64,000 nucleotides of DNA from Lathyrus oleraceus (Eukaryota > Streptophyta > Magnoliopsida > Fabales > Fabaceae): assembly GCF_024323335.1 (NCBI RefSeq), contig NC_066580.1:139743170-139807169 (forward strand). Reading direction: 5' to 3'. The notes beneath the pieces were generated by a model, which searched no databases, was not told the origin of the DNA, and worked only from the letters and a program-made list of their open reading frames with translations. Positions within the stretch are counted from its first letter, which is position 1, and each line of letters opens with the position of its first letter. Of this stretch, positions 1-64,000 are shown piece after piece. Made by a program: the position numbers and the translations under genes.

Positions 1-891
1 GTGAGCATCGCACCGTCGAGCTTAGCCGACGTTAAACAAGCGCTAGTTGGGAGGCACCCCAACATTGTAAGTATTTACTGATTTATGTTTTGTGTTGTAT
101 TGAGTACACTGTGCTAAACCCATGCTGGATGACTTGCAAGTGCTGCATTTGCCAAAACACTTGTGTCATGCTCACTTGCAGCTCGCTAGGCGAGGCTGTA
201 GCGAGCACGCTCGCTAGCTGCTCGCTAGGCGAGGCAGCAGCGAGCGCTGCAGTACTGTTTTCTATTTAAATCTCAGCAGGGCCATTTTGCCCCAAACTTA
301 CAAAACTTTTCTGAACGGCTCTGCTGAGAAATTTGTGCTAAGCTTCTCAAACTCTCTCATTTGCATCTCTATCACCAACACTTGCTCTTTTTGGTCGATT
401 GCAAACTCTTCTCACTTCACATTTCCGAATCCGTGTAACTAAGGTTTGCCCTACTACATTTTTCTTTTTGTTTGAACTCTTAATTTCCAATTTGAATGGC
501 AAATAGGATGAGTGTGGTATGGGAAACATTTAGGTTGCATGTGGTATTTTGGAGTTGCAATTTTTGGGATTTTAGGTTTTGAATTGGGGAATTTTTAGGT
601 TTTGCATGCGAATAGGTCATCCCCAATTCCATAGAACGGTTATTTGCTTGATAAATCTTTACGGTTCTGTTGTTAGAACTCTTTGAGTATGGGTTTTGGG
701 GGAAGAATCTCTGAACATGCTGAAAAACCCCAAAACCCGTAAGGTTCGCTATCGCTCGCTAGGCGAACCTGGGGCGAGCATTCGCTGCCACTTCGCTAGG
801 CGAAGCAGCAGCGAGCAAGGCAGTCTTTTAAATTATGCTTTGATGGCTAATCTGTTGTTTGGTGTGTGTTGTTTCTTTGTATATTTTGTAG
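1..891 (+). promoter_or_regulatory. Promoter, leader and probable intron upstream of a transposon-protein gene
   Basis: No coding region is convincing here. A TATA-like TATTTAAAT lies at 263-271, directly after a cluster of TCGC-TAG-GCGA palindromes (about 180-255). A second cluster sits at 741-805; it includes CTTCGC/GCGAAG around TAG and the 8-bp arms AGGTTCGC/GCGAACCT. The tract just before the downstream ATG (pyrimidine-rich, ending TTTTGTAG at 891) looks like a 3' splice site, so I infer transcription from about 290 and an intron ending at 891. The palindromes resemble those in the LTRs at 5.6-6.0 kb and 13.0-13.2 kb. The region could itself be part of a retroelement LTR or leader; its left end is outside the window. 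Confidence 0.45.
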
Positions 892-2097
892 ATGGAGTCA
901 AGGTCTGGAGCGGGTAAGAAAAGAAAGGGAGCAGCTACTTCCCGAACCGTGCCTATTCAATTCGATACCGACAAGTTTGTCGGTCCAAAATAGGCTGCAC
1001 GGTACATCGCTCTGGAGAAGCGAAAGATACTTCCAGAGAAGCGATTTCTGATCAACCCACAGGGCACTTACAGAAATTTTGTCGGGTTGATTGACGCCAA
1101 GAAGTGGGATAGGTTGATAAATCCCTTAGAGCATTACGACATAGCGACAGTGCATGAGTTTTATGCTAACGCACTACCCGACGACGACGAGCCCTTTACT
1201 TGGGTATCTAGAGTTGTCGGGCGTCCAATTCCATTTGACCGGGATGCTATCAACCGAATCCTTGGGGAACCGCTCCAGCTGGGAGCTGACCAGAGAGACC
1301 AATACCACACCGACCTAAGGCTTCACCGAGATGTTCCTGCCATTACTGCCGCCCTGCTTTTACCTGGGAAATCTGTTGAGCCGAACCCATCTGGGGTTCC
1401 AGTGAGGTATCACCGGGAGGACATGACTCCCATGGCTCAGCTGATACTGCTCTTGGTTTTGACCAACATCTAGCCTAAATCCCACACCTCTACTGTGCCG
1501 ATCCCAGTGGCACATTTGGTCCATTCCATCCTCACCAATGTCGAGATCGATGTGGCGAGGATCATCGCAAATGAGCTGAAGTCCGTGGTCGAGAGCGGGC
1601 TTAAGTCGGGGGCTCGTGTTAATTGTCCCCTAGCTTTCCCGTGTTTGATCATGAGTTTATGCGTTCAGGCAAGGGTGAGACTTCCGTCTCGTGGGCAGGT
1701 AAGGATCCCGTCACCTATCGATGACCGGTATGTGGCTAAATATTGTAGACCAAAGACTACCGGTGGCAGTGCAGCCTCAGGAAGTACTCGGGCTTCTGAG
1801 GGTCCTGGTACTTCTACTCCTAGGCTAGATCCGTACCTGCGGGCTGTGTGTGACTACAGTTTTGAGTGGATGGCGGCATCCCAGAGAGCTATGATTGATA
1901 TGCACGACTCTATGCAGCGTTTGCAGCTGCAGGATAGTGGTGCTCATGCTTTGATGACACGGGAGCAGTTTCTGCTCAACGTCAACTGGCCCGTGGACAC
2001 GCCAGTGTATAGTGAGGGGGTGGGCGCTGATGCTGATGATGATGATGTTGATGATGAGGCTACCGGTTCTGATGCCGGTAGCGAGGAGGAGTCCTAA
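892..2097 (+). pseudogene. Decayed plant transposon-protein gene (Transposase_32-like), two in-frame TAG stops
   Basis: One frame runs from ATG at 892 to TAA at 2097 and is continuous in similarity but broken by TAG at 991-993 and 1471-1473. It starts MESRSGAGKKRKG and contains LIDAKKWDRL, ALPDDDEPFTWVSRVVGRP, FDRDAINRILGEPL and SGARVNCPLAFPCLI. I recognise these as the putative plant transposon protein domain (Transposase_32 type, common in legume repeats); this is from memory, not a search. The C-terminus is acidic (repeated Asp/Glu). Both stops replace codons that read well as Gln (CAG to TAG), so single C-to-T changes explain them. An ATG preceded by TTTTGTAG supports the chosen start. 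The product's function is unknown. It is probably non-functional, or made only as fragments from internal starts. Confidence 0.7.
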
Positions 2098-3487
2098 GCC
2101 CTTAGTGGGTTAAGTTTTTGTATTTTTTTTCAGCTTTTATGTCATTTCTATTTGTATTTTCGGATTTTGTATCTTGATTTTGGTGTTGTACTATTGGGGT
2201 GTTTTGTCCCCCTTGAACAAATTTATATTTTCAGTTAATGTTAATTATTTATGTTTTTAATTTTGTGTGTTTAATAAATTTTTGGTTGATTGAGTGGCAA
2301 ACCCTTCTAGATTGGTTGCTCCTCAAGAAGTACCCAATGAAGGTGCATCCGAGCTTGGATGGCAATGATAAGAATAAACAAGTGAATGAAGCTAAGGTAC
2401 ATGGTTACCTTCGGCTAGAATTTTAGAATGCATTAGGAACTTTACTCTTTTTGGTAAATTGAATATTGTCTTTTTGCAACATAATTGAATGAATGTTTCA
2501 TCTAGAACTTAAAACCACAAATTGTGAGGAAACCTCCATTGTACACTTAAATGCTGGATTCTAATAAGTTGTGTTGATTCATGTGATTCATGCTTTGTCT
2601 TTTATTATTGTGAAATTGTGGAAGCAATTAGAAATGATCAAGGCACTTGTTTTCTTTTGAGCACAACTACATCCAAAAGCAACTTACCTGTGAGCAGAGA
2701 GAGTATTTGTTAACCCCTTTGAGCTTAAACAGTTGAATCTCGGCTTGAAATAAAGCGAGATCTCAAAAATCTTTTTTTTTACAACCCGGAAAATCTTGAT
2801 TATTGTTCTTTTGCCGTAAAAAGTTAAGAGCATTCATTTAGGGTAAGTAAGAAATAAGTTGGGGAGAACGAAAAAGAATCGGTAAGTACCACAACTCTTG
2901 AAAAAGAAAAGAAAAACCGAGCAAGCATAATAAAATATATGTATAGACAATATAGAAAAGAAACATCTGTTTTGTATATTTGATGTGAAAGAAAAGAACA
3001 AAAATAGAAAGAATGAAAATGAATGCTTGCTTGGAAGAAAAATAGTGAAAAATAAAAATTGAGTTGTGGAATATGTGTTGTGAAGGTTACAAATAAGAAA
3101 CAAATGAAACAAAGTCGAGTAGTGTGAATAATATTGTGAATGTCTCTTTTGCATCGGCACTTTCATTTCAATGGCCTTAGAAATGTCCCTTGTTTGTTAA
3201 CCTAGCCAAGCTTCAACCTAAAAGCCCTTAGTGATCTTTATGCTTCCACAGTACCATTAATAATTGTTAGACATTGTATGAATCTATTTGATTTCTTCAT
3301 TGTTTGTTAGAGAGTGAGATTATTCCCGCGGTTGCAAACGCGTAAAATCTTCATTCCTTATTCGAAGAGGAGAGATAGGATGATTCATTCAGAATAGTAT
3401 TGTTGTAGATTGATAAATATTTTGCATTGCTATTTAAGTTTTAGTTCTTATGTATTATTTTATTCAAACCGTTGGAAACTTGTATTT
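2098..3487. other. AT-rich noncoding DNA, probably 3' region of a retroelement
   Basis: No ORF is supported. The first 150 bp look like a 3' untranslated trailer (T-rich, AATAAA at about 2272). From about 2760 to 3170 the plus strand is A/G-rich with repeated AAAAGAAA-type runs. It resembles the purine-rich noncoding stretch that lies before the 3' LTR in Athila-type elements. That assignment is recognition by style only. The region ends abruptly at 3488, where the truncated LTR begins. Confidence 0.3.
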
Positions 3488-4365
3488 GCTGTAGCAACAA
3501 TTTACTGATTCGGTCTTTGCCTATCATCGACTATCGTAATTCCAACCGCAGATTAACTATTCCTATTCGATTATAATATCAACTGACAAGCGCAATTGAT
3601 AGTATAAATTGTATGTTCCTATTATCCGAATTAAGCAAACGGGATTAAGTTTCATGAATTAAGCAAACATGAATTAAACGGACTCGATAACGAATTAAGC
3701 AAACGAAATCGTGACTATAGTTAGGATCACAAAATCAATCGGATTAAATCAATATAGCATATGTAAATCGGATTAAGCAAACAAAATACATATATTAATA
3801 TTGAAAGGAATAAAAAACCTGAATAAGAATTACTAAAATCTCAAGGTATCGGAACCCGAATACAGCAAATTGTTTGGATCGATTAGTTCTTCATGAGAAT
3901 TCTTGCCAAAGCTTTCAAGTATTTCGTGAATAGTCCCCCCCCCCTAATGTTATGCAGCTACTAGGTATATGGAAAACAAGGAATTTGATTTACAACCCAA
4001 CTGGATCGAAAACATAACTCAAGCCCAAAACTAATGACCCAAAACTTAAATAAAACTAATGCTGCAACTTGAAACGAAATTCTGGAATTTTGAGCTCCGA
4101 ATCTGACTTCGATTCCAACACGAAAGTCGTAGCTCTCTCTCTTAGCTTTCCGGCGATTTTTAGAACGCCTCAAACGGATTCCCAGAACTCCAGTTATGAT
4201 CGTTTCCGCGCAGACTGCTAAAGCTGAAAAATAAGTGCGAAAATTAAATTAAACTAAAAATAAAATAAAATATGAAAACATAATAAAATATAAAAATAAA
4301 CAAAATAAAATAAAGAAATACCTAAGTAAAAAATAGGAGAATTGTGCATAAATATGCACTTATCA
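3488..4365 (-). repeat. Truncated 3' LTR of the Athila-type element
   Basis: Matches 8510-9388 almost base for base. It ends at 4365 with ...TTATCA (minus-strand start TGATAAG). The other end stops at GCTGTAGC (3488), whereas the complete LTR continues a further 191 bp. Sequence left of 3488 does not match that missing part, so the LTR was cut by deletion or rearrangement. Confidence 0.85.
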
Positions 4366-5391
4366 AATTCCCCCGGACTTGAACTTTTGCACTCCGAGCA
4401 AAATTGGAATAAAACAAAGAAAGCACACACACATCAATAGCTACTCATTTCAGGCTACAAGTCTTCTTCGGTTAAGTTTGCATTGATAGGTACTAATCTT
4501 GCACATTAAGGATATTGTAAGAACACTAATCCACAGTTATGCAGACATAAACCTCCTGAATACACAAATCAACTCGAATCATATTATTATACTAAAGCTT
4601 AACTTACTCATCCTTCTTTTGCCCTTTTTCATTCAGGCGCAATCACATTAAGCCCGTTATCTCCACACACTCATAGCAAGGCGACCGGTTAGTGACTTTG
4701 ATCCTTTTCTGCACGGGGTTCTGGTACTTAAGTGGCATAACCCTTTGCTTACTCAATTGTAGTTGCGGGGGATCGGACCGTAATTCGCCCTACCAAGTTC
4801 AGCACCAGAAACCGCTGAACCAACTAACAACGAGTCAAAAACTCTTTTTTTTAAGGTTCTACAACCGTTGAGTTAAGTGACCGGGTGAGGGTCACCAAAC
4901 TTAGAAGGTGCATTCCCTTTTCTTTCTTTTTTTTTCTTTTTCGGAACACTCACTTATATTCATCGGCTTCCCTGTGTAAAGTGTGTGTGAGATGGTGCTG
5001 ACTGCTGAAATAAACTACTCAAGAGCTGTCAGAGGATGAGAATGTAAGACTAAAACATAATAAAAATTCAACTCAATTTCCATATGCAGGAGACTTACGG
5101 TGTTAAAACAATACCGATCTTGTGAATTTTTCCAAAGTCTCCGCAAACTCGACCTTAAATTATTCTATAGCCTAAAACTTTCAACAAAAATGCAATTTTT
5201 TTTTTAGAAAAAAAACAAAAACAAAACAAAATAAAGAACAAAAACAAAACAAAATAAAGAACAAAAACAAAGAAAATAAAGTATTCCCTTCCCACACTTA
5301 AAATATGCATTGTCCTCAATGAAAGAAACAAACATAAAATAAGAGAAAGAAGATAGAGGAAAGAACACACCCGAGTAGTCAAGGAGGATAG
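4366..5391 (-). other. Polypurine tract and noncoding 3' internal region of the Athila-type element
   Basis: Adjacent to the LTR, the minus strand reads CCGGGGGAATT before TGATAAG, a good polypurine tract (4366-4376). The rest has no ORF with recognisable protein similarity. It holds short A- and T-runs, including an (A)nC-rich run at 5200-5275. It is the counterpart of the long noncoding segment between pol and the 3' LTR. Confidence 0.5.
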
Positions 5392-5396
5392 GTGAT

Positions 5397-6894
5397 TGTT
5401 AGATGCCCAAAAGTGCTTATTTGAGCTATCATATGTGGGCATCTTTCACTCTTTTTCCTTGCTAAAATTGTCAAAACCATATTTGTTTTACATGGAATGC
5501 ATTACATTGATAAATAAGCTTGGTGCCTTTGATTTGTGTGTTATTGTGCAGGAAAAAGGCATTAACTAATTGAAAATGAAGACACAAGAAATTGGCAAAG
5601 GAACCAAAGAACACAAGCATTTCATCAGCCTGCTCGCTAGGCGAGGTTGTGGCGAAGCACTGCTTCGCTAGGCGAGCTCCAGGCGAAAAGCTCCAGTAAA
5701 TTGTCAAATTAATTCACCAGGCGAGCTGAAGGCGAAGGTGGTAGCGAGTTCATTCTGTTTTGGTGAAAAACGCAGCCAGCACTCACTCGCTAGGCGAAGC
5801 TCTAGCGAGTCCCCAGCGAGCATTACAGTAGCAAAACCTCTCAACCTCGCTGGGGCGAAGGTTGAAGCGTGTCCTTCGCTAGGCGAAGGTATGTTCGCTA
5901 GGCGAACATGACAGTTCAGCAGGCCCTGTTTTCTCTGGGCGCAGGGGCCTTATGTGCCCATATTAGACCCTCGCTAGGCGAGCCATTCTGCTCGCCTAGC
6001 GAACATGACAGCCCAGCAGAGGTCTATAAGTAGCAGGTGCCACTTTTGAGCACAAAACCTCATTTTTACCAACTTTTTCCACTTTTGTACTTTGAAGAGA
6101 TATTTTACAGCATTGTTCTTGGGGATCTTTTATGCCCTAATTTTCATTTCTCATCATCTTAGAACCATCTTCTACAAAAAGAAGGTGGATTCCCATCCAA
6201 CTTCGATTATCCGACTTGGATGTTGATCAACCTTCTTTCCTTACTTGCCGACCAAGCTACCATGAAAATGAGTAGCTAAGTCATCCATTTGTCAAGGTTA
6301 GATGTAGGTGATTACTAGCTTTGTGTGTAAATGTAAGGATCCTCATATGTAAACTCTTTAATGGTAAATATATGATGAAAACTTTGTTTCTATTTAAAAC
6401 TCTTTGTGTTGGTTTATGATCGAGAGATGTTTACCGACTCTTGACCTAGGTTTTCATCCAAACTTGTTTGTTAGCTAGAGATAGTAATGAATGATTTTGT
6501 TCACCATAAGGTTGAACCAAAAAGTTGTCATTTTGATAGATTGTGTTCGAGAGAAACAATGGATCAAAATGGCAAAACTCACAATGTGTGTTCGAGAGAA
6601 ACATATTGAGAGGACTTTGTGAAATGATTTATCATCTAAAGGAGTTTATAAGATTGTTGACCGAGCAAATACATGCAAAGTGATCATTGAAACCTAACTT
6701 TGGCAATATTTCTCATTTAATCAAACCAAAACTTTTACCGCAATTTATTACTTTTTATGCAAGATAACGTGACAACCAATCAAAACCCTATTGTTACTTG
6801 AGCTAGAATTAATACAACCATCGGACGGCGGTGATATCTTACAATCCCTGTGGATACGATAACAAAAACCCGACACGAAAAATACATTTCAACA
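5397..6894 (+). repeat. Solo LTR with 5-bp target-site duplication
   Basis: Starts TGTTAGATGCCC and ends TTTCAACA, so the ends are inverted (TGTT/AACA). It is flanked by GTGAT at 5392-5396 and again at 6895-6899. Nothing on either side looks like PBS, polypurine tract or internal coding sequence, so this is a solo LTR left by LTR-LTR recombination. Orientation is taken from a TATA box (TATAAG, 6025-6030) and the closing CCCTGTGGATACGATAAC block, which resembles the 3' end of Athila/Tat-like LTRs. The U3 part (5633-6012) is full of TCGC-TAG-GCGA palindromes. It split the pol tail of the host element. Confidence 0.88.
6023..6032 (+). promoter_or_regulatory. TATA box of the solo LTR
   Basis: TCTATAAGTA directly follows the palindrome cluster ending near 6012 and precedes an A/T-rich transcribed-looking segment. 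Confidence 0.55.
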
Positions 6895-7904
6895 GTGATC
6901 ACATAAGCAGCCTTTCCCAAAGAGATATATTCTACATTTTCTTCTTCCAAAGTGGGGCTGTCATGGAATAGTTTTGGGTAATGTCCATTGAACTTGAAAT
7001 TTTTATTAGTATATTCGCCTTTTATTCCAGGATCAAAGAATCTTCTAAAAGTAAAAGTGTCAAATGGACACGTGAAGGTGATCTGATCTGGAATGTCAGT
7101 CAATGTCCAACCAAATGCCTTTTTATGATTCCTTAAAACCTGCAAAAGCTTATTTTCTTGATCGAAATCAAGGTTAGAAGAAATTATAGCCGGTAGTTTT
7201 TCATTCATCTCTAAATAAGCATATTTCATATTTTCAGGAAGTTGCTTCAGCTCGAGGGAAGGTGGCTGCTCAATAGAAGGAGTGTTTGTGGCAGTCGGGA
7301 TGTCAAGAGCTTTATCTACATGAACAACTTTATTTGCAACCTCATCTGCAGTAAGAATATCAACTTGCAAGGCAGCCTCAATTTCAGCACAAACAGAGCA
7401 AATTTTAGTTTCAGTACAAATATCACAAGAATAAACATCATCAAAACCAGACAATGATGGAAAATCAGATGCAAACAAATCACTACAAGTATCATCAACA
7501 ATTTCAGAAATCAAATCTATTTGAAAAACAGAATGTTCTTCCAAGGGTTGTTGGTTTGATCCTTGAGCTTGCTGCATGTCATTCACCAAAGTGGCAAGCT
7601 GCCCAATCTGTGTTTGCAAAGTCTTTAAAGTAGAATCTACTTGTTGTTGAAACTGGAGATTATTTGTAGCCATTTGTTTGACAATATCTTCTAGTGAAGG
7701 TCCAGAAGGTGCAGAGCACACAACCTCAAATTCCTTCAGATGCTCATGCGGATCCTCACCTGCAAGACCACTAAACCTTGGAAACAAGTGTATTAAACCA
7801 GATTTCAATTCAAAAGGAGTGTCAGCTTCAGGATATTCAATACACATGTCATTATAATTCACATCAGAGATAACTAACTGCCTTAAAGTTCTTTGGTCAG
7901 CCAT
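6895..7904 (-). pseudogene. Scrambled Athila gag-pol remnant
   Basis: From ATG at 7904 the frame starts MADQRTLRQL, with DVNYNDMCIEYPEADTPFELKSGLIHL and GLAGEDPHEHLKEFEVVCS, the N-terminus of Athila-type gag. It then jumps to a gag C-terminal segment (QMATNNLQFQQQVDSTLKTLQTQ), then to the segment before RT (PSLELKQLPENMKYAYL, NHKKAFGWTLTDI), then CPFDTFTFRR where RT should begin, then FKFNGHYPKLF, a motif normally found after integrase. At least three internal deletions are therefore joined without a stop. Catalytic RT, RNase H and integrase residues are absent. The frame runs into the solo LTR at 6894. A protein of about 335 residues could be made, but it would not be an enzyme. Confidence 0.75.
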
Positions 7905-8297
7905 AGTCAAAAACAAACACAATGAAGGAAAACGATTAAAATAAATTTAGAAAAATAAACTAACACTGAAATTAATCTAATGACGTCAATTAAGAATTTT
8001 GAGAATTTTTTCAGATTTTTTAAAAACTACCAAAACCGAAAATAAATCATAAAAAATAGAAAAATAAGGAATTTCGGTTTTTTAGGGCGGCATCCATTAT
8101 TTATTTCATAAATAGAGGCTTTTGATTACTGATTTTTTCCTAATGAATCGACAAAAAATCGGAATAATCTAAGACAATTTGTTTAAAAACAGTTTTTTTC
8201 CCTAAACCGCAAAAAGACTCGAACGCAAGGAAGTTAAGGCAAAAAATGCTAAAAAAACAACACCTATGACTATAAAGACGATTAATATAATCAAGAA
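7905..8297 (-). other. 5' leader of the Athila-type element
   Basis: Noncoding stretch between PBS and gag start, A/T-rich, without a recognisable ORF. The gag ATG at 7904 is the first that opens the MADQ gag frame. Confidence 0.5.
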
Positions 8298-8315
8298 TCC
8301 CCGGCAACGGCGCCA
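8298..8315 (-). other. Primer-binding site, tRNA-Asp type
   Basis: The plus strand reads TCCCCGGCAACGGCGCCA, identical to the tRNA-Asp 3' end including CCA as I know it from plants. The element's sense strand therefore has TGGCGCCGTTGCCGGGGA, three bases inside the 5' LTR end at 8319. This fixes the element's orientation and the full LTR length. Confidence 0.9.
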
Positions 8316-8318
8316 ATT

Positions 8319-9388
8319 TGATCCGCTGTCGCGCGCGGATCAAAACGAGTAGTTTTTCAAAAATGTAGTTTAGCGACAAATTGACTCGGATTATCGTTCT
8401 CACAAGGATTCTTGAATGAATTAACCAATGATAGTAACGATTAATGGGGTTTTGGTTGGTTTAGAATTCAATTAAAAAAATAGATTAAAATAAGTGATTA
8501 TTGGAATAAGCTGTAGCAACAATTTACTGATTCGGTCTTTGCCTATCATCGACTATCGTAATTCCAACCGCAGATTAACTATTCCTATTCGATTATAATA
8601 TCAACTGACAAGCGCAATTGATAGTATAAATTGTATGTTCCTATTATCCGAATTAAGCAAACGGGATTAAGTTTCATGAATTAAGCAAACATGAATTAAA
8701 CGGACTCGATAACGAATTAAGCAAACGAAATCGTGACTATAGTTAGGATCACAAAATCAATCGGATTAAATCAATATAGCATATGTAAATCGGATTAAGC
8801 AAACAAAATACATATATTAATATTGAAAGGAATAAAAAACCTGAATAAGAATTACTAAAATCTCAAGGTATCGGAACCCGAATACAGCAAATTGTTTGGA
8901 TCGATTAGTTCTTCATGAGAATTCTTGCCAAAGCTTTCAAGTATTTCGTGAATAGTCCCCCCCCCCCTAATGTTATGCAGCTACTAGGTATATGGAAAAC
9001 AAGGAATTTGATTTACAACCCAACTGGATCGAAAACATAACTCAAGCCCAAAACTAATGACCCAAAACTTAAATAAAACTAATGCTGCAACTTGAAACGA
9101 AATTCTGGAATTTTGAGCTCCGAATCTGACTTCGACTCCAACACGAAAGTCGTAGCTCTCTCTCTTAGCTTTCCGGCGATTTTTAGAACGCCTCAAACGG
9201 ATTCCCGGAACTCCAGTTATGATCGTTTCCGCGCAGACTGCTAAAGCTGAAAAATAAGTGCGAAAATTAAATTAAACTAAAAATAAAATAAAATATGAAA
9301 ACATAATAAAATATAAAAATAAACAAAATAAAATAAAGAAATACCTAAGTAAAAAATAGGAGAATTGTGCATAAATATGAACTTATCA
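8319..9388 (-). repeat. Complete 5' LTR of the Athila-type element (1070 bp)
   Basis: Sense start TGATAAGTTC at 9388, sense end GCGGATCA at 8319, next to the PBS. The part 8510-9388 is duplicated at 3488-4365. It includes a run of 11 C (10 in the other copy). A short inverted block GATCCGC...GCGGATC lies at 8320-8341. Confidence 0.88.
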
Positions 9389-10927
9389 CCCGACGATTTT
9401 GGTCATAACTTTTATTCTATAAGTCCGATTTTGATATTGTTTGAAGTGTTAGAAAAATAACACTCAGACTTATAACATGGTAGTGATTATTGATATGTTT
9501 TAATAATATTCACATGTCTAGTATGTTAATAAATGTATTAGGTTATACATTTGGTTGATGAATCGTTGCATTGTTGTAATATCGTGGTGTGATGATTATG
9601 TTGTTATGTCGATGATGTTAAGATGTTGACAAGTTGTTGTTGTTTGTTGATATTATTCACGTGGTAACATGAATTGGTTGTTGCATGATGAATGATGTGA
9701 TGCATAAATGATGAGATGTGTGTGGGGATCCTTTAGGTGAACCTTGTTATGTTAATGCATGTTATTTGAGAGTCATGCATCTTGGTGTACGAGCTTCGTT
9801 CCAATTTTGGTGAGCCTCGATTCTATGGTGATGGATCGGGTGCGAGTAGCTAATTCTTATTATGGGGGATTAGTGAAGCGTTACCTATGTTGATGATAAT
9901 GAGTTTTGGTGAGCCTCGACCCCATTGTGATGGATCGGGTGCGAGTAGCTAATTCCTATTATGGGGGGTTAGTGAAGCGTTACCAATGGTGATGGTAGCG
10001 ATTTTGGTGTGCTCCGGTTCCAAGAGGGAATCGATCCTATGGTGGGGATCATGGAGTGAGATGAACCTGAGTGTTCATATTTGGTACCATGTGCATGTCG
10101 AGTCGGTGTTGAGTACATTGCATACGTGTTGCATTTATATTAGTTATTATTGATGTGTTGTTGGATGAGATGTTGTTGCATATGATGTTAATGATAATTG
10201 AGATGTGGTTTTGTATGATGTTGATGATAATTTAGATGTTGTTGTGTATGATATTGATTATGATTTGGATATAAGAATGTGATATATTGTTGTGCATGAT
10301 TGTGTAGATGTTATACTCTATTCTTCATTCTATATCGTTATTATTGAAATAAATTCTCACCCCTTCTGTTTGAATGTTGCCTTTACATGGGCATCATGCA
10401 GATACTCAAGAGTAGTATTGCTGAAGTAAGTAGAAGGTAGCTCTTGGATTACTTCTTTATTTTGTCGCTTTTACTAGTGGTACCTTACTCTGATCACGTA
10501 ACATCGGGTTGGGTTAAACGCTTATTTTATTCATTATGTTTGATTATGTTGAAGTCATAAGACTAATTTTGTTGTTGAGAATTCTTAAGATGTTGAGTTG
10601 ATTGATTACAACTCTCATTTTGTTATTACAATTGAAGTTGAGACTAGATGTTATTACTTGCTTTATCTTCCATAATTGTGATGATAATTCCGCTGTGATG
10701 ATACTTTAAAATGGAAATGAGCATGCGGTGACAAGTTATGAATGTCTTATTATGTGAATATATAATACCGATCAGATGAGATGGATGTCGTGTAAACATC
10801 CCATGTATGATTCAGATAAGTGGGATGTCGTGTAAACATCCTTATTACAAATGTGTGTATTGAAATTTACTGTTGAAACCCGTGTTACGGAGCAGGTCAT
10901 GTGTGTTATGAAGGTGTGGCACCCTAC
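9389..10927. repeat. Chromovirus-like (Tekay type) LTR fragment
   Basis: The segment has the style of plant Tekay/Del LTRs: CGATTTTGGTCATAAC near one end, GT-rich ATGTTGTTG tracts, CTCACCCCTTCT, a short motif around GCAGATACTC, and repeated GATCGGGTGCGAG units. It stops at 10927 with CCTAC, where Ogre A starts. Its continuation appears on the other side of Ogre A (61874-61938), ending TTAGGGTGTTACA, a typical LTR terminus. No coding sequence is present. The true left end is missing or lies beyond the Athila-type element. Confidence 0.55.
9805..10002. repeat. Tandem duplication, two 98-99 bp units
   Basis: TTTTGGTGAGCCTCGA... to GTGAAGCGTTACC... occurs at 9805-9903 and 9904-10002 with several substitutions; a third copy starts at 10002 (TTTTGGTGTG) but soon diverges. 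It lies inside the chromovirus-like LTR. Confidence 0.85.
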
Positions 10928-13677
10928 TGTCGCTCCCCGGATTTCCCGAATCCAAGTACAAACGCGAAAAAAAGGTGGCGCGGAAGAAGAATAGAGTCGC
11001 CAGCTATGTACTTTTATCCCAAGAGGAGGGAAAGGTAGTACTGCATAACCAAGAGGGAATGGATAAAACAAAGTCTCGAACCAAAGAAAACTGAGTAAGG
11101 GGGTCGGTTACGTGAAGGGAAGGTTATCGCACCCCTTCACGTCTGTGGTACTCCACAGGATCCACGCTTGCTATTTATTTCTAAAGTGTGTGTATAAAAA
11201 GTCTTATATGCGATGCAAAAGAGAGAAAATCAAAGTAGGGAAAAGAAAGAGTTATTGCTCGCACAGGCCCTACCCTGCTGCATACGTATCTCAAGAAAGA
11301 TTGAGAATCAGAGCACCGTAGCTCGGCTAACCTATTTTTGTTTGTTTTTTAGATGAACGACGTTACTATGCAATCTACCAGACGGTCGACCTTGGGAGAC
11401 TTACTCACTTGTAGTAGAAGGAGTTAACGTGTTCTTAGGAGAAGAAAAATTAATGAGTTCGTTTGTGCTTTAGGGATGCTCATGCAAAAAGGAAGTCCTA
11501 GACGAAGGAACTGTGCTACCTTAATTGACATGCAAACGAGAGACTATACGAAGCCTAGCAATCCTATGGGTGAGACAATCACACCACACAAAACATGTAT
11601 CATAAAATAAACACACCAACGAGGGGCTCAAACATACATGGGTAGGGCTTTAGTCAAGAGGGGTCATATCAACCTCGACAAACAAGCCATGGAAAGGTAA
11701 TCAAATGGGCTCTTAACCACTGACATTGAATGTCAAGGTGAGCAGATCAAAAGGGTAATAAGGATAAGACCTCATAGCTCTTAACCCTGGATAAGGTGAG
11801 CTCATGACAAAGCGTGGGGATTCAGAAAGATGGAACCCTCTCCACTGACTGACCGGACAAAAGATCTTGGGCTTTTGTTCTGAAGCATCGACACGTAGTG
11901 CGAGCATAAAGAATGACACACTGAATAACGGGGGATTGACTACTAATCCCTTTTATCCGTCAATTTCCTCTTCATGGAGGTCTTTAGCACTGGTGCCTCT
12001 TCTTGGAGGTCTTTGGGCACAAAAGTAAACACACAAAAACATTGCCTCCTATCGAGGTCTTCTAGCTAAGAAAACGGTAAAATGCTGAAAAGATGTAAAA
12101 GGGATCAAGAGATCTACCACACTGATAAAGATCCAAAGTAACAATAACTCAAGAGATAAGAAACCCAGAGATCTCTCAAGCTAGCACCATCAAAGAAAGA
12201 AAGTCAGCAAAGTAATCAGAATAAATCTCCAGATGGTATCCCACAAATAAAGTGGAATACCAAACAAGCTATTTCTTCAAGAGTCATATGAGCCCTCACA
12301 AAATCTCAATAAACAGGTTAGGATAACAAGATGGGGTGCAATCAAGAATTGCACCAAACAGAAGAATCATAGCAACAACAGCGTCAGGTAAACAGTGCAC
12401 GGATGCAATAGAAAACATGTCATAACAAAGCATGAAACAGATTAGAGAGCAAAACAGTAAAAAAACAACTACTGTCACGATCGCTACTGCTTCGCTTAGC
12501 GAAGCTTCGCTACATGCTCGCTTAGCGAAGTGGCTAGCGAATGCCTGCGGGTTCTGGGTTCCTCCTTGATAACAGTCCAATTTTAGGAAATCCTAAATCC
12601 TATGGTACCCATTTCAGAAACTAAGTGATTAAACATTCAAGGCATTGTTCTACACATACATGCAAACCTAAAAAAAAACCAATCTCACAAATTCACCCAC
12701 AATGTCTCATACTTCAGAAATTTCAAATTGAAAACATAAAGTAATGAAAATAGGACAAACCTGGTTGGAGAGATCGATCGAAATTGAAATGCACGGCTAG
12801 GGTTTGCAATGCCACCGTTAAGGTTTGGGTGAGGCGGAAGTGAGAAGTGTGAGAGTGAGAGTCAGAGTCCTTTCAGAGTATGGAGGCTGCACCAATTAGA
12901 TCGTAGAATAGTCTAGGGCTTGGCTCAATGAAATTTTCAGAATTTATACTCTGATTTTCGTGGCTTGGTGGGCTTAAGTGAGAGAAATCCAGGCCCAAGA
13001 TTTTTCTGTTATATATTTTTTATTTTAAAACGCGTGGGCTTCGCCTAGCGAAGAATTTGCTCGCCTAGCGAGCATGACAGTTCAGGGAGTTCTTCTGAGC
13101 GCAAGTGACTCTGGTGGTTTATCTTGGGGACTCGCTAGGCGAACCATTCTACTCGCCTAGCGAGCATGACAGCTCAGGAACATCTTTTCAAATTTGGTAA
13201 CCTATGCATTGGACCTTTGTTCCTTCAAGATTAATGTTTTGAATGATGAATAGACCCCATTTGAACATGTTTGAAGTATCTCAAGTCGTTTCCTAGTTAG
13301 TTGACCAACAGTTGACCAACAATTGACTTTTGACTTCACAGTTGAATTTTGAACTGTATTGAGCCCATTGAGCTTGATCCTTTGAAGAAGACCTCTGAAA
13401 ATGAAACCCTAGCTCCCAAGATCTCTACACAACATCCATAAGACCTTCAAACCAATAATGCATCTCAATCCTTGAGGAACCCTACTTCGACTGCTTCAGT
13501 AGACCAAAGTTGACCGATCATTCAGATAGAACTCACAAAGCGACTTGGATGATATCCAAGCTTCTTGGAAGATAAACTCTTGGAACTAATTCTGATTGAC
13601 ATGATGAAATGCAATATGAAATGTTAAATGACCTAAAATGAATGCATGAATAAGGAGGGCAAATTTGAGGTGCTACA
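10928..13677 (-). repeat. 3' LTR of Ogre A (2750 bp)
   Basis: Sense start is TGTAGCACCTCAAATTTGCC (right end, 13677) and sense end is AGCGACA (10928). The first 20 bases of the sense strand match the start of element C's LTR, so the families are related. It contains a TATA box at 12941-12948, TCGC palindromes upstream of it (13039-13180) and in the transcribed part (12481-12540), and a U5 block (about 11270-11330) shared with the B and C LTRs. A PBS-like AGAGTCGCCAGC lies at 10993-11004. No protein-coding ORF is supported. Confidence 0.9.
12941..12948 (-). promoter_or_regulatory. TATA box of Ogre A LTR
   Basis: The minus strand reads GTATAAATTC. The same box is in the other LTR (61137-61144), and a matching TTATAAATTC is in the B LTR (17502-17509), which supports it as the U3 promoter. 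Confidence 0.6.
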
Positions 13678-13702
13678 GCTGCCCCTATTCAATCAACTGT
13701 GA
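13678..13702 (-). other. Polypurine tract of Ogre A
   Basis: The sense strand reads TTGATTGAATAGGGGCAGC directly before the LTR start. The same TTGATTGAATAGGGGCAG occurs before the 3' LTRs of B (17802-17826) and C (39756-39777), so it is the plus-strand priming site for all three families. Confidence 0.8.
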
Positions 13703-13789
13703 ATCTGAACGGATGAAAGCAGCGGCTATCAGACTTTCAAGGTAAACAGGGATTGAATACCAAAAGAAACGGAGAATTTGCACTCTGTA

Positions 13790-14760
13790 GGTGATGAATC
13801 AAGGAAAGCGAGGCCATTTACCGATGGCGGCTTCAAAACAGATTTGATATTTACCGATATCAAAGAAAGTGAGGCCATTTATCGATGGCGGCTTCACTGG
13901 GGATTTGATATTTACCGATATCAAGGAAAGCGAGGCCATTTACCGATGGCGGCTTCAAAACAAATTTGATATTTATCGATATCAAAAAAATGAGGCCATT
14001 TAACGATGGTGACTTCACTGGGGAGGAACTCGATGTTTACCGACATCGAACAAAGATGTTTAAAAGTGAAACAAGACCAGACATTTACCGATGACTGGGA
14101 AGGAACTCGATGTTTACCGACATCGAACAAAGATGTTTAAAAGTGAAACAAGACCAGACATTTACCGATGACTGGGAAGGAACTCGATGTTTACCGACAT
14201 CGAACAAATATGTTTAAAAGTGAAACAAGACCAGACATTTACCGATGATTGGGAAGGAACCCGATGTTTACCGACATCAAATAAAGATGTTTAAAAGTGA
14301 AACAAGACCAGACATTTACCGATGACTGGGAAGGAACCTGATGTTTACCGACATCAAATAATAGTGTTGACTTCGCTGGGGAAAGAATACATTTATGAAA
14401 CGAAACCATTTACCGATGGCGAAAATGAAATACTCGATATTCACGGATAGCGAATCTGCTGGGGAATCTTAAACGACAAAACCATTTACCGATGGTTAAC
14501 GAGAGGCTGATGTTTACCGACATCGAAAGATGATGTTTACCGACACCAAATAAAGGAAAGGACACACATGGGTGTTGACATAACGATTTTTGTAGACACC
14601 ATGAGAGACATGCCATTTATTGATGGCCAACAATTGGAATTCAATGTTTACCGACATCGAAAGATGATGTTTGCCGACATCAAAGAAAAGCACAGACATT
14701 TACGGGGACCAACACGACACTTACCGGTATCGCAAGGATGACATTTACATATGTCAAACT
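13790..14760 (-). repeat. Ogre A 3' minisatellite made of micro-hairpins, loop TTACCG
   Basis: At least fifteen short dyads share the plus-strand hexamer TTACCG (or TTATCG, TTGCCG, TTACAT) between complementary arms. Examples: GCCAT/ATGGC (13811), TTTGATAT/ATATCAAA, TCGATGT/ACATCGA (several), AACCAT/ATGGTT, TGATGT/ACATCA, TGACAT/ATGTCA (near 14740). Within 14035-14345 they form a regular tandem array of about 78 bp, four copies. Position between integrase and 3' LTR fits the hypervariable 3' region known from Ogre/Tat elements. No coding function. Confidence 0.8.
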
Positions 14761-15904
14761 AAGGCAGACACTTGTCGGGGACTAAATCGGAAGGGAATCA
14801 AGCTTTCCTTTCACGGGCTGGTGAGAAAATAAATCTCACTGGGATTATCGATTCTGAATGTTGCCAAGAGCAACTGCTGCAAATGTGCTACACTGATGTT
14901 GAAAAATGATCTGTCTCTTCTGGGGACATGATCCAATCTGGTTTAATGCATGTATGCATATGTTTGAGTTTTCTATGACGTAATGCTCCATACTGACTGG
15001 AAATGCTACGCGGTTTGAGAATGCGAATGCAAATGATGATTACTACATGCAAGATGCAAAGGGAGGAAAACTCCTGCTGGGAAAGCAAATGACCACTTTA
15101 CTGAGCACACAATTTCTGATTCGATCTTCCAACTCTGCGGGGACATACAACAATTCTGCTGAGGATACTTACTGATCTGACATTCTCAGAACGGTAGAGA
15201 AACCAACTCAACTGGGGAGTCACTTGTTAGGAAAACACCAACCTCTCGACCATGCTGGGGAAACAAATTCTGAACTCGACTTAGACGACCCAACTTCTTA
15301 CACGACTGGACAGTGTTGAAACAACAGGGTCTTCCTTCGAACAAACTTTGGCTCATCTGCTTTAGCCATCAATCAAAGATAGTAACCTGCAAAACGGCAA
15401 GACATACATGCCCCAGGGGATCGTATGGACAAACTATACTCAAGTGTACTCAACATTCAAAATGATTTTCAGATGTTTTATCTTTCTGCACGTCATTGTC
15501 TAGTCTTCATGTTTTTAGATGCAGTGTTTATCAAAAAATTTGGACGTTTTTGCAAACCAAACAGTAGAATAATAAGAAAAAAAGAAAACTAAACAAGAGA
15601 GCAATTTGACTGAATAACGACTTTTATTGTATGAAAATGGCCTATAAAGGCAAATACATCAGGAAGCAATTCCTAGGAAGAGGTAATTGCGCCAAAAGAG
15701 AAAATAAATTATCCTATTGGCAATGTGAACACGGCATTCCACTATTTTCCAATTCTGTCATGACTCATAGATCTTCAATTTCCCCCAAATTCTTTGCTTT
15801 CTGAGAAGAGTGATTGGACCGATCATATCCTTCAAGATGGTAGAAACTGAAACGCGATGAAGTACAGATAACTCAGACTGTAGTCTCCGCTTTAATCCCT
15901 CTTT
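14761..15904 (-). other. Rest of Ogre A 3' noncoding region
   Basis: No ORF. It contains many CTGGGGA-type blocks (the sense strand reads TCCCCAG), and a block at 14949-15011 that recurs in elements B and C (GACGTAATGCTCCATAC...GGAAATGCTACGCG on plus). The end near 15600-15800 has an A-rich run and TTTTATTGTATG-like sequence also seen in B at 19530. Confidence 0.6.
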
Positions 15905-16113
15905 TGCCTGGACCGCCTTTTCAGGTTTTCAATCCACTGGGATACCCATTTTTGCCTAAGCCGCCTTTGTAGGTTTTCGACTTACCGGGTGTACATATTA
16001 TTTTTTTATTCTTTATCCCTAACTTTTTCCCGAACCTTTTTCTTTTCTTTTTCTCTTGGTTCGCCGGGATACCCCTTTTTTTGCCTGGACTTTCTCTTTT
16101 TTTGTCCAGCGGG
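15905..16113 (-). ncRNA. Ogre A post-integrase hairpin array (candidate structured RNA)
   Basis: Four stem-loops in sense order: CTGGAC/GTCCAG (16104-16109 with 16085-16090), CGAACC/GGTTCG (16058-16063 with 16031-16036), TAAGTCG/CGGCTTA (15978-15984 with 15957-15963) and GGATTG/CGGTCC (15930-15935 with 15910-15915). Three of the four are followed by GGCAAAA in the sense strand; the CGAACC hairpin is followed by GGGAAAA. The last two contain an inner CC...GG stem after an A-rich bulge. Element B was inserted right at the start of this array, after AGCGGG. The same order of hairpins is found at 19826-20015. Confidence 0.7.
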
Positions 16114-17801
16114 TGTCGCAACCTGAAAAATACAGTGTGCAAAAAAACAACCGGCGAAAGAAAATGACAGAAGAGTCGCCACCGTGCGTTATTTATCCCA
16201 AAGGAGGGAAAGGAAACGCTCGAAGTAAACCTGAAAAGAGGAAAGGAAAAGACAAGGTCTCGCAACCAAATTTTGGGTTCGGGAGTCGGTTATGCGAAGG
16301 GAAGGTATTAGCACCCCTACGCATCCGTAGTACTCTATGGGATCCACTTTTGTAGTTCTTGTCTAAAGGGTGTGAGTTTATCTTGTGTTGTTTACTAAAA
16401 GAGGGGTCAAAAGAAAATGACTCGCACGGATGTCGCATCCACTGCATACGTATCTCATCTGAATAGGAGAATCAGAGTCTTCGTAGCTCGGCTGACCTAT
16501 GGGTTTGGGGGATGTGTGCTCGCTAAGACATCGCGTCTTATGCCTACGTATCTCATCTGGATTGAGAATCAGAGCAAGCCGTAGTTCGGCTAACTACGGG
16601 GTTATGGATTGGGTTTTGGACGAACGACGTTACTACGCAATCTACCGGATGCTCGACCTTTGGAGACTTACTCTCCTGTAGTAGAAGGAGTAAACGTGTT
16701 CTTAGGAGAAGAAAAATCAATGAGTTGGTAGGGTTAGGGATGCTAAGGCAAAAGAGTCTTGGACAAAGGAACCTGCATAAAGTAAACACAAAACATTGCC
16801 TCCTATCGAGGTCTTCCAGCTAGGAAAGCAGTAAAATGCGGGAAAAATGTAAAAGTACCACACGGATGAAGATCTGAGGTAACAACAATTAAAGGAACGA
16901 TAAACCCTGAGATCCTTCCAAGCTAACATCATCAAAGAAAGTGGGTCAGTACAGGTAATCGGAATGAACCCTCCAGGTGGTATCCCACAAATAAAGTGGA
17001 ACACCAGGCAAGCCATCTCTGCAAGAGTCATGTGAGCCCTCACAAAACAAAACTCAACAAACAGGTTAGAGAAACAAAATAGGGTAATCAAGAGTTGCCC
17101 CCAAATCAAAATGTAACCACATCAATCATGCCCTTTCAATTCACAAAAAGCTCACAAAAAGCAACCAAGGGTAGGAGGCCTAAACCTCTGGTCAAACACA
17201 TGCATCAAAAGGGTATCAAATTCACCCATAATACCTCATACACTAAGATGATTCATATTAAGAGCATAAAATTATGGGAATAAGGCAAACCTGATTGGAG
17301 AGCTTGATTGAAATTGAGTTGCACCCGTGAGGTTTACAAAACAATCTTTAGGGTTTATGTGAGGCAGAGGTGATTCTGTGCAGTTGAGTTCCCTTCAGGG
17401 TTTGGAGGCTGCTCTGAGTTCTCTGTTAGCTCTTCTCTCACTATCTTTTTCCCAGCCAAGGTAATAGGAATAGAATAAAAAAATGTTTCACTGAAACTCT
17501 GAATTTATAACCTGATTTTTGTGGACCTGTGGGCTCAAATGAGAGAGGTCTAAGTCCAAGATTTTTTTTCATTTATTTATTTATTTATTATTATTTATTT
17601 ATTTATTATTATTATTATTATTTTTTATTTTTTTCGTTTTTTTTCGTTTTTTTTTTGTTTTTTGTTTTTTTTTTTTTTTGAAAAAATATTCTGATTGCCA
17701 TGATGAAATGCAAATGCTAAATGACCTAAAAATGAATGCATGCATGAGGTGTAAAGCGTATGCTTCCAGGAAAAATGAAGGGTAAATTTTGGGGTATTAC
17801 A
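16114..17801 (-). repeat. 3' LTR of Ogre B (1688 bp)
   Basis: Sense start TGTAATACCCCAAAATTTAC (17801), sense end GGTTGCGACA (16114). TATA box on minus at 17502-17509. The U5 portion (16430-16590) contains two copies of a block with GATACGTATG-like and GATTCTC...GCTACGA-like sequence that is also found once in A and C. PBS-like AGAGTCGCCA at 16172-16181. Confidence 0.88.
17565..17685. repeat. Low-complexity T-rich tract in B LTR
   Basis: Runs of TTTA/TTA repeats followed by T-runs broken by CG and G. Simple sequence, no other content. Confidence 0.9.
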
Positions 17802-18057
17802 CCTGCCCCTATTCAATCAACTAGAGACCTGGAAAGAACATAGCAGCGGCTTTCATGCTTTCGAGGTATCAAGGGATTGAATACAATAAAAGCCCGAAAT
17901 TTTGCACTGAAGTGAAGTGAAGTAACAATGCCTGTTAGAATCGGCAAAGAGGTGGTCTTGAAAAAAGAATCTGTCTGGTACGGTGAGAGTCAGTCTGAAT
18001 ACCGAAAAAGAATGTTAACCTAGATACCAAAATAAATGGTAACACAGAAATAACCAT
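17802..18057 (-). other. Polypurine tract and distal 3' noncoding region of Ogre B
   Basis: Plus CCTGCCCCTATTCAATCAAC next to the LTR is the complement of the shared polypurine tract. The rest is noncoding. Confidence 0.65.
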
Positions 18058-18462
18058 GGCCTGAATGCCGCTCATCAGTCTGAATACTGGAAATGACTTC
18101 GATCTGAACATCGGGAGATGTGAGATTATTAATATCGGTCTGAACACCGAGGGGCTGGCCTGAATGCCACAAGTTGCGTCGACCTGAACGTCGGAAACTT
18201 CTTCGATCTGAACATCGGAAAATTGGCCTGGATGCCACAAGTTGCATCGACCTGAACGTCGGAAACTTCTTTGATCTGAACATCGGAAAACTGGCCTGAA
18301 CGCCACAAGTTGCATCGACCTGAACGTCGGAAACTTCTTCGATCTGAACATCGGAAAACTGGCCTGAACGCCACAAGTTGCATCGACCTGAACGTCGGAA
18401 ACTTCTTCGATCTGAACATCGGAAAACTGGCCTGAACGCCACTTTGGTCTGAATACCAGAAA
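18058..18462 (-). repeat. Ogre B 3' minisatellite made of micro-hairpins, loop CTGAAY
   Basis: A tandem array of about 68 bp per unit (best copies 18225-18435). Every unit carries three dyads around CTGAAC or CTGAAT (plus strand): CGAC/GTCG, CGAT/ATCG and GGC/GCC. Flanking single dyads use other arms: CAGT/ACTG (18076), CGGT/ACCG (18136), TGGT/ACCA (18446), and again CAGT/ACTG at 18568 with loop CTGAGT. The loop is nearly invariant while arms change on both sides. ORFs through this region only reflect the repeat. Confidence 0.85.
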
Positions 18463-19825
18463 CTTCATGCCTATCAGCATCAGTAGAAATAGGGAACGAT
18501 AATAGAGGCGGCGCATGGGCCAATGACACTTGCTGGGGATAACAAAGGTAAGTCATGAACAATCTTCAGTCTGAGTACTGGAAACAACTTCTGGCTTATC
18601 ACTTGGGATACCGAGAATGTTTTATGTTTACATGCGTATGTTTGAATTTTTCAATGGCGTAATGCTCCATGAGAATGGAAATGCTACGCGATTTGGGAGG
18701 ATGCAATGCAATATGATTCTACATGCAGGGATGCGAAATGCTGGGTAGAATGCCAAGCTGAGGCAAGGGGATCTGCTGGGAAAATGATCACCATCTTTTG
18801 GACCCTGGCAAGGCTGCTGGATATGCACAACGCAAAGAATTCTGTGGGGAAATGACCTGCCACACGGTGTTCTAGCAATAACGAAATACCGAGATTCTGA
18901 CTAGGGAGAGAACGGCACTGAAAACCTGCTGTTGGGGAAAGCGATAGTGGTTATGGCAACCACGATCTGCGAGAGATGACTCAGCAGGGGAAGCAAACAC
19001 CGATACGGTACCGAGGTTCTGCTTCAAGGAAAGAAACCATGGATCTGGCATTGGGATTATCGATCTGGCCTCGAACTCTGAGGAGCAGCCGCTTCTGCTG
19101 GGAAGATACAATCTGGCACTGTCAACTCCACTGGGGGTATATAGTCTGACACTATCAACTCTACTGGGGAGTGTATAATCTGAAACCACCGCTTGGGGGG
19201 AGGTACAGTGGTGAGAACCTGTTGGGGATTGAAGAATCCAACGTTCTGATCAGCTCTGCAGGGATAAGATACCGAATTCGTCTGTTGGCGACTTCACTGG
19301 GGAAAACATTCACGATCATCTGCAGGGGATTTTAAGGAAATGCCCCGAGGGTACCTGTTCTGAATAGACGATCCAAAGCACTTAAAATTTACAACAATTT
19401 TAAATGTTTATTAAGCATGTACCTGTAAAGCTCTTATGTGTCATGATGCAATGTTTATCAAAAATTCGGACGTCATTTTTGCAAATAAAACAGAAAAATG
19501 AAAATGAAAACAAAGATATACTGAATAACATGATTTTATTGATTGAACGGCCTCTGAATAGGCATTTACATCAGGAAGCAATCCCTGGAAAGAGGTAATC
19601 GCACAACAGATAAAAACAGACATTAATCTAATGGCAATGTGAAATGGATTTCTATTGGGTTCCAATTCTGTTATGACTTGCTCGTCTTCAAGATCCTCCA
19701 GATGATTAGCTTTCTGAAAGAGTGATTGGACAGTTTCCTATCCTTCAAAAATTTCCAGTCATTGACACGAGATGAGATTCAGAACTACTCAGAACGCAGT
19801 CATTCGCTTAATCCCTAACTTTTGC
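18463..19825 (-). other. Proximal 3' noncoding region of Ogre B
   Basis: No ORF. Includes the conserved island at 18631-18690 (GGCGTAATGCTCCATGAG... GGAAATGCTACGCG on plus), repeated CTGGGGA/CTGCTGGG blocks (sense TCCCCAGCAG, for example 19135-19165), and T/A-rich sequence near 19490-19560 similar to A. Confidence 0.6.
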
Positions 19826-20015
19826 CTGGATCGCCCTTTTCGGGTTTTCAATCCACCGGGATACCCATTTTTGCCTAAGTTGCCTTTTCAGGTTTTCAAC
19901 TTACCGGGTGTACAATCTTTTCACTTTTAATCCCTAATTTTTGCCCGAACCTTTTTCATTTTCTTGGTTCGCCAGGATGCCCATTTTTGCCTGGACTACT
20001 CTTTTTATTGTCCAG
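19826..20015 (-). ncRNA. Ogre B post-integrase hairpin array (candidate structured RNA)
   Basis: Sense order: CTGGAC/GTCCAG (20010-20015 with 19991-19996), CGAACC/GGTTCG (19966-19971 with 19946-19951), TAAGTTG/CAACTTA (19897-19903 with 19876-19882), GGATTG/CGATCC (19849-19854 with 19828-19833). Each is followed by GGCAAAA-like sequence. In the last hairpin the outer stem is followed by AAAA and an inner CCC/GGG stem with a GAAAA loop. The array starts about 11 bp after the natural pol stop near 20026. Compared with A, stem three changed on both arms (TAAGTCG/CGGCTTA to TAAGTTG/CAACTTA). Confidence 0.75.
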
Positions 20016-20077
20016 CGGGTCTATTTCATGCGAAGTATTTTTTAACTGCGTCTGGGTTCACAGGGGAAGTGAAGTTT

Positions 20078-23000
20078 TCACCATCCATCGTTGCAAGCAT
20101 TAAGGCCCCCACCATCAAAAACCTTGGTGACACTATACGGTCCATCATAGTTAGGAGTCCACTTGCCCCTGTGATCTGTCTGAGGAGGAAGGATCCTTTT
20201 CAACACCAAATCTCCGACCTGGAAGCATCGAGGACGCACTTTCTGATCAAAGGCTCTCTTCATCCGACTTTGATACAACTGCCCATGACAAATGGCTGCC
20301 ATTCGCTTCTCTTTGATAAGACTCAACTCATTGAACCTTGTCCGAATCCATTCAGCTTCGTCTAACTTGACATCCAACAGGACTCTTAGAGAAGGAATCT
20401 CCACTTCAACAGGTAGGACTGCTTCCATACCATACACAAGGGAGTAAGGGGTTGCCCCGGTCGATGTACGTACTGAAGTACGGTACCCATGCAAGGCGAA
20501 GGGTAGCATCTCATGCCAATCTCTGTATGTAACGACCATCTTCTGCACAATCTTCTTTATGTTCTTATTTGCCGCCTCAACAGCACCGTTCATCTTAGGG
20601 CGGTAAGGGGAAGAATTGTGATGCTGAATGTTAAAGTTCTGGCACAACTCCTTCATCATTTTGTTGTTGAGATTAAAACCATTATCAGTAATGATTCTTT
20701 CGGGAATCCCATAGCGACAAATGATTTCTTTCTTGATGAAACGGGCAACCACATGTTTGGTGACATTCGCGAACGATGCTGCTTCGACCCACTTGGTGAA
20801 ATAGTCGATGGCAACAAGGATGAAGCGGTGCCCATTGGAGGTAGTCGGCTCGATCTTTCCAATCATATCAATGCCCCACATAGCGAAAGGCCACGGCGAA
20901 GACATCACATTCAAAGGATTCGATGGCACATGCACCTTATCAGCATAAATCTGGCATTTATGACACTTCCGAGCATATTTGAAACAATCAGATTCCATGG
21001 TCATCCAGTAATATCCCGCTCTCAACAATTTCTTAGCCGTTGCATGTCCGCCGGCATGAGTATCGAAGGAGCCTTCATGAACTTCCTGCATTAACATGTC
21101 TGCTTCGTGTCTACCCACGCATATGAGCAAAACCATGTCGAAGTTCCTCTTATACAGCACATCGTCTTTGTTCAAGAAGAAACTGCCTGCCAATCTTCTC
21201 AAAGTCTTTCTATCATTGTTGGATGCCTCTGCAGGGTACTCTTGATTCTTCAGAAAGCGCTTGATGTCGTGATACCAGGGCTTGTCGTCAACTATCAGTT
21301 CAGCAGGAAACACATATGCGGCCCTATCAAGGCGCATCACATCAATCCTGGGAGCGTGGTTCCACCGAATCACGTTGATCATGGAGGATAGAGTGGCAAG
21401 AGCATCTGCCATCTGGTTCTCATCACGAGGTATGTGATACAGCTTTACTGTTGTGAAGAAAGTCAATAGTCTTCTCGTGTAATCTCTGTAAGGGACCAGA
21501 TTGGGCTGGAGAGTGTTCCAATCACCATTCACTTGATTGATCACCAGAGTTGAATCTCCTAAGATGTCCAAAGTCTTGATTCTCAAATCAATGGCTTGCT
21601 CAATACCCAAGATACAGGCTTCATACTCAGCTTCATTATTGGTGCACTTGAAAGTCAGACGAGCGGTGAAAGGCATGTGGGCACCTTTCGGAGTTGTAAT
21701 GACAGCACCAATTCCACTTCCTCTGGCGTTGACGGCCCCATCAAACATTAAAGTCCACTTTTCGTCTGGATCAGGTCCCTCTTCAACAACTAGCTCTTCG
21801 CAGTCTTTCATCTTGAGGAACATGATGTCTTCATCTGGAAAATCAAACTTCATCGGCTCATAATCTTCAACCGGTTGCTGAGCAAGATAGTCCGACAGAA
21901 TACTCCCTTTGATGGCTTTCTGGGAAGTATACTGGATGTCGTACTCTGTCAGTACCATTTGCCAACGAGCAACTCTTCCGGTGAGAGCTGGCTTCTCAAA
22001 TATATACTTGACTGGATCCATTTTGGAGATCAGTAAGGTTGTGTGAGACAACATGTATTGTCTCAATCGCTTAGCAGCCCATGCAAGTGCACAACATGTC
22101 TTTTCAAGCATTGAGTATCTTGACTCGCAGTGTGTGAATTTATTACTCAGGTAGTAGATGGCATGCTCTTTCCTACCTGTCTTGTCGTGTTGACCGAGAA
22201 CACAACCCATGGAATTGTCCAGTACTGTCAAATACATAATTAGCGGTCTCCCTGGGACCGGAGGCACAAGGATAGGAGGATTCTGCAAATACTCTTTTAT
22301 CTTCTCGAACGCCCTTTGACAATCATCATTCCACCTGATAGCCTGATCTTTTCTCAACAATTTGAATATTGGCTCACACGTGGCTGTTAGGTGAGAGATG
22401 AACCTTGCAATGTAGTTCAACCTCCCTAAGAAACCACGGACTTGTTTCTCTGTTCTTGGCTCAGGCATTTCCTGTATCGCTTTCACTTTGGCCGGATCCA
22501 CCTCAATCCCTTTTTCACTAACAACAAAACCCAGTAGTTTTCCAGATCTCACCCCAAAAGTACACTTGTTCGGATTAAGCCTCAGCCTGAATTTCCTCAA
22601 ACGCTCAAACAGTTTCTGCAAATTCACCAAATGTTCTTCTTCTGTCTGAGATTTGGCAATCATATCATCAACATAAACCTCGATTTCATGATGAATCATA
22701 TCATGGAACAGAGTCACCATCGCTCGCTGATATGTTGCTCCGGCATTTTTCAGACCAAACGGCATCACCTTGTAACAGAAGGTGCCCCATGGGGTTATGA
22801 ATATTGTCTTCTCCATGTCTTCTGGTTCCATCTTAATTTGATTATAGCCAGAAAAGCCATCCATGAAGGAGAATACCGAGAACTGAGCCGTGTTATCCAC
22901 TAAAACGTCAATGTGAGGTAAGGGGAAATCATCTTTAGGACTAGCCCTGTTCAGATCCCGGTAGTCAACACACATCCATACCTTTCCATCCTTCTTAGGT

Positions 23001-23464
23001 ACCGGAACGATATTTGCAACCCATGGCGGATAATTTGTGACTGCTAGAAACCCTGCATCCAACTGTTTTTGCACTTCTTCCTTTATCTTGACAGCCATCT
23101 CTGGTCTTGTTCTTCTGAGCTTCTGCTTGACCGGAGGACAATCTTCTTTGAGTGGCAAGCGATGTACCACGATGTCTGTGTCAAGCCCTGGCATATCCTG
23201 ATAAGACCAAGCGAAGATGTCAACATACTCTTGCAGCAATTCAATCAACCCCTTCTTCACATTGTCTTCCAAAGCAGCCCCTATCTTGATTTCTCTCTTG
23301 GCGTCCTCGGTGCCGAGATTAATCACTTCAACAGACTCTTGATGCGGTTGAATGACCCTTTCCTCTTGTTTTAATAACCTGGTAAGTTCTTCAGGGAGTT
23401 CACAGTCTTCATCACCCTCTTCTTCAGCTTGAAAGATTGGATTTTCAAAGTCGAAGCGAGCCAT
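20078..23464 (-). CDS. pol: Ogre B pol: RT, two RNase H domains, integrase
   Basis: ATG at 23464 begins MARFDFENPIFQAEEE; the open frame extends further upstream only because it continues to the splice acceptor. Domains: RT about residues 110-290 with FSFMDGFSGY (Asp 202) and YVDD (264-267); a degenerate Ty3 RNase H around 408-475 (LDNSMGCVLGQ replaces the usual Asp-containing motif); an extra RNase H around 572-690 with FDGAVN, NNEAEYEA, GDSTLV and DENQMADAL, as in Tat/Ogre elements; integrase with HHCC finger (HEGSFDTHAGGH...CHKC, about 796-837), GIDMIG (865), TDNG (926) and NGAVEAANK (963), then GPY near 1108. It is almost complete at 1128 residues. An extra base in a run of five G (20106-20110) shifts the last residues; the undisturbed frame would stop at 20026. 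VWMCVDYRD has Trp where Arg is usual. Confidence 0.88.
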   Translation of the reverse strand: MARFDFENPIFQAEEEGDEDCELPEELTRLLKQEERVIQPHQESVEVINLGTEDAKREIKIGAALEDNVKKGLIELLQEYVDIFAWSYQDMPGLDTDIVVHRLPLKEDCPPVKQKLRRTRPEMAVKIKEEVQKQLDAGFLAVTNYPPWVANIVPVPKKDGKVWMCVDYRDLNRASPKDDFPLPHIDVLVDNTAQFSVFSFMDGFSGYNQIKMEPEDMEKTIFITPWGTFCYKVMPFGLKNAGATYQRAMVTLFHDMIHHEIEVYVDDMIAKSQTEEEHLVNLQKLFERLRKFRLRLNPNKCTFGVRSGKLLGFVVSEKGIEVDPAKVKAIQEMPEPRTEKQVRGFLGRLNYIARFISHLTATCEPIFKLLRKDQAIRWNDDCQRAFEKIKEYLQNPPILVPPVPGRPLIMYLTVLDNSMGCVLGQHDKTGRKEHAIYYLSNKFTHCESRYSMLEKTCCALAWAAKRLRQYMLSHTTLLISKMDPVKYIFEKPALTGRVARWQMVLTEYDIQYTSQKAIKGSILSDYLAQQPVEDYEPMKFDFPDEDIMFLKMKDCEELVVEEGPDPDEKWTLMFDGAVNARGSGIGAVITTPKGAHMPFTARLTFKCTNNEAEYEACILGIEQAIDLRIKTLDILGDSTLVINQVNGDWNTLQPNLVPYRDYTRRLLTFFTTVKLYHIPRDENQMADALATLSSMINVIRWNHAPRIDVMRLDRAAYVFPAELIVDDKPWYHDIKRFLKNQEYPAEASNNDRKTLRRLAGSFFLNKDDVLYKRNFDMVLLICVGRHEADMLMQEVHEGSFDTHAGGHATAKKLLRAGYYWMTMESDCFKYARKCHKCQIYADKVHVPSNPLNVMSSPWPFAMWGIDMIGKIEPTTSNGHRFILVAIDYFTKWVEAASFANVTKHVVARFIKKEIICRYGIPERIITDNGFNLNNKMMKELCQNFNIQHHNSSPYRPKMNGAVEAANKNIKKIVQKMVVTYRDWHEMLPFALHGYRTSVRTSTGATPYSLVYGMEAVLPVEVEIPSLRVLLDVKLDEAEWIRTRFNELSLIKEKRMAAICHGQLYQSRMKRAFDQKVRPRCFQVGDLVLKRILPPQTDHRGKWTPNYDGPYSVTKVFDGGGLNACNDGW

Positions 23465-23501
23465 AGCAGAACCGTTATCAATAGGATCTGGTGATGTGCA
23501 T

Positions 23502-23752
23502 CTGCATGAGTGATGGTATGTGCTTATGAGTGTGAAAGAAAAAAAAAAGTGGAAACTAAACAAAACATTGCCATTCTTTTTTGAAAAACTGCAAAAATAG
23601 AAAGACAGGGAACGAAATATTTGAATGCAAAAAAAGACATCTTTTATTTATGATAAAAAATGCAAGTGACACATAGATGAGCCCTACAATGAGTCATTAT
23701 GCCCTGGCGGAACGTAAGACTTGGATATGCATGAATAAACAAAGAAAATTAC
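23502..23752 (-). other. Ogre intron between gag and pol (251 bp)
   Basis: On minus, GA|GTAATTTTC overlaps the gag stop codon (the TAA is inside the donor), and the acceptor is CTCATGCAG|ATGCAC at 23502, preceded by a T/C-rich run. Removing it deletes the stop and joins the gag frame to the frame of MARFDF without a break. The matching intron in element A (56296-56556) has the same GAGTAATTTTC donor and also restores the frame. Ogre RNAs are known to be partly spliced at this position. Confidence 0.82.
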
Positions 23753-25482
23753 TCCTCCAGACAAGTGGCTTGGACAATCTCCTCAGAAGACCAATTGTTG
23801 AGAACTTCACCCGGGATCCTCGGACGCAACCAGTTGTCAATGTCGCAATCACTATCTCCATCTTCTTTGTTGACCACAGAGACTAATTTGACTTCTCCTT
23901 CAACCATGTTAACGTTGGCTCCACCATGCTGGGGCATGGGATTGTTGACGACATTAGGAGCTGGTGCAAAGTTAACGGCCTTTGAATCAATGAGGTCCTG
24001 AACTACGTGCTTAAAAGCTTTGCAGTTCTCAATATTGTGGCCAGGTGCCCCAGAGTGGAAGCTACACCTAGCGTTGGCGTCATAACCCACCAGAAGCCTA
24101 CCAACGGGAGGAGCCAGAGTGCGCAACTGCACAAGTTGTAGTTGTTGAAGACTAGAAAGCAACTGAGCGTACGACATTGGAAGAGTGTCGAAACGTCGGT
24201 CCATCGTCCTTGGCCTCGGTTGATAGGCGGGTCTGTTACCCGGTTGTTGTGGTTGGTACTGAGCTGGTTGACGCTGTGGTTGTTGTTGTTGTAGTGGTGC
24301 TGCAGCTGGAATGGTCACAGCCGCAACATACGGTTGCTGATGATAGTTCTGAAAGTTATTCCTCCGGATATCCCTGTTCTGATAAGAAGATATGGCACTT
24401 GCATCCCCTTCTCTCCTCTTTTGTCCCTGAATGAATGGCTTCTTCACCCCTGATGAAGATCCACCTCCACTCTGGGTCTTGTATGTCCTCAGGTAATTCT
24501 CCACCCTCTCTCCGGTAGAGACTACATCAGCAAAATTGGAGGCATTGCAACCCACCAGGCGCTCCAAATAAGGTCCTGGCAGAGTGTTCACGGACATGTT
24601 AGCCATTTCCTTCTCCAACATAGGAGGTTGAACACGGTAAGCTGTTTCTCTCCAGCGTTGAGCGTATTCTCTGAAGCACTCATTGCTTTTAAGAGACAGA
24701 TTTTGAAGTTGAGTTCTGTCCGGAGCCATGTCTGCATTATACTGATACTGCTTCACGAAAGCCTCAGCCAAATCCCTCCAGCAACGGATGTGGGCTCTGT
24801 CCAGCCTCATATACCATTCCAGGGATGCCCCAGCTAGGCTGGCCTGGAAAAAGTACATAAGAAACTTTTCATCATCGGAGTATGCAACCATTTTACAGAA
24901 ATAGGCTTGCACATGGGTCTTCGGGCAAGAGTTGCCATTGTATTTGTCAAATATCGGGACCTTGAATTTCGGTGGCACTCTCACACCTGGGATCAGCCCC
25001 AAGTCAGCAACATCTACTCCCAGAGGATTCTGTCCTTCCACTGCCTTCAACCTCTCTTCCAATCTTCTAAACATGGGGTCCACACCATGACCCATACCAA
25101 AGTCTTCCTGCAGCAGGGGGAACTGATCGTCCTGATCATCATGAACGGGTTGTTGACCGGAGGTGACATGTAGGATTGGGATAGGCCCCGGTTCATTGGA
25201 TCCATTAGCCTCTCCAGCTGGAGGATCAGTCACCGTCTCTGGTTGAGCAGGGGGATTCCTCTGTATCATCTGCCTGAGCTCTTGCTGTCCCTGAGCCACC
25301 CCTTGAACCACATCCATGAATTGATTCATGCGGATTTTCATCTCGGCGAACTCTGCCTGTAGGCTTTCCATTACTCTCTGTTGGTTTCTGCGGGTACCGT
25401 ACCGGTGAATGCCTGGGTCAGCTATCCTGTTGATTGGAACACCAAACAAACTGAGAACACTGTGGCGGTACCTGTTATGCAA
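23749..25482 (-). CDS. gag: Ogre B gag (protease missing)
   Basis: 577 residues. The capsid-like core runs about 185-345 (PIFDKYNGNSCPKTHVQAYF, YFFQASLAGASLEWYM, REYAQRWRETAYRVQPPMLEKEM), followed by a Gln/Pro/Arg-rich stretch (about 375-440) and an atypical zinc knuckle C-x2-H-x5-H-x4-C at 473-487 (CSFHSGAPGHNIENC). The last ~40 residues (EDGDSDCDIDNWLRP...) are the tail that normally follows protease, but no DTG/DSG protease core is present, so protease was lost by a deletion joined at LVSVVNK/EDGDSD. The start could be the first Met or the internal Met 37 (MESLQAEFAEMK), which aligns with the start of C's gag. The protein would form the particle shell and bind RNA. Confidence 0.85.
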   Translation of the reverse strand: MHNRYRHSVLSLFGVPINRIADPGIHRYGTRRNQQRVMESLQAEFAEMKIRMNQFMDVVQGVAQGQQELRQMIQRNPPAQPETVTDPPAGEANGSNEPGPIPILHVTSGQQPVHDDQDDQFPLLQEDFGMGHGVDPMFRRLEERLKAVEGQNPLGVDVADLGLIPGVRVPPKFKVPIFDKYNGNSCPKTHVQAYFCKMVAYSDDEKFLMYFFQASLAGASLEWYMRLDRAHIRCWRDLAEAFVKQYQYNADMAPDRTQLQNLSLKSNECFREYAQRWRETAYRVQPPMLEKEMANMSVNTLPGPYLERLVGCNASNFADVVSTGERVENYLRTYKTQSGGGSSSGVKKPFIQGQKRREGDASAISSYQNRDIRRNNFQNYHQQPYVAAVTIPAAAPLQQQQPQRQPAQYQPQQPGNRPAYQPRPRTMDRRFDTLPMSYAQLLSSLQQLQLVQLRTLAPPVGRLLVGYDANARCSFHSGAPGHNIENCKAFKHVVQDLIDSKAVNFAPAPNVVNNPMPQHGGANVNMVEGEVKLVSVVNKEDGDSDCDIDNWLRPRIPGEVLNNWSSEEIVQATCLEE

Positions 25483-26580
25483 GACATGTTAATGAATATG
25501 TAAATGCAATGACATGTTTATCAATTCCAAAGGTATTCTACCCCTTTGATTCCAGTCTCTCAATAGATAAACAATGTAAAAAAAAAGACTAAGCCGTTGA
25601 TGAGAACCAAGAAAATTCCGACTAGAATCAAGTAGAAGATATAAACCCCACAGAAATGGATAAACATGTGTGAATGATTATGAATGCAAAATGATGTGAT
25701 GCAAAATGATGTGAATGCAGTGCAGTGGCATGGGAATCAGGATCGTTGTATCTGCTTGAACATCTGTCAGGTTGCACTGTCTGGAGAGAAATTAAGAGCA
25801 CACCAAACAAAGGTCATGGGATGGATCATGTTATCCTTAATATCAACCACCCATTTTGGTGGATTATGGTTTACACCTTGTCAACACCCAAGTTTCATTG
25901 ATATTAAGGATACCTGATCGGATCAACCATGAATCAAGGGTTTGTTGCAAGTCACGAGCATGGAGTTTAGGTTAAGAACCACCCAAAAGGAGTGTACTAA
26001 GGTTTAAACCTGCCAAACATGTTCTGCAAAAGGTTCCCATAGTCATAATCCCATCTTTCGGATATTATCGGAGGAACGACTACTCGTATTCCAAAAATAT
26101 TCTCAAGAGAGACTCTTATGAGTGTAGTATCCCGTAACAATCGTATCAAATCTTACACTTGAACGACTTTCGCACTACGTCCTACGAATAGGCCAAGATG
26201 GGTTTGGTAAACTAAGGTCCTTGGCTTCTAAGGTCTATATTGGAAAAAGTAATGTCTAACCACAACTTACTTGTGTGACATTATTGATCCCAACATGACC
26301 TCCACCAAGTGAATGGGCTTGCAAGTCAACTTGCTAAGGAATAACTCCACACAAGTCGACAAGACTATGCCATTCTCCTATCCTAAGTGCACTCGAGTTC
26401 GGGTATAGAACTCATCTCACAAAGATCACCAAGCAGCCATAGCCAGCCAACAGATACAGCAATGATATGTACACAATGCAATAAGGTAAAGCAGGTAAAT
26501 AAATAACTGTACAAAAGCATGAACACCCAATAAACAAACAAACTACAAAAGCTAGGAGGGACTCGCTTAGGGAAACCGGG
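25483..26580 (-). other. 5' leader of Ogre B with long-stem inverted repeat
   Basis: Noncoding, unlike the leaders of A and C in most of its length. A perfect 15-bp inverted repeat pairs 25832-25846 with 25898-25912 (TATCCTTAATATCAA), loop 51 nt. It lies between PBS and gag, where packaging or dimerisation signals are expected. A possible 3' splice-like TAACAG precedes gag at about 25475. Confidence 0.55.
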
Positions 26581-26598
26581 TCCCCAGCAGAGTCGCCA
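26581..26598 (-). other. Primer-binding site of Ogre B
   Basis: Sense TGGCGACTCTGCTGGGGA, two bases from the LTR end (26601). The identical site is used by element A; C has one change (CTGCTAGGGA). I recall this as the tRNA-Arg type PBS reported for Ogre; the tRNA identity is not testable here. Confidence 0.85.
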
Positions 26599-26600
26599 GC

Positions 26601-27289
26601 TGTCGCAACCTGAAAAATACAGTGTGCGAAAAAACAACCGGCGAAAGAAAATGACAGAAGAGTCGCCACTGTGTGTTATTTATCCCAAAGGAGGGAAAGG
26701 AAACGCTCGAAGTAAACCTGAAAAGAGGAAAGGAAAAGACAAGGTCTTGCAACCAAATCTTGGGTTCGGGAGTCGGTTATGCGAAGGGAAGGTATTAGCA
26801 CCCCTACGCATCCGTAGTACTCTATGGGATCCACTTTTGTAGTTCTTGTCTAAAGGGTGTGAGTTTATCTTGTGTTGTTTACTAAAAGAGGGGTCAAAAG
26901 AAAATGACTCGCACGGATGTCGCATCCACTGCATACGTATCTCATCTGAATAGGAGAATCAGAGTCTTTGTAGCTCGGCTAACCTATGGGTTTGGGGGAT
27001 GTGTGCTCGCTAAGACATCACGTCTTATGCCTACGTATCTCATCTGGATGAGAATCAGAGCAAGTCGTAGTTCGGCTAACTACGGGGTTATGGATTGGGT
27101 TTTGGACGAACGACGTTACTACGCAATCTACCGGATGCTCGACCTTTGGAGACTTACTCGCCTGTAGTAGAAGGAGTAAATGTGTTCTTAGGAGAAGAAA
27201 AATCAATGAGTTGGTAGGGTTAGGGATGCTCAGGCAAAAGCGTCCTGGACAAAGGAACCTGCATAAAGTAAACACAAAACATTGCCTCC
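26601..27289 (-). repeat. Partial 5' LTR of Ogre B, cut by element C
   Basis: Aligns with 16114-16803 at high identity and stops after ATTGCCTCC, exactly where C's LTR (TGTAGCACC) begins. The remaining ~1 kb of this LTR is not in the window. Confidence 0.88.
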
Positions 27290-28324
27290 TGTAGCACCTC
27301 AAATTTGCACCTCCCATTTTGTACATACATTTTCATTTTTAAGTCATTGACATTAACATTGTCCACTGCATAGCATTGCATTGTCCATTTGCCCAAGTGT
27401 AAGTCATCAGACAAGATTAGGTCAACTAGTCAGGAGATCTAGTCAAGCAAGCAAGCAAGTGCAATTCCTATTGAAGCAAAGCCCTATGGCTGATTCATCA
27501 AGTTCATATGATCTAAGGACCATTTTGAAGTGGTTTGGCCAAGGATTGGATGATCAGAAGTCAACAGTCAGGTTGAATTTCATCTGAAACCCTAGAAAGT
27601 CAATTGTGGTCAACTGTGCCTGAAATCAAGGATTTGAAGGTGGGAGATGGTTTGAAAGGCTTCATTCATGTCCATACAAGTCTCATTTGACATTTCAAAG
27701 ATCAAGATTGAAGAATTTGGGGTCAGATGAATAGTTTCCAAAAATAGTAAGTGACCTGTAATTTCAAACTGCCAAAAATGGAAAGGTCTTCTCCTTAAAT
27801 TTACATCATCATAAAAGCTTCAAATGGAATTTTGTCCAACATAAAAGTTGAAGATCTTGCTATTACCTTTCCAAGAAGTCCAAGAACATCAATTTCTCAT
27901 TTGTGGTTGGCAAGTTATGATCAAATCATTTTCAAGAAAAGTTGAACTTCAAGGAGGCATAACTCTTGAACCATTTGGCCAAATTGAGTGAGGTTTTTTG
28001 CTACAAGTCACATTTGACATGTTCTATCCAAATCCTTCATCACATTTCATCAAAAGTCATCACATCAAAATGGAATTTTTTAAGTGACTTGAATTTAAAA
28101 AGGGAGAGTTAAAAAAGTGACTTTCAAAATATGCATTTGCCACACTTTTAAGCTTCATATTTGGTCTTAAATCAGCATTTGGGATATGCTTGAGCTGAAT
28201 TTCGTGCACTGTAGCAATCATACATGAACATGAAGGTTACTTTGGCCATTTAACATGAAAATGCATTTTCACTAATCATTTTCATTTTGGCTAAGCTTGA
28301 TTAAGGAATTGATTAAACAGCACA

Positions 28325-28332
28325 TATAAATA
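28325..28332 (+). promoter_or_regulatory. TATA box of Ogre C LTR 1
   Basis: TATAAATA; the same in LTR 2 at 40813-40820. Transcription likely starts near 28355, making U3 about 1.07 kb and R/U5 about 3.7 kb. Confidence 0.6.
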
Positions 28333-29106
28333 CTTAATCATAACAGAAAATCACATTAGCACTTCATTCATATAGATCTAGATCCAAAATAGCAAAATTC
28401 TCTCAATTTTTCATCTTCATTTTTCTGCAAATTCTTCAAGAACACAGCATTGATTCTTCATTACACCATCATACACAAGCTTTTCTAAAGAAGATTGGAG
28501 TAAGGAATCGTCACATTCGAGCCAAATCAAGAACAATTACATAGAGCTTCATCAATGGCAGCTGGTGATTTGAGCATGATCAAGCAAGGTTGAGCCACGA
28601 TCCAACATTCATTCACCTATTGGAGCTTGAAGGAACTTCTGTTTCGTGCTTACAAGTACTGAAAACATCAATTCCAAACCTGCACTTCAAACAAGGTTGG
28701 AATTCGATCTTTACAATTGTTGTAATTATGTTAGGCATTGGATAGATCTTGGATTGTAGAGTAGCATGCACTTTGTGGATTTGAATTTCATCAAGAAACC
28801 AGGAAGTTAGGGCGATTTGAAGTTTGATTGTTAAATCTTATTCTGTTCGATCTGTTCACATGAGTAAGAATTAGGATGAATTGTTGTTAGATTGTTGTTG
28901 AGCATTGAAAGACGAACACAACGGTATATCATTTGTCCATTTCTGTGAAACATTGTTCATGTGCTGGAAAAATATTGAAGAACATGATGAACACGTTCAA
29001 AAACCCTAGCCAAACCGTGTTTGATCTTCTGGAATCAGTTTGCATGCGTTTTTCGTGTTAGAGAGCCATGCGTCCAATAGCACTAGGCCACGCGTATTAG
29101 TGAAAC

Positions 29107-29130
29107 GGCGCGTTTCACTTGAAACGCGCC
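29107..29130. repeat. Perfect 11-bp inverted repeat in LTR C
   Basis: Arms GGCGCGTTTCA and TGAAACGCGCC separated by CT; it overlaps another perfect dyad GTGAAACG/CGTTTCAC. GC-rich in an AT-rich LTR. The same at 41595-41618. About 25 bp downstream is GGTTCGATCC, which resembles a tRNA B box. Confidence 0.8.
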
Positions 29131-32034
29131 AGGTTTGAATATGAGCGAGGTTCGATCCTCCGCTCTGGCCTTTTCCATTTTGGCCTTTGCATTATTTTCT
29201 TCATAGGCTTCACATGTTCACCTTGCCTTGTTCACTTTTTTTTAATTTTTCACCATACTAAATAATTCATAACTTCTTGATGGTTTGTCCAAATAACATG
29301 AGATTTTTTCCATGATAATCCTTGCCATGTCTAGTATTTTTTGTTGATTTTTGTGGAAATTGTGCACATGTGGATTTCTGTTTTGCCTAGGGTTTGTTTT
29401 TATATGCCATTTGTTGCACCATGCTTACTATTTTGATCATGAAATGATGATGCTTTATTGGAAATTCTTGAGATTTTACATGTGTGTTCTAGACTCATTC
29501 CTGGTCATTTTGATATGTGGTTTGTGATTTTTGAGTTCCTGGATTGTGAGATATGCTATGATCTTTAGAGGTGTGACAATTTGTGTCACACCATTTCTTG
29601 TGAAACTTCATGATTTTTGTTACCATTCCATATGAGCTTGAAATGACTTGAATTTTTGCATGTTGGATCTTCTGGATGTTGAGAATGCTTGTGAATTTTC
29701 CTGGAATTTTTGAAAGCATTTCCTATTTGTTTGATAATTTCTCCCCTGTTTGACCAATTGTGGACTTTTTGTGAGTCATGATTTTATTTGATTTGTGAAA
29801 TACTTGTGGTTAATTGGATGGACTTGAAATTTGGCATGTGTATTATAGACATCTTGAAGATTTCCATGGCTTTGTTTTCATTCATTTATCATGCTTGGTA
29901 TCTGTTTTATGATTGCTTGAAGTTGATACATGTTTGGGTGCCTTGTATGAGCTTGTTTGAAGTTGTGTTGACTTTATGAATTTAATTGACTTGCTTCCCT
30001 TGGTCCAAATGAGTTGAAATTTGGTGTGTAGGTCATGTTGTGAATGCTGGTTGATCATGAATTTTTTGGTGATTTATTGAAATGTTTGTGAGTTGATTTG
30101 AATTGAATCATTCTGTTTGGTCCTTTGAGCTTCAAATTGCATGCTTTGCACTCTTTGCTTCATGAAATGATAATGGTTGAGGATATGAACATGAGACCAC
30201 TTGGATTTGTTTCTTAATTGATTAATCTTGATTTTTGATAAGTTTCATGTTCTGTTTTGGCTTATTGCTCTTATTTTGACCCTAGTCTTGTACTAGTGGT
30301 TTGTGCTCTCACATTTGAGCTTTGTTTCAGGTTAAAAGCACAATTGCTTATGCTTGATGATGTGCACTCAATTGGAGTTGGCTTGTTGCTTGTTTATGAC
30401 TAACTTTGAGTTTGTTTTGTAGGTTTTGAAACTTGAGTTTGTGCCATGTGGCTTGCACCTTTGTGCATTGACTGTTGTTTGACTGTACAGTTAATTGTTG
30501 ACCATTGTCTGTTTGACTTTTGTTTGAGCTGAGTACTGATTATATTGGATTGATTTCAGGTACCTTAGTTGCTATAGTTCCCTTGTGAACTTGTGTTTAC
30601 TTTGCTTGCTAGCTTGAGCACTGAGGTATAATGATCTCTTCTCCATGTAGTCTGGAAGACCTGGCCTGTTACTTGGCCAGGCACCTGTCTGAAGTCCTCC
30701 TTAAGAGGCAATGCTTGTGCTTGTTTATTTTTGTCCCCAAGCAGGAAAAGACCTTTGTTAAGGCAATTGGCAGACACAAGAGATGTGCAATTCATCTCCT
30801 GTTATTCTGTTGAGTCGTCCCTTGGCTCACATCACATGTTGATGCCTTGTGGACATTAACCCAAGATCAGTTGAGTCAGTGTCATAAGTGTAGAAGGGTT
30901 CCCACTTTCTGGACCCACACTTTCTTGTCTAAAGCTCTCCCAGGCCAGGGATGAGAGCTGTGAAGTCTCATCTTCACCCACCTTTCATCTGGCTTCACCT
31001 TGACTCTCAATGTCAAGGTTACGAGCTAACATCACCCTGATACAGTTGGCTTGCTCTTGCAGCCTAACCCTTGTTTGAGCCCCACTTGGCGTGTATATAG
31101 TGTGTGCTATCTGTGATTGTTTGCTTTGCTATTGCCTGTGCTTTAGGTTTAGCTTGCTCCATGTGCAAGTTAGGTAGAAACCTTGACTTAGGGATGATTT
31201 TGCATGATAACATCTAGGCTCGAGTTAGTCTCCCTAGTTGTGTCTCCCTCTGTTATCTGGTTAGGCTAGTCCTGTGTCCCTGCGTAGGGGAACTACGTCG
31301 CCCTGATCCTCATACCAGATGAGGTACGTAGGCAGGAGATGAGCTGATCTCTCCGGGCGCCCTTTTTGTTTTGTCTTAGTGTGTGTCAGGAGATGGATGT
31401 AAGCCCAGCGATTGGCATTCCGTATCCTCTTGTTGTGTGCTCGGAGTCCGGTATAAGTCCACCAAGTGGCATCTGGTTTCCAGTGTGGGTGTGTTTTGGT
31501 TCGGAATCTGATGTAAGTCCAGCGATTGGCCTTCGGATTCCACGTTTGCCTGTGTCTGTTGTGTTTGCGTGCGTTAGCCGAGCTACGGATGCTCTGATTC
31601 TTCTTAGTCCAAGAAGATACGTATGCATAGGATGCGACATCCTAGCGAGCATGTTTTTACCCTAGTCCGAACTACTTCGACTCTGATGTCTATGCCTGAT
31701 AGACTAAGTAGGCCCAGGATGCGATATCCTGCCGAGTCAGTCTTGTTTGTTTTCTTGTGTATCTTTCAGCCGGTGTTTGTTTGTTTATGAGCAGTGTTTT
31801 AGCAACCATTTTCCTTCCTTTTGTGCGTGGATTCCGTCGAGTACAACGGATGCGTAGGGGTGCTAATACCTTCCCTTTGCATAACCGACTCCCGATCCCA
31901 TTCTCTTTGGTCGCGAGACCATGCTTTTTCCAGGTTTACTTCGAGCATTCCCTTTCCCTCTTTTGGGATAAATAACGCACGGTGGCGGCTCTGTTGTCTT
32001 CGTTTCCCGCCGATTTTTCGCGTAATGCGACAGC

Positions 32035-32052
32035 TGGCGACTCTGCTAGGGA
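32035..32052 (+). other. Primer-binding site, C copy 1
   Basis: TGGCGACTCTGCTAGGGA after GC at the LTR end; one base differs from the A/B site. Confidence 0.85.
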
Positions 32053-32987
32053 AAAAGAGAAGTTGACCTCTTGCTGGTCCATCTTCCCTAAGCGAGTCTC
32101 TCCTAGCGCTCTCTAGGTTAGGGCTTTGGTTGCTTTGTGCTGCTTTATTTATTGCATTCATTTGTATATATGTGCATTTATTGTTTGCATTTATTGTTTG
32201 CATTAATGTTTGCATTCATTCATATTCATCTGCTGGTTGTGCTGTGTTCTCTCTGTTTGGGGTGGGAGTTACTCGAGGTAAAATGCCCAATACCCAGGCT
32301 ATGAGTGAAATCTAGGAAACCTAGGAATAGAGTGATTCATGGGAAGCGGGTGGTATGCGCCACCTAGCGGAACATTGATATCACGAGCAGTTCAGACTCT
32401 GATGGGGTATTATCGGTGCATACATCGGGTGTGCACAGGATGATATTCTTGAAAGGGTTGTTTATCCTGCGTTTCTCTCGACCTTACCCTGGCCTAGATG
32501 ACACCCGTGAGTGGGGAGGGAATGATCATTATTACAGATACAGTTGGTGACTTGTCGGTGACTTGTTGGTGACTTGAGGTCCTGTTGGTGACTCAGTTTT
32601 CTCAGATTGGGTTCAGACGATAGTTTATTAGTTGACTTTGGGTTTCAGATGAATTGTGGTTCCGAGTTCGAGCCGAAGCTTCGATCCTGTGTGCTGAGAT
32701 GCACAGCCTGACCAGTCATGTTCGCATCATTTGCATCATAGCATGTTTATTTTTCAAAAAAAAAGAAAAATAATGCAGGAAAAAGAAAAAAGTTAACCCG
32801 CATGTGCATATCCTTTATCAGGATCATTCATGATAAAATATAGTACCCATATCATGCATATCATGCACATATTATCCTATCATTGCAGACGTGTTTGGAG
32901 AGACTTCTCACTTTGGTTCCTGACTGAGACAGGATTGCTGACCGTCGACCGCATCGTTACTCAACCAGACTCAATCATCAGAAGATT
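32053..32987 (+). other. 5' leader, C copy 1
   Basis: Noncoding. Homologous to the leader of A (58320-59118, reverse complement): shared blocks around CCTTACCCTGGCCTAGATGACACCCGTGAGTGGGG-like sequence (32482-32520) and short GGTGACTTG/GGTGACT repeats at 32545-32595. A TTGCAG at 32883-32888 before the gag region resembles a splice acceptor. Confidence 0.6.
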
Positions 32988-34508
32988 ATGGACCAAGTTC
33001 AGACGGAGTTGGCTGAGATGAGGGCGAACATGGCCCAGTTCATGGCAATGATGCAAGGGGTTGCGCAAGGTCAGGAAGAGCTTAGAGCCCTGGTTCAGAG
33101 ACAGGAGACCGTGATTCAGACGTCCAACCGTGCTTCACCTGCTGGTATCCCTGCTCATGAGAATATCAATGTTGTTGCTCCCACTAACGACTATGCCGTC
33201 GGGGATGAGTTGAGAGGAATAAGAATTAATGGACAGCCTCTTGCGACAGAGACTGTCAATGCCAGAGATACCCGAGCTCCGGTTCGTCATCCAGCTCCTA
33301 TTGTCGACAGACAAGAGGACATGTTCACATTGATGAGTGAAGATGATGATGTGGTTAGAGTTGAGGATAGGGATAGAAAAGTGGATGCCCTTGCTGAGAA
33401 AATTCGTGCCATGGAGTGTCAGAACTCTCTGGGGTTCGATGTAACCGATATGGGTTTGGTTGATGGGCTGAGGATCCCCTACAAATTCAAAGCACCCTCG
33501 TTCGACAAATATAATGGTACTTCCTGTCCTCGCACCCATGTGCAGGCTTACTTCAGGAAAATCTCCGCATACACTGACGATGAAAAGATGTGGATGTACT
33601 TTTTCCAAGACAGTTTGTCTGGAGCGTCTTTGGACTGGTACATGGATCTGAAGAAAGAATCAGTCAGAAGCTGGAAAGATCTGGGTGAAGCCTTTCTGAG
33701 GCAATACAAGCACAACATGGACATGGCTCCGAGTCGAACTCAGTTGCAGAGTTTGTGTCAGAAGACTGGTGAAAGCTTCAAGGAGTACGCCCAAAGATGG
33801 CGTGAGCTAGCCGCAAGAGTACAACCTCCGATGTTGGAGAGAGAGCTGACTGACATGTTCATCGGGACCTTGCAAGGTGTGTTCATGGACCGCATGGGAA
33901 GTTGCCCGTTCAGTAGCTTTTCTGATGTTGCTGTCTGCGGGGAGAGAACTGAGGGTCTCATTAAAGCAGGAAAGATACAAGATCCTGGCTCTTCCAGTTC
34001 TAAGAAGCCACTCTCTGGGGCACCCAAAAGGGGAGAGAATGAAACAAATGTTGTGCACCGTCGGAGGAATGTGAACAGAGGACAGTATCGTCAGGTTGCT
34101 GTTGTGACTATTCCAGCAACTCAAACTCAACAACAGCAGAGAAGACCAACTCAGCAATATCAACAACAACAACATCGTCCTCAGCAGCAGGCTTACCAGC
34201 CTCACAATGGTAATCAAGCCAGTACAAGTAATGAGAGGAAGAAGATCATTTTTGATCCGATTCCTATGTCGTATGCAGAGCTGTATCCCTCTTTGATAGA
34301 GCGGAACTTGATTACTCCCAGAGACCCGCCGGCTGTACCCGTCAACCCTCAGTGGTGGTATAGGCCTGATCAACATTGTGTGTATCATTCGGGTGCTCCT
34401 GGTCATGATGTGGATAGTTGCTTTCAGTTGAAGATGAAGGTTCAAGACCTTGTGAGGTCAGGGATTCTGAACTTTGAGGACTTAGGTCCCCATGCTAATC
34501 AAGCTTGA
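32988..34508 (+). CDS. gag: Ogre C gag, copy 1 (intact)
   Basis: 506 residues from MDQVQTELAEMRANMAQFMAMM. A coiled-coil-like N-terminus is followed by a capsid core (SFDKYNGTSCPRTHVQAYF, YFFQDSLSGASLDWYMDLKKESVRSW, EYAQRWRELAARVQPPMLEREL), a Gln-rich linker (about 375-410) and a zinc knuckle of form C-x2-H-x5-H-x4-C at 464-478 (CVYHSGAPGHDVDSC). It lacks the protease part and stops 28 residues after the knuckle. Homologous to B gag throughout. It is the only intact gene of element C and may let its RNA be packaged, with enzymes from elsewhere. Confidence 0.9.
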   Translation: MDQVQTELAEMRANMAQFMAMMQGVAQGQEELRALVQRQETVIQTSNRASPAGIPAHENINVVAPTNDYAVGDELRGIRINGQPLATETVNARDTRAPVRHPAPIVDRQEDMFTLMSEDDDVVRVEDRDRKVDALAEKIRAMECQNSLGFDVTDMGLVDGLRIPYKFKAPSFDKYNGTSCPRTHVQAYFRKISAYTDDEKMWMYFFQDSLSGASLDWYMDLKKESVRSWKDLGEAFLRQYKHNMDMAPSRTQLQSLCQKTGESFKEYAQRWRELAARVQPPMLERELTDMFIGTLQGVFMDRMGSCPFSSFSDVAVCGERTEGLIKAGKIQDPGSSSSKKPLSGAPKRGENETNVVHRRRNVNRGQYRQVAVVTIPATQTQQQQRRPTQQYQQQQHRPQQQAYQPHNGNQASTSNERKKIIFDPIPMSYAELYPSLIERNLITPRDPPAVPVNPQWWYRPDQHCVYHSGAPGHDVDSCFQLKMKVQDLVRSGILNFEDLGPHANQA

Positions 34509-34989
34509 AGATAACAAGCCCCGGGCTGGTGTCGGCTTTTCTTCTGAAGTCTTCAACGAAGAGGGTTGTTCAAAAGCAGAAGTTGCTGATGCAAAGGATT
34601 CTGACATTTGTCATCCCTGGAGGGATCTATCGCAATTGGGTCACTGTGGGCGTTCCTACAGTTGTTCATAAGTCAGAGTAATAATCACTTTGTTTAAAAA
34701 CCCTTCTCCCATGCCAAAAGGAGAAGTGATGACATTGTTGGCAACATTTGAGCAATGATATTTTCATTCAAATAAAGCATGTTAAAACATTTGTTTTTCC
34801 ATTTGTTTTCCCTTTTCGCTTTTTGCATGAAATTGGTGATCACAAAAAACCAAAAAAAACAAGAATAAAAGCAATCTTTTCATCTGCATAACGATTGTCT
34901 TGTTTGATTTCCAAAAAGCTTTTCATATCAAATCATTATGCAGGTTGATTCTTAAACCCATTGAACATAGCGATCCGACGTCATCTCCC
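34509..34989 (+). other. Gag-pro remnant and intron-like segment, C copy 1
   Basis: Broken coding remnant after gag, then T-rich sequence ending in ATTATGCAG|GTTGATTC (34943/34944), which lies where the A and B intron acceptors are. No intact protease. Confidence 0.5.
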
Positions 34990-35583
34990 AATTTTGAATT
35001 CCCTGTATTCGAAGCGGAAGAAGATGATGTTGAAGGGATTCCTGACGAGATTTCCTGACTTCTTGAGCAAGAAAAGAAGATCACTCAGCTGCATCTCGAG
35101 AATCAGCAGAACAGCCAACTGGGGCATAGAAAGGAAAAAATGAAAGAAAAAAAAAGAAGAAAAAGAGGAGGGTGCAAAATCCAAGGAAAAAAAGAAATCA
35201 AAAGAAAGAAAGAAACAAAAGAAAAATAGCACCCTCAAGTCCCAAGTTGGCTGATGCTGAACAGATTCAGAGTCGTTACGACCAACTGAATCCGATCGAA
35301 AAGAAGAGATTAACTGCCATGTGTCATGGTTAGTCATATCAGCAGAGAGTGAAAAAAGCATTCGACAAGAAGGTCAAGCCTCGTGTGTTCCGAGAAGGTG
35401 ACCTCGTGCTCAAGGAAGTCTTGTCTTTCACGCCCGATTCCAGGGGCAAGTGAACCCCAAATTATGAATGTCCATATGTTGTCAAGAGAGCCTTTTCAGG
35501 CAGTGCTTTGACACTTACAACGATGGATGGAAAAGTTCACTCGTCCTATGAATCCAGATGCAGTCAAGAAATACTTCGCCTAA
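34990..35583 (+). pseudogene. Pol remnant of C copy 1: RT start fused to integrase C-terminus
   Basis: Begins NFEFPVFEAEEDDVEGIPDEIS, the start of the Ogre pol frame, broken by TGA near 35056 and then by a purine-rich insert (35135-35230). It resumes with RYDQLNPIEKKRLTAMCHG, then TAG, then KKAFDKKVKPRVFREGDLVLKEV and PNYECPYVVKRAF, the integrase tail, ending at TAA 35583 after PDAVKKYFA. All catalytic domains between are deleted. Stops include CAG-to-TAG and probable CGA-to-TGA changes. Confidence 0.8.
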
Positions 35584-35610
35584 AACAAAAACAAAAAAGT
35601 AGAACAGCTC

Positions 35611-35766
35611 GCTAAGTCGAACACCCCAAAGGGCGACTTAGGCAAAAAGGAGCGTCTCGGTGGATTGAAAACCCGAAAGGGCGATCCAGGCAAAAGTTAG
35701 AGACATTGAAAGAAAAAAAGAATTTGCATCCCGCTAGATTGAACACCTCACACTGGGGCAATCTAG
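35611..35766 (+). ncRNA. Post-integrase hairpin array, C copy 1 (candidate structured RNA)
   Basis: Three stem-loops: TAAGTCG/CGACTTA (35613-35619 with 35634-35640), GGATTG/CGATCC (35662-35667 with 35682-35687), CTAGATTG/CAATCTAG (35734-35741 with 35759-35766). Each is followed by GGCAAAA. The second encloses an inner CCC-GAAA-GGG stem-loop after AAAA. Stems one and two match stems three and four of A and B. Confidence 0.75.
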
Positions 35767-35770
35767 GCAA

Positions 35771-37730
35771 AAATTAGGGATTTGGCAAGTAACTGCATCC
35801 TGACAAGACTGTGCTCTATATCTGTCATCCGCCAGAGATTCTCGATTTGTCGTTGACTGAAGCTTCGAATACATCGAAATTCGAAATGGTAGAGAAAAGG
35901 TCATTATGTTCAATGTAGCCCTCTCCAATATATATCACCGATTTCAAACTTGTACAGATCTATGGAGTCTTGCCATTTGCAGACTACCATTCCATCACAT
36001 CAATTTGAGCTTTTATCCAATTATTTGCACTCTTATTTGTTTCAACTCAACAAATGTTTTGCATGTTTTTAATTGATAAAGTATCATTGTTTTCAAAATA
36101 AACAAATTTTTCACAAAATTGTTCTTAAGCAAAGTGAGCATTCACAATGATGGAAGGATACTTAGGAGATTCGCAGTGCTCTCCCAAGGGTGGTATGATT
36201 ACCAACAGGTAAGACATTTGTTCGTATCTCGAGCATAACTGTATCTTTTTCCTGTAGAACCTCTTATGGTTTCTCCTCAGCGAGGTTGCCCAGTGCAGTG
36301 TTGGTTGAAGTTGTTCATCTTCATGTCCCCGGCAGTGCGGCATTCGTCCTCCAAGTCCCTGTTAGCCCTATTGTGGTGCATCCCCCAGTAGAGTGTTGTT
36401 TGAGCCCTATTGTGGGGCATCCCCAGCAAGGTTGCTGTTAAAATACTGTTGTGGGGAGTTCCCCAAGCAGAGTGTTTACTGAAGACTTCAACTTTCGTCT
36501 CTTCAGCAGAGCAGCCTTCTCCTTTCCCCGGTATGGGTGCTTGTCTTTGGAAGATTCGGTACTTGGTGGATTGACATCCCAGTACTCCGTCATTTCCCTC
36601 GGATAGATTCCTCAACAGAGTTGCTGGCATGATGAACTTTATCAATGCCTATCTATCCTCACCAGAGATCTGGTTGATTCTTGGTATCTCTGCTTTCCAG
36701 CATGAGTGAGAAGTCGGTGCTCCCCCGGCAGAGTTTTCCTCAAGCAGATCTCTTCAAGCAGAGTCTCCCCACAAAGTTGAAGTATCTGATCTTTGGGCTC
36801 CCCAGCGGAGTTTTCATCATTTGCATTTTGCATATAGTAATCATTGCATCCTCAAATTGCGTAGCATTTCCATTCAATATGGAGCATTACGCCATAGAAA
36901 AATTCAAACATATGCATTCATGTGTTACCCACCAGACCGTATCCCCGGCAGAGGCGGATTCTCGTTCAACATCTGTACGGCACATTTGCTACAGTTGCTC
37001 CTGACAGCATTCAGGATTGATACCCCCCTGAGAGGTTTATTTCCTCATCCGTTGGTGAAAGGAAAACCAGATCTCCCCAGTAGATCCTCCCCTAGCAGAG
37101 GTGGGTGTGTCTGATCTCTCCATATAGAGTCGACCCCTTAAGCAGAAAGTGTCTGTCATTTCCTTCTGCGCTCCCCACTGAGTTATATCCTCGTGGATGA
37201 CGGTTGCTTCCGTTCCCTCCCACACATAATGGGATGGGTTTTCCCTATTGAGTTCTTTCCTCATTAGGATGAGTCTTGATTCAGTTTTCCTTTTTGGATC
37301 GATCCTGAACTGGCTTCCTTGGGCTGTCTCTTGTGTTTCCCTGTGGTATAAATGAATAGTTGCTCACTAACCGGCACTCATTCATCTTATCCTCAGCGGA
37401 ATGTGTTGGCTTCTACCTACGAACCGGTAGTTGTAAGTCCTATCTCCGTGGTTTTCTGCCTACTAACCGGTAGATGTAATCCCCTCTTTGTGGTTATCAT
37501 TATCCAGTCTCGATATTGATATTCCTTTTCCCTTTCGGATGTTTGCTTTGATTAAGCATCTTCTCCCCAGCGGGTCTTCCCCTTCCTTTTGGATAGTTGC
37601 TCCGAGTAAGCCATTTTATCCTCAGTGGGTCTTCTTTCATTTACCGTTGCTGGTAATGTTTGTGGTTTCCCCTTTTGATTGGTCATCTTTGCATACCTAG
37701 TCTGGTACCCCGATGCCTTTCTTTTCGGTT
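35771..37730 (+). other. 3' noncoding region of C copy 1 with PBS-complementary repeats
   Basis: No gene. Between 36381 and 37600 the motif TCCCCAGCAGAG and variants recur (36381 CCCCAGTAGAGTG, 36421 CCCCAGCAAGG, 36460 CCCCAAGCAGAGTG, 36722 CCCCCGGCAGAG, 36800 CCCCAGCGGAG, 36945 CCCCGGCAGAG, 37074 CCCCAGTAGA). The conserved island shared with A and B is 36859-36922 (GCGTAGCATTTCCATTC...GGAGCATTACGCC). Confidence 0.65.
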
Positions 37731-38440
37731 GATCTATCCTTTAACAACCTACAACCCGGTTAGGATAATCTTCCATGCGAGTGTATTATCTACGTTTTGA
37801 CGGCTATAGATAATATATCTCATGCGCTCTTTGGTCAATCTTTTGATTGTTTTCACCATTAGAGTAAGATTCGTATTCCTTTGTTCGGAATCGAATGTCC
37901 ATCCTTTAACAAGTTTTCCTTCGCTCTCTTCAGGATGATGTCGGTCGATCTATCCTTTAACAACCTACAACCCGGTTAGGATAATCTTCCATGCGAGTGT
38001 ATTATCTACGTTTTGACGACTATAGATAATATATCTCATGCGCTCTTTGGTCAGTCTTTTGATTGTTTTCACCATCAGAGCAAGATTCGTATTCCTTTGT
38101 TCGGAATCGAATGTCCATCCTTTAACAAGATTGCTTTGCTCGCTCTCTTCAGGATGTTGGGTGTTTTGGAATACACCAATTCACGATTTCGGTCGATTTA
38201 TCCTTTAACAACCTACCAACCGGTTAGGATGATCTTCCATGCGAGTATATTATCTACGTTTTGACGGCTATAGATAATATATCTCATGCGCTCTTTGGTT
38301 GAACTCTTTGTTTGTTCCCCAGCTGAGTAAGATTCGTATTCCTTTGTTCGGAATCGAATATCCATCCTTTAACAAGTTTTCCTTTGCTCTCTTCAGGATG
38401 ATGAGTGTTTTGGAACACAAACCAATTCACGTTTTGGTCG
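37731..38440 (+). repeat. Tandem repeat, about 216-248 bp period, three-plus copies
   Basis: Units starting GATCTATCCTTTAACAACC at 37731, 37947 and GATTTATCC at 38195, with a partial fourth (TTCGGAATCGAATATCC, ~38350). Each contains the dyad ATTATCTA...TAGATAAT. ORFs here are by-products of the repeat. Confidence 0.85.
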
Positions 38441-38510
38441 GCCACCTTTTTCATGCCTACAACCCGGTATCCTTGGTGTTCCTTCCTGTTTTCTCTTTGT
38501 CGTGACCTTG

Positions 38511-39560
38511 ATCCCCAGAGAGTTACCTCTCCGTTGGTTTCGATAAACGTCGAGTTTTTCCTAGTTATCCATTGATATCTAGTTGTATCTCCTCTCCGGG
38601 TCATCCGTTGATGTCCGGTCCTCCTCTCCGTTGGTGTCGATAAACGTCGAGTTTTTCCCAATCGTCCGTTGACGTTTGTTTGAGTCTTGTTCTCTCTCCC
38701 CAGTAGGGTTACCTCCCCGTTGGTTTCGATAAACGTTGAGTTTTTCCTATGCGTCCGATGACGTATAGTTGCTTATTCCCCACAGATCATTAGTTAATGG
38801 TTGTTGATTCCCCCCAGAGTTACCTCTCCGTTGGTTTCGATAAACGTCGAGTTTTTCCCGATCGTCTGTTGACGGTTGTTGGTAATGTATTTCCCCATGC
38901 AGAGTTACCTCTCTGTTGGTCTCGGTAAACGTTGAGTTTTTCTCATTCGTCCGTTGACGTCTGATTGTGTATCCTATTCCCCAGTCATCCTTTGATGTCT
39001 GGTTGCTTCCCAGCCAGAATCCCCAGTAGAGTCGTCGGTGGACGTCTTATTCAGTTTCTGGTTGTTATACCCCTTCCTTAGTGAAGTGGCTTCTCCTCTC
39101 CGTTGGTGTCGATAAACGTCGAGTTTTTCCTAGTTATCCGTTGATATCTAGTTGTACTTTCCCCAGTTTTCTCCTTCTCCGTTGGTGTCGATAAACGTCG
39201 AGCTTCTCCCTTTCGTCCATTGACGTCTGGTCGAGTCTTTCTCCTTCTCCGTTGGTGTCGATAAACGTCGAGCTTCTCCCTTTCGTCCGTTGACGTCTGG
39301 TCGAGTCTTCCCATTCATCCGTTGATGTCGGGTTACCTCTCCGTTGATCTTGGTAAACGTCGAGTTTTTCCTGGTCGTCCCCAGTAGAGTTACCTCTCCG
39401 TTGGTTTTGGTAAACGTTGAGTTTTTCCTACTACGTCCGCTGACATGTGGTTGTATCTCTTCCAGTCATTCATTAATGTCTGGTTACCTCTCTGTTGGTC
39501 TTGGTAAACGTCGAGTTTTTCCTAGTTGTCCGTTGGCATCTAGTTGTGATTTCTATTCCC
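38511..39560 (+). repeat. Ogre C minisatellite with micro-hairpins
   Basis: About twelve variable units of CTCCGTTGGTNTCGATAAACGT-like sequence followed by a short dyad such as CGT-CCGTTG-ACG, CAT-CCGTTG-ATG, ATGCGT-CCGATG-ACGTAT. The first part forms TCGA-TAAACG-TCGA or CTCGG-TAAACG-TTGAG. CCCCAGTAGAGT blocks lie between units (for example 39020, 39379). Related to the CGGTAAACATCGAG units of element A (sense). Confidence 0.8.
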
Positions 39561-39755
39561 ATTCATCGTCATGTGATGTCTGGATGTGGTTGTACCCTTG
39601 AGAGAAAATCAAAATCCCCAGCAATAAACATCAAATCCCAGTGGACGTTTCCGTTGGTGGATCCTTACATTGTGCAAATTTCTACGGTTCTTCGGTATTC
39701 AATCCCTGTTTACCCTGAAAGTTTGACAGTCGTTGCTCTCAACCATTCGGGTTCC

Positions 39756-39777
39756 CAGTTGATTGAATAGGGGCAGC
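39756..39777 (+). other. Polypurine tract, C copy 1
   Basis: TTGATTGAATAGGGGCAGC directly before LTR 2, identical to the site in A. Confidence 0.8.
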
Positions 39778-42700
39778 TGTAGCACCTCAAATTTGCACCT
39801 CCCATTTTGTACATACATTTTCATTTTTAAGTCATTAACATTAACATTGTCCACTGCATAGCATTGCATTGTCCATTTGCCCAAGTGTAAGTCATCAGAC
39901 AAGATTAGGTCAACTAGTCAGGAGATCTAGTCAAGCAAGCAAGCAAGTGCAATTCCTATTGAAGCAAAGCCCTATGGCTGATTCATCAAGTTCATATGAT
40001 CTAAGGACCATTTTGAAGTGGTTTGGCCAAGGATTGGATGATCAGAAGTCAACAGTCAGGTTGAATTTCATCTGAAACCCTAGAAAGTCAATTGTGGTCA
40101 ACTGTGCCTGAAATCAAGGATTTGAAGGTGGGAGATGGTTTGAAAGGCTTCATTCATGTCCATACAAGTCTCATTTGACATTTCAAAGATCAAGATTGAA
40201 GAATTTGGGGTCAGATGAATAGTTTCCAAAAATAGTAAGTGACCTGTAATTTCAAACTGCCAAAAATGGAAAGGTCTTCTCCTCAAATTTACATCATCAT
40301 ACAAGCTTCAAATGGAATTTTGTCCAACATGAAAGTTGAAGATCTTGCTCTTACCTTTCCAAAAAGTCCAAGAACATCAATTTCTCATTTGTGGTTGGCA
40401 AGTTATGATCAAATCATTTTCAAGAAAAGTTGAACTTCAAGGAGGCATAACTCTTGAACCATTTGGCCAAATTGAGTGAGGTTTTTTGCTACAAGTCACA
40501 TTTGACATGTTCTATCCAAATCCTTCATCACATTTCATTAAAAGTCATCACATCAAAATGGCATTTTTTAAGTGACTTGAATTTAAAAAGGGAGAGTTAA
40601 AAAAGTGACTTTCAAAATATGCATTTGCCACACTTTTAAGCTTCATATTTGGTCTTAAATCAGCATTTGGGATATGCTTGAGCTGAATTTCGTGCACTGT
40701 AGCAATCATACATGAACATGAAGGTTACTTTGGCCATTTAACATGAAAATGCATTTTCACTAATCATTTTCATTTTGGCTAAGCTTGATTAAGGAATTGA
40801 TTAAACAACACATATAAATACTTAATCATAACAGAAAATCATATTAGCACTTCATTCATATAGATCTAGATCCAAAATAGCAAAGTTCTCTCAATTTTTC
40901 ATCTTCATTTTTCTGCAAATTCTTCAAGAACACAGCATTGATTCTTCATTACACCATCATACACAAGCTTTTCTGAAGAAGATTGGAGTAAGGAATCGTC
41001 ACATTCGAGCCAAATCAAGAACTGTTACATAGAGCTTCATCAATGGCAGCTGGTGATTTGAGCATGATCAAGCAAGGTTGAGCCACGATCCAACATTCAT
41101 TCACCTATTGGAGCTTGAAGGAACTTCTGTTTCGTGCTTACAAGTGCTGAAAACATCAATTCCAAACCTGCACTTCAAACAAGGTTGGAATTCGATCTTT
41201 ACAATTGTTGTAATTATGTTAGGCATTGGATAGATCTTGGATTGTAGAGTAGCATGCACTTTGTGGATTTGAATTTCATCAAGAAACCAGGAAGTTAGGG
41301 CGATTTGAAGTTTGATTGTTAAATCTTATTCTGTTCGATCTGTTCACATGAGTAAGAATTAGGATGAATTGTTGTTAGATTGTTGTTGAGCATTGAAACA
41401 CGAACACAACGGTATATCATTTGTCCATTTCTGTGAAACATTGTTCATGTGCTGGAAAAATATTGAAGAACATGATGAACACGTTCAAAAACCCTAGCCA
41501 AACCGTGTTTGATCTTCTGGAATCAGTTTGCATGCGTTTTTCGTGATAGAGAGCCATGCGTCCAATAGCACTAGGCCACGCGTATTAGTGAAACGGCGCG
41601 TTTCACTTGAAACGCGCCAGGTTTGAATATGAGCGAGGTTCGATCCTCCGCTCTGGCCTTTTCCATTTTGGCCTTTGCATTATTTTCTTCATAGCCTTCA
41701 CATGTTCACCTTGCCTTGTTCACTTTTTTTTAATTTTTCACCACACTAAATAATTCATAACTTCTTGATGGTTTGTCCAAATAACATGAGATTTTTTCCA
41801 TGATAATCCTTGCCATGTCTAGTATTTTTTGTTGATTTTTGTGGAAATTGTGCACATGTGGATTTCTGTTTTGCCTAGGGTTTGTTTTCATATGCCATTT
41901 GTTGCACCATGCTTACTATTTTGATCATGAAGTGATGATGCTTTATTGGAAATTCTTGAGATTTGACATGTGTGTTTTAGACTCATTCCTGGTCATTTTG
42001 ATATGTGGTTTGTGATTTTTGAGTTCCTGGATTGTGAGATATGCTATGATCTTTAGAGGTGTGACAATTTGTGTCACACCATTTCTTATGCAACTTCATG
42101 ATTATTGTTACCATGCCATATGAGCTTGAAATGACTTGAATTTTTGCATGTTGGATCTTCCAGATGTTGAGAATGCTTGTGAATTTTCCTGGAATTTTTG
42201 AAAGCATTTCCTATTTGTTTGATAATTTCTCCCCTGTTTGACCAATTGTGGACTTTTTGTGAGTCATGATTTTATTTGATTTGTGAAATCCTTGTGGTTA
42301 ATTGGATGGACTTGAAATTTGGCATGTGTATTATAGACATCTTGAAGATTTCCATGGCTTTGTTTTCATTCATTTATCATGCTTGGTATCTGTTTTATGA
42401 TTGCTTGAAGTTGATACATGTTTGGGTGCCTTGTATGAGCTTGTTTGAAGTTGTGTTGACTTTATGAATTTAATTGAATTGCTTCCCTTGGTCCAAATGA
42501 GTTGAAATTTGGTGTGTAGGTCATGTTGTGAATGCTGGTTGATCATGAATTTTTTGGTGATTTATTGAAATGTTTGTGAGTTGATTTGAATTGAATCATT
42601 CTGTTTGGTCCTTTGAGCTTCAAATTGCATGCTTTGCACTCTTTGCTTCATGAAATGATAATGGTTGAGGATATGAACATGAGACCACTTGGATTTGTTT

Positions 42701-44520
42701 CTTAATTGATTAATCTTGATTTTTGATAAGTTTCATGTTCTGTTTTGGCTTATTGCTCTTATTTTGACCCTAGTCTTGTACTAGTGGTTTGTGCTCTCAC
42801 ATTTGAGCTTTGTTTCAGGTTAAAAGCACAATTGCTTATGCTTGATGATGTGCACTCAATTGGAGTTGGCTTGTTGCTTGTTTATGACTAACTTTGAGTT
42901 TGTTTTGTAGGTTTTGAAACTTGAGTTTGTGCCATGTGGCTTGCACCTTTGTGCATTGACTGTTGTTTGACTGTACAGTTAACTGTTGACCATTGTCTGT
43001 TTGACTTTTGTTTGAGATGAGTACTGATTATATTGGATTGATTTCAGGTACCTTAGTTGCTATAGTTCCCTTGTGAACTTGTGTTTACTTTGCTTGCTAG
43101 CTTGAGCACTGAGGTATAATGATCTCTTCTCCATGTAGTCTGGAAGACCTGGCCTGTTACTTGGCCAGGCACCTGTCTGAAGTCCTCCTTAAGAGGCAAT
43201 GCTTGTGCTTGTTTATTTTTGTCCCCAAGCAGGAAAAGACCTTTGTTAAGGCAATTGGCAGACACAAGAGATGTGCAATTCATCTCCTGTTATTCTGTTG
43301 AGTCGTCCCTTGGCTCACATCACATGTTGATGCCTTGTGGACATTAACCCAAGATCAGTTGAGTCAGTGTCATAAGTGTAGAAGGGTTCCCACTTTCTGG
43401 ACCCACACTTTCTTGTCTAAAGCTCTCCCAGGCCAGGGATGAGAGCTGTGAAGTCTCATCTTCACTCACCTTTCATCTGGCTTCACCTTGACTCTCAATG
43501 TCAAGGTTACGAGCTAACATCACCCTGATACAGTTGGCTTGCTCTTGCAGCCTAACCCTTGTTTGAGCCCCACTTGGCGTGTATATAGTGTGTGCTATCT
43601 GTGATTGTTTGCTTTGCTATTGCCTGTGCTTTAGGTTTAGCTTGCTCCATGTGCAAGTTAGGTAGAAACCTTGACTTAGGGATGATTTTGCATGATAACA
43701 TCTAGGCTCGAGTTAGTCTCCCTAGTTGTGTCTCCCTCTGTTATCTGGTTAGGCTAGTCCTGTGTCCCTGCGTAGGGGAACTACGTCGCCCTGATCCTCA
43801 TACCAGATGAGGTACGTAGGCAGGAGATGAGCTGATCTCTCCGGGCGCCCTTTTTGTTTTGTCTTAGTGTGTGTCAGGAGATGGATGTAAGCCCAGCGAT
43901 TGGCATTCCGTATCCTCTTGTTGTGTGCTCGGAGTCCGGTATAAGTCCACCAAGTGGCATCTGGTTTCCAGTGTGGGTGTGTTTTGGTTCGGAATCTGAT
44001 GTAAGTCCAGCGATTGGCCTTCGGATTCCACGTTTGCCTGTGTCTGTTGTGTTTGCGTGCGTTAGCCGAGCTACGGATGCTCTGATTCTTCTTAGTCCAA
44101 GAAGATACGTATGCATAGGATGCGACATCCTAGCGAGCATGTTTTTACCCTAGTCCGAACTACTTCGACTCTGATGTCTATGCCTGATAGACTAAGTAGG
44201 CCCAGGATGCGATATCCTGCCGAGTCAGTCTTGTTTGTTTTCTTGTGTCTCTTTCAGCCGGTGTTTGTTTGTTTATGAGCAGTGTTTTAGCAACCATTTT
44301 CCTTCCTTTTGTGCGTGGATTCCGTCGAGTACGACGGATGCGTAGGGGTGCTAATACCTTCCCTTTGCATAACCGACTCCCGATCCCATTCTCTTTGGTC
44401 GCGAGACCATGCTTTTTCCAGGTTTACTTCGAGCATTCCCTTTCCCTCTTTTGGGATAAATAACGCACGGTGGCGGCTCTGTTGTCTTCGTTTCCCGCCG
44501 ATTTTTCGCGTAATGCGACA
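39778..44520 (+). repeat. LTR 2 of Ogre C (4743 bp)
   Basis: Same length and ends as LTR 1. By eye about 25-30 differences from LTR 1 fall in the first ~3.7 kb and only a few in the last ~1 kb. TATA box 40813-40820. Inverted repeat 41595-41618. Confidence 0.9.
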
Positions 44521-44522
44521 GC

Positions 44523-44540
44523 TGGCGACTCTGCTAGGGA
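44523..44540 (+). other. Primer-binding site, C copy 2
   Basis: TGGCGACTCTGCTAGGGA after GC, as in copy 1. Confidence 0.85.
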
Positions 44541-45475
44541 AAAAGAGAAGTTGACCTCTTGCTGGTCCATCTTCCCTAAGCGAGTCTCTCCTAGCGCTCT
44601 CTAGGTTAGGGCTTTTGTTGCTTTGTGCTGCTTTATTTATTGCATTCATTTGTATATATGTGCATTTATTGTTTGCATTTATTGTTTGCATTAATGTTTG
44701 CATTCATTCATATTCATCTGCTGGTTGTGCTGTGTTCTCTCTGTTTGGGGTGGGAGTTACTCGAGGTAAAATGCCCAATACCCAGGCTATGAGTGAAATC
44801 TAGGAAACCTAGGAATAGAGTGATTCATGGGAAGCGGGTGGTATGCGCCACCTAGCGGAACATTGATATCACGAGCAGTTCAGACTCTGATGGGGTATTA
44901 TCGGTGCATACATCGGGTGTGCACAGGATGATATTCTTGAAAGGGTTGTTTATCCTGCGTTTCTCTCGACCTTACCCTGGCCTAGATGACACCCGTGAGT
45001 GGGGAGGGAATGATCATCATTACAGATACAGTTGGTGACTTGTCGGTGACTTGTTGGTGACTTGAGGTCCTGTTGGTGACTCAGTTTTCTCAGATTGGGT
45101 TCAGACGATAGTTTATTAGTTGACTTTGGGTTTCAGATGAATTGTGGTTCCGAGTTCGAGCCGAAGCTTCGATCCTGTGTGCTGAGATGCACAGCCTGAC
45201 CAGTCATGTTCGCATCATTTGCATCATAGCATGTTTATTTTTCAAAAAAAAAGAAAAATAATGCAGGAAAAAGAAAAAAGTTAACCCGCATGTGCATATC
45301 CTTTATCAGGATCATTCATGATAAAATATAGTACCTATATCATGCATATCATGCACATATCATCCTATCATTGCAGACGTGTTTGGAGAGACTTCTCACT
45401 TTGGTTCCTGACTGAGACAGGATTGCTGACCGTCGACCGCATCGTTACTCAACCAGACTCAATCATCAGAAGATT
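44541..45475 (+). other. 5' leader, C copy 2
   Basis: Near-identical to 32053-32987, with the same GGTGACT repeats and TTGCAG. Confidence 0.6.
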
Positions 45476-46996
45476 ATGGACCAAGTTCAGACGGAGTTGG
45501 CTGAGATGAGGGCGAACATGGCCCAGTTCATGGCAATGATGCAAGGGGTTGCGCAAGGTCAGGAAGAGCTTAGAGCCCTGGTTCAGAGACAGGAGACCGT
45601 GATTCAGACGTCCAACCGTGCTTCACCTGCTGGTATCCCTGCTCATGAGAATATCAATGTTGTTGCTCCCACTAACGACTATGCCGTCGGGGATGAGTTG
45701 AGAGGAATAAGAATTAATGGACAGCCTCTTGCGACAGAGACTGTCAATGCCAGAGATACCCGAGCTCCGGTTCGTCATCCAGCTCCTATTGTCGACAGAC
45801 AAGAGGACATGTTCACATTGATGAGTGAAGATGATGATGTGGTTAGAGTTGAGGATAGGGATAGAAAAGTGGATGCCCTTGCTGAGAAAATCCGTGCCAT
45901 GGAGTGTCAGAACTCTCTGGGGTTCGATGTAACCGATATGGGTTTGGTTGATGGGCTGAGGATCCCCTACAAATTCAAAGCACCCTCGTTCGACAAATAT
46001 AATGGTACTTCCTGTCCTCGCACCCATGTGCAGGCTTACTTCAGGAAAATCTCCGCATACACTGACGATGAAAAGATGTGGATGTACTTTTTCCAAGACA
46101 GTTTGTCTGGAGCGTCTTTGGACTGGTACATGGATCTGAAGAAAGAATCAGTCAGAAGCTGGAAAGATCTGGGTGAAGCCTTTCTGAGGCAATACAAGCA
46201 CAACATGGACATGGCTCCGAGTCGAACTCAGTTGCAGAGTTTGTGTCAGAAGACTGGTGAAAGCTTCAAGGAGTACGCCCAAAGATGGCGTGAGCTAGCC
46301 GCAAGAGTACAACCTCCGATGTTGGAGAGAGAGCTGACTGACATGTTCATCGGGACCTTGCAAGGTGTGTTCATGGACCGCATGGGAAGTTGCCCGTTCA
46401 GTAGCTTTTCTGATGTTGCTGTCTGCGGGGAGAGAACTGAGGGTCTCATTAAAGCAGGAAAGATACAAGATCCTGGCTCTTCCAGTTCTAAGAAGCCACT
46501 CTCTGGGGCACCCAAAAGGGGAGAGAATGAAACAAATGTTGTGCACCGTCGGAGGAATGTGAACAGAGGACAGTATCGTCAGGCTGCTGTTGTGACTATT
46601 CCAGCAACTCAAACTCAACAACAGCAGAGAAGACCAACTCAGCAATATCAACAACAACAACATCGTCCTCAGCAGCAGGCTTACCAGCCTCACAATGGTA
46701 ATCAAGCCAGTACAAGTAATGAGAGGAAGAAGATCATTTTTGATCCGATTCCTATGTCGTATGCAGAGCTGTATCCCTCTTTGATAGAGCGGAACTTGAT
46801 TACTCCCAGAGACCCGCCGGCTGTACCCGTCAACCCTCAGTGGTGGTATAGGCCTGATCAACATTGTGTGTATCATTCGGGTGCTCCTGGTCATGATGTG
46901 GATAGTTGCTTTCAGTTGAAGATGAAGGTTCAAGACCTTGTGAGGTCAGGGATTCTGAACTTTGAGGACTTAGGTCCCCATGCTAATCAAGCTTGA
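45476..46996 (+). CDS. gag: Ogre C gag, copy 2 (intact)
   Basis: 506 residues; differs from copy 1 by one residue that I can see (Val to Ala in RQVAVV/RQAAVV). Same capsid core and C-x2-H-x5-H-x4-C knuckle. Confidence 0.9.
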   Translation: MDQVQTELAEMRANMAQFMAMMQGVAQGQEELRALVQRQETVIQTSNRASPAGIPAHENINVVAPTNDYAVGDELRGIRINGQPLATETVNARDTRAPVRHPAPIVDRQEDMFTLMSEDDDVVRVEDRDRKVDALAEKIRAMECQNSLGFDVTDMGLVDGLRIPYKFKAPSFDKYNGTSCPRTHVQAYFRKISAYTDDEKMWMYFFQDSLSGASLDWYMDLKKESVRSWKDLGEAFLRQYKHNMDMAPSRTQLQSLCQKTGESFKEYAQRWRELAARVQPPMLERELTDMFIGTLQGVFMDRMGSCPFSSFSDVAVCGERTEGLIKAGKIQDPGSSSSKKPLSGAPKRGENETNVVHRRRNVNRGQYRQAAVVTIPATQTQQQQRRPTQQYQQQQHRPQQQAYQPHNGNQASTSNERKKIIFDPIPMSYAELYPSLIERNLITPRDPPAVPVNPQWWYRPDQHCVYHSGAPGHDVDSCFQLKMKVQDLVRSGILNFEDLGPHANQA

Positions 46997-47477
46997 AGAT
47001 AACAAGCCCCGGGCTGGTGTCGGCTTTTCTTCTGAAGTCTTCAACGAAGAGGGTTGTTCAAAAGCAGAAGTTGCTGATGCAAAGGATTCTGACATTTGTC
47101 ATCCCTGGAGGGATCTATCGCAATTGGGTCACTGTGGGCGTTCCTACAGTTGTTCATAAGTCAGAGTAATAATCACTTTGTTTAAAAACCCTTCTCCCAT
47201 GCCAAAAGGAGAAGTGATGACATTGTTGGCAACATTTGAGCAATGATATTTTCATTCAAATAAAGCATGTTAAAACATTTGTTTTTCCATTTGTTTTCCC
47301 TTTTCGCTTTTTGCATGAAATTGGTGATCACAAAAAACCAAAAAAAACAAGAATAAAAGCAATCTTTTCATCTGCATAACGATTGTCTTGTTTGATTTCC
47401 AAAAAGCTTTTCATATCAAATCATTATGCAGGTTGATTCTTAAACCCATTGAACATAGCGATCCGACGTCATCTCCC
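46997..47477 (+). other. Gag-pro remnant and intron-like segment, C copy 2
   Basis: Copy of 34509-34989 with the same ATTATGCAG acceptor-like end. Confidence 0.5.
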
Positions 47478-48069
47478 AATTTTGAATTCCCTGTATTCGA
47501 AGCGGAAGAAGATGATGTTGAAGGGATTCCTGACGAGATTTCCTGACTTCTTGAGCAAGAAAAGAAGATCACTCAGCTGCATCTCGAGAATCAGCAGAAC
47601 AACCAACTGGGGCATAGAAAGGAAAAAACGAAAAAAAAAAAGAAGAAAAAGAGGAGGGTGCAAAATCCAAGGAAAAAAAGAAATCAAAAGAAAGAAAGAA
47701 ACAAAAGAAAAATAGCACCCTCAAGTCCCAAGTTGGCTGATGCTGAACAGATTCAAAGTCGTTACGACCAACTGAATCCGATCGAAAAGAAGAGATTAAC
47801 TGCCATGTGTCATGGTTAGTCATATCAGCAGAGAGTGAAAAAAGCATTCGACAAGAAGGTCAAGCCTCGTGTGTTCCGAGAAGGTGACCTCGTGCTCAAG
47901 GAAGTCTTGTCTTTCACGCCCGATTCCAGGGGCAAGTGAACCCCAAATTATGAATGTCCATATGTTGTCAAGAGAGCCTTTTCAGGCAGTGCTTTGACAC
48001 TTACAACGATGGATGGAAAAGTTCACTCGTCCTATGAATCCAGATGCAGTCAAGAAATACTTCGCCTAA
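47478..48069 (+). pseudogene. Pol remnant of C copy 2
   Basis: Same fusion of RT-frame start and integrase tail as copy 1, with the same TGA and TAG interruptions and a slightly different A-run in the purine-rich insert. Confidence 0.8.
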
Positions 48070-48097
48070 AACAAAAACAAAAAAGTAGAACAGCTCG

Positions 48098-48253
48098 CTA
48101 AGTCAAACACCCCAAAGGGCGACTTAGGCAAAAAGGAGCGTCTCGGTGGATTGAAAACCCGAAAGGGCGATCCAGGCAAAAGTTAGAGACATTGAAAAAA
48201 AAAAGAATTTGCATCCCGCTAGATTGAACACCTCACACTGGGGCAATCTAGGC
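48098..48253 (+). ncRNA. Post-integrase hairpin array, C copy 2
   Basis: Same three hairpins as copy 1; one change (TAAGTCG to TAAGTCA) breaks the closing pair of the first stem. Confidence 0.7.
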
Positions 48254-48255
48254 AA

Positions 48256-51033
48256 AAATTAGGGATTTGGCAAGTAACTGCATCCTGACAAGACTGTGCT
48301 CTATATCTGTCATCCGCCAGAGATTCTCGATTTGTCGTTGACTGAAGCTTCGAATACATCGAAATTCGAAATGGTAGAGAAAAGGTCATTATGTTCAATG
48401 TAGCCCTCTCCAATATATATCACCGATTTCAAACTTGTACAGATCTATGGAGTCTTGCCATTTGCAGACTACCATTCCATCACATCAATTTGAGCTTTTA
48501 TCCAATTATTTGCACTCTTATTTGTTTCAACTCAACAAATGTTTTGCATGTTTTTAATTGATAAAGTATCATTGTTTTCAAAATAAACAAATTTTTCACA
48601 AAATTGTTCTTAAGCAAAGTGAGCATTCACAATGATGGAAGGATACTTAGGAGATTCGCAGTGCTCTCCCAAGGGTGGTATGATTACCAACAGGTAAGAC
48701 ATTTGTTCGTATCTCGAGCATAACTGTATCTTTTTCCTGTAGAACCTCTTATGGTTTCTCTTCAGCGAGGTTGCCCAGTGCAGTGTTGGTTGAAGTTGTT
48801 CATCTTCATGTCCCCGGCAGTGCGGCATTCGTCCTCCAAGTCCCTGTTAGCCCTATTGTGGTGCATCCCCCAGTAGAGTGTTGTTTGAGCCCTATTGTGG
48901 GGCATCCCCAGCAAGGTTGCTGTTAAAATACTGTTGTGGGGAGTTCCCCAAGCAGAGTGTTTACTGAAGACTTCAACTTTCGTCTCTTCAGCAGAGCAGC
49001 CTTCTCCTTTCCCCGGTATGGGTGCTTGTCTTTGGAAGATTCGGTACTTGGTGGATTGACATCCCAGTACTCCGTCATTTCCCTCGGATAGATTCCTCAA
49101 CAGAGTTGCTGGCATGATGAACTTTATCAATGCCTATCTATCCTCACCAGAGATCTGGTTGATTCTTGGTATCTCTGCTTTCCAGCATGAGTGAGAAGTC
49201 GGTGCTCCCCCGGCAGAGTTTTCCTCAAGCAGATCTCTTCAAGCAGAGTCTCCCCACAAAGTTGAAGTATCTGATCTTTGGGCTCCCCAGCGGAGTTTTC
49301 ATCATTTGCATTTTGCATATAGTAATCATTGCATCCTCAAATTGCGTAGCATTTCCATTCAATATGGAGCATTACGCCATAGAAAAATTCAAACATATGC
49401 ATTCATGTGTTACCCACCAGACCGTATCCCCGGCAGAGGCGGATTCTCGTTCAACATCTGTACGGCACATTTGCTACAGTTGCTCCTGACAGCATTCAGG
49501 ATTGATACCCCCCTGAGAGGTTTATTTCCTCATCCGTTGGTGAAAGGAAAACCAGATCTCCCCAGTAGATCCTCCCCTAGCAGAGGTGGGTGTGTCTGAT
49601 CTCTCCATATAGAGTCGACCCTTAAGCAGAAAGTGTCTGTCATTTCCTTCTGCGCTCCCCACTGAGTTATATCCTCGTGGATGACGGTTGCTTCCGTTCC
49701 CTCCCACACATAATGGGATGGGTTTTCCCTATTGAGTTCTTTCCTCATTAGGATGAGTCTTGATTCAGTTTTCCTTTTTGGATCGATCCTGAACTGGCTT
49801 CCTTGGGCTGTCTCTTGTGTTTCCCTGTGGTATAAATGAATAGTTGCTCACTAACCGGCACTCATTCATCTTATCCTCAGCGGAATGTGTTGGCTTCTAC
49901 CTACGAACCGGTAGTTGTAAGTCCTATCTCCGTGGTTTTCTGCCTACTAACCGGTAGATGTAATCCCCTCTTTGTGGTTATCATTATCCAGTCTCGATAT
50001 TGATATTCCTTTTCCCTTTCGGATGTTTGCTTTGATTAAGCATCTTCTCCCCAGCGGGTCTTCCCCTTCCTTTTGGATAGTTGCTCCGAGTAAGCCATTT
50101 TATCCTCAGTGGGTCTTCTTTCATTTACCGTTGCTGGTAATGTTTGTGGTTTCCCCTTTTGATTGGTCATCTTTGCATACCTAGTCTGGTACCCCGATGC
50201 CTTTCTTTTCGGTTGATCTATCCTTTAACAACCTACAACCCGGTTAGGATAATCTTCCATGCGAGTGTATTATCTACGTTTTGACGGCTATAGATAATAT
50301 ATCTCATGCGCTCTTTGGTCAATCTTTTGATTGTTTTCACCATTAGAGTAAGATTCGTATTCCTTTGTTCGGAATCGAATGTCCATCCTTTAACAAGTTT
50401 TCCTTCGCTCTCTTCAGGATGATGTCGGTCGATCTATCCTTTAACAACCTACAACCCGGTTAGGATAATCTTCCATGCGAGTGTATTATCTACGTTTTGA
50501 CGACTATAGATAATATACCTCATGCGCTCTTTGGTCAGTCTTTTGATTGTTTTCACCATCAGAGCAAGATTCGTATTCCTTTGTTCGGAATCGAATGTCC
50601 ATCCTTTAACAAGATTGCTTTGCTCGCTCTCTTCAGGATGTTGGGTGTTTTGGAATACACCAATTCACGATTTCGGTCGATTTATCCTTTAACAACCTAC
50701 CAACCGGTTAGGATGATCTTCCATGCGAGTATATTATCTACGTTTTGACGGCTATAGATAATATATCTCATGCGCTCTTTGGTTGAACTCTTTGTTTGTT
50801 CCCCAGCTGAGTAAGATTCGTATTCCTTTGTTCGGAATCGAATATCCATCCTTTAACAAGTTTTCCTTTGCTCTCTTCAGGATGATGAGTGTTTTGGAAC
50901 ACAAACCAATTCACGTTTTGGTCGGCCACCTTTTTCATGCCTACAACCCGGTATCCTTGGTGTTCCTTCCTGTTTTCTCTTTGTCGTGACCTTGATCCCC
51001 AGAGAGTTACCTCTCCGTTGGTTTCGATAAACG
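48256..51033 (+). other. 3' noncoding region of C copy 2, truncated
   Basis: Copy of 35771-38555: PBS-complementary blocks, conserved island (49344-49407) and the 216-bp repeats (from about 50215). It stops within the first minisatellite unit at about 51033, where it joins an LTR remnant. Confidence 0.75.
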
Positions 51034-51125
51034 TCGAGCGTTCCCTTTCCCTCTTTTGGGATAAATAACGCACGGTGGCGGCTCTGTTGTCTTCGTTTCC
51101 CGCTGGTTTTTCGCGTAATGCGACA
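51034..51125 (+). repeat. LTR 3 remnant of Ogre C
   Basis: Only the last ~90 bp of the LTR remain (CGTTCCCTTTCCCTCTTTTG to GCGACA). The join AAACGTCGAG/CGTTCCC shares TCGAG with both parents, so a deletion of about 5.9 kb through a 5-bp microhomology is likely. Confidence 0.85.
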
Positions 51126-51127
51126 GC

Positions 51128-51145
51128 TGGCGACTCTGCTAGGGA
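51128..51145 (+). other. Primer-binding site, C copy 3
   Basis: TGGCGACTCTGCTAGGGA, as in the other copies. Confidence 0.85.
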
Positions 51146-52081
51146 AAAAGAGAAGTTGACCTCTTGCTGGTCCATCTTCCCTAAGCGAGTCTCTCCTAGC
51201 GCTCTCTAGGTTAGGGCTTTGGTTGCTTTGTGCTGCTTTATTTATTGCATTCATTTGTATATATGTGCATTTATTGTTTGCATTTATTGTTTGCATTAAT
51301 GTTTGCATTCATTCATATTCATCTGCTGGTTGTGCTGTGTTCTCTCTGTTTGGGGTGGGAGTTACTCGAGGTAAAATGCCCAATACCCAGGCTATGAGTG
51401 AAATCTAGGAAACCTAGGAATAGAGTGATTCATGGGAAGCGGGTGGTATGCGCCACCTAGCGGAACATTGATATCACGAGCAGTTCAGACTCTGATGGGG
51501 TATTATCGGTGCATACATCGGGTGTGCACAGGATGATATTCTTGAAAGGGTTGTTTATCCTGCGTTTCTCTTGACCTTACCCTGGCCTAGATGACACCCG
51601 TGAGTGGGGAGGGAATGATCATTATTACAGGTACAGTTGGTGACTTGTCGGTGACTTGTTGGTGACTTGAGGTCCTGTTGGTGACTCGGTTTTCTCAGAT
51701 TGGGTTCAGACGACAGTTTATCAGTTGACTTTGGGTTTCAGATGAATTGTGGTTCCGAGTTCGAGCCGAAGCTTCGATCCTGTATGCTGAGATGCACAGC
51801 CTGACCAGTCATGTTTGCATCATTTGCATCATAGCATGTTTATTTTTCAAAAAAAAAATAAAAATAATGCAGGAAAAAGAAAAAAGTTAACCCGCATGTG
51901 CATATCCTTTATCAGGATCATTCATGATAAAATATAGTACCCATATCATGCATATCATGCACATATCATCCTGTCATTGCAGACGTGTTTGGAGAGACTT
52001 CTCACTTTGGTTCCTGACTGAGACAGGATTGCTGACCGTCGACCGCATCGTTACTCAACCAGACTCAATCATCAGAAGATT
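51146..52081 (+). other. 5' leader, C copy 3
   Basis: Homologous to 32053-32987 with scattered substitutions; GGTGACT repeats retained. Confidence 0.6.
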
Positions 52082-53602
52082 ATGGACCAAGTTCAGACGG
52101 AGTTGGCTGAGATGAGGGCGAACATGGCTCAGTTCATGGCAATGATGCAAGGGGTTGCGCAAGGTCAGGAAGAGCTTAGAGCCCTGGTTCAGAGACAGGA
52201 GACCGTGATTCAGACGTCCAATCGTGCTTCACCTGCTGGTATCCCTGCTCATGAGAATATCAATGTTGCTGCTCCCACTAACGACTATGCCGTCGGGGAT
52301 GAGTTGAGAGGAATAAGAATTAATGGACAGCCTCTTGCGACAGAGACTGTCAATGCCAGAGCTACCCGAGCTTCGGTTCGTCATCCAGCTCCTATTGTCG
52401 ACAGACAAGAGGACATGTTCACATTGCTGAGTGAAGATGATGATGTGGTCAGAGTTGAGGATAGGGATAGAAAAGTGGATGCCCTTGCTGAGAAAATCCG
52501 TGCCATGGAGTGTCAGAACTCTCTGAGGTTCGATGTAACCGATATGGGTTTGGTTGATGGGCTGAGGATCCCCTACAAATTCAAAGCACCCTCGTTCGAC
52601 AAATATAATGGTACTTCCTGTCCTCGCACCCATGTGCAGGCTTACTTCAGGAAAATCTCCGCATACACTGACGATGAAAAGATGTGGATGTACTTTTTCC
52701 AAGACAGTTTGTCTGGAGCGTCTTTGGACCGGTACATGGATCTGAAGAAAGAATCAGTCAGAAGCTGGAAAGATCTGGGTGAAGCCTTTCTGAGGCAATA
52801 CAAGCACAACATGGACATGGCTCCGAGTCGAACTCAGTTGCAGATTTTGTGTCAGAAGACTGGTGAAAGCTTCAAGGAGTACGCCCAGAGATGGCATGAG
52901 CTAGCCGCAAGAGTACAACCTCCGATGTTGGAGAGAGAGCTGACTGACATGTTCATCGGGACCTTGCAAGGTGTGTTCATGGACCGCATGGGAAGTTGCC
53001 CGTTCAGTAGCTTTTCTGATGTTGTTGTCTGCGGGGAGAGAACTGAGGGTCTCATTAAAGCAGGAAAGATACAAGATCCTGGCTCTTCCGGTTCTAAGAA
53101 GCCACTCTCTGGGGCACCCAAAAGGGGAGAGAATGAAACAAATGTTGTGCACCGTCGGAGGAATGTGAACAGAGGACAGTATCGTCAGGCTGCTGCTGTG
53201 ACTATTCCAGCAACTCAAACTCAACAACAGCAGAGAAGACCAACTCAGCAATATCAACAACAACAGCATCGTCCTCAGCAGCAGGCTTACCAGCCTCACA
53301 ATGGTAATCAAGCCAGTACAAGTAATAAGAGGAAGAAGATCATTTTTGATCCGATTCCTATGTCGTATGCAGAGCTGTATCCCTCTTTGATAGAGCGGAA
53401 CTTGATTACTCCCAGAGACCCGCCGGCTGTACCCGTCAACCCTCGGTGGTGGTATAGGCCTGATCAGCATTGTGTGTATCATTCGGGTGCTCCTGGTCAT
53501 GATGTGGATAGTTGCTTTCAGTTGAAGATGAAGGTTCAAGACCTTGTGAGGTCAGGGATTCTGAACTTTGAGGACTTAGGTCCCCATGCTAATCAAGCTT
53601 GA
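52082..53602 (+). CDS. gag: Ogre C gag, copy 3 (intact but diverged)
   Basis: 506 residues with about a dozen substitutions against copies 1 and 2, among them Gly to Arg (SLRFDV), Trp to Arg in SLDRYMDL, Arg to His (RWHELA) and Glu to Lys (SNKRKK). The Trp lies in the conserved SLDWYM segment of the capsid core, so this copy may be impaired. Zinc knuckle intact. Confidence 0.85.
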   Translation: MDQVQTELAEMRANMAQFMAMMQGVAQGQEELRALVQRQETVIQTSNRASPAGIPAHENINVAAPTNDYAVGDELRGIRINGQPLATETVNARATRASVRHPAPIVDRQEDMFTLLSEDDDVVRVEDRDRKVDALAEKIRAMECQNSLRFDVTDMGLVDGLRIPYKFKAPSFDKYNGTSCPRTHVQAYFRKISAYTDDEKMWMYFFQDSLSGASLDRYMDLKKESVRSWKDLGEAFLRQYKHNMDMAPSRTQLQILCQKTGESFKEYAQRWHELAARVQPPMLERELTDMFIGTLQGVFMDRMGSCPFSSFSDVVVCGERTEGLIKAGKIQDPGSSGSKKPLSGAPKRGENETNVVHRRRNVNRGQYRQAAAVTIPATQTQQQQRRPTQQYQQQQHRPQQQAYQPHNGNQASTSNKRKKIIFDPIPMSYAELYPSLIERNLITPRDPPAVPVNPRWWYRPDQHCVYHSGAPGHDVDSCFQLKMKVQDLVRSGILNFEDLGPHANQA

Positions 53603-53729
53603 AGATAACAAGCCCCGGGTTGGCGTCGGCTTTTCTTCTGAAGTCTTCAACGAAGAGGGTTGTTCAAAAGCAGAAGTTGCTGATGCAAAGGATTCTGACA
53701 TTTTTCATCCCTGGAGGGATCTATCGCAC
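53603..53729 (+). other. Truncated tail of C copy 3
   Basis: Follows copies 1 and 2 up to GGATCTATCGCA, then switches at 53729/53730 to element A pol in the opposite orientation. GCA is shared at the join. Confidence 0.8.
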
Positions 53730-56257
53730 TTTATCTGCATAGATCTGACATTTATGGCACTTCCGAGCGTATTTGAAACAATCAGATTCCATGGTTATCC
53801 AGTAATAACTGGCTCTTAACAACTTATTGGCCATTGCATGACCACCAGCATGAGTATCGAAAGATCCCTCGTGTACTTCCTGCATTAACATGTCTGCTTC
53901 GTGTCTAACCACGCATCTGAGCAGAACCATGTCAAAGTTCCTCTTGTACAACACATCATCCTTGTTCAAGTAAAAGCTTCCAGCCAGCCTTCTCAGTGTC
54001 TTCTTGTCATTCTTTGACACTCCTTCAAGATACTCTTGGCTTTTGAGGAAATTCTTAATATCATAAAACCACGGCTTCTCATCAATGACAGACTCGGCTA
54101 CAAACACATACGCAAGCCTCTCGAGTCGATTCACAGCAACGTGTGGCACATGATTCTGCCAATGAACTTTAATCATGGAAGACAATGTGGCTAAGGCATC
54201 AGCCATTTGATTTTCATCTCGGGGTACATGATACAACTTTACTGTCTTGAAGAAAGTCAGGATCCTTCTGGTGTAATCTCTATAAGGAATCAAATGCGGC
54301 TGATGAGTATTCCAGTCTCCATTGACTTGGTTAATCACTAGAGCAGAATCTCCATAAATGTCCATAGTTTTGATCCTTAGATCGATGGCTTCCTCAATCC
54401 CCATGATACAGGCCTTGTACTCAGCTTCGTTGTTGGTTACTTCAAAAGTCAATCTGGCGGAAAAAGGTATGTGCGCACCTTTAGGATTAATGAGTACTGC
54501 CCCAACACCATTTCCATTCACATTTACCGCCCCATCAAACATCAACGTCCACTTTTCATCGGGATCCGGTCCTTCCTCGACAAGAGGCTCTTCACAATCT
54601 TTCATCTTTAAGTACATGATATCTTCATCGGGGAATTCAAACATCATCGGCTGATAGTCATCAATTGGTTGCTCGGCAAGGTAATTAGACAGAATACTAC
54701 CCTTGATGGCCTTTTGCGACGTGTACTGGATATCATACTCTGTCAAAATCATCTGCCAACGAGCCACTCGTCCGGTAAGAGCTGACTTTTCAAAGATATA
54801 CTTCAATGGGTCCATCTTAGAAATCAACAAGGTAGTATGGTTCAACATATATTGTCTTAGTCGGCGAGCAGCCCATGCCAAAGCGCAGCAAGTTTTCTCG
54901 AGCAGCGAATATCTTGTTTCACAGTCGGTAAACTTTTTGTTAAGGTAGTATATTGCATGCTCTTTTCGACTAGACTCGTCATGTTGTCCCAATACACACC
55001 CCATCGAATTCTCTGTTACTGAAAGGTACATTATCAGAGGCCTCCCAGGAACTGGAGGTATAAGAATTGGAGGTTTCTGCAAATACTCTTTTATCTTATC
55101 AAAAGCTTTTTGACAATCATCGTTCCACCTGATTGCTTGATCTTTCCTTAGCAATTTAAATATCAGTTCGCACGTAGCTGTTAGGTGAGATATGAACCGC
55201 GTAATGTAGTTCAGCCTCCCTAAAAACCCACGAACCTGCTTTTCCGTTCTTGGTTCAGGCATTTCTTGAATAGCTTTTACTTTCGCTGGATCAACCTCAA
55301 TCCCTTTCTCACTGACAATGAAACCTAACAGCTTTCCAGATCTCACTCCAAATGTACACTTGTTTGGATTCAGCCTCAGTTTGAACTTTCTCAATCTTTC
55401 AAACAACTTTTGCAAGTTTACCAAGTGCTCCTCTTCTGTCTGAGACTTCGCAATCATATCATCCACGTACACTTCAATTTCTTTGTGCATCATGTCATGA
55501 AAGAGAGTCGTCATAGCTCTTTGGTAGGTAGCACCAGCATTCTTCAACCCAAATGGCATTACCTTATAACAGAACGTGCCCCAAGGTGTAATGAATGTCG
55601 TCTTCTCCATGTCTTCTGGCGCCATCTTGATCTGATTATAGCCAGAAAATCCATCCATGAAAGAGAAAACCGAGGACTGAGCAGTGTTATCGACCAATAC
55701 ATCAATGTGAGGTAATGGGAAGTCATATTTCGGACTGGCTCTGTTTAAATCTCGGTAATCGACACACATCCTGACTTTACCATCCTTCTTCGGCACGGGT
55801 ACGATGTTGGCCACCCAAGGGGGATAATTGGTAACCGCCAGAAAACCTGCATCCAACTGTTTCTGAACCTCCTCTTTGATCTTGACAGCCATATCAGGAC
55901 TAGTTCTGCGAAGCTTCTGCTTTACCGAAGGACAATCTTCTCTGAGAGGTAGTCTGTGCACCACAATATCTGTATCCAAACCAGGCATATCTTGATACGA
56001 CCATGCGAATACATCCACATATTCCTGCAACATTTCAATCAGCCCTCTCTTGACCTTTTCCTCTAAAGCAGCCCCTATCTTGATCTCTTTCTTTGCATCC
56101 GCAGTACCAAGGTTAATGACTTCCAACTCTTCCTGATGAGGTTGAATGACCCTTTCCTCCTATTTCAATAGTCTGGCCAATTCTTTGGGGAGTTCACAAT
56201 CTTCTTCACTCTCCTCTTCGGCTTGGTAAATGGGGTTGTCGAAGTCATACTGAGCCA
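53730..56257 (-). pseudogene. pol: Ogre A pol: RT and two RNase H domains, integrase truncated
   Basis: ATG at 56257 (MAQYDFDNPIYQAEEE). An in-frame TAG at 56162-56160 (LLK*EER; B has Gln there) breaks it early. After that one open frame covers RT with VRMCVDYRDLN, FSFMDGFSGY and YVDD, a degenerate Ty3 RNase H (TENSMGCVLGQ), the extra RNase H (FDGAVNVNG, NNEAEYKA, GDSALV, DENQMADAL) and the first part of integrase up to the HHCC finger (CHKCQIYADKV). It is cut at 53730 by the junction with C, so the DDE core is absent. Closely related to B's pol but clearly a different family. Confidence 0.85.
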
Positions 56258-56295
56258 TAACAGAACTGTTTTTAATGGAATCCGCAAGATCAATT

Positions 56296-56556
56296 CTGCA
56301 CGAATGATGTTTCATGCTTTATTTTAGAAAAGAGTTCAAGGAAGTCACAAAAAAGAAAAAAACATTGCCATTTTTTTTATTGTTTTGAAAATGAAAGTAA
56401 AAACAGAAAGACAGTGAGCACAAATTTGATTGCAAAACATCCTTTATTGATGATAATCATTGAAAATTTAAAACATGATGTGGCCCTACAATGAACCACT
56501 ACGCCTTGGGCAGAGCGTAGGGCTTTTATGCAAAATGAAAAATAGAAGAAAATTAC
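56296..56556 (-). other. Ogre A intron between gag-pro tail and pol (261 bp)
   Basis: Minus donor GA|GTAATTTTC overlaps the TAA at 56555-56553; acceptor TCGTGCAG|AATTGATC ends at 56296. Splicing removes the stop and keeps the frame into MAQYDF. Same design as B. Confidence 0.8.
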
Positions 56557-58319
56557 TCTGTCTGAAGAGTAACTTGGACTATTTCTTCAGCCGTCCAGTT
56601 GTTGATCTTCTCCCCTGGAGCACACCGGCGCACCCAATTATCCATATCACAATCACTGTCACCATCTTCATTGTCTGTTGCAAAGACATCCCCGTGATTC
56701 ATCAATCCAGCACACTCTGAACACTCAGGTATAGGGGTGAGCTTCTCTTTCAGTTGCACCCTGAGTTCAACAACTTCCTCCAGGAAATGAGATGCACGGA
56801 TGTCACTTCCTCTGAGTTGGCTCTCTGTTGCATGCCTCAGATCTACCTCTTTCTTCAACTGAGTATCTTTGTCCTTAAGCTGTCTTTCCAAGTCTCGTAT
56901 CTTCTTTTTGTAATTGGCTTCCGATTTTTGTAATCTCAAGCGTTCATGGTGTTCTTCGTCCAACATCGTTTCTATCTCATCATAGGACCTCTTTTTGTTT
57001 CTGGATCTACTAGAACTTTCACCTTGCACTCCTTTGAGTTTACGAGCCAAACTCAACCTATCAGCATTTGCTTTGTAAAGCTCCATTTGGATCTCTTGTT
57101 CATTTTATTTCAACTGGCGATTCTCCATTAAGGCTTGTTTGTAATACTCAGCAGGCACACTCTCAGAAAGGATCAAAGGCGGTTGCTCCTGTAATGGTTC
57201 CATCCGGTCATATGGTAGCAACAAAGTCCCAACTCTTTCCTTGACCCACTCAGTGTAAGCAGGCATAGCAATTGCAAACTTCCTCCCTAAAACAGATCCA
57301 TCTTTTATACCAATATTCTCCCAAGCTTTTCCCACTTGCTCCAATCTTGCTGGATCGCTCTGTTTCTCAAAGTACACATTTTCAGCTATCTCGACATCTT
57401 GCGGCCTTTTCTTCATGACAAAACCCAACTGACGGAGAGAAAGAACCGGGTTGTAGTTGATGCAACCCCTAGTCCCTATGAGTGGAACATTGAGAAACTT
57501 TCCAAAACTCATAATGATGTTGCGCACATTAATTCTATAAGCCTGCCACTTGATATCATGAGATGTGAGCGACATGATCCTCTGAGTCCATTTGTGAGTA
57601 TTCTGAGTATCCACAAACGGTCCATTGGTTGGTAGAAAAGACAAGAACCACTTGAGTAGCAATGGGAGACAACACCTGATAGCTCCACACTTACCATGCC
57701 TGCTGTGTATCGCATAATAGGTGTCAGCTAACAAGGTAGGCACCGGGTTTCCTCCAATGAAAATAGTGATTGCTGCCAGGTCCACGAAACTAGGTATACT
57801 AGGGAACAGAATAACTCCATAAATCATGACGGCCAACTGAGCGTTGAAAGCTACCCAATTTCCTTTCTTTTCTTCTTCCTTAGCCATCCTTACCAAGAAC
57901 TTCAAGGATAAGCCCACAACATCACCGCTTGGTTTCCAATTATCGCTCACTTCCTTGATGCTCAAATAAAGAGCCTTAGTGACAGCTTTGAAATCCACCT
58001 CCTTTGGCACATCCAGGAAAGGTACTCGATTTTTGATTTGGACATTCATAAGGATGGAATACTCTTCAAGAGTGGGAGCTAGCTGGTAGTCCTGAAAAGT
58101 AAAGCAATGAAGCTCCGGGTCATAGAACTGTAAGAGAGTCTGCAGAGGTACCGGATCAACCACCATCTTCAACAATGCCAAGATATTCCCATACTGATCA
58201 TCAAAAACTTTCTGATTACGGTCGGTCACGAGACCACCCAATTCTTCCAAAGATGTCAACGGCTCACGGTAAAAGTTGTAGGTGCAAGTCTTCCTATTCA
58301 ACTCTGGAATGGCAGCCAT
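56553..58319 (-). pseudogene. Ogre A ORF1 fused to gag-pro tail, one in-frame stop
   Basis: From ATG at 58319 (MAAIPELNRKTCTYNFYREP), 404 residues of ORF1 typical of Ogre elements (DUF7745-like as I recall it; function unknown). It includes PLQTLLQFYDPELHCFTFQDYQLAPTLEEYSILMN-type motifs, then TAA at 57107-57105 after NRQLK. The frame continues as a charged coiled-coil region (EEHHERLRLQKSEANYKKKIRDLERQLKDKD) and PECSECAGLMNHGDVF, then passes straight into EDGDSDCDMDNWVRR, the tail of gag-pro. All of gag and protease between is missing. Confidence 0.8.
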
Positions 58320-59118
58320 CTCTCGGTGTGAACAGACTCCTGAATAAACCTGAAGAATGATATGTGTATGATGCGTATGCTATGTTTTGGAAAATGATAT
58401 GCATATGCGGGTTAACTTTTTTTTCTTTTTTATGCATTATTTTTTTTGAAAATAAACATGCTATGATGCAAAATGATAAAACAATGGTTGGTTGGCTGTG
58501 AATCACGAAGCACGGGATCAGAACTTCAGCATGAATTCGGAACCGAGAACCATAGAACACAATCATCAACTTAGAACCCATACTTCAGAACCAACGGTCA
58601 CCAACAAGAACCAAACAAAAGTCACCAACAGGATACGGTCACCAATAGAACAAGTCACCATCAGAACGAGTCACCATCAGTACCTGTAAATGATTCATTC
58701 CCGCCCCACTCACGGGTGTAATCTAGGCCAGGGTAAGGTCAAGAGAAACGCAGGATAAATAATCCTTTCAAGAATATCATCATATGCACACCAGGTGTAT
58801 GCAACGATAATACCCCATCAGAATCTGAACTGCTCGTGATACCATGTTCCGCTAAGTGGCTCCATACCACCCGCTTCCCATGAATCAATCTATTCCTAGG
58901 TGTCCTAAAGCTCACTCATAGCCTGTGTATTGGGCCTTTTACCTCTTGTGACTCCCACCCAACAGCGAAACAGATACACAGCCAGCACAGTATGCATGAA
59001 ACAGTAAAGCGCACATAGGATGCAATGCAAGCAGATAAGTATGCAAAGCAGTAAATAAATGACACACAATAGACAATAAACAAACAAATTCTAGGGCAGG
59101 CCCACTAGGGAAAATAAG
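58320..59118 (-). other. 5' leader of Ogre A
   Basis: Noncoding between PBS and ORF1. It shares blocks with C's leader, including GTCACCAAC/GTCACCA repeats (58590-58682, reverse complement of GGTGACTTG), the CCTGGCCTAGAT-like block and a T-run near 58410-58450. Confidence 0.6.
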
Positions 59119-59136
59119 TCCCCAGCAGAGTCGCCA
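59119..59136 (-). other. Primer-binding site of Ogre A
   Basis: Sense TGGCGACTCTGCTGGGGA, two bases from the LTR at 59139; identical to B. Confidence 0.87.
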
Positions 59137-59138
59137 GC

Positions 59139-61873
59139 TGTCGCTCCCCGGATTTCCCGAATCCAAGTATAAACGCGAAAAAAGGTGGCACGGAAGAAGA
59201 ATAGAGTCGCCAGCTATGTACTTTTATCCCAAGAGGAGGGAAAGGTAGTACTGCATAACCAAGAGGGAACGGATAAAACAAAGTCTCGAACCAAAGAAAA
59301 CTGAGTAAGGGGGCCGGTTACGTGAAGGGAAGGTTATCGCACCCCTTCACGTCTGTGGTACTCCACAGGATCCACGCTTGCTATTTATGTCTAAAGTGTG
59401 TGTATAAAAAGTCCTATATGCGATGCAAATGAGAGAAAATCAAAGTAGGGAAAAGAAAGAGTTATTGCTCGCACAGGCCCTACCCTGCTGCATACGTATC
59501 TCAAGAAGGATTGAGAATCAGAGCACCGTAGCTCGGCTAACCTATTTTTGTTTGTTTTTTAGATGAACGACGTTACTACACAATCTACCGGACGCTCGAC
59601 CTTGGGAGACTTACTCACCTGTAGTAGAATGAGTTAACGTGTTCTTAGGAGAAGAAAAATCAATGAGTTTGTTTGTGTTTTAGGGATGCTCATGCAAAAA
59701 GGAAGTCCTAGACGAAGGAACCGTGCTACCTTAATTGACATGCAAACGAGAGACTATACGAAGCCTAGCAATCCTATGGGTGAGACGATCACACCACACA
59801 AAACATGTATCATAAAATAAACACACCAACGAGGGGCTCAAACATACATGGGTAGGGCTTTAGTCAAGAGGGGTCATATCAACCTCGACAAATAAGCCAT
59901 GGAAAGGTAATCAAATGGGCTCTTAATCACTGACATTGAACGTCAGGGTGAGCAGATCAAAAGGGTAATGAGGATAAGACCTCATAGCTCTTAACCCTGG
60001 ACAAGGTGAGCTCATGACAAAGCGTGGGGATTCAGAAAGATGGAACCCTCTCCACTGACTGACCGGACAAAAGATCTTGGGCTTTTGTTCTGAAGCATCG
60101 ACACGTAGTGCAAGCATAAAGAATGACACACTGAATAACGGGGGATTGACTAATAATCCCTTTTATCCGTCAATTGCCTCTTCATGGAGGTCTTTAGCAC
60201 TGGCGCCTCTTCTTGGAGGTCTTTGGGCACAAAAGTAAACACACAAAAACATTGCCTCCTATCGAGGTCTTCCAGCTAAGAAAATGGTAAAATGCTGAAA
60301 AGATGTAAAAGGGATCAAGAGATCTACCACACGGATAAAGATCCAAAGTAACAACAACTCAAGAGATAAGAAACCCAGAGATCTCTCAAGCTAGCACCAT
60401 CAAAGAAAGCAAGTCAGCAAAGTAATCAGAATAAATCTCCAGATGGTATCCTACAAATAAAGTGGAATACCAAACAAGCTATTTCTTCAAGAGTCATATG
60501 AGCCCTCACAAAAACTCAACAAACAGGTTAGGATAACAAGATGGGGTGCAATCAAGAATTGCACCAAACAGAAGAATCATAGCAACAACAGCGTCAGGTA
60601 AACAGTGCACGGATGCAATAGAAAACATGTCATAACAAAGCATGAAACAGATTAGAGAGCAAAACAGTAAAAAACAACTACTGTCACGATCGCTACTGCT
60701 TCGCTTAGCGAAGACTTAGCGAAGCTTCGCTACATGCTCTCTTAGCGAAGACTTAGCGAAGCTTCGCTACATGCTCGCTTAGAAACCCTAAATCCTATGG
60801 TACCCATTTTAGAAACTAAGTGATTAAACATTCAAGGCATTTTTCTACACATACATGCAAACCTAAAAAAAAAACCAATCTCCCAAATTCACCCACAATG
60901 TCTCATACTTCAGAAATTTCAAATTGAAAGCATAAAGTAATGAAAATAGGACAAACCTGGTTGGAGAGATCGATCGAAATTGAAATGCACGGTTAGGGTT
61001 TGCAATGCCACCGTTAAGGTTTGGGTGAGGCGGAAGTGAGAAGTGTGAGAGTGAGAGTCAGAGTCCTTTCAGAGTATGGAGGTTGCACCAATTAGATCGT
61101 AGAATAGTCTAGGGTTCGGCTCAATGAAATTTTCAGAATTTATACTCTGATTTTCGTGGCTTGGTGGGCTTAAGTGAGAGAAATCCAGGCCCAAGATTTT
61201 TCTGTTATATATTTTTTATTTTAAAACGCGTGGGCTTCGCCTAGCGAAGAATTTGCTCGCCTAGTGAGCATGACAGTTCAGGGAGTTCTTCTGAGCGCAG
61301 GTGACTCTGGTGGTTTATCTTGGGGACTCGCTAGGCGAACCATTCTGCTCGCCTAGCAAGCATGACAGCTCAGGAACATCTTTTCAAATTTGGTAACATG
61401 TGCATTGGACCTTTGTTCCTTCAAGATTAATGTTTTGAATGATGAATAGACCCCATTTGAACATGTTGGAAGTAACTCAAGTCGTTTCCTAGTCAGTTGA
61501 CCAACAGTTGACCAACAGTTGACTTTTGACTTCACAGTTGAATTTTGAACTGTACTGAGCCCATTGAGCTTGATCCTTTGAAGAAGACCTCTGAAAATGA
61601 AACCCTAGCTCCCAAGAGCTCTACACAACATCCATAAGACCTTCAAACCAATAATGCATCTCAATCCTTGAGGATCCCTACTTCGACTGCTTCAGTAGAC
61701 CAAAGTTGACCGATCATTCAGATAGAACTCACAAAGCGACTTGGATGATATCCAAGCTTCTTGGAAGATAAACTCTTGGAGCTAATTCTGATTGACATGA
61801 TGAAATGCAATATGAAATGTTAAATGACCTAAAATGAATGCATGAATGAGGAGGGCAAATTTGAGGTGCTACA
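59139..61873 (-). repeat. 5' LTR of Ogre A (2735 bp)
   Basis: Pairs with 10928-13677; differences are mostly scattered transitions and small indels. One block differs strongly: at 60690-60785 ACTTAGCGAAGCTTCGCT-type palindromes are duplicated and about 70 bp present in the other LTR are missing. TATA box 61137-61144. Confidence 0.9.
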
Positions 61874-61938
61874 CTTACGTGGTTTTATTTTATATTTAAT
61901 TTACACGATAAATTATGTGCGGGGTTTAGGGTGTTACA
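61874..61938. repeat. Right end of the chromovirus-like LTR
   Basis: Starts with the target duplication CTTAC of Ogre A and ends GGGTTTAGGGTGTTACA, a typical LTR terminus. CACAT follows at 61939-61943 and may be its own target duplication, but the left end is not available. Confidence 0.6.
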
Positions 61939-63475
61939 CACATAGCGAAGCGACAATGTACTCGACCTTACAAGACGAGAGTGCACCTACCAGTTTCTTC
62001 TTCGAACACCATGAGATTGGTGTTCCATCGAACATAAATATGTATCCAACTATAGACTTTTGATCATCTTTATCCCTGCACCAATTGGAATCGGTAAAAC
62101 CGAGCAAATTGCATTTTCTGCCCGTATCCGCTGCAGGAAAGAGAATTCCGTAACCAACATACCCTTTGACATATCTTAGGATCCTATTGATTGCTGCCAA
62201 GTGAGACACATTCGGTCTCTCCATGAATCTACTCACAATACCGACACTAAATGCCAAGTTCGGTTACAAATTGCACAAATAACGCATGGATCCAATCAGC
62301 CTCCTATACTGAGTTGGATCAATATCTTGCTCATCCTCATTATTTAACGACAGTAGCCTTGGTTCATCTGGAGTAATGACACCCTTACAATGCTCCATTT
62401 CAAACTTCTTCCAAATCTCAAGCGCATACATTTTTTGGTGCAAGAGCAGACCCCTTTTAGACTTGTAGAACTCAACTCCAAGGAAGTATGTCATGAGGCC
62501 AAGGTCGGTCATCTCAAATTATTCCATAAGTTCACTCTTGAACTTATAAATGCACTTTTCGTTGCTACCCATTATCAACAAGTCATCTAAATATAGACAA
62601 AGGATAACTACTCCTTCACTTGTATCCGTCTTGACATACACTCCATGCTCGGATACACATTTCTTAAAGCCAGCCTCCTTTAGGAAACCATCTTCTCTTT
62701 TGTTCCAAGCTCTTGGAGCTTGCTTCAAACCATATAACACTTTGTTCAACTTGTAGAACTTTAGCTATTGGTTTCTCAGAATAAAACATGTGGGTTGTTC
62801 TACTTACACCTCTTCTTCAAGCGGTCTGTTCATATACGCAGATTTGACGTCCATTTGGTAGATGGGTCAATTGTTGTTATTCTCAATACCACCACCTAGC
62901 CTTATGGTCTCAATCCTAGCAACCAGTGTGAATACTTTTTCAAAGTCTACACATTCTCTTTGTAAGAATCCCTTTGCAACTAATCGAGTTTTATGCTTGA
63001 TTATTTCATCCTTGGGATTTGACTTCACTTTGAACACTCATTTCACACCAATTGGCTTCTTTCTATCCGGTAGATCAACCAACTCATGAGTATTGTTCTT
63101 CTCAATAGATTTCAACTCCTCCTTCTTAGCATAAATCCACTTTGGATCACTTAAAGTCTCTTCAACTTTAACGGGTTCGGATTCATCCATAAGTGCAAAA
63201 TGGACGAAATCACCGTCATCATTGACTTTGCTGTCTCGGATCAACTCACAATCTTGGAGTCTTTGAGGGAAACCACTTTTGCTTGTTGATCTTCTCACAT
63301 TTTTTCAATTCGAGCTTAAGGAACTTTTATGTAACCGATTATAGGTTGCTATAACTCTTTGATTGCATCGACAATGACGTCTCGATTGATCACAACGCTC
63401 CTATTTGTTGCATCAAACAACTTATAACCACCAGTATAGTGATACTCTACAAGTATCACAATTTCTCCCTTATAA
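61939..63475 (-). pseudogene. Degenerate Ty1/copia pol (integrase end, RT, RNase H)
   Basis: Reading minus from about 63475: GGYKLFDATNRSVVINRDV (end of integrase region), WIYAKKEELKSIEKNNTHELVDLP, KKPIGVK, VLYGLKQAPRAWNKR, YLDDLLIMG (the YVDD-type RT site, here YLDD), LGLMTYFLGVEFYKSKRGLL, RRLIGSMRYLCN, SVGIVSRFMERPNVSHL, NLLGFTDSNW, SWCSKKKLVGALSSCKVEYIVASLC. Copia order is clear. Several frameshifts and stops (for example between IGVK and the RT palm, and at RNQ*LKF) separate the pieces, and RNase H is cut by the chromovirus-like LTR at 61938. Confidence 0.85.
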
Positions 63476-64000
63476 TATAAAAGTATAATCAAATTTGGAA
63501 TAAACTTAGTTGCATTGTTATACACTATTTTTATTCACACCCAAAAGGTACTAGTTTTATGAATTTTAGATACATACACTTATAACATACATTTAGAGAC
63601 AGTTTTTGTTTGAAATTCACCAAAACCTATGGAGAATTCTGCTGCAATCTTGATGAACATGATTTAATCATACCGATCGAATTCCCTCTTGTTCTTCACT
63701 CTTCACTCGAGTGAATAAACCAGCCTTGGTTGCAAGATTGCGCTACACAATTTTAATGGAAGAAGAAAGAAAATTTAATTAGGGAAGAAAATAAAATTTA
63801 GGGTTTACGAGAAAAGGAAGAAGAAGAAGAAGAAATTTCTGCAGAGTTTCTCTTTGCTCTCAAACTGAGAATTTTTATTCTTTGGAACTGCAAGTATGTG
63901 TTATATTACAACGATAGGGGTTACCCCCTATTTATAGATTTTGGGGTTGCTTGCTCCTCAAGCAAATCCCAAAATACTTAATTCTTCTAACACTACAAAA
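63476..64000 (-). repeat. Probable copia 5' region and LTR with TATA box
   Basis: On minus, CTATAAATAG at 63937-63928 is a strong TATA box. It is followed by a leader-like segment with GAAGAAGAAG/TTCTTC repeats (63800-63840) and AAACCCTAAATTT. gag and protease are missing between this and the pol remnant, so the element is internally deleted. The exact LTR end and PBS are not identifiable and the LTR start is outside the window. Confidence 0.45.

What the first reader, a model, noticed from the sequence alone, without database searches (positions are those of the whole stretch)
19826..20015. Conserved array of two-part hairpins right after the Ogre pol stop codon
Seen in B (19826-20015), A (15905-16113) and C (35611-35766, 48098-48253). 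In sense order the stems are CTGGAC/GTCCAG, CGAACC/GGTTCG, TAAGTYG/complement, GGATTG/complement (C has the last two plus CTAGATTG/CAATCTAG). Almost every hairpin is followed by GGCAAAA, and two of them contain an A-rich bulge and an inner CC(C)/GG(G) stem with a GAAA-type loop. Stem three is TAAGTCG/CGACTTA in C, TAAGTCG/CGGCTTA (G-U) in A and TAAGTTG/CAACTTA in B, a two-sided compensatory change. The surrounding 3' region is otherwise hypervariable. I infer an RNA element, possibly for readthrough, 3' stability, packaging or translation; I know of no description of it.
Basis: partly seen in the sequence, partly recalled or inferred. Interest (0 to 1): 0.87.

Follow-up and report, generated by a model that had tools for sequence, protein, structure and literature searches.

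The report
Tandem RNA hairpins in Ogre retrotransposons
Giant plant jumping genes of the Ogre type carry, just after their last gene, a row of paired RNA hairpins whose shape is kept by evolution even in copies whose enzyme gene is dead, so it is probably a handle the element needs to copy itself, although what grips it is not yet known.

Summary
Each hairpin is a two-storey module: an outer stem of 3-5 pairs, an asymmetric internal loop (5' G-X, 3' GGCAAAA), an inner stem of 5-7 pairs and a cap. Short (S) and long (L) modules abut with 0-1 nt in 53 of 53 aligned arrays, while the next spacer varies from 15 to 28 nt. Families carry S.L + S.L or S.L + L, 5-32 nt after the pol stop. A 16-nt piece occurs at about 105,000 places in the 3.8-Gb genome (reversed control 97). 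Of 20 pol-anchored Ogre ends taken without the motif, 20 have the array. Both stems covary: 829 of 866 cells pair, and the seven top-ranked of 406 column pairs are all proposed pairs. In a family whose pol remnant is dead, modules vary about 3-fold less than the remnant (p = 2.6e-5). So this is a selected cis-acting RNA element. No Rfam match, and no description found in the searches made. Readthrough is not supported. Best guess: a multi-site binding array on genomic RNA, most likely for packaging; nuclear export or stability is the main rival.

The parts
20026..20028 (-). B: stop codon after the pol-end residues KYFA
   Evidence: In this copy the open pol ORF ends earlier, at 20078, so the frame is broken near its end.
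19980..20019 (-). B module S1
   Evidence: CCCG / TGGG outer, CTGGAC / GTCCAG inner
19930..19978 (-). B module L1
   Evidence: ATCCT / GGGAT outer, CGAACC / GGTTCG inner. Not listed by model R1 up to E 1
19863..19909 (-). B module S2
19811..19862 (-). B module L2, abutting S2
16071..16114 (-). A module S1 (its first base is the last base of B's LTR)
16015..16070 (-). A module L1, with GGGAAAA instead of GGCAAAA
   Evidence: model hit at E 0.0024
15944..15990 (-). A module S2
15895..15943 (-). A module L2
35581..35583 (+). C: stop codon after KYFA, behind an out-of-frame pol remnant
35607..35653 (+). C module S
35654..35704 (+). C module L, abutting S
35728..35781 (+). C module L3
48093..48139 (+). 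C second copy, module S
48140..48190 (+). C second copy, module L
48213..48266 (+). C second copy, module L3

Best explanation
Shown: the array is a structured RNA element of Ogre RNA, kept by selection in cis. It is built of S.L hairpin dyads: two abutting two-storey hairpins, each with the same internal loop (G-X / GGCAAAA) between two stems that change freely as long as they pair. Inferred: the stems hold the near-invariant unpaired G and A residues in register, and the array is a multi-site docking platform for a protein. The most likely protein is the element's own Gag, which would use it to choose Ogre RNA, its own or that of a pol-deficient derivative, for packaging. I hold the structure-and-selection part at about 0.93; the packaging assignment is the uncertain step and sets the confidence given.
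For: Covariation in both stems. Fixed S-L abutment beside variable spacers. Near-invariant loop: in 80 distinct modules the G-X G is 73 of 80, GGC is 76, 77 and 72 of 80 (the CAAAA run was part of how modules were anchored). Present in 20 of 20 pol-anchored ends. In five copies with a dead pol remnant and, in window C, an open Gag, modules stay 3-fold less variable than the remnant and free of indels. Repetition of equal sites and unpaired purines resembles known Gag targets such as the purine loop of MMTV (PMC8096270, title and abstract start in a listing). Gag of B and of C shares a variant knuckle CX2HX5HX4C.
Against: No binding or packaging data. Retroviral packaging signals usually lie at the 5' end (recalled). 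The loop is nearly constant although B and C Gags are only 42% identical, which fits a host factor at least as well. The selection test rests on five copies, four of them found by a motif in the array (its 16 columns were removed). Energy z-scores are modest; some outer stems are not drawn by RNAalifold.
Confidence: 0.45

Rival explanations
1. Export or stability element of the constitutive-transport kind: the repeated internal loops recruit host export or mRNP factors, so that intron-bearing Ogre RNA leaves the nucleus and survives.
For: Size (183-233 nt from the stop to the end of the array) and repeated internal loops recall the MPMV element, 150-175 nt with two internal loops (PMC7551171, passages). 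Ogre transcripts are only partly spliced (PMC6317226, passage). A loop constant across 42%-identical Gags points to a host factor.
Against: Separate hairpins, not one long stem. C lacks the region between gag-pro and RT, where the known intron lies, and still keeps the array. No factor known.
Confidence: 0.27
2. Shield against nonsense-mediated decay or aid to termination, acting just after the stop codon ahead of a very long 3' UTR.
For: 5-32 nt after the stop in 52 arrays; about 4.2 kb from stop to the inferred LTR start in C. Stop-proximal elements of this kind exist (listing; passages of PMC6277124).
Against: In C the open Gag ORF ends about 1.1 kb before the array, yet the array is kept. 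In a plant assay a hairpin formed just after the stop abolished protection, although a readthrough structure protected (PMC6277124).
Confidence: 0.1
3. 3' translation enhancer that brings translation factors to the long Ogre message.
For: Structured 3' elements of plant RNA viruses do this (PMC4820102, abstract start in a listing).
Against: No Rfam family matches up to E 5. No complementary 5' partner was looked for.
Confidence: 0.06
4. No function: diverged tandem repeats of a hypervariable 3' UTR, kept palindromic by template switching.
For: Tandem repeats in Ogre 3' UTRs are well known (PMC7004042, passages). L036 and L048 show module exchange.
Against: The unpaired loop and the S-L gap are conserved too, which palindrome correction does not explain. 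Modules resist change where the neighbouring pol remnant, spacers and next 3' stretch do not.
Confidence: 0.06
5. Stop-codon readthrough element.
For: Hairpins directly after the stop.
Against: The frame closes after 1-38 codons in 14 of 14 copies tested, and the array is kept where pol is dead.
Confidence: 0.01

Closest known systems
Hypervariable tandem-repeat 3' UTR of Tat/Ogre elements (Macas et al. 2009, not seen; cited in PMC7004042 and PMC11963269)
   Same: Same place in the same elements; repeated units.
   Different: Those are variable minisatellites; here a few diverged units keep one secondary structure and loop. The words hairpin, stem and secondary structure do not occur in PMC3305785, PMC11963269 or PMC7004042.
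Retroviral packaging signals (for example the MMTV purine loop, PMC8096270, listing)
   Same: Stem-loops offering unpaired purines at several sites in genomic RNA.
   Different: At the 3' end of pol instead of the 5' leader (location of the classical signals recalled); Gag binding untested.
MPMV constitutive transport element (PMC7551171, passages)
   Same: Similar size, 3' region, repeated internal loops.
   Different: That is one long stem with two loops; here 3-4 separate hairpins in S.L dyads with another loop.
Rous sarcoma virus RNA stability element (PMC2925335, PMC5580461; abstract starts in the listing)
   Same: Directly after a stop codon ahead of a very long 3' UTR.
   Different: Retroviral shielding has been linked to PTBP1 (PMC4764554, abstract start); here the unpaired parts are A- and G-rich, and the array is kept where the translated stop is about 1.1 kb away.

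Membership tests
Ogre lineage (Tat clade of Ty3/gypsy): the host element | Additional RNase H between RH and INT | tested here: met
   B: RT_RNaseH 437-541, RVT_3 607-724, H2C2 820-873; D: RT_RNaseH 360-464, RVT_3 530-647, H2C2 743-796. Reading RVT_3 as aRH is mine; the criterion is from PMC6317226 passages.
[quoted passage not shown]
   B: ORFs 25482-23749 and 23563-20078, 185 nt apart. Splicing not tested.
Ogre lineage (Tat clade of Ty3/gypsy): the host element | Extra ORF upstream of gag | tested here: inconclusive
   D has a DUF7745 ORF (57105-58319) on the 5' side of its pol; the gag between them was not tested.
Known RNA family (Rfam 15) | Match to a covariance model | tested here: not met
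   0 matches at gathering level in the window; 0 up to E 5 for arrays B and C.
Structured RNA element | Covariation above phylogenetic background | tested here: met
   Seven top-ranked of 406 column pairs are proposed pairs; two have E below 0.05 and two more 0.11-0.12 in a home-made tree null. R-scape itself was not available.
Readthrough element | Open extension frame after the stop | tested here: not met
   Closed after 1-38 codons in 14 of 14 copies.
Retroelement packaging signal | Kept in cis by elements that depend on others for enzymes | tested here: met
   five copies.
Retroelement packaging signal | Bound by Gag and needed for packaging | not testable with these tools
   Needs experiments.
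MPMV-type constitutive transport element | One long stem-loop with two internal loops | tested here: not met
   3-4 separate hairpins.
MPMV-type constitutive transport element | Recruits an export receptor | not testable with these tools
   Needs experiments.
Stop-proximal NMD shield (RSE type) | Position directly after the translated stop codon | tested here: inconclusive
   5-32 nt after the pol stop in 52 arrays, but about 1.1 kb after the open Gag ORF in C.

The most novel reading that the evidence does not exclude
A previously undescribed RNA family, built of abutting hairpin dyads with a near-invariant G-X / GGCAAAA internal loop, is a constitutive RNA transport element of plant LTR retrotransposons that is read by a conserved plant host factor. 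With about 10^5 genomic copies it would be one of the most numerous structured RNA elements of its host, and it would explain how giant intron-bearing retrotransposon RNAs leave the plant nucleus.
Probability: 0.2. Interest if true: 0.88.

Novelty: new variant of a known kind. Interest (0 to 1): 0.72.

Why it matters
Ogre elements make up a large share of some legume genomes (45% in Lathyrus sativus according to PMC7004042, passage), yet none of the passages I read names a cis-acting RNA signal in them. A compact, covarying element of about 200 nt right after pol is a defined target: it can be probed, deleted, swapped and used as bait for its protein. It is also a structural marker for Ogre 3' ends and pol-less derivatives, and it opens a test of how plant retrotransposon RNAs are told apart from ordinary messages.

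Tried and rejected
Readthrough: rejected. Rfam relatives: none. Classical CX2CX4HX4C knuckle: none in the six frames of the window, but both Gags have a CX2HX5HX4C variant. Relatives outside this genome: none confirmed in viral contigs by protein, none by one DNA pattern, none confirmed in prokaryote contigs; plant collections are not held, so conservation beyond this species is untested. Papers: six motif strings matched one unrelated paper (listing); word searches combining Ogre or LTR retrotransposon with hairpin, stem-loop or covariation terms listed no description (25 of 81, 12 of 12 and 12 of 53 papers shown). The first alignment of all module types misplaced S1 and was not used for counts. 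RNAalifold pairs the S1 outer arm of S.L-S.L arrays with the far S2 arm (columns 27-31 with 196-200) instead of locally, and does not draw the third outer stem of S.L-L arrays; the single-sequence fold of A differs too. These count against certainty about those outer stems. A pol query from the second subfamily (L008) did not complete, so the pol-anchored sample of 20 covers the B family only (94-98% identity; 20 of the 150 listed places).

Full report
WHAT IS THERE. The window lies in a 3.8-Gb genome with seven very large contigs (G000:C2:139743170-139807169). It holds several Ogre-type Ty3/gypsy elements: B on the minus strand (gag ORF 25482-23749, RT to INT ORF 23563-20078), a fragment A that begins at the end of B's LTR (16114), tandem C copies on the plus strand, and a D truncated in the integrase. 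B's pol shows RT, RH, an RVT_3 domain and INT in the order that PMC6317226 gives for Ogre and Retand (passages).

THE MODULE. In sense orientation each hairpin is one storey of a larger module: an outer stem of 3-5 pairs; on the 5' side G-X and on the 3' side GGCAAAA plus a short linker; an inner stem of 5-7 pairs; and a cap. In many modules the cap is an AAAA bulge and a CC(C)/GG(G) mini-stem with a GAAA-like loop; in the first two modules of B-type arrays it is an A-rich loop. Short modules (S) have linkers such as AAAAAT, long modules (L) such as AAAAGTTA. Arrays are S1.L1-spacer-S2.L2 (B, A and 33 further copies) or S.L-spacer-L (two C copies and 16 further copies). The S-L gap is constant: S1-L1 is 1 nt in 35 of 35, S2-L2 is 0 in 35 of 35, S-L is 0 in 18 of 18. 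The following spacer ranges from 15 to 28 nt. The array starts 5-32 nt after the stop in 52 arrays (A has no stop). A model trained on seven window modules (B S2 and L2, A S2 and L2, C S, L and L3), with only the inner hairpin paired, also finds untrained first-type modules: B S1 at E 1e-5, A S1 at 2e-5, A L1 at 0.0024; B L1 was not listed. In 261 kb (window plus 20 stretches, 18 of them evenly spaced) all 27 hits up to E 1 lie in arrays, in the window and in L009, L010, L015, L023 and L026. So the modules look like diverged repeats of one another.

MORE THAN CHANCE. A strict scan gives 15 modules and 4 clusters in the window, against a mean of 0.6 modules and no cluster in 40 dinucleotide shuffles. 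The 16-mer GGCGATCCAGGCAAAA has 105,131 places with at most two mismatches in the genome; its reversed control has 97.

HOW CONSTANT. Motif-anchored: 28 of 28 loci (L001-L008, L029-L048) hold at least two scored modules, and a KYF-x-stop was recognised upstream in 27 of 28 (not in L006). All 34 KYF-x-stop sites in the sequence held at that time, window included, are followed by at least one scored module; most of these loci had been chosen by motif. Pol-anchored, independent of the motif: 20 of 20 have the array. In two (L060, L066) the KYF-x-stop pattern was not recognised, and in several a module is damaged. These 20 are close relatives of B, taken from 150 scored of 170,202 first-look candidates. 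Evenly spaced: of 18 stretches, the two with an Ogre pol 3' end (L015, L026) both have the array, L026 in a decayed copy. A third (L023) has two modules in a degenerate element whose kind I did not test. More distant gypsy pol in L017, L022 and L024 (22-34% identity) comes with none.

COVARIATION. On 15 S.L-S.L arrays 97.9% of 748 cells pair, 7 of 50 pairs change on both sides (reached by 1 of 500 shuffles), and slid structures pair at most 48%. On 18 S.L-L arrays 96.9% of 830 cells pair, 4 of 47 pairs change on both sides (2 of 500), and slid structures pair at most 49%. The count of further pair types does not exceed shuffles (457 and 243 of 500 reach it). In L036 and L048 the first L module has the sequence of the last, so the three two-sided pairs of that helix are not independent events. 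Pooling modules (53 arrays, 194 modules, 80 distinct; columns from sequence alignment) gives 829 of 866 inner and outer cells paired. The seven highest of 406 column pairs, five inner and two outer, are all proposed pairs. Their E-values in a null that re-places substitutions on a FastTree tree are 0.025, 0.03, 0.11, 0.12, 0.4, 1.5 and 3.4; with 56 distinct modules the six highest were also proposed pairs. The null is my own script, not R-scape, and only two pairs pass 0.05. Examples: inner TAAGTCG/CGACTTA, TAAGTTG/CAACTTA, TGAGTCG/CGGCTCA, ATAAGTTG/CAACTTAT; outer ACCC/GGGT, GCTC/GAGC, ACTC/GAGT, GTCTC/GAGAC, ATCCC/GGGAT, GTCCC/GGGAC. The X-g1 pair at the base of the inner stem is not general (27 of 80); a G-C pair inside the loop is possible in 66 of 80.

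SELECTION IN CIS. C keeps an open 506-aa Gag (32988-34508), but only about 1.07 kb lies between it and the KYFA stop, and the part next to the stop is out of frame. Five such copies (window C, L040, L041, L045, L046; the second window copy was left out as a tandem duplicate) vary in 69 of 288 remnant columns but in 10 of 136 module columns, after removal of the 16 columns by which four of them were found (odds ratio 4.0, Fisher p = 2.6e-5). Modules show no indel. Substitutions per site are 0.112 (remnant), 0.032 (modules), 0.167 (spacers) and 0.264 (next 3' stretch). Eleven copies with a mostly open pol end show no such contrast (91 of 288 against 45 of 136), as expected where pol is itself constrained. 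L026 was left out as a decayed copy. Bootstrap of the variable-column ratio: 0.31, 95% interval 0.13-0.52. Limits: few copies, treatment of columns as independent, possible recombination, one genome.

WHAT IT DOES. The array is kept where pol is not, so it is not a pol coding or readthrough device. The most constant bases are unpaired G and A residues, while the stems may change if they pair. That is what a protein-docking RNA with several equal sites would look like. Packaging by Gag is my first choice, because derivatives that need enzymes in trans keep it and because both Gags carry a variant knuckle. Against it, the loop is nearly constant while the Gags are 42% identical, which favours a host factor and so export or stability. 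Protection from nonsense-mediated decay fits the position in full copies but not C, and a hairpin formed after the stop undid protection in a plant assay (PMC6277124, abstract and passages). All function is inference.

KNOWN OR NEW. Tandem repeats in Ogre 3' UTRs are well known (PMC7004042, PMC11963269, PMC3305785: word finds only). I saw no hairpin dyads described in those passages, in the listings, or in Rfam. Most subscription papers, including the main Ogre papers, are not in the library. I file it as a new variant of a known kind: a cis-acting structured RNA of a retroelement with an architecture that I could match to no family.

Noticed in passing
B about 18580-18760 (-), C about 36780-37070 (+), A about 14780-15090 (-): A second block of about 70 nt is conserved between the three elements, roughly 1.2-1.4 kb after the array. 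By eye it can form a hairpin, GCGTA / TACGC with an inner CCAT / ATGG. Covariation not tested.
   Followed up: partly
window about 27291-53728 (+): Tandem C elements that appear to share LTRs of about 4.7 kb (repeat offset 12,488 bp, 99.5% identity), with a deletion junction near 51031-51038 before a third partial copy.
   Followed up: partly
B Gag (23749-25482, -) and C Gag (32988-34508, +): Both Gags carry near their ends a CX2HX5HX4C motif (HSGAPGH) in place of a classical CCHC knuckle.
   Followed up: no
L036 and L048 (arrays on -): The first L module carries the sequence of the last L module, which points to module exchange within the array by recombination or template switching.
   Followed up: partly
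window 57105-58319 (-): A 404-aa ORF on the 5' side of D's pol matches DUF7745 (E 7e-116), a candidate for the extra upstream ORF of Ogre elements.
   Followed up: no
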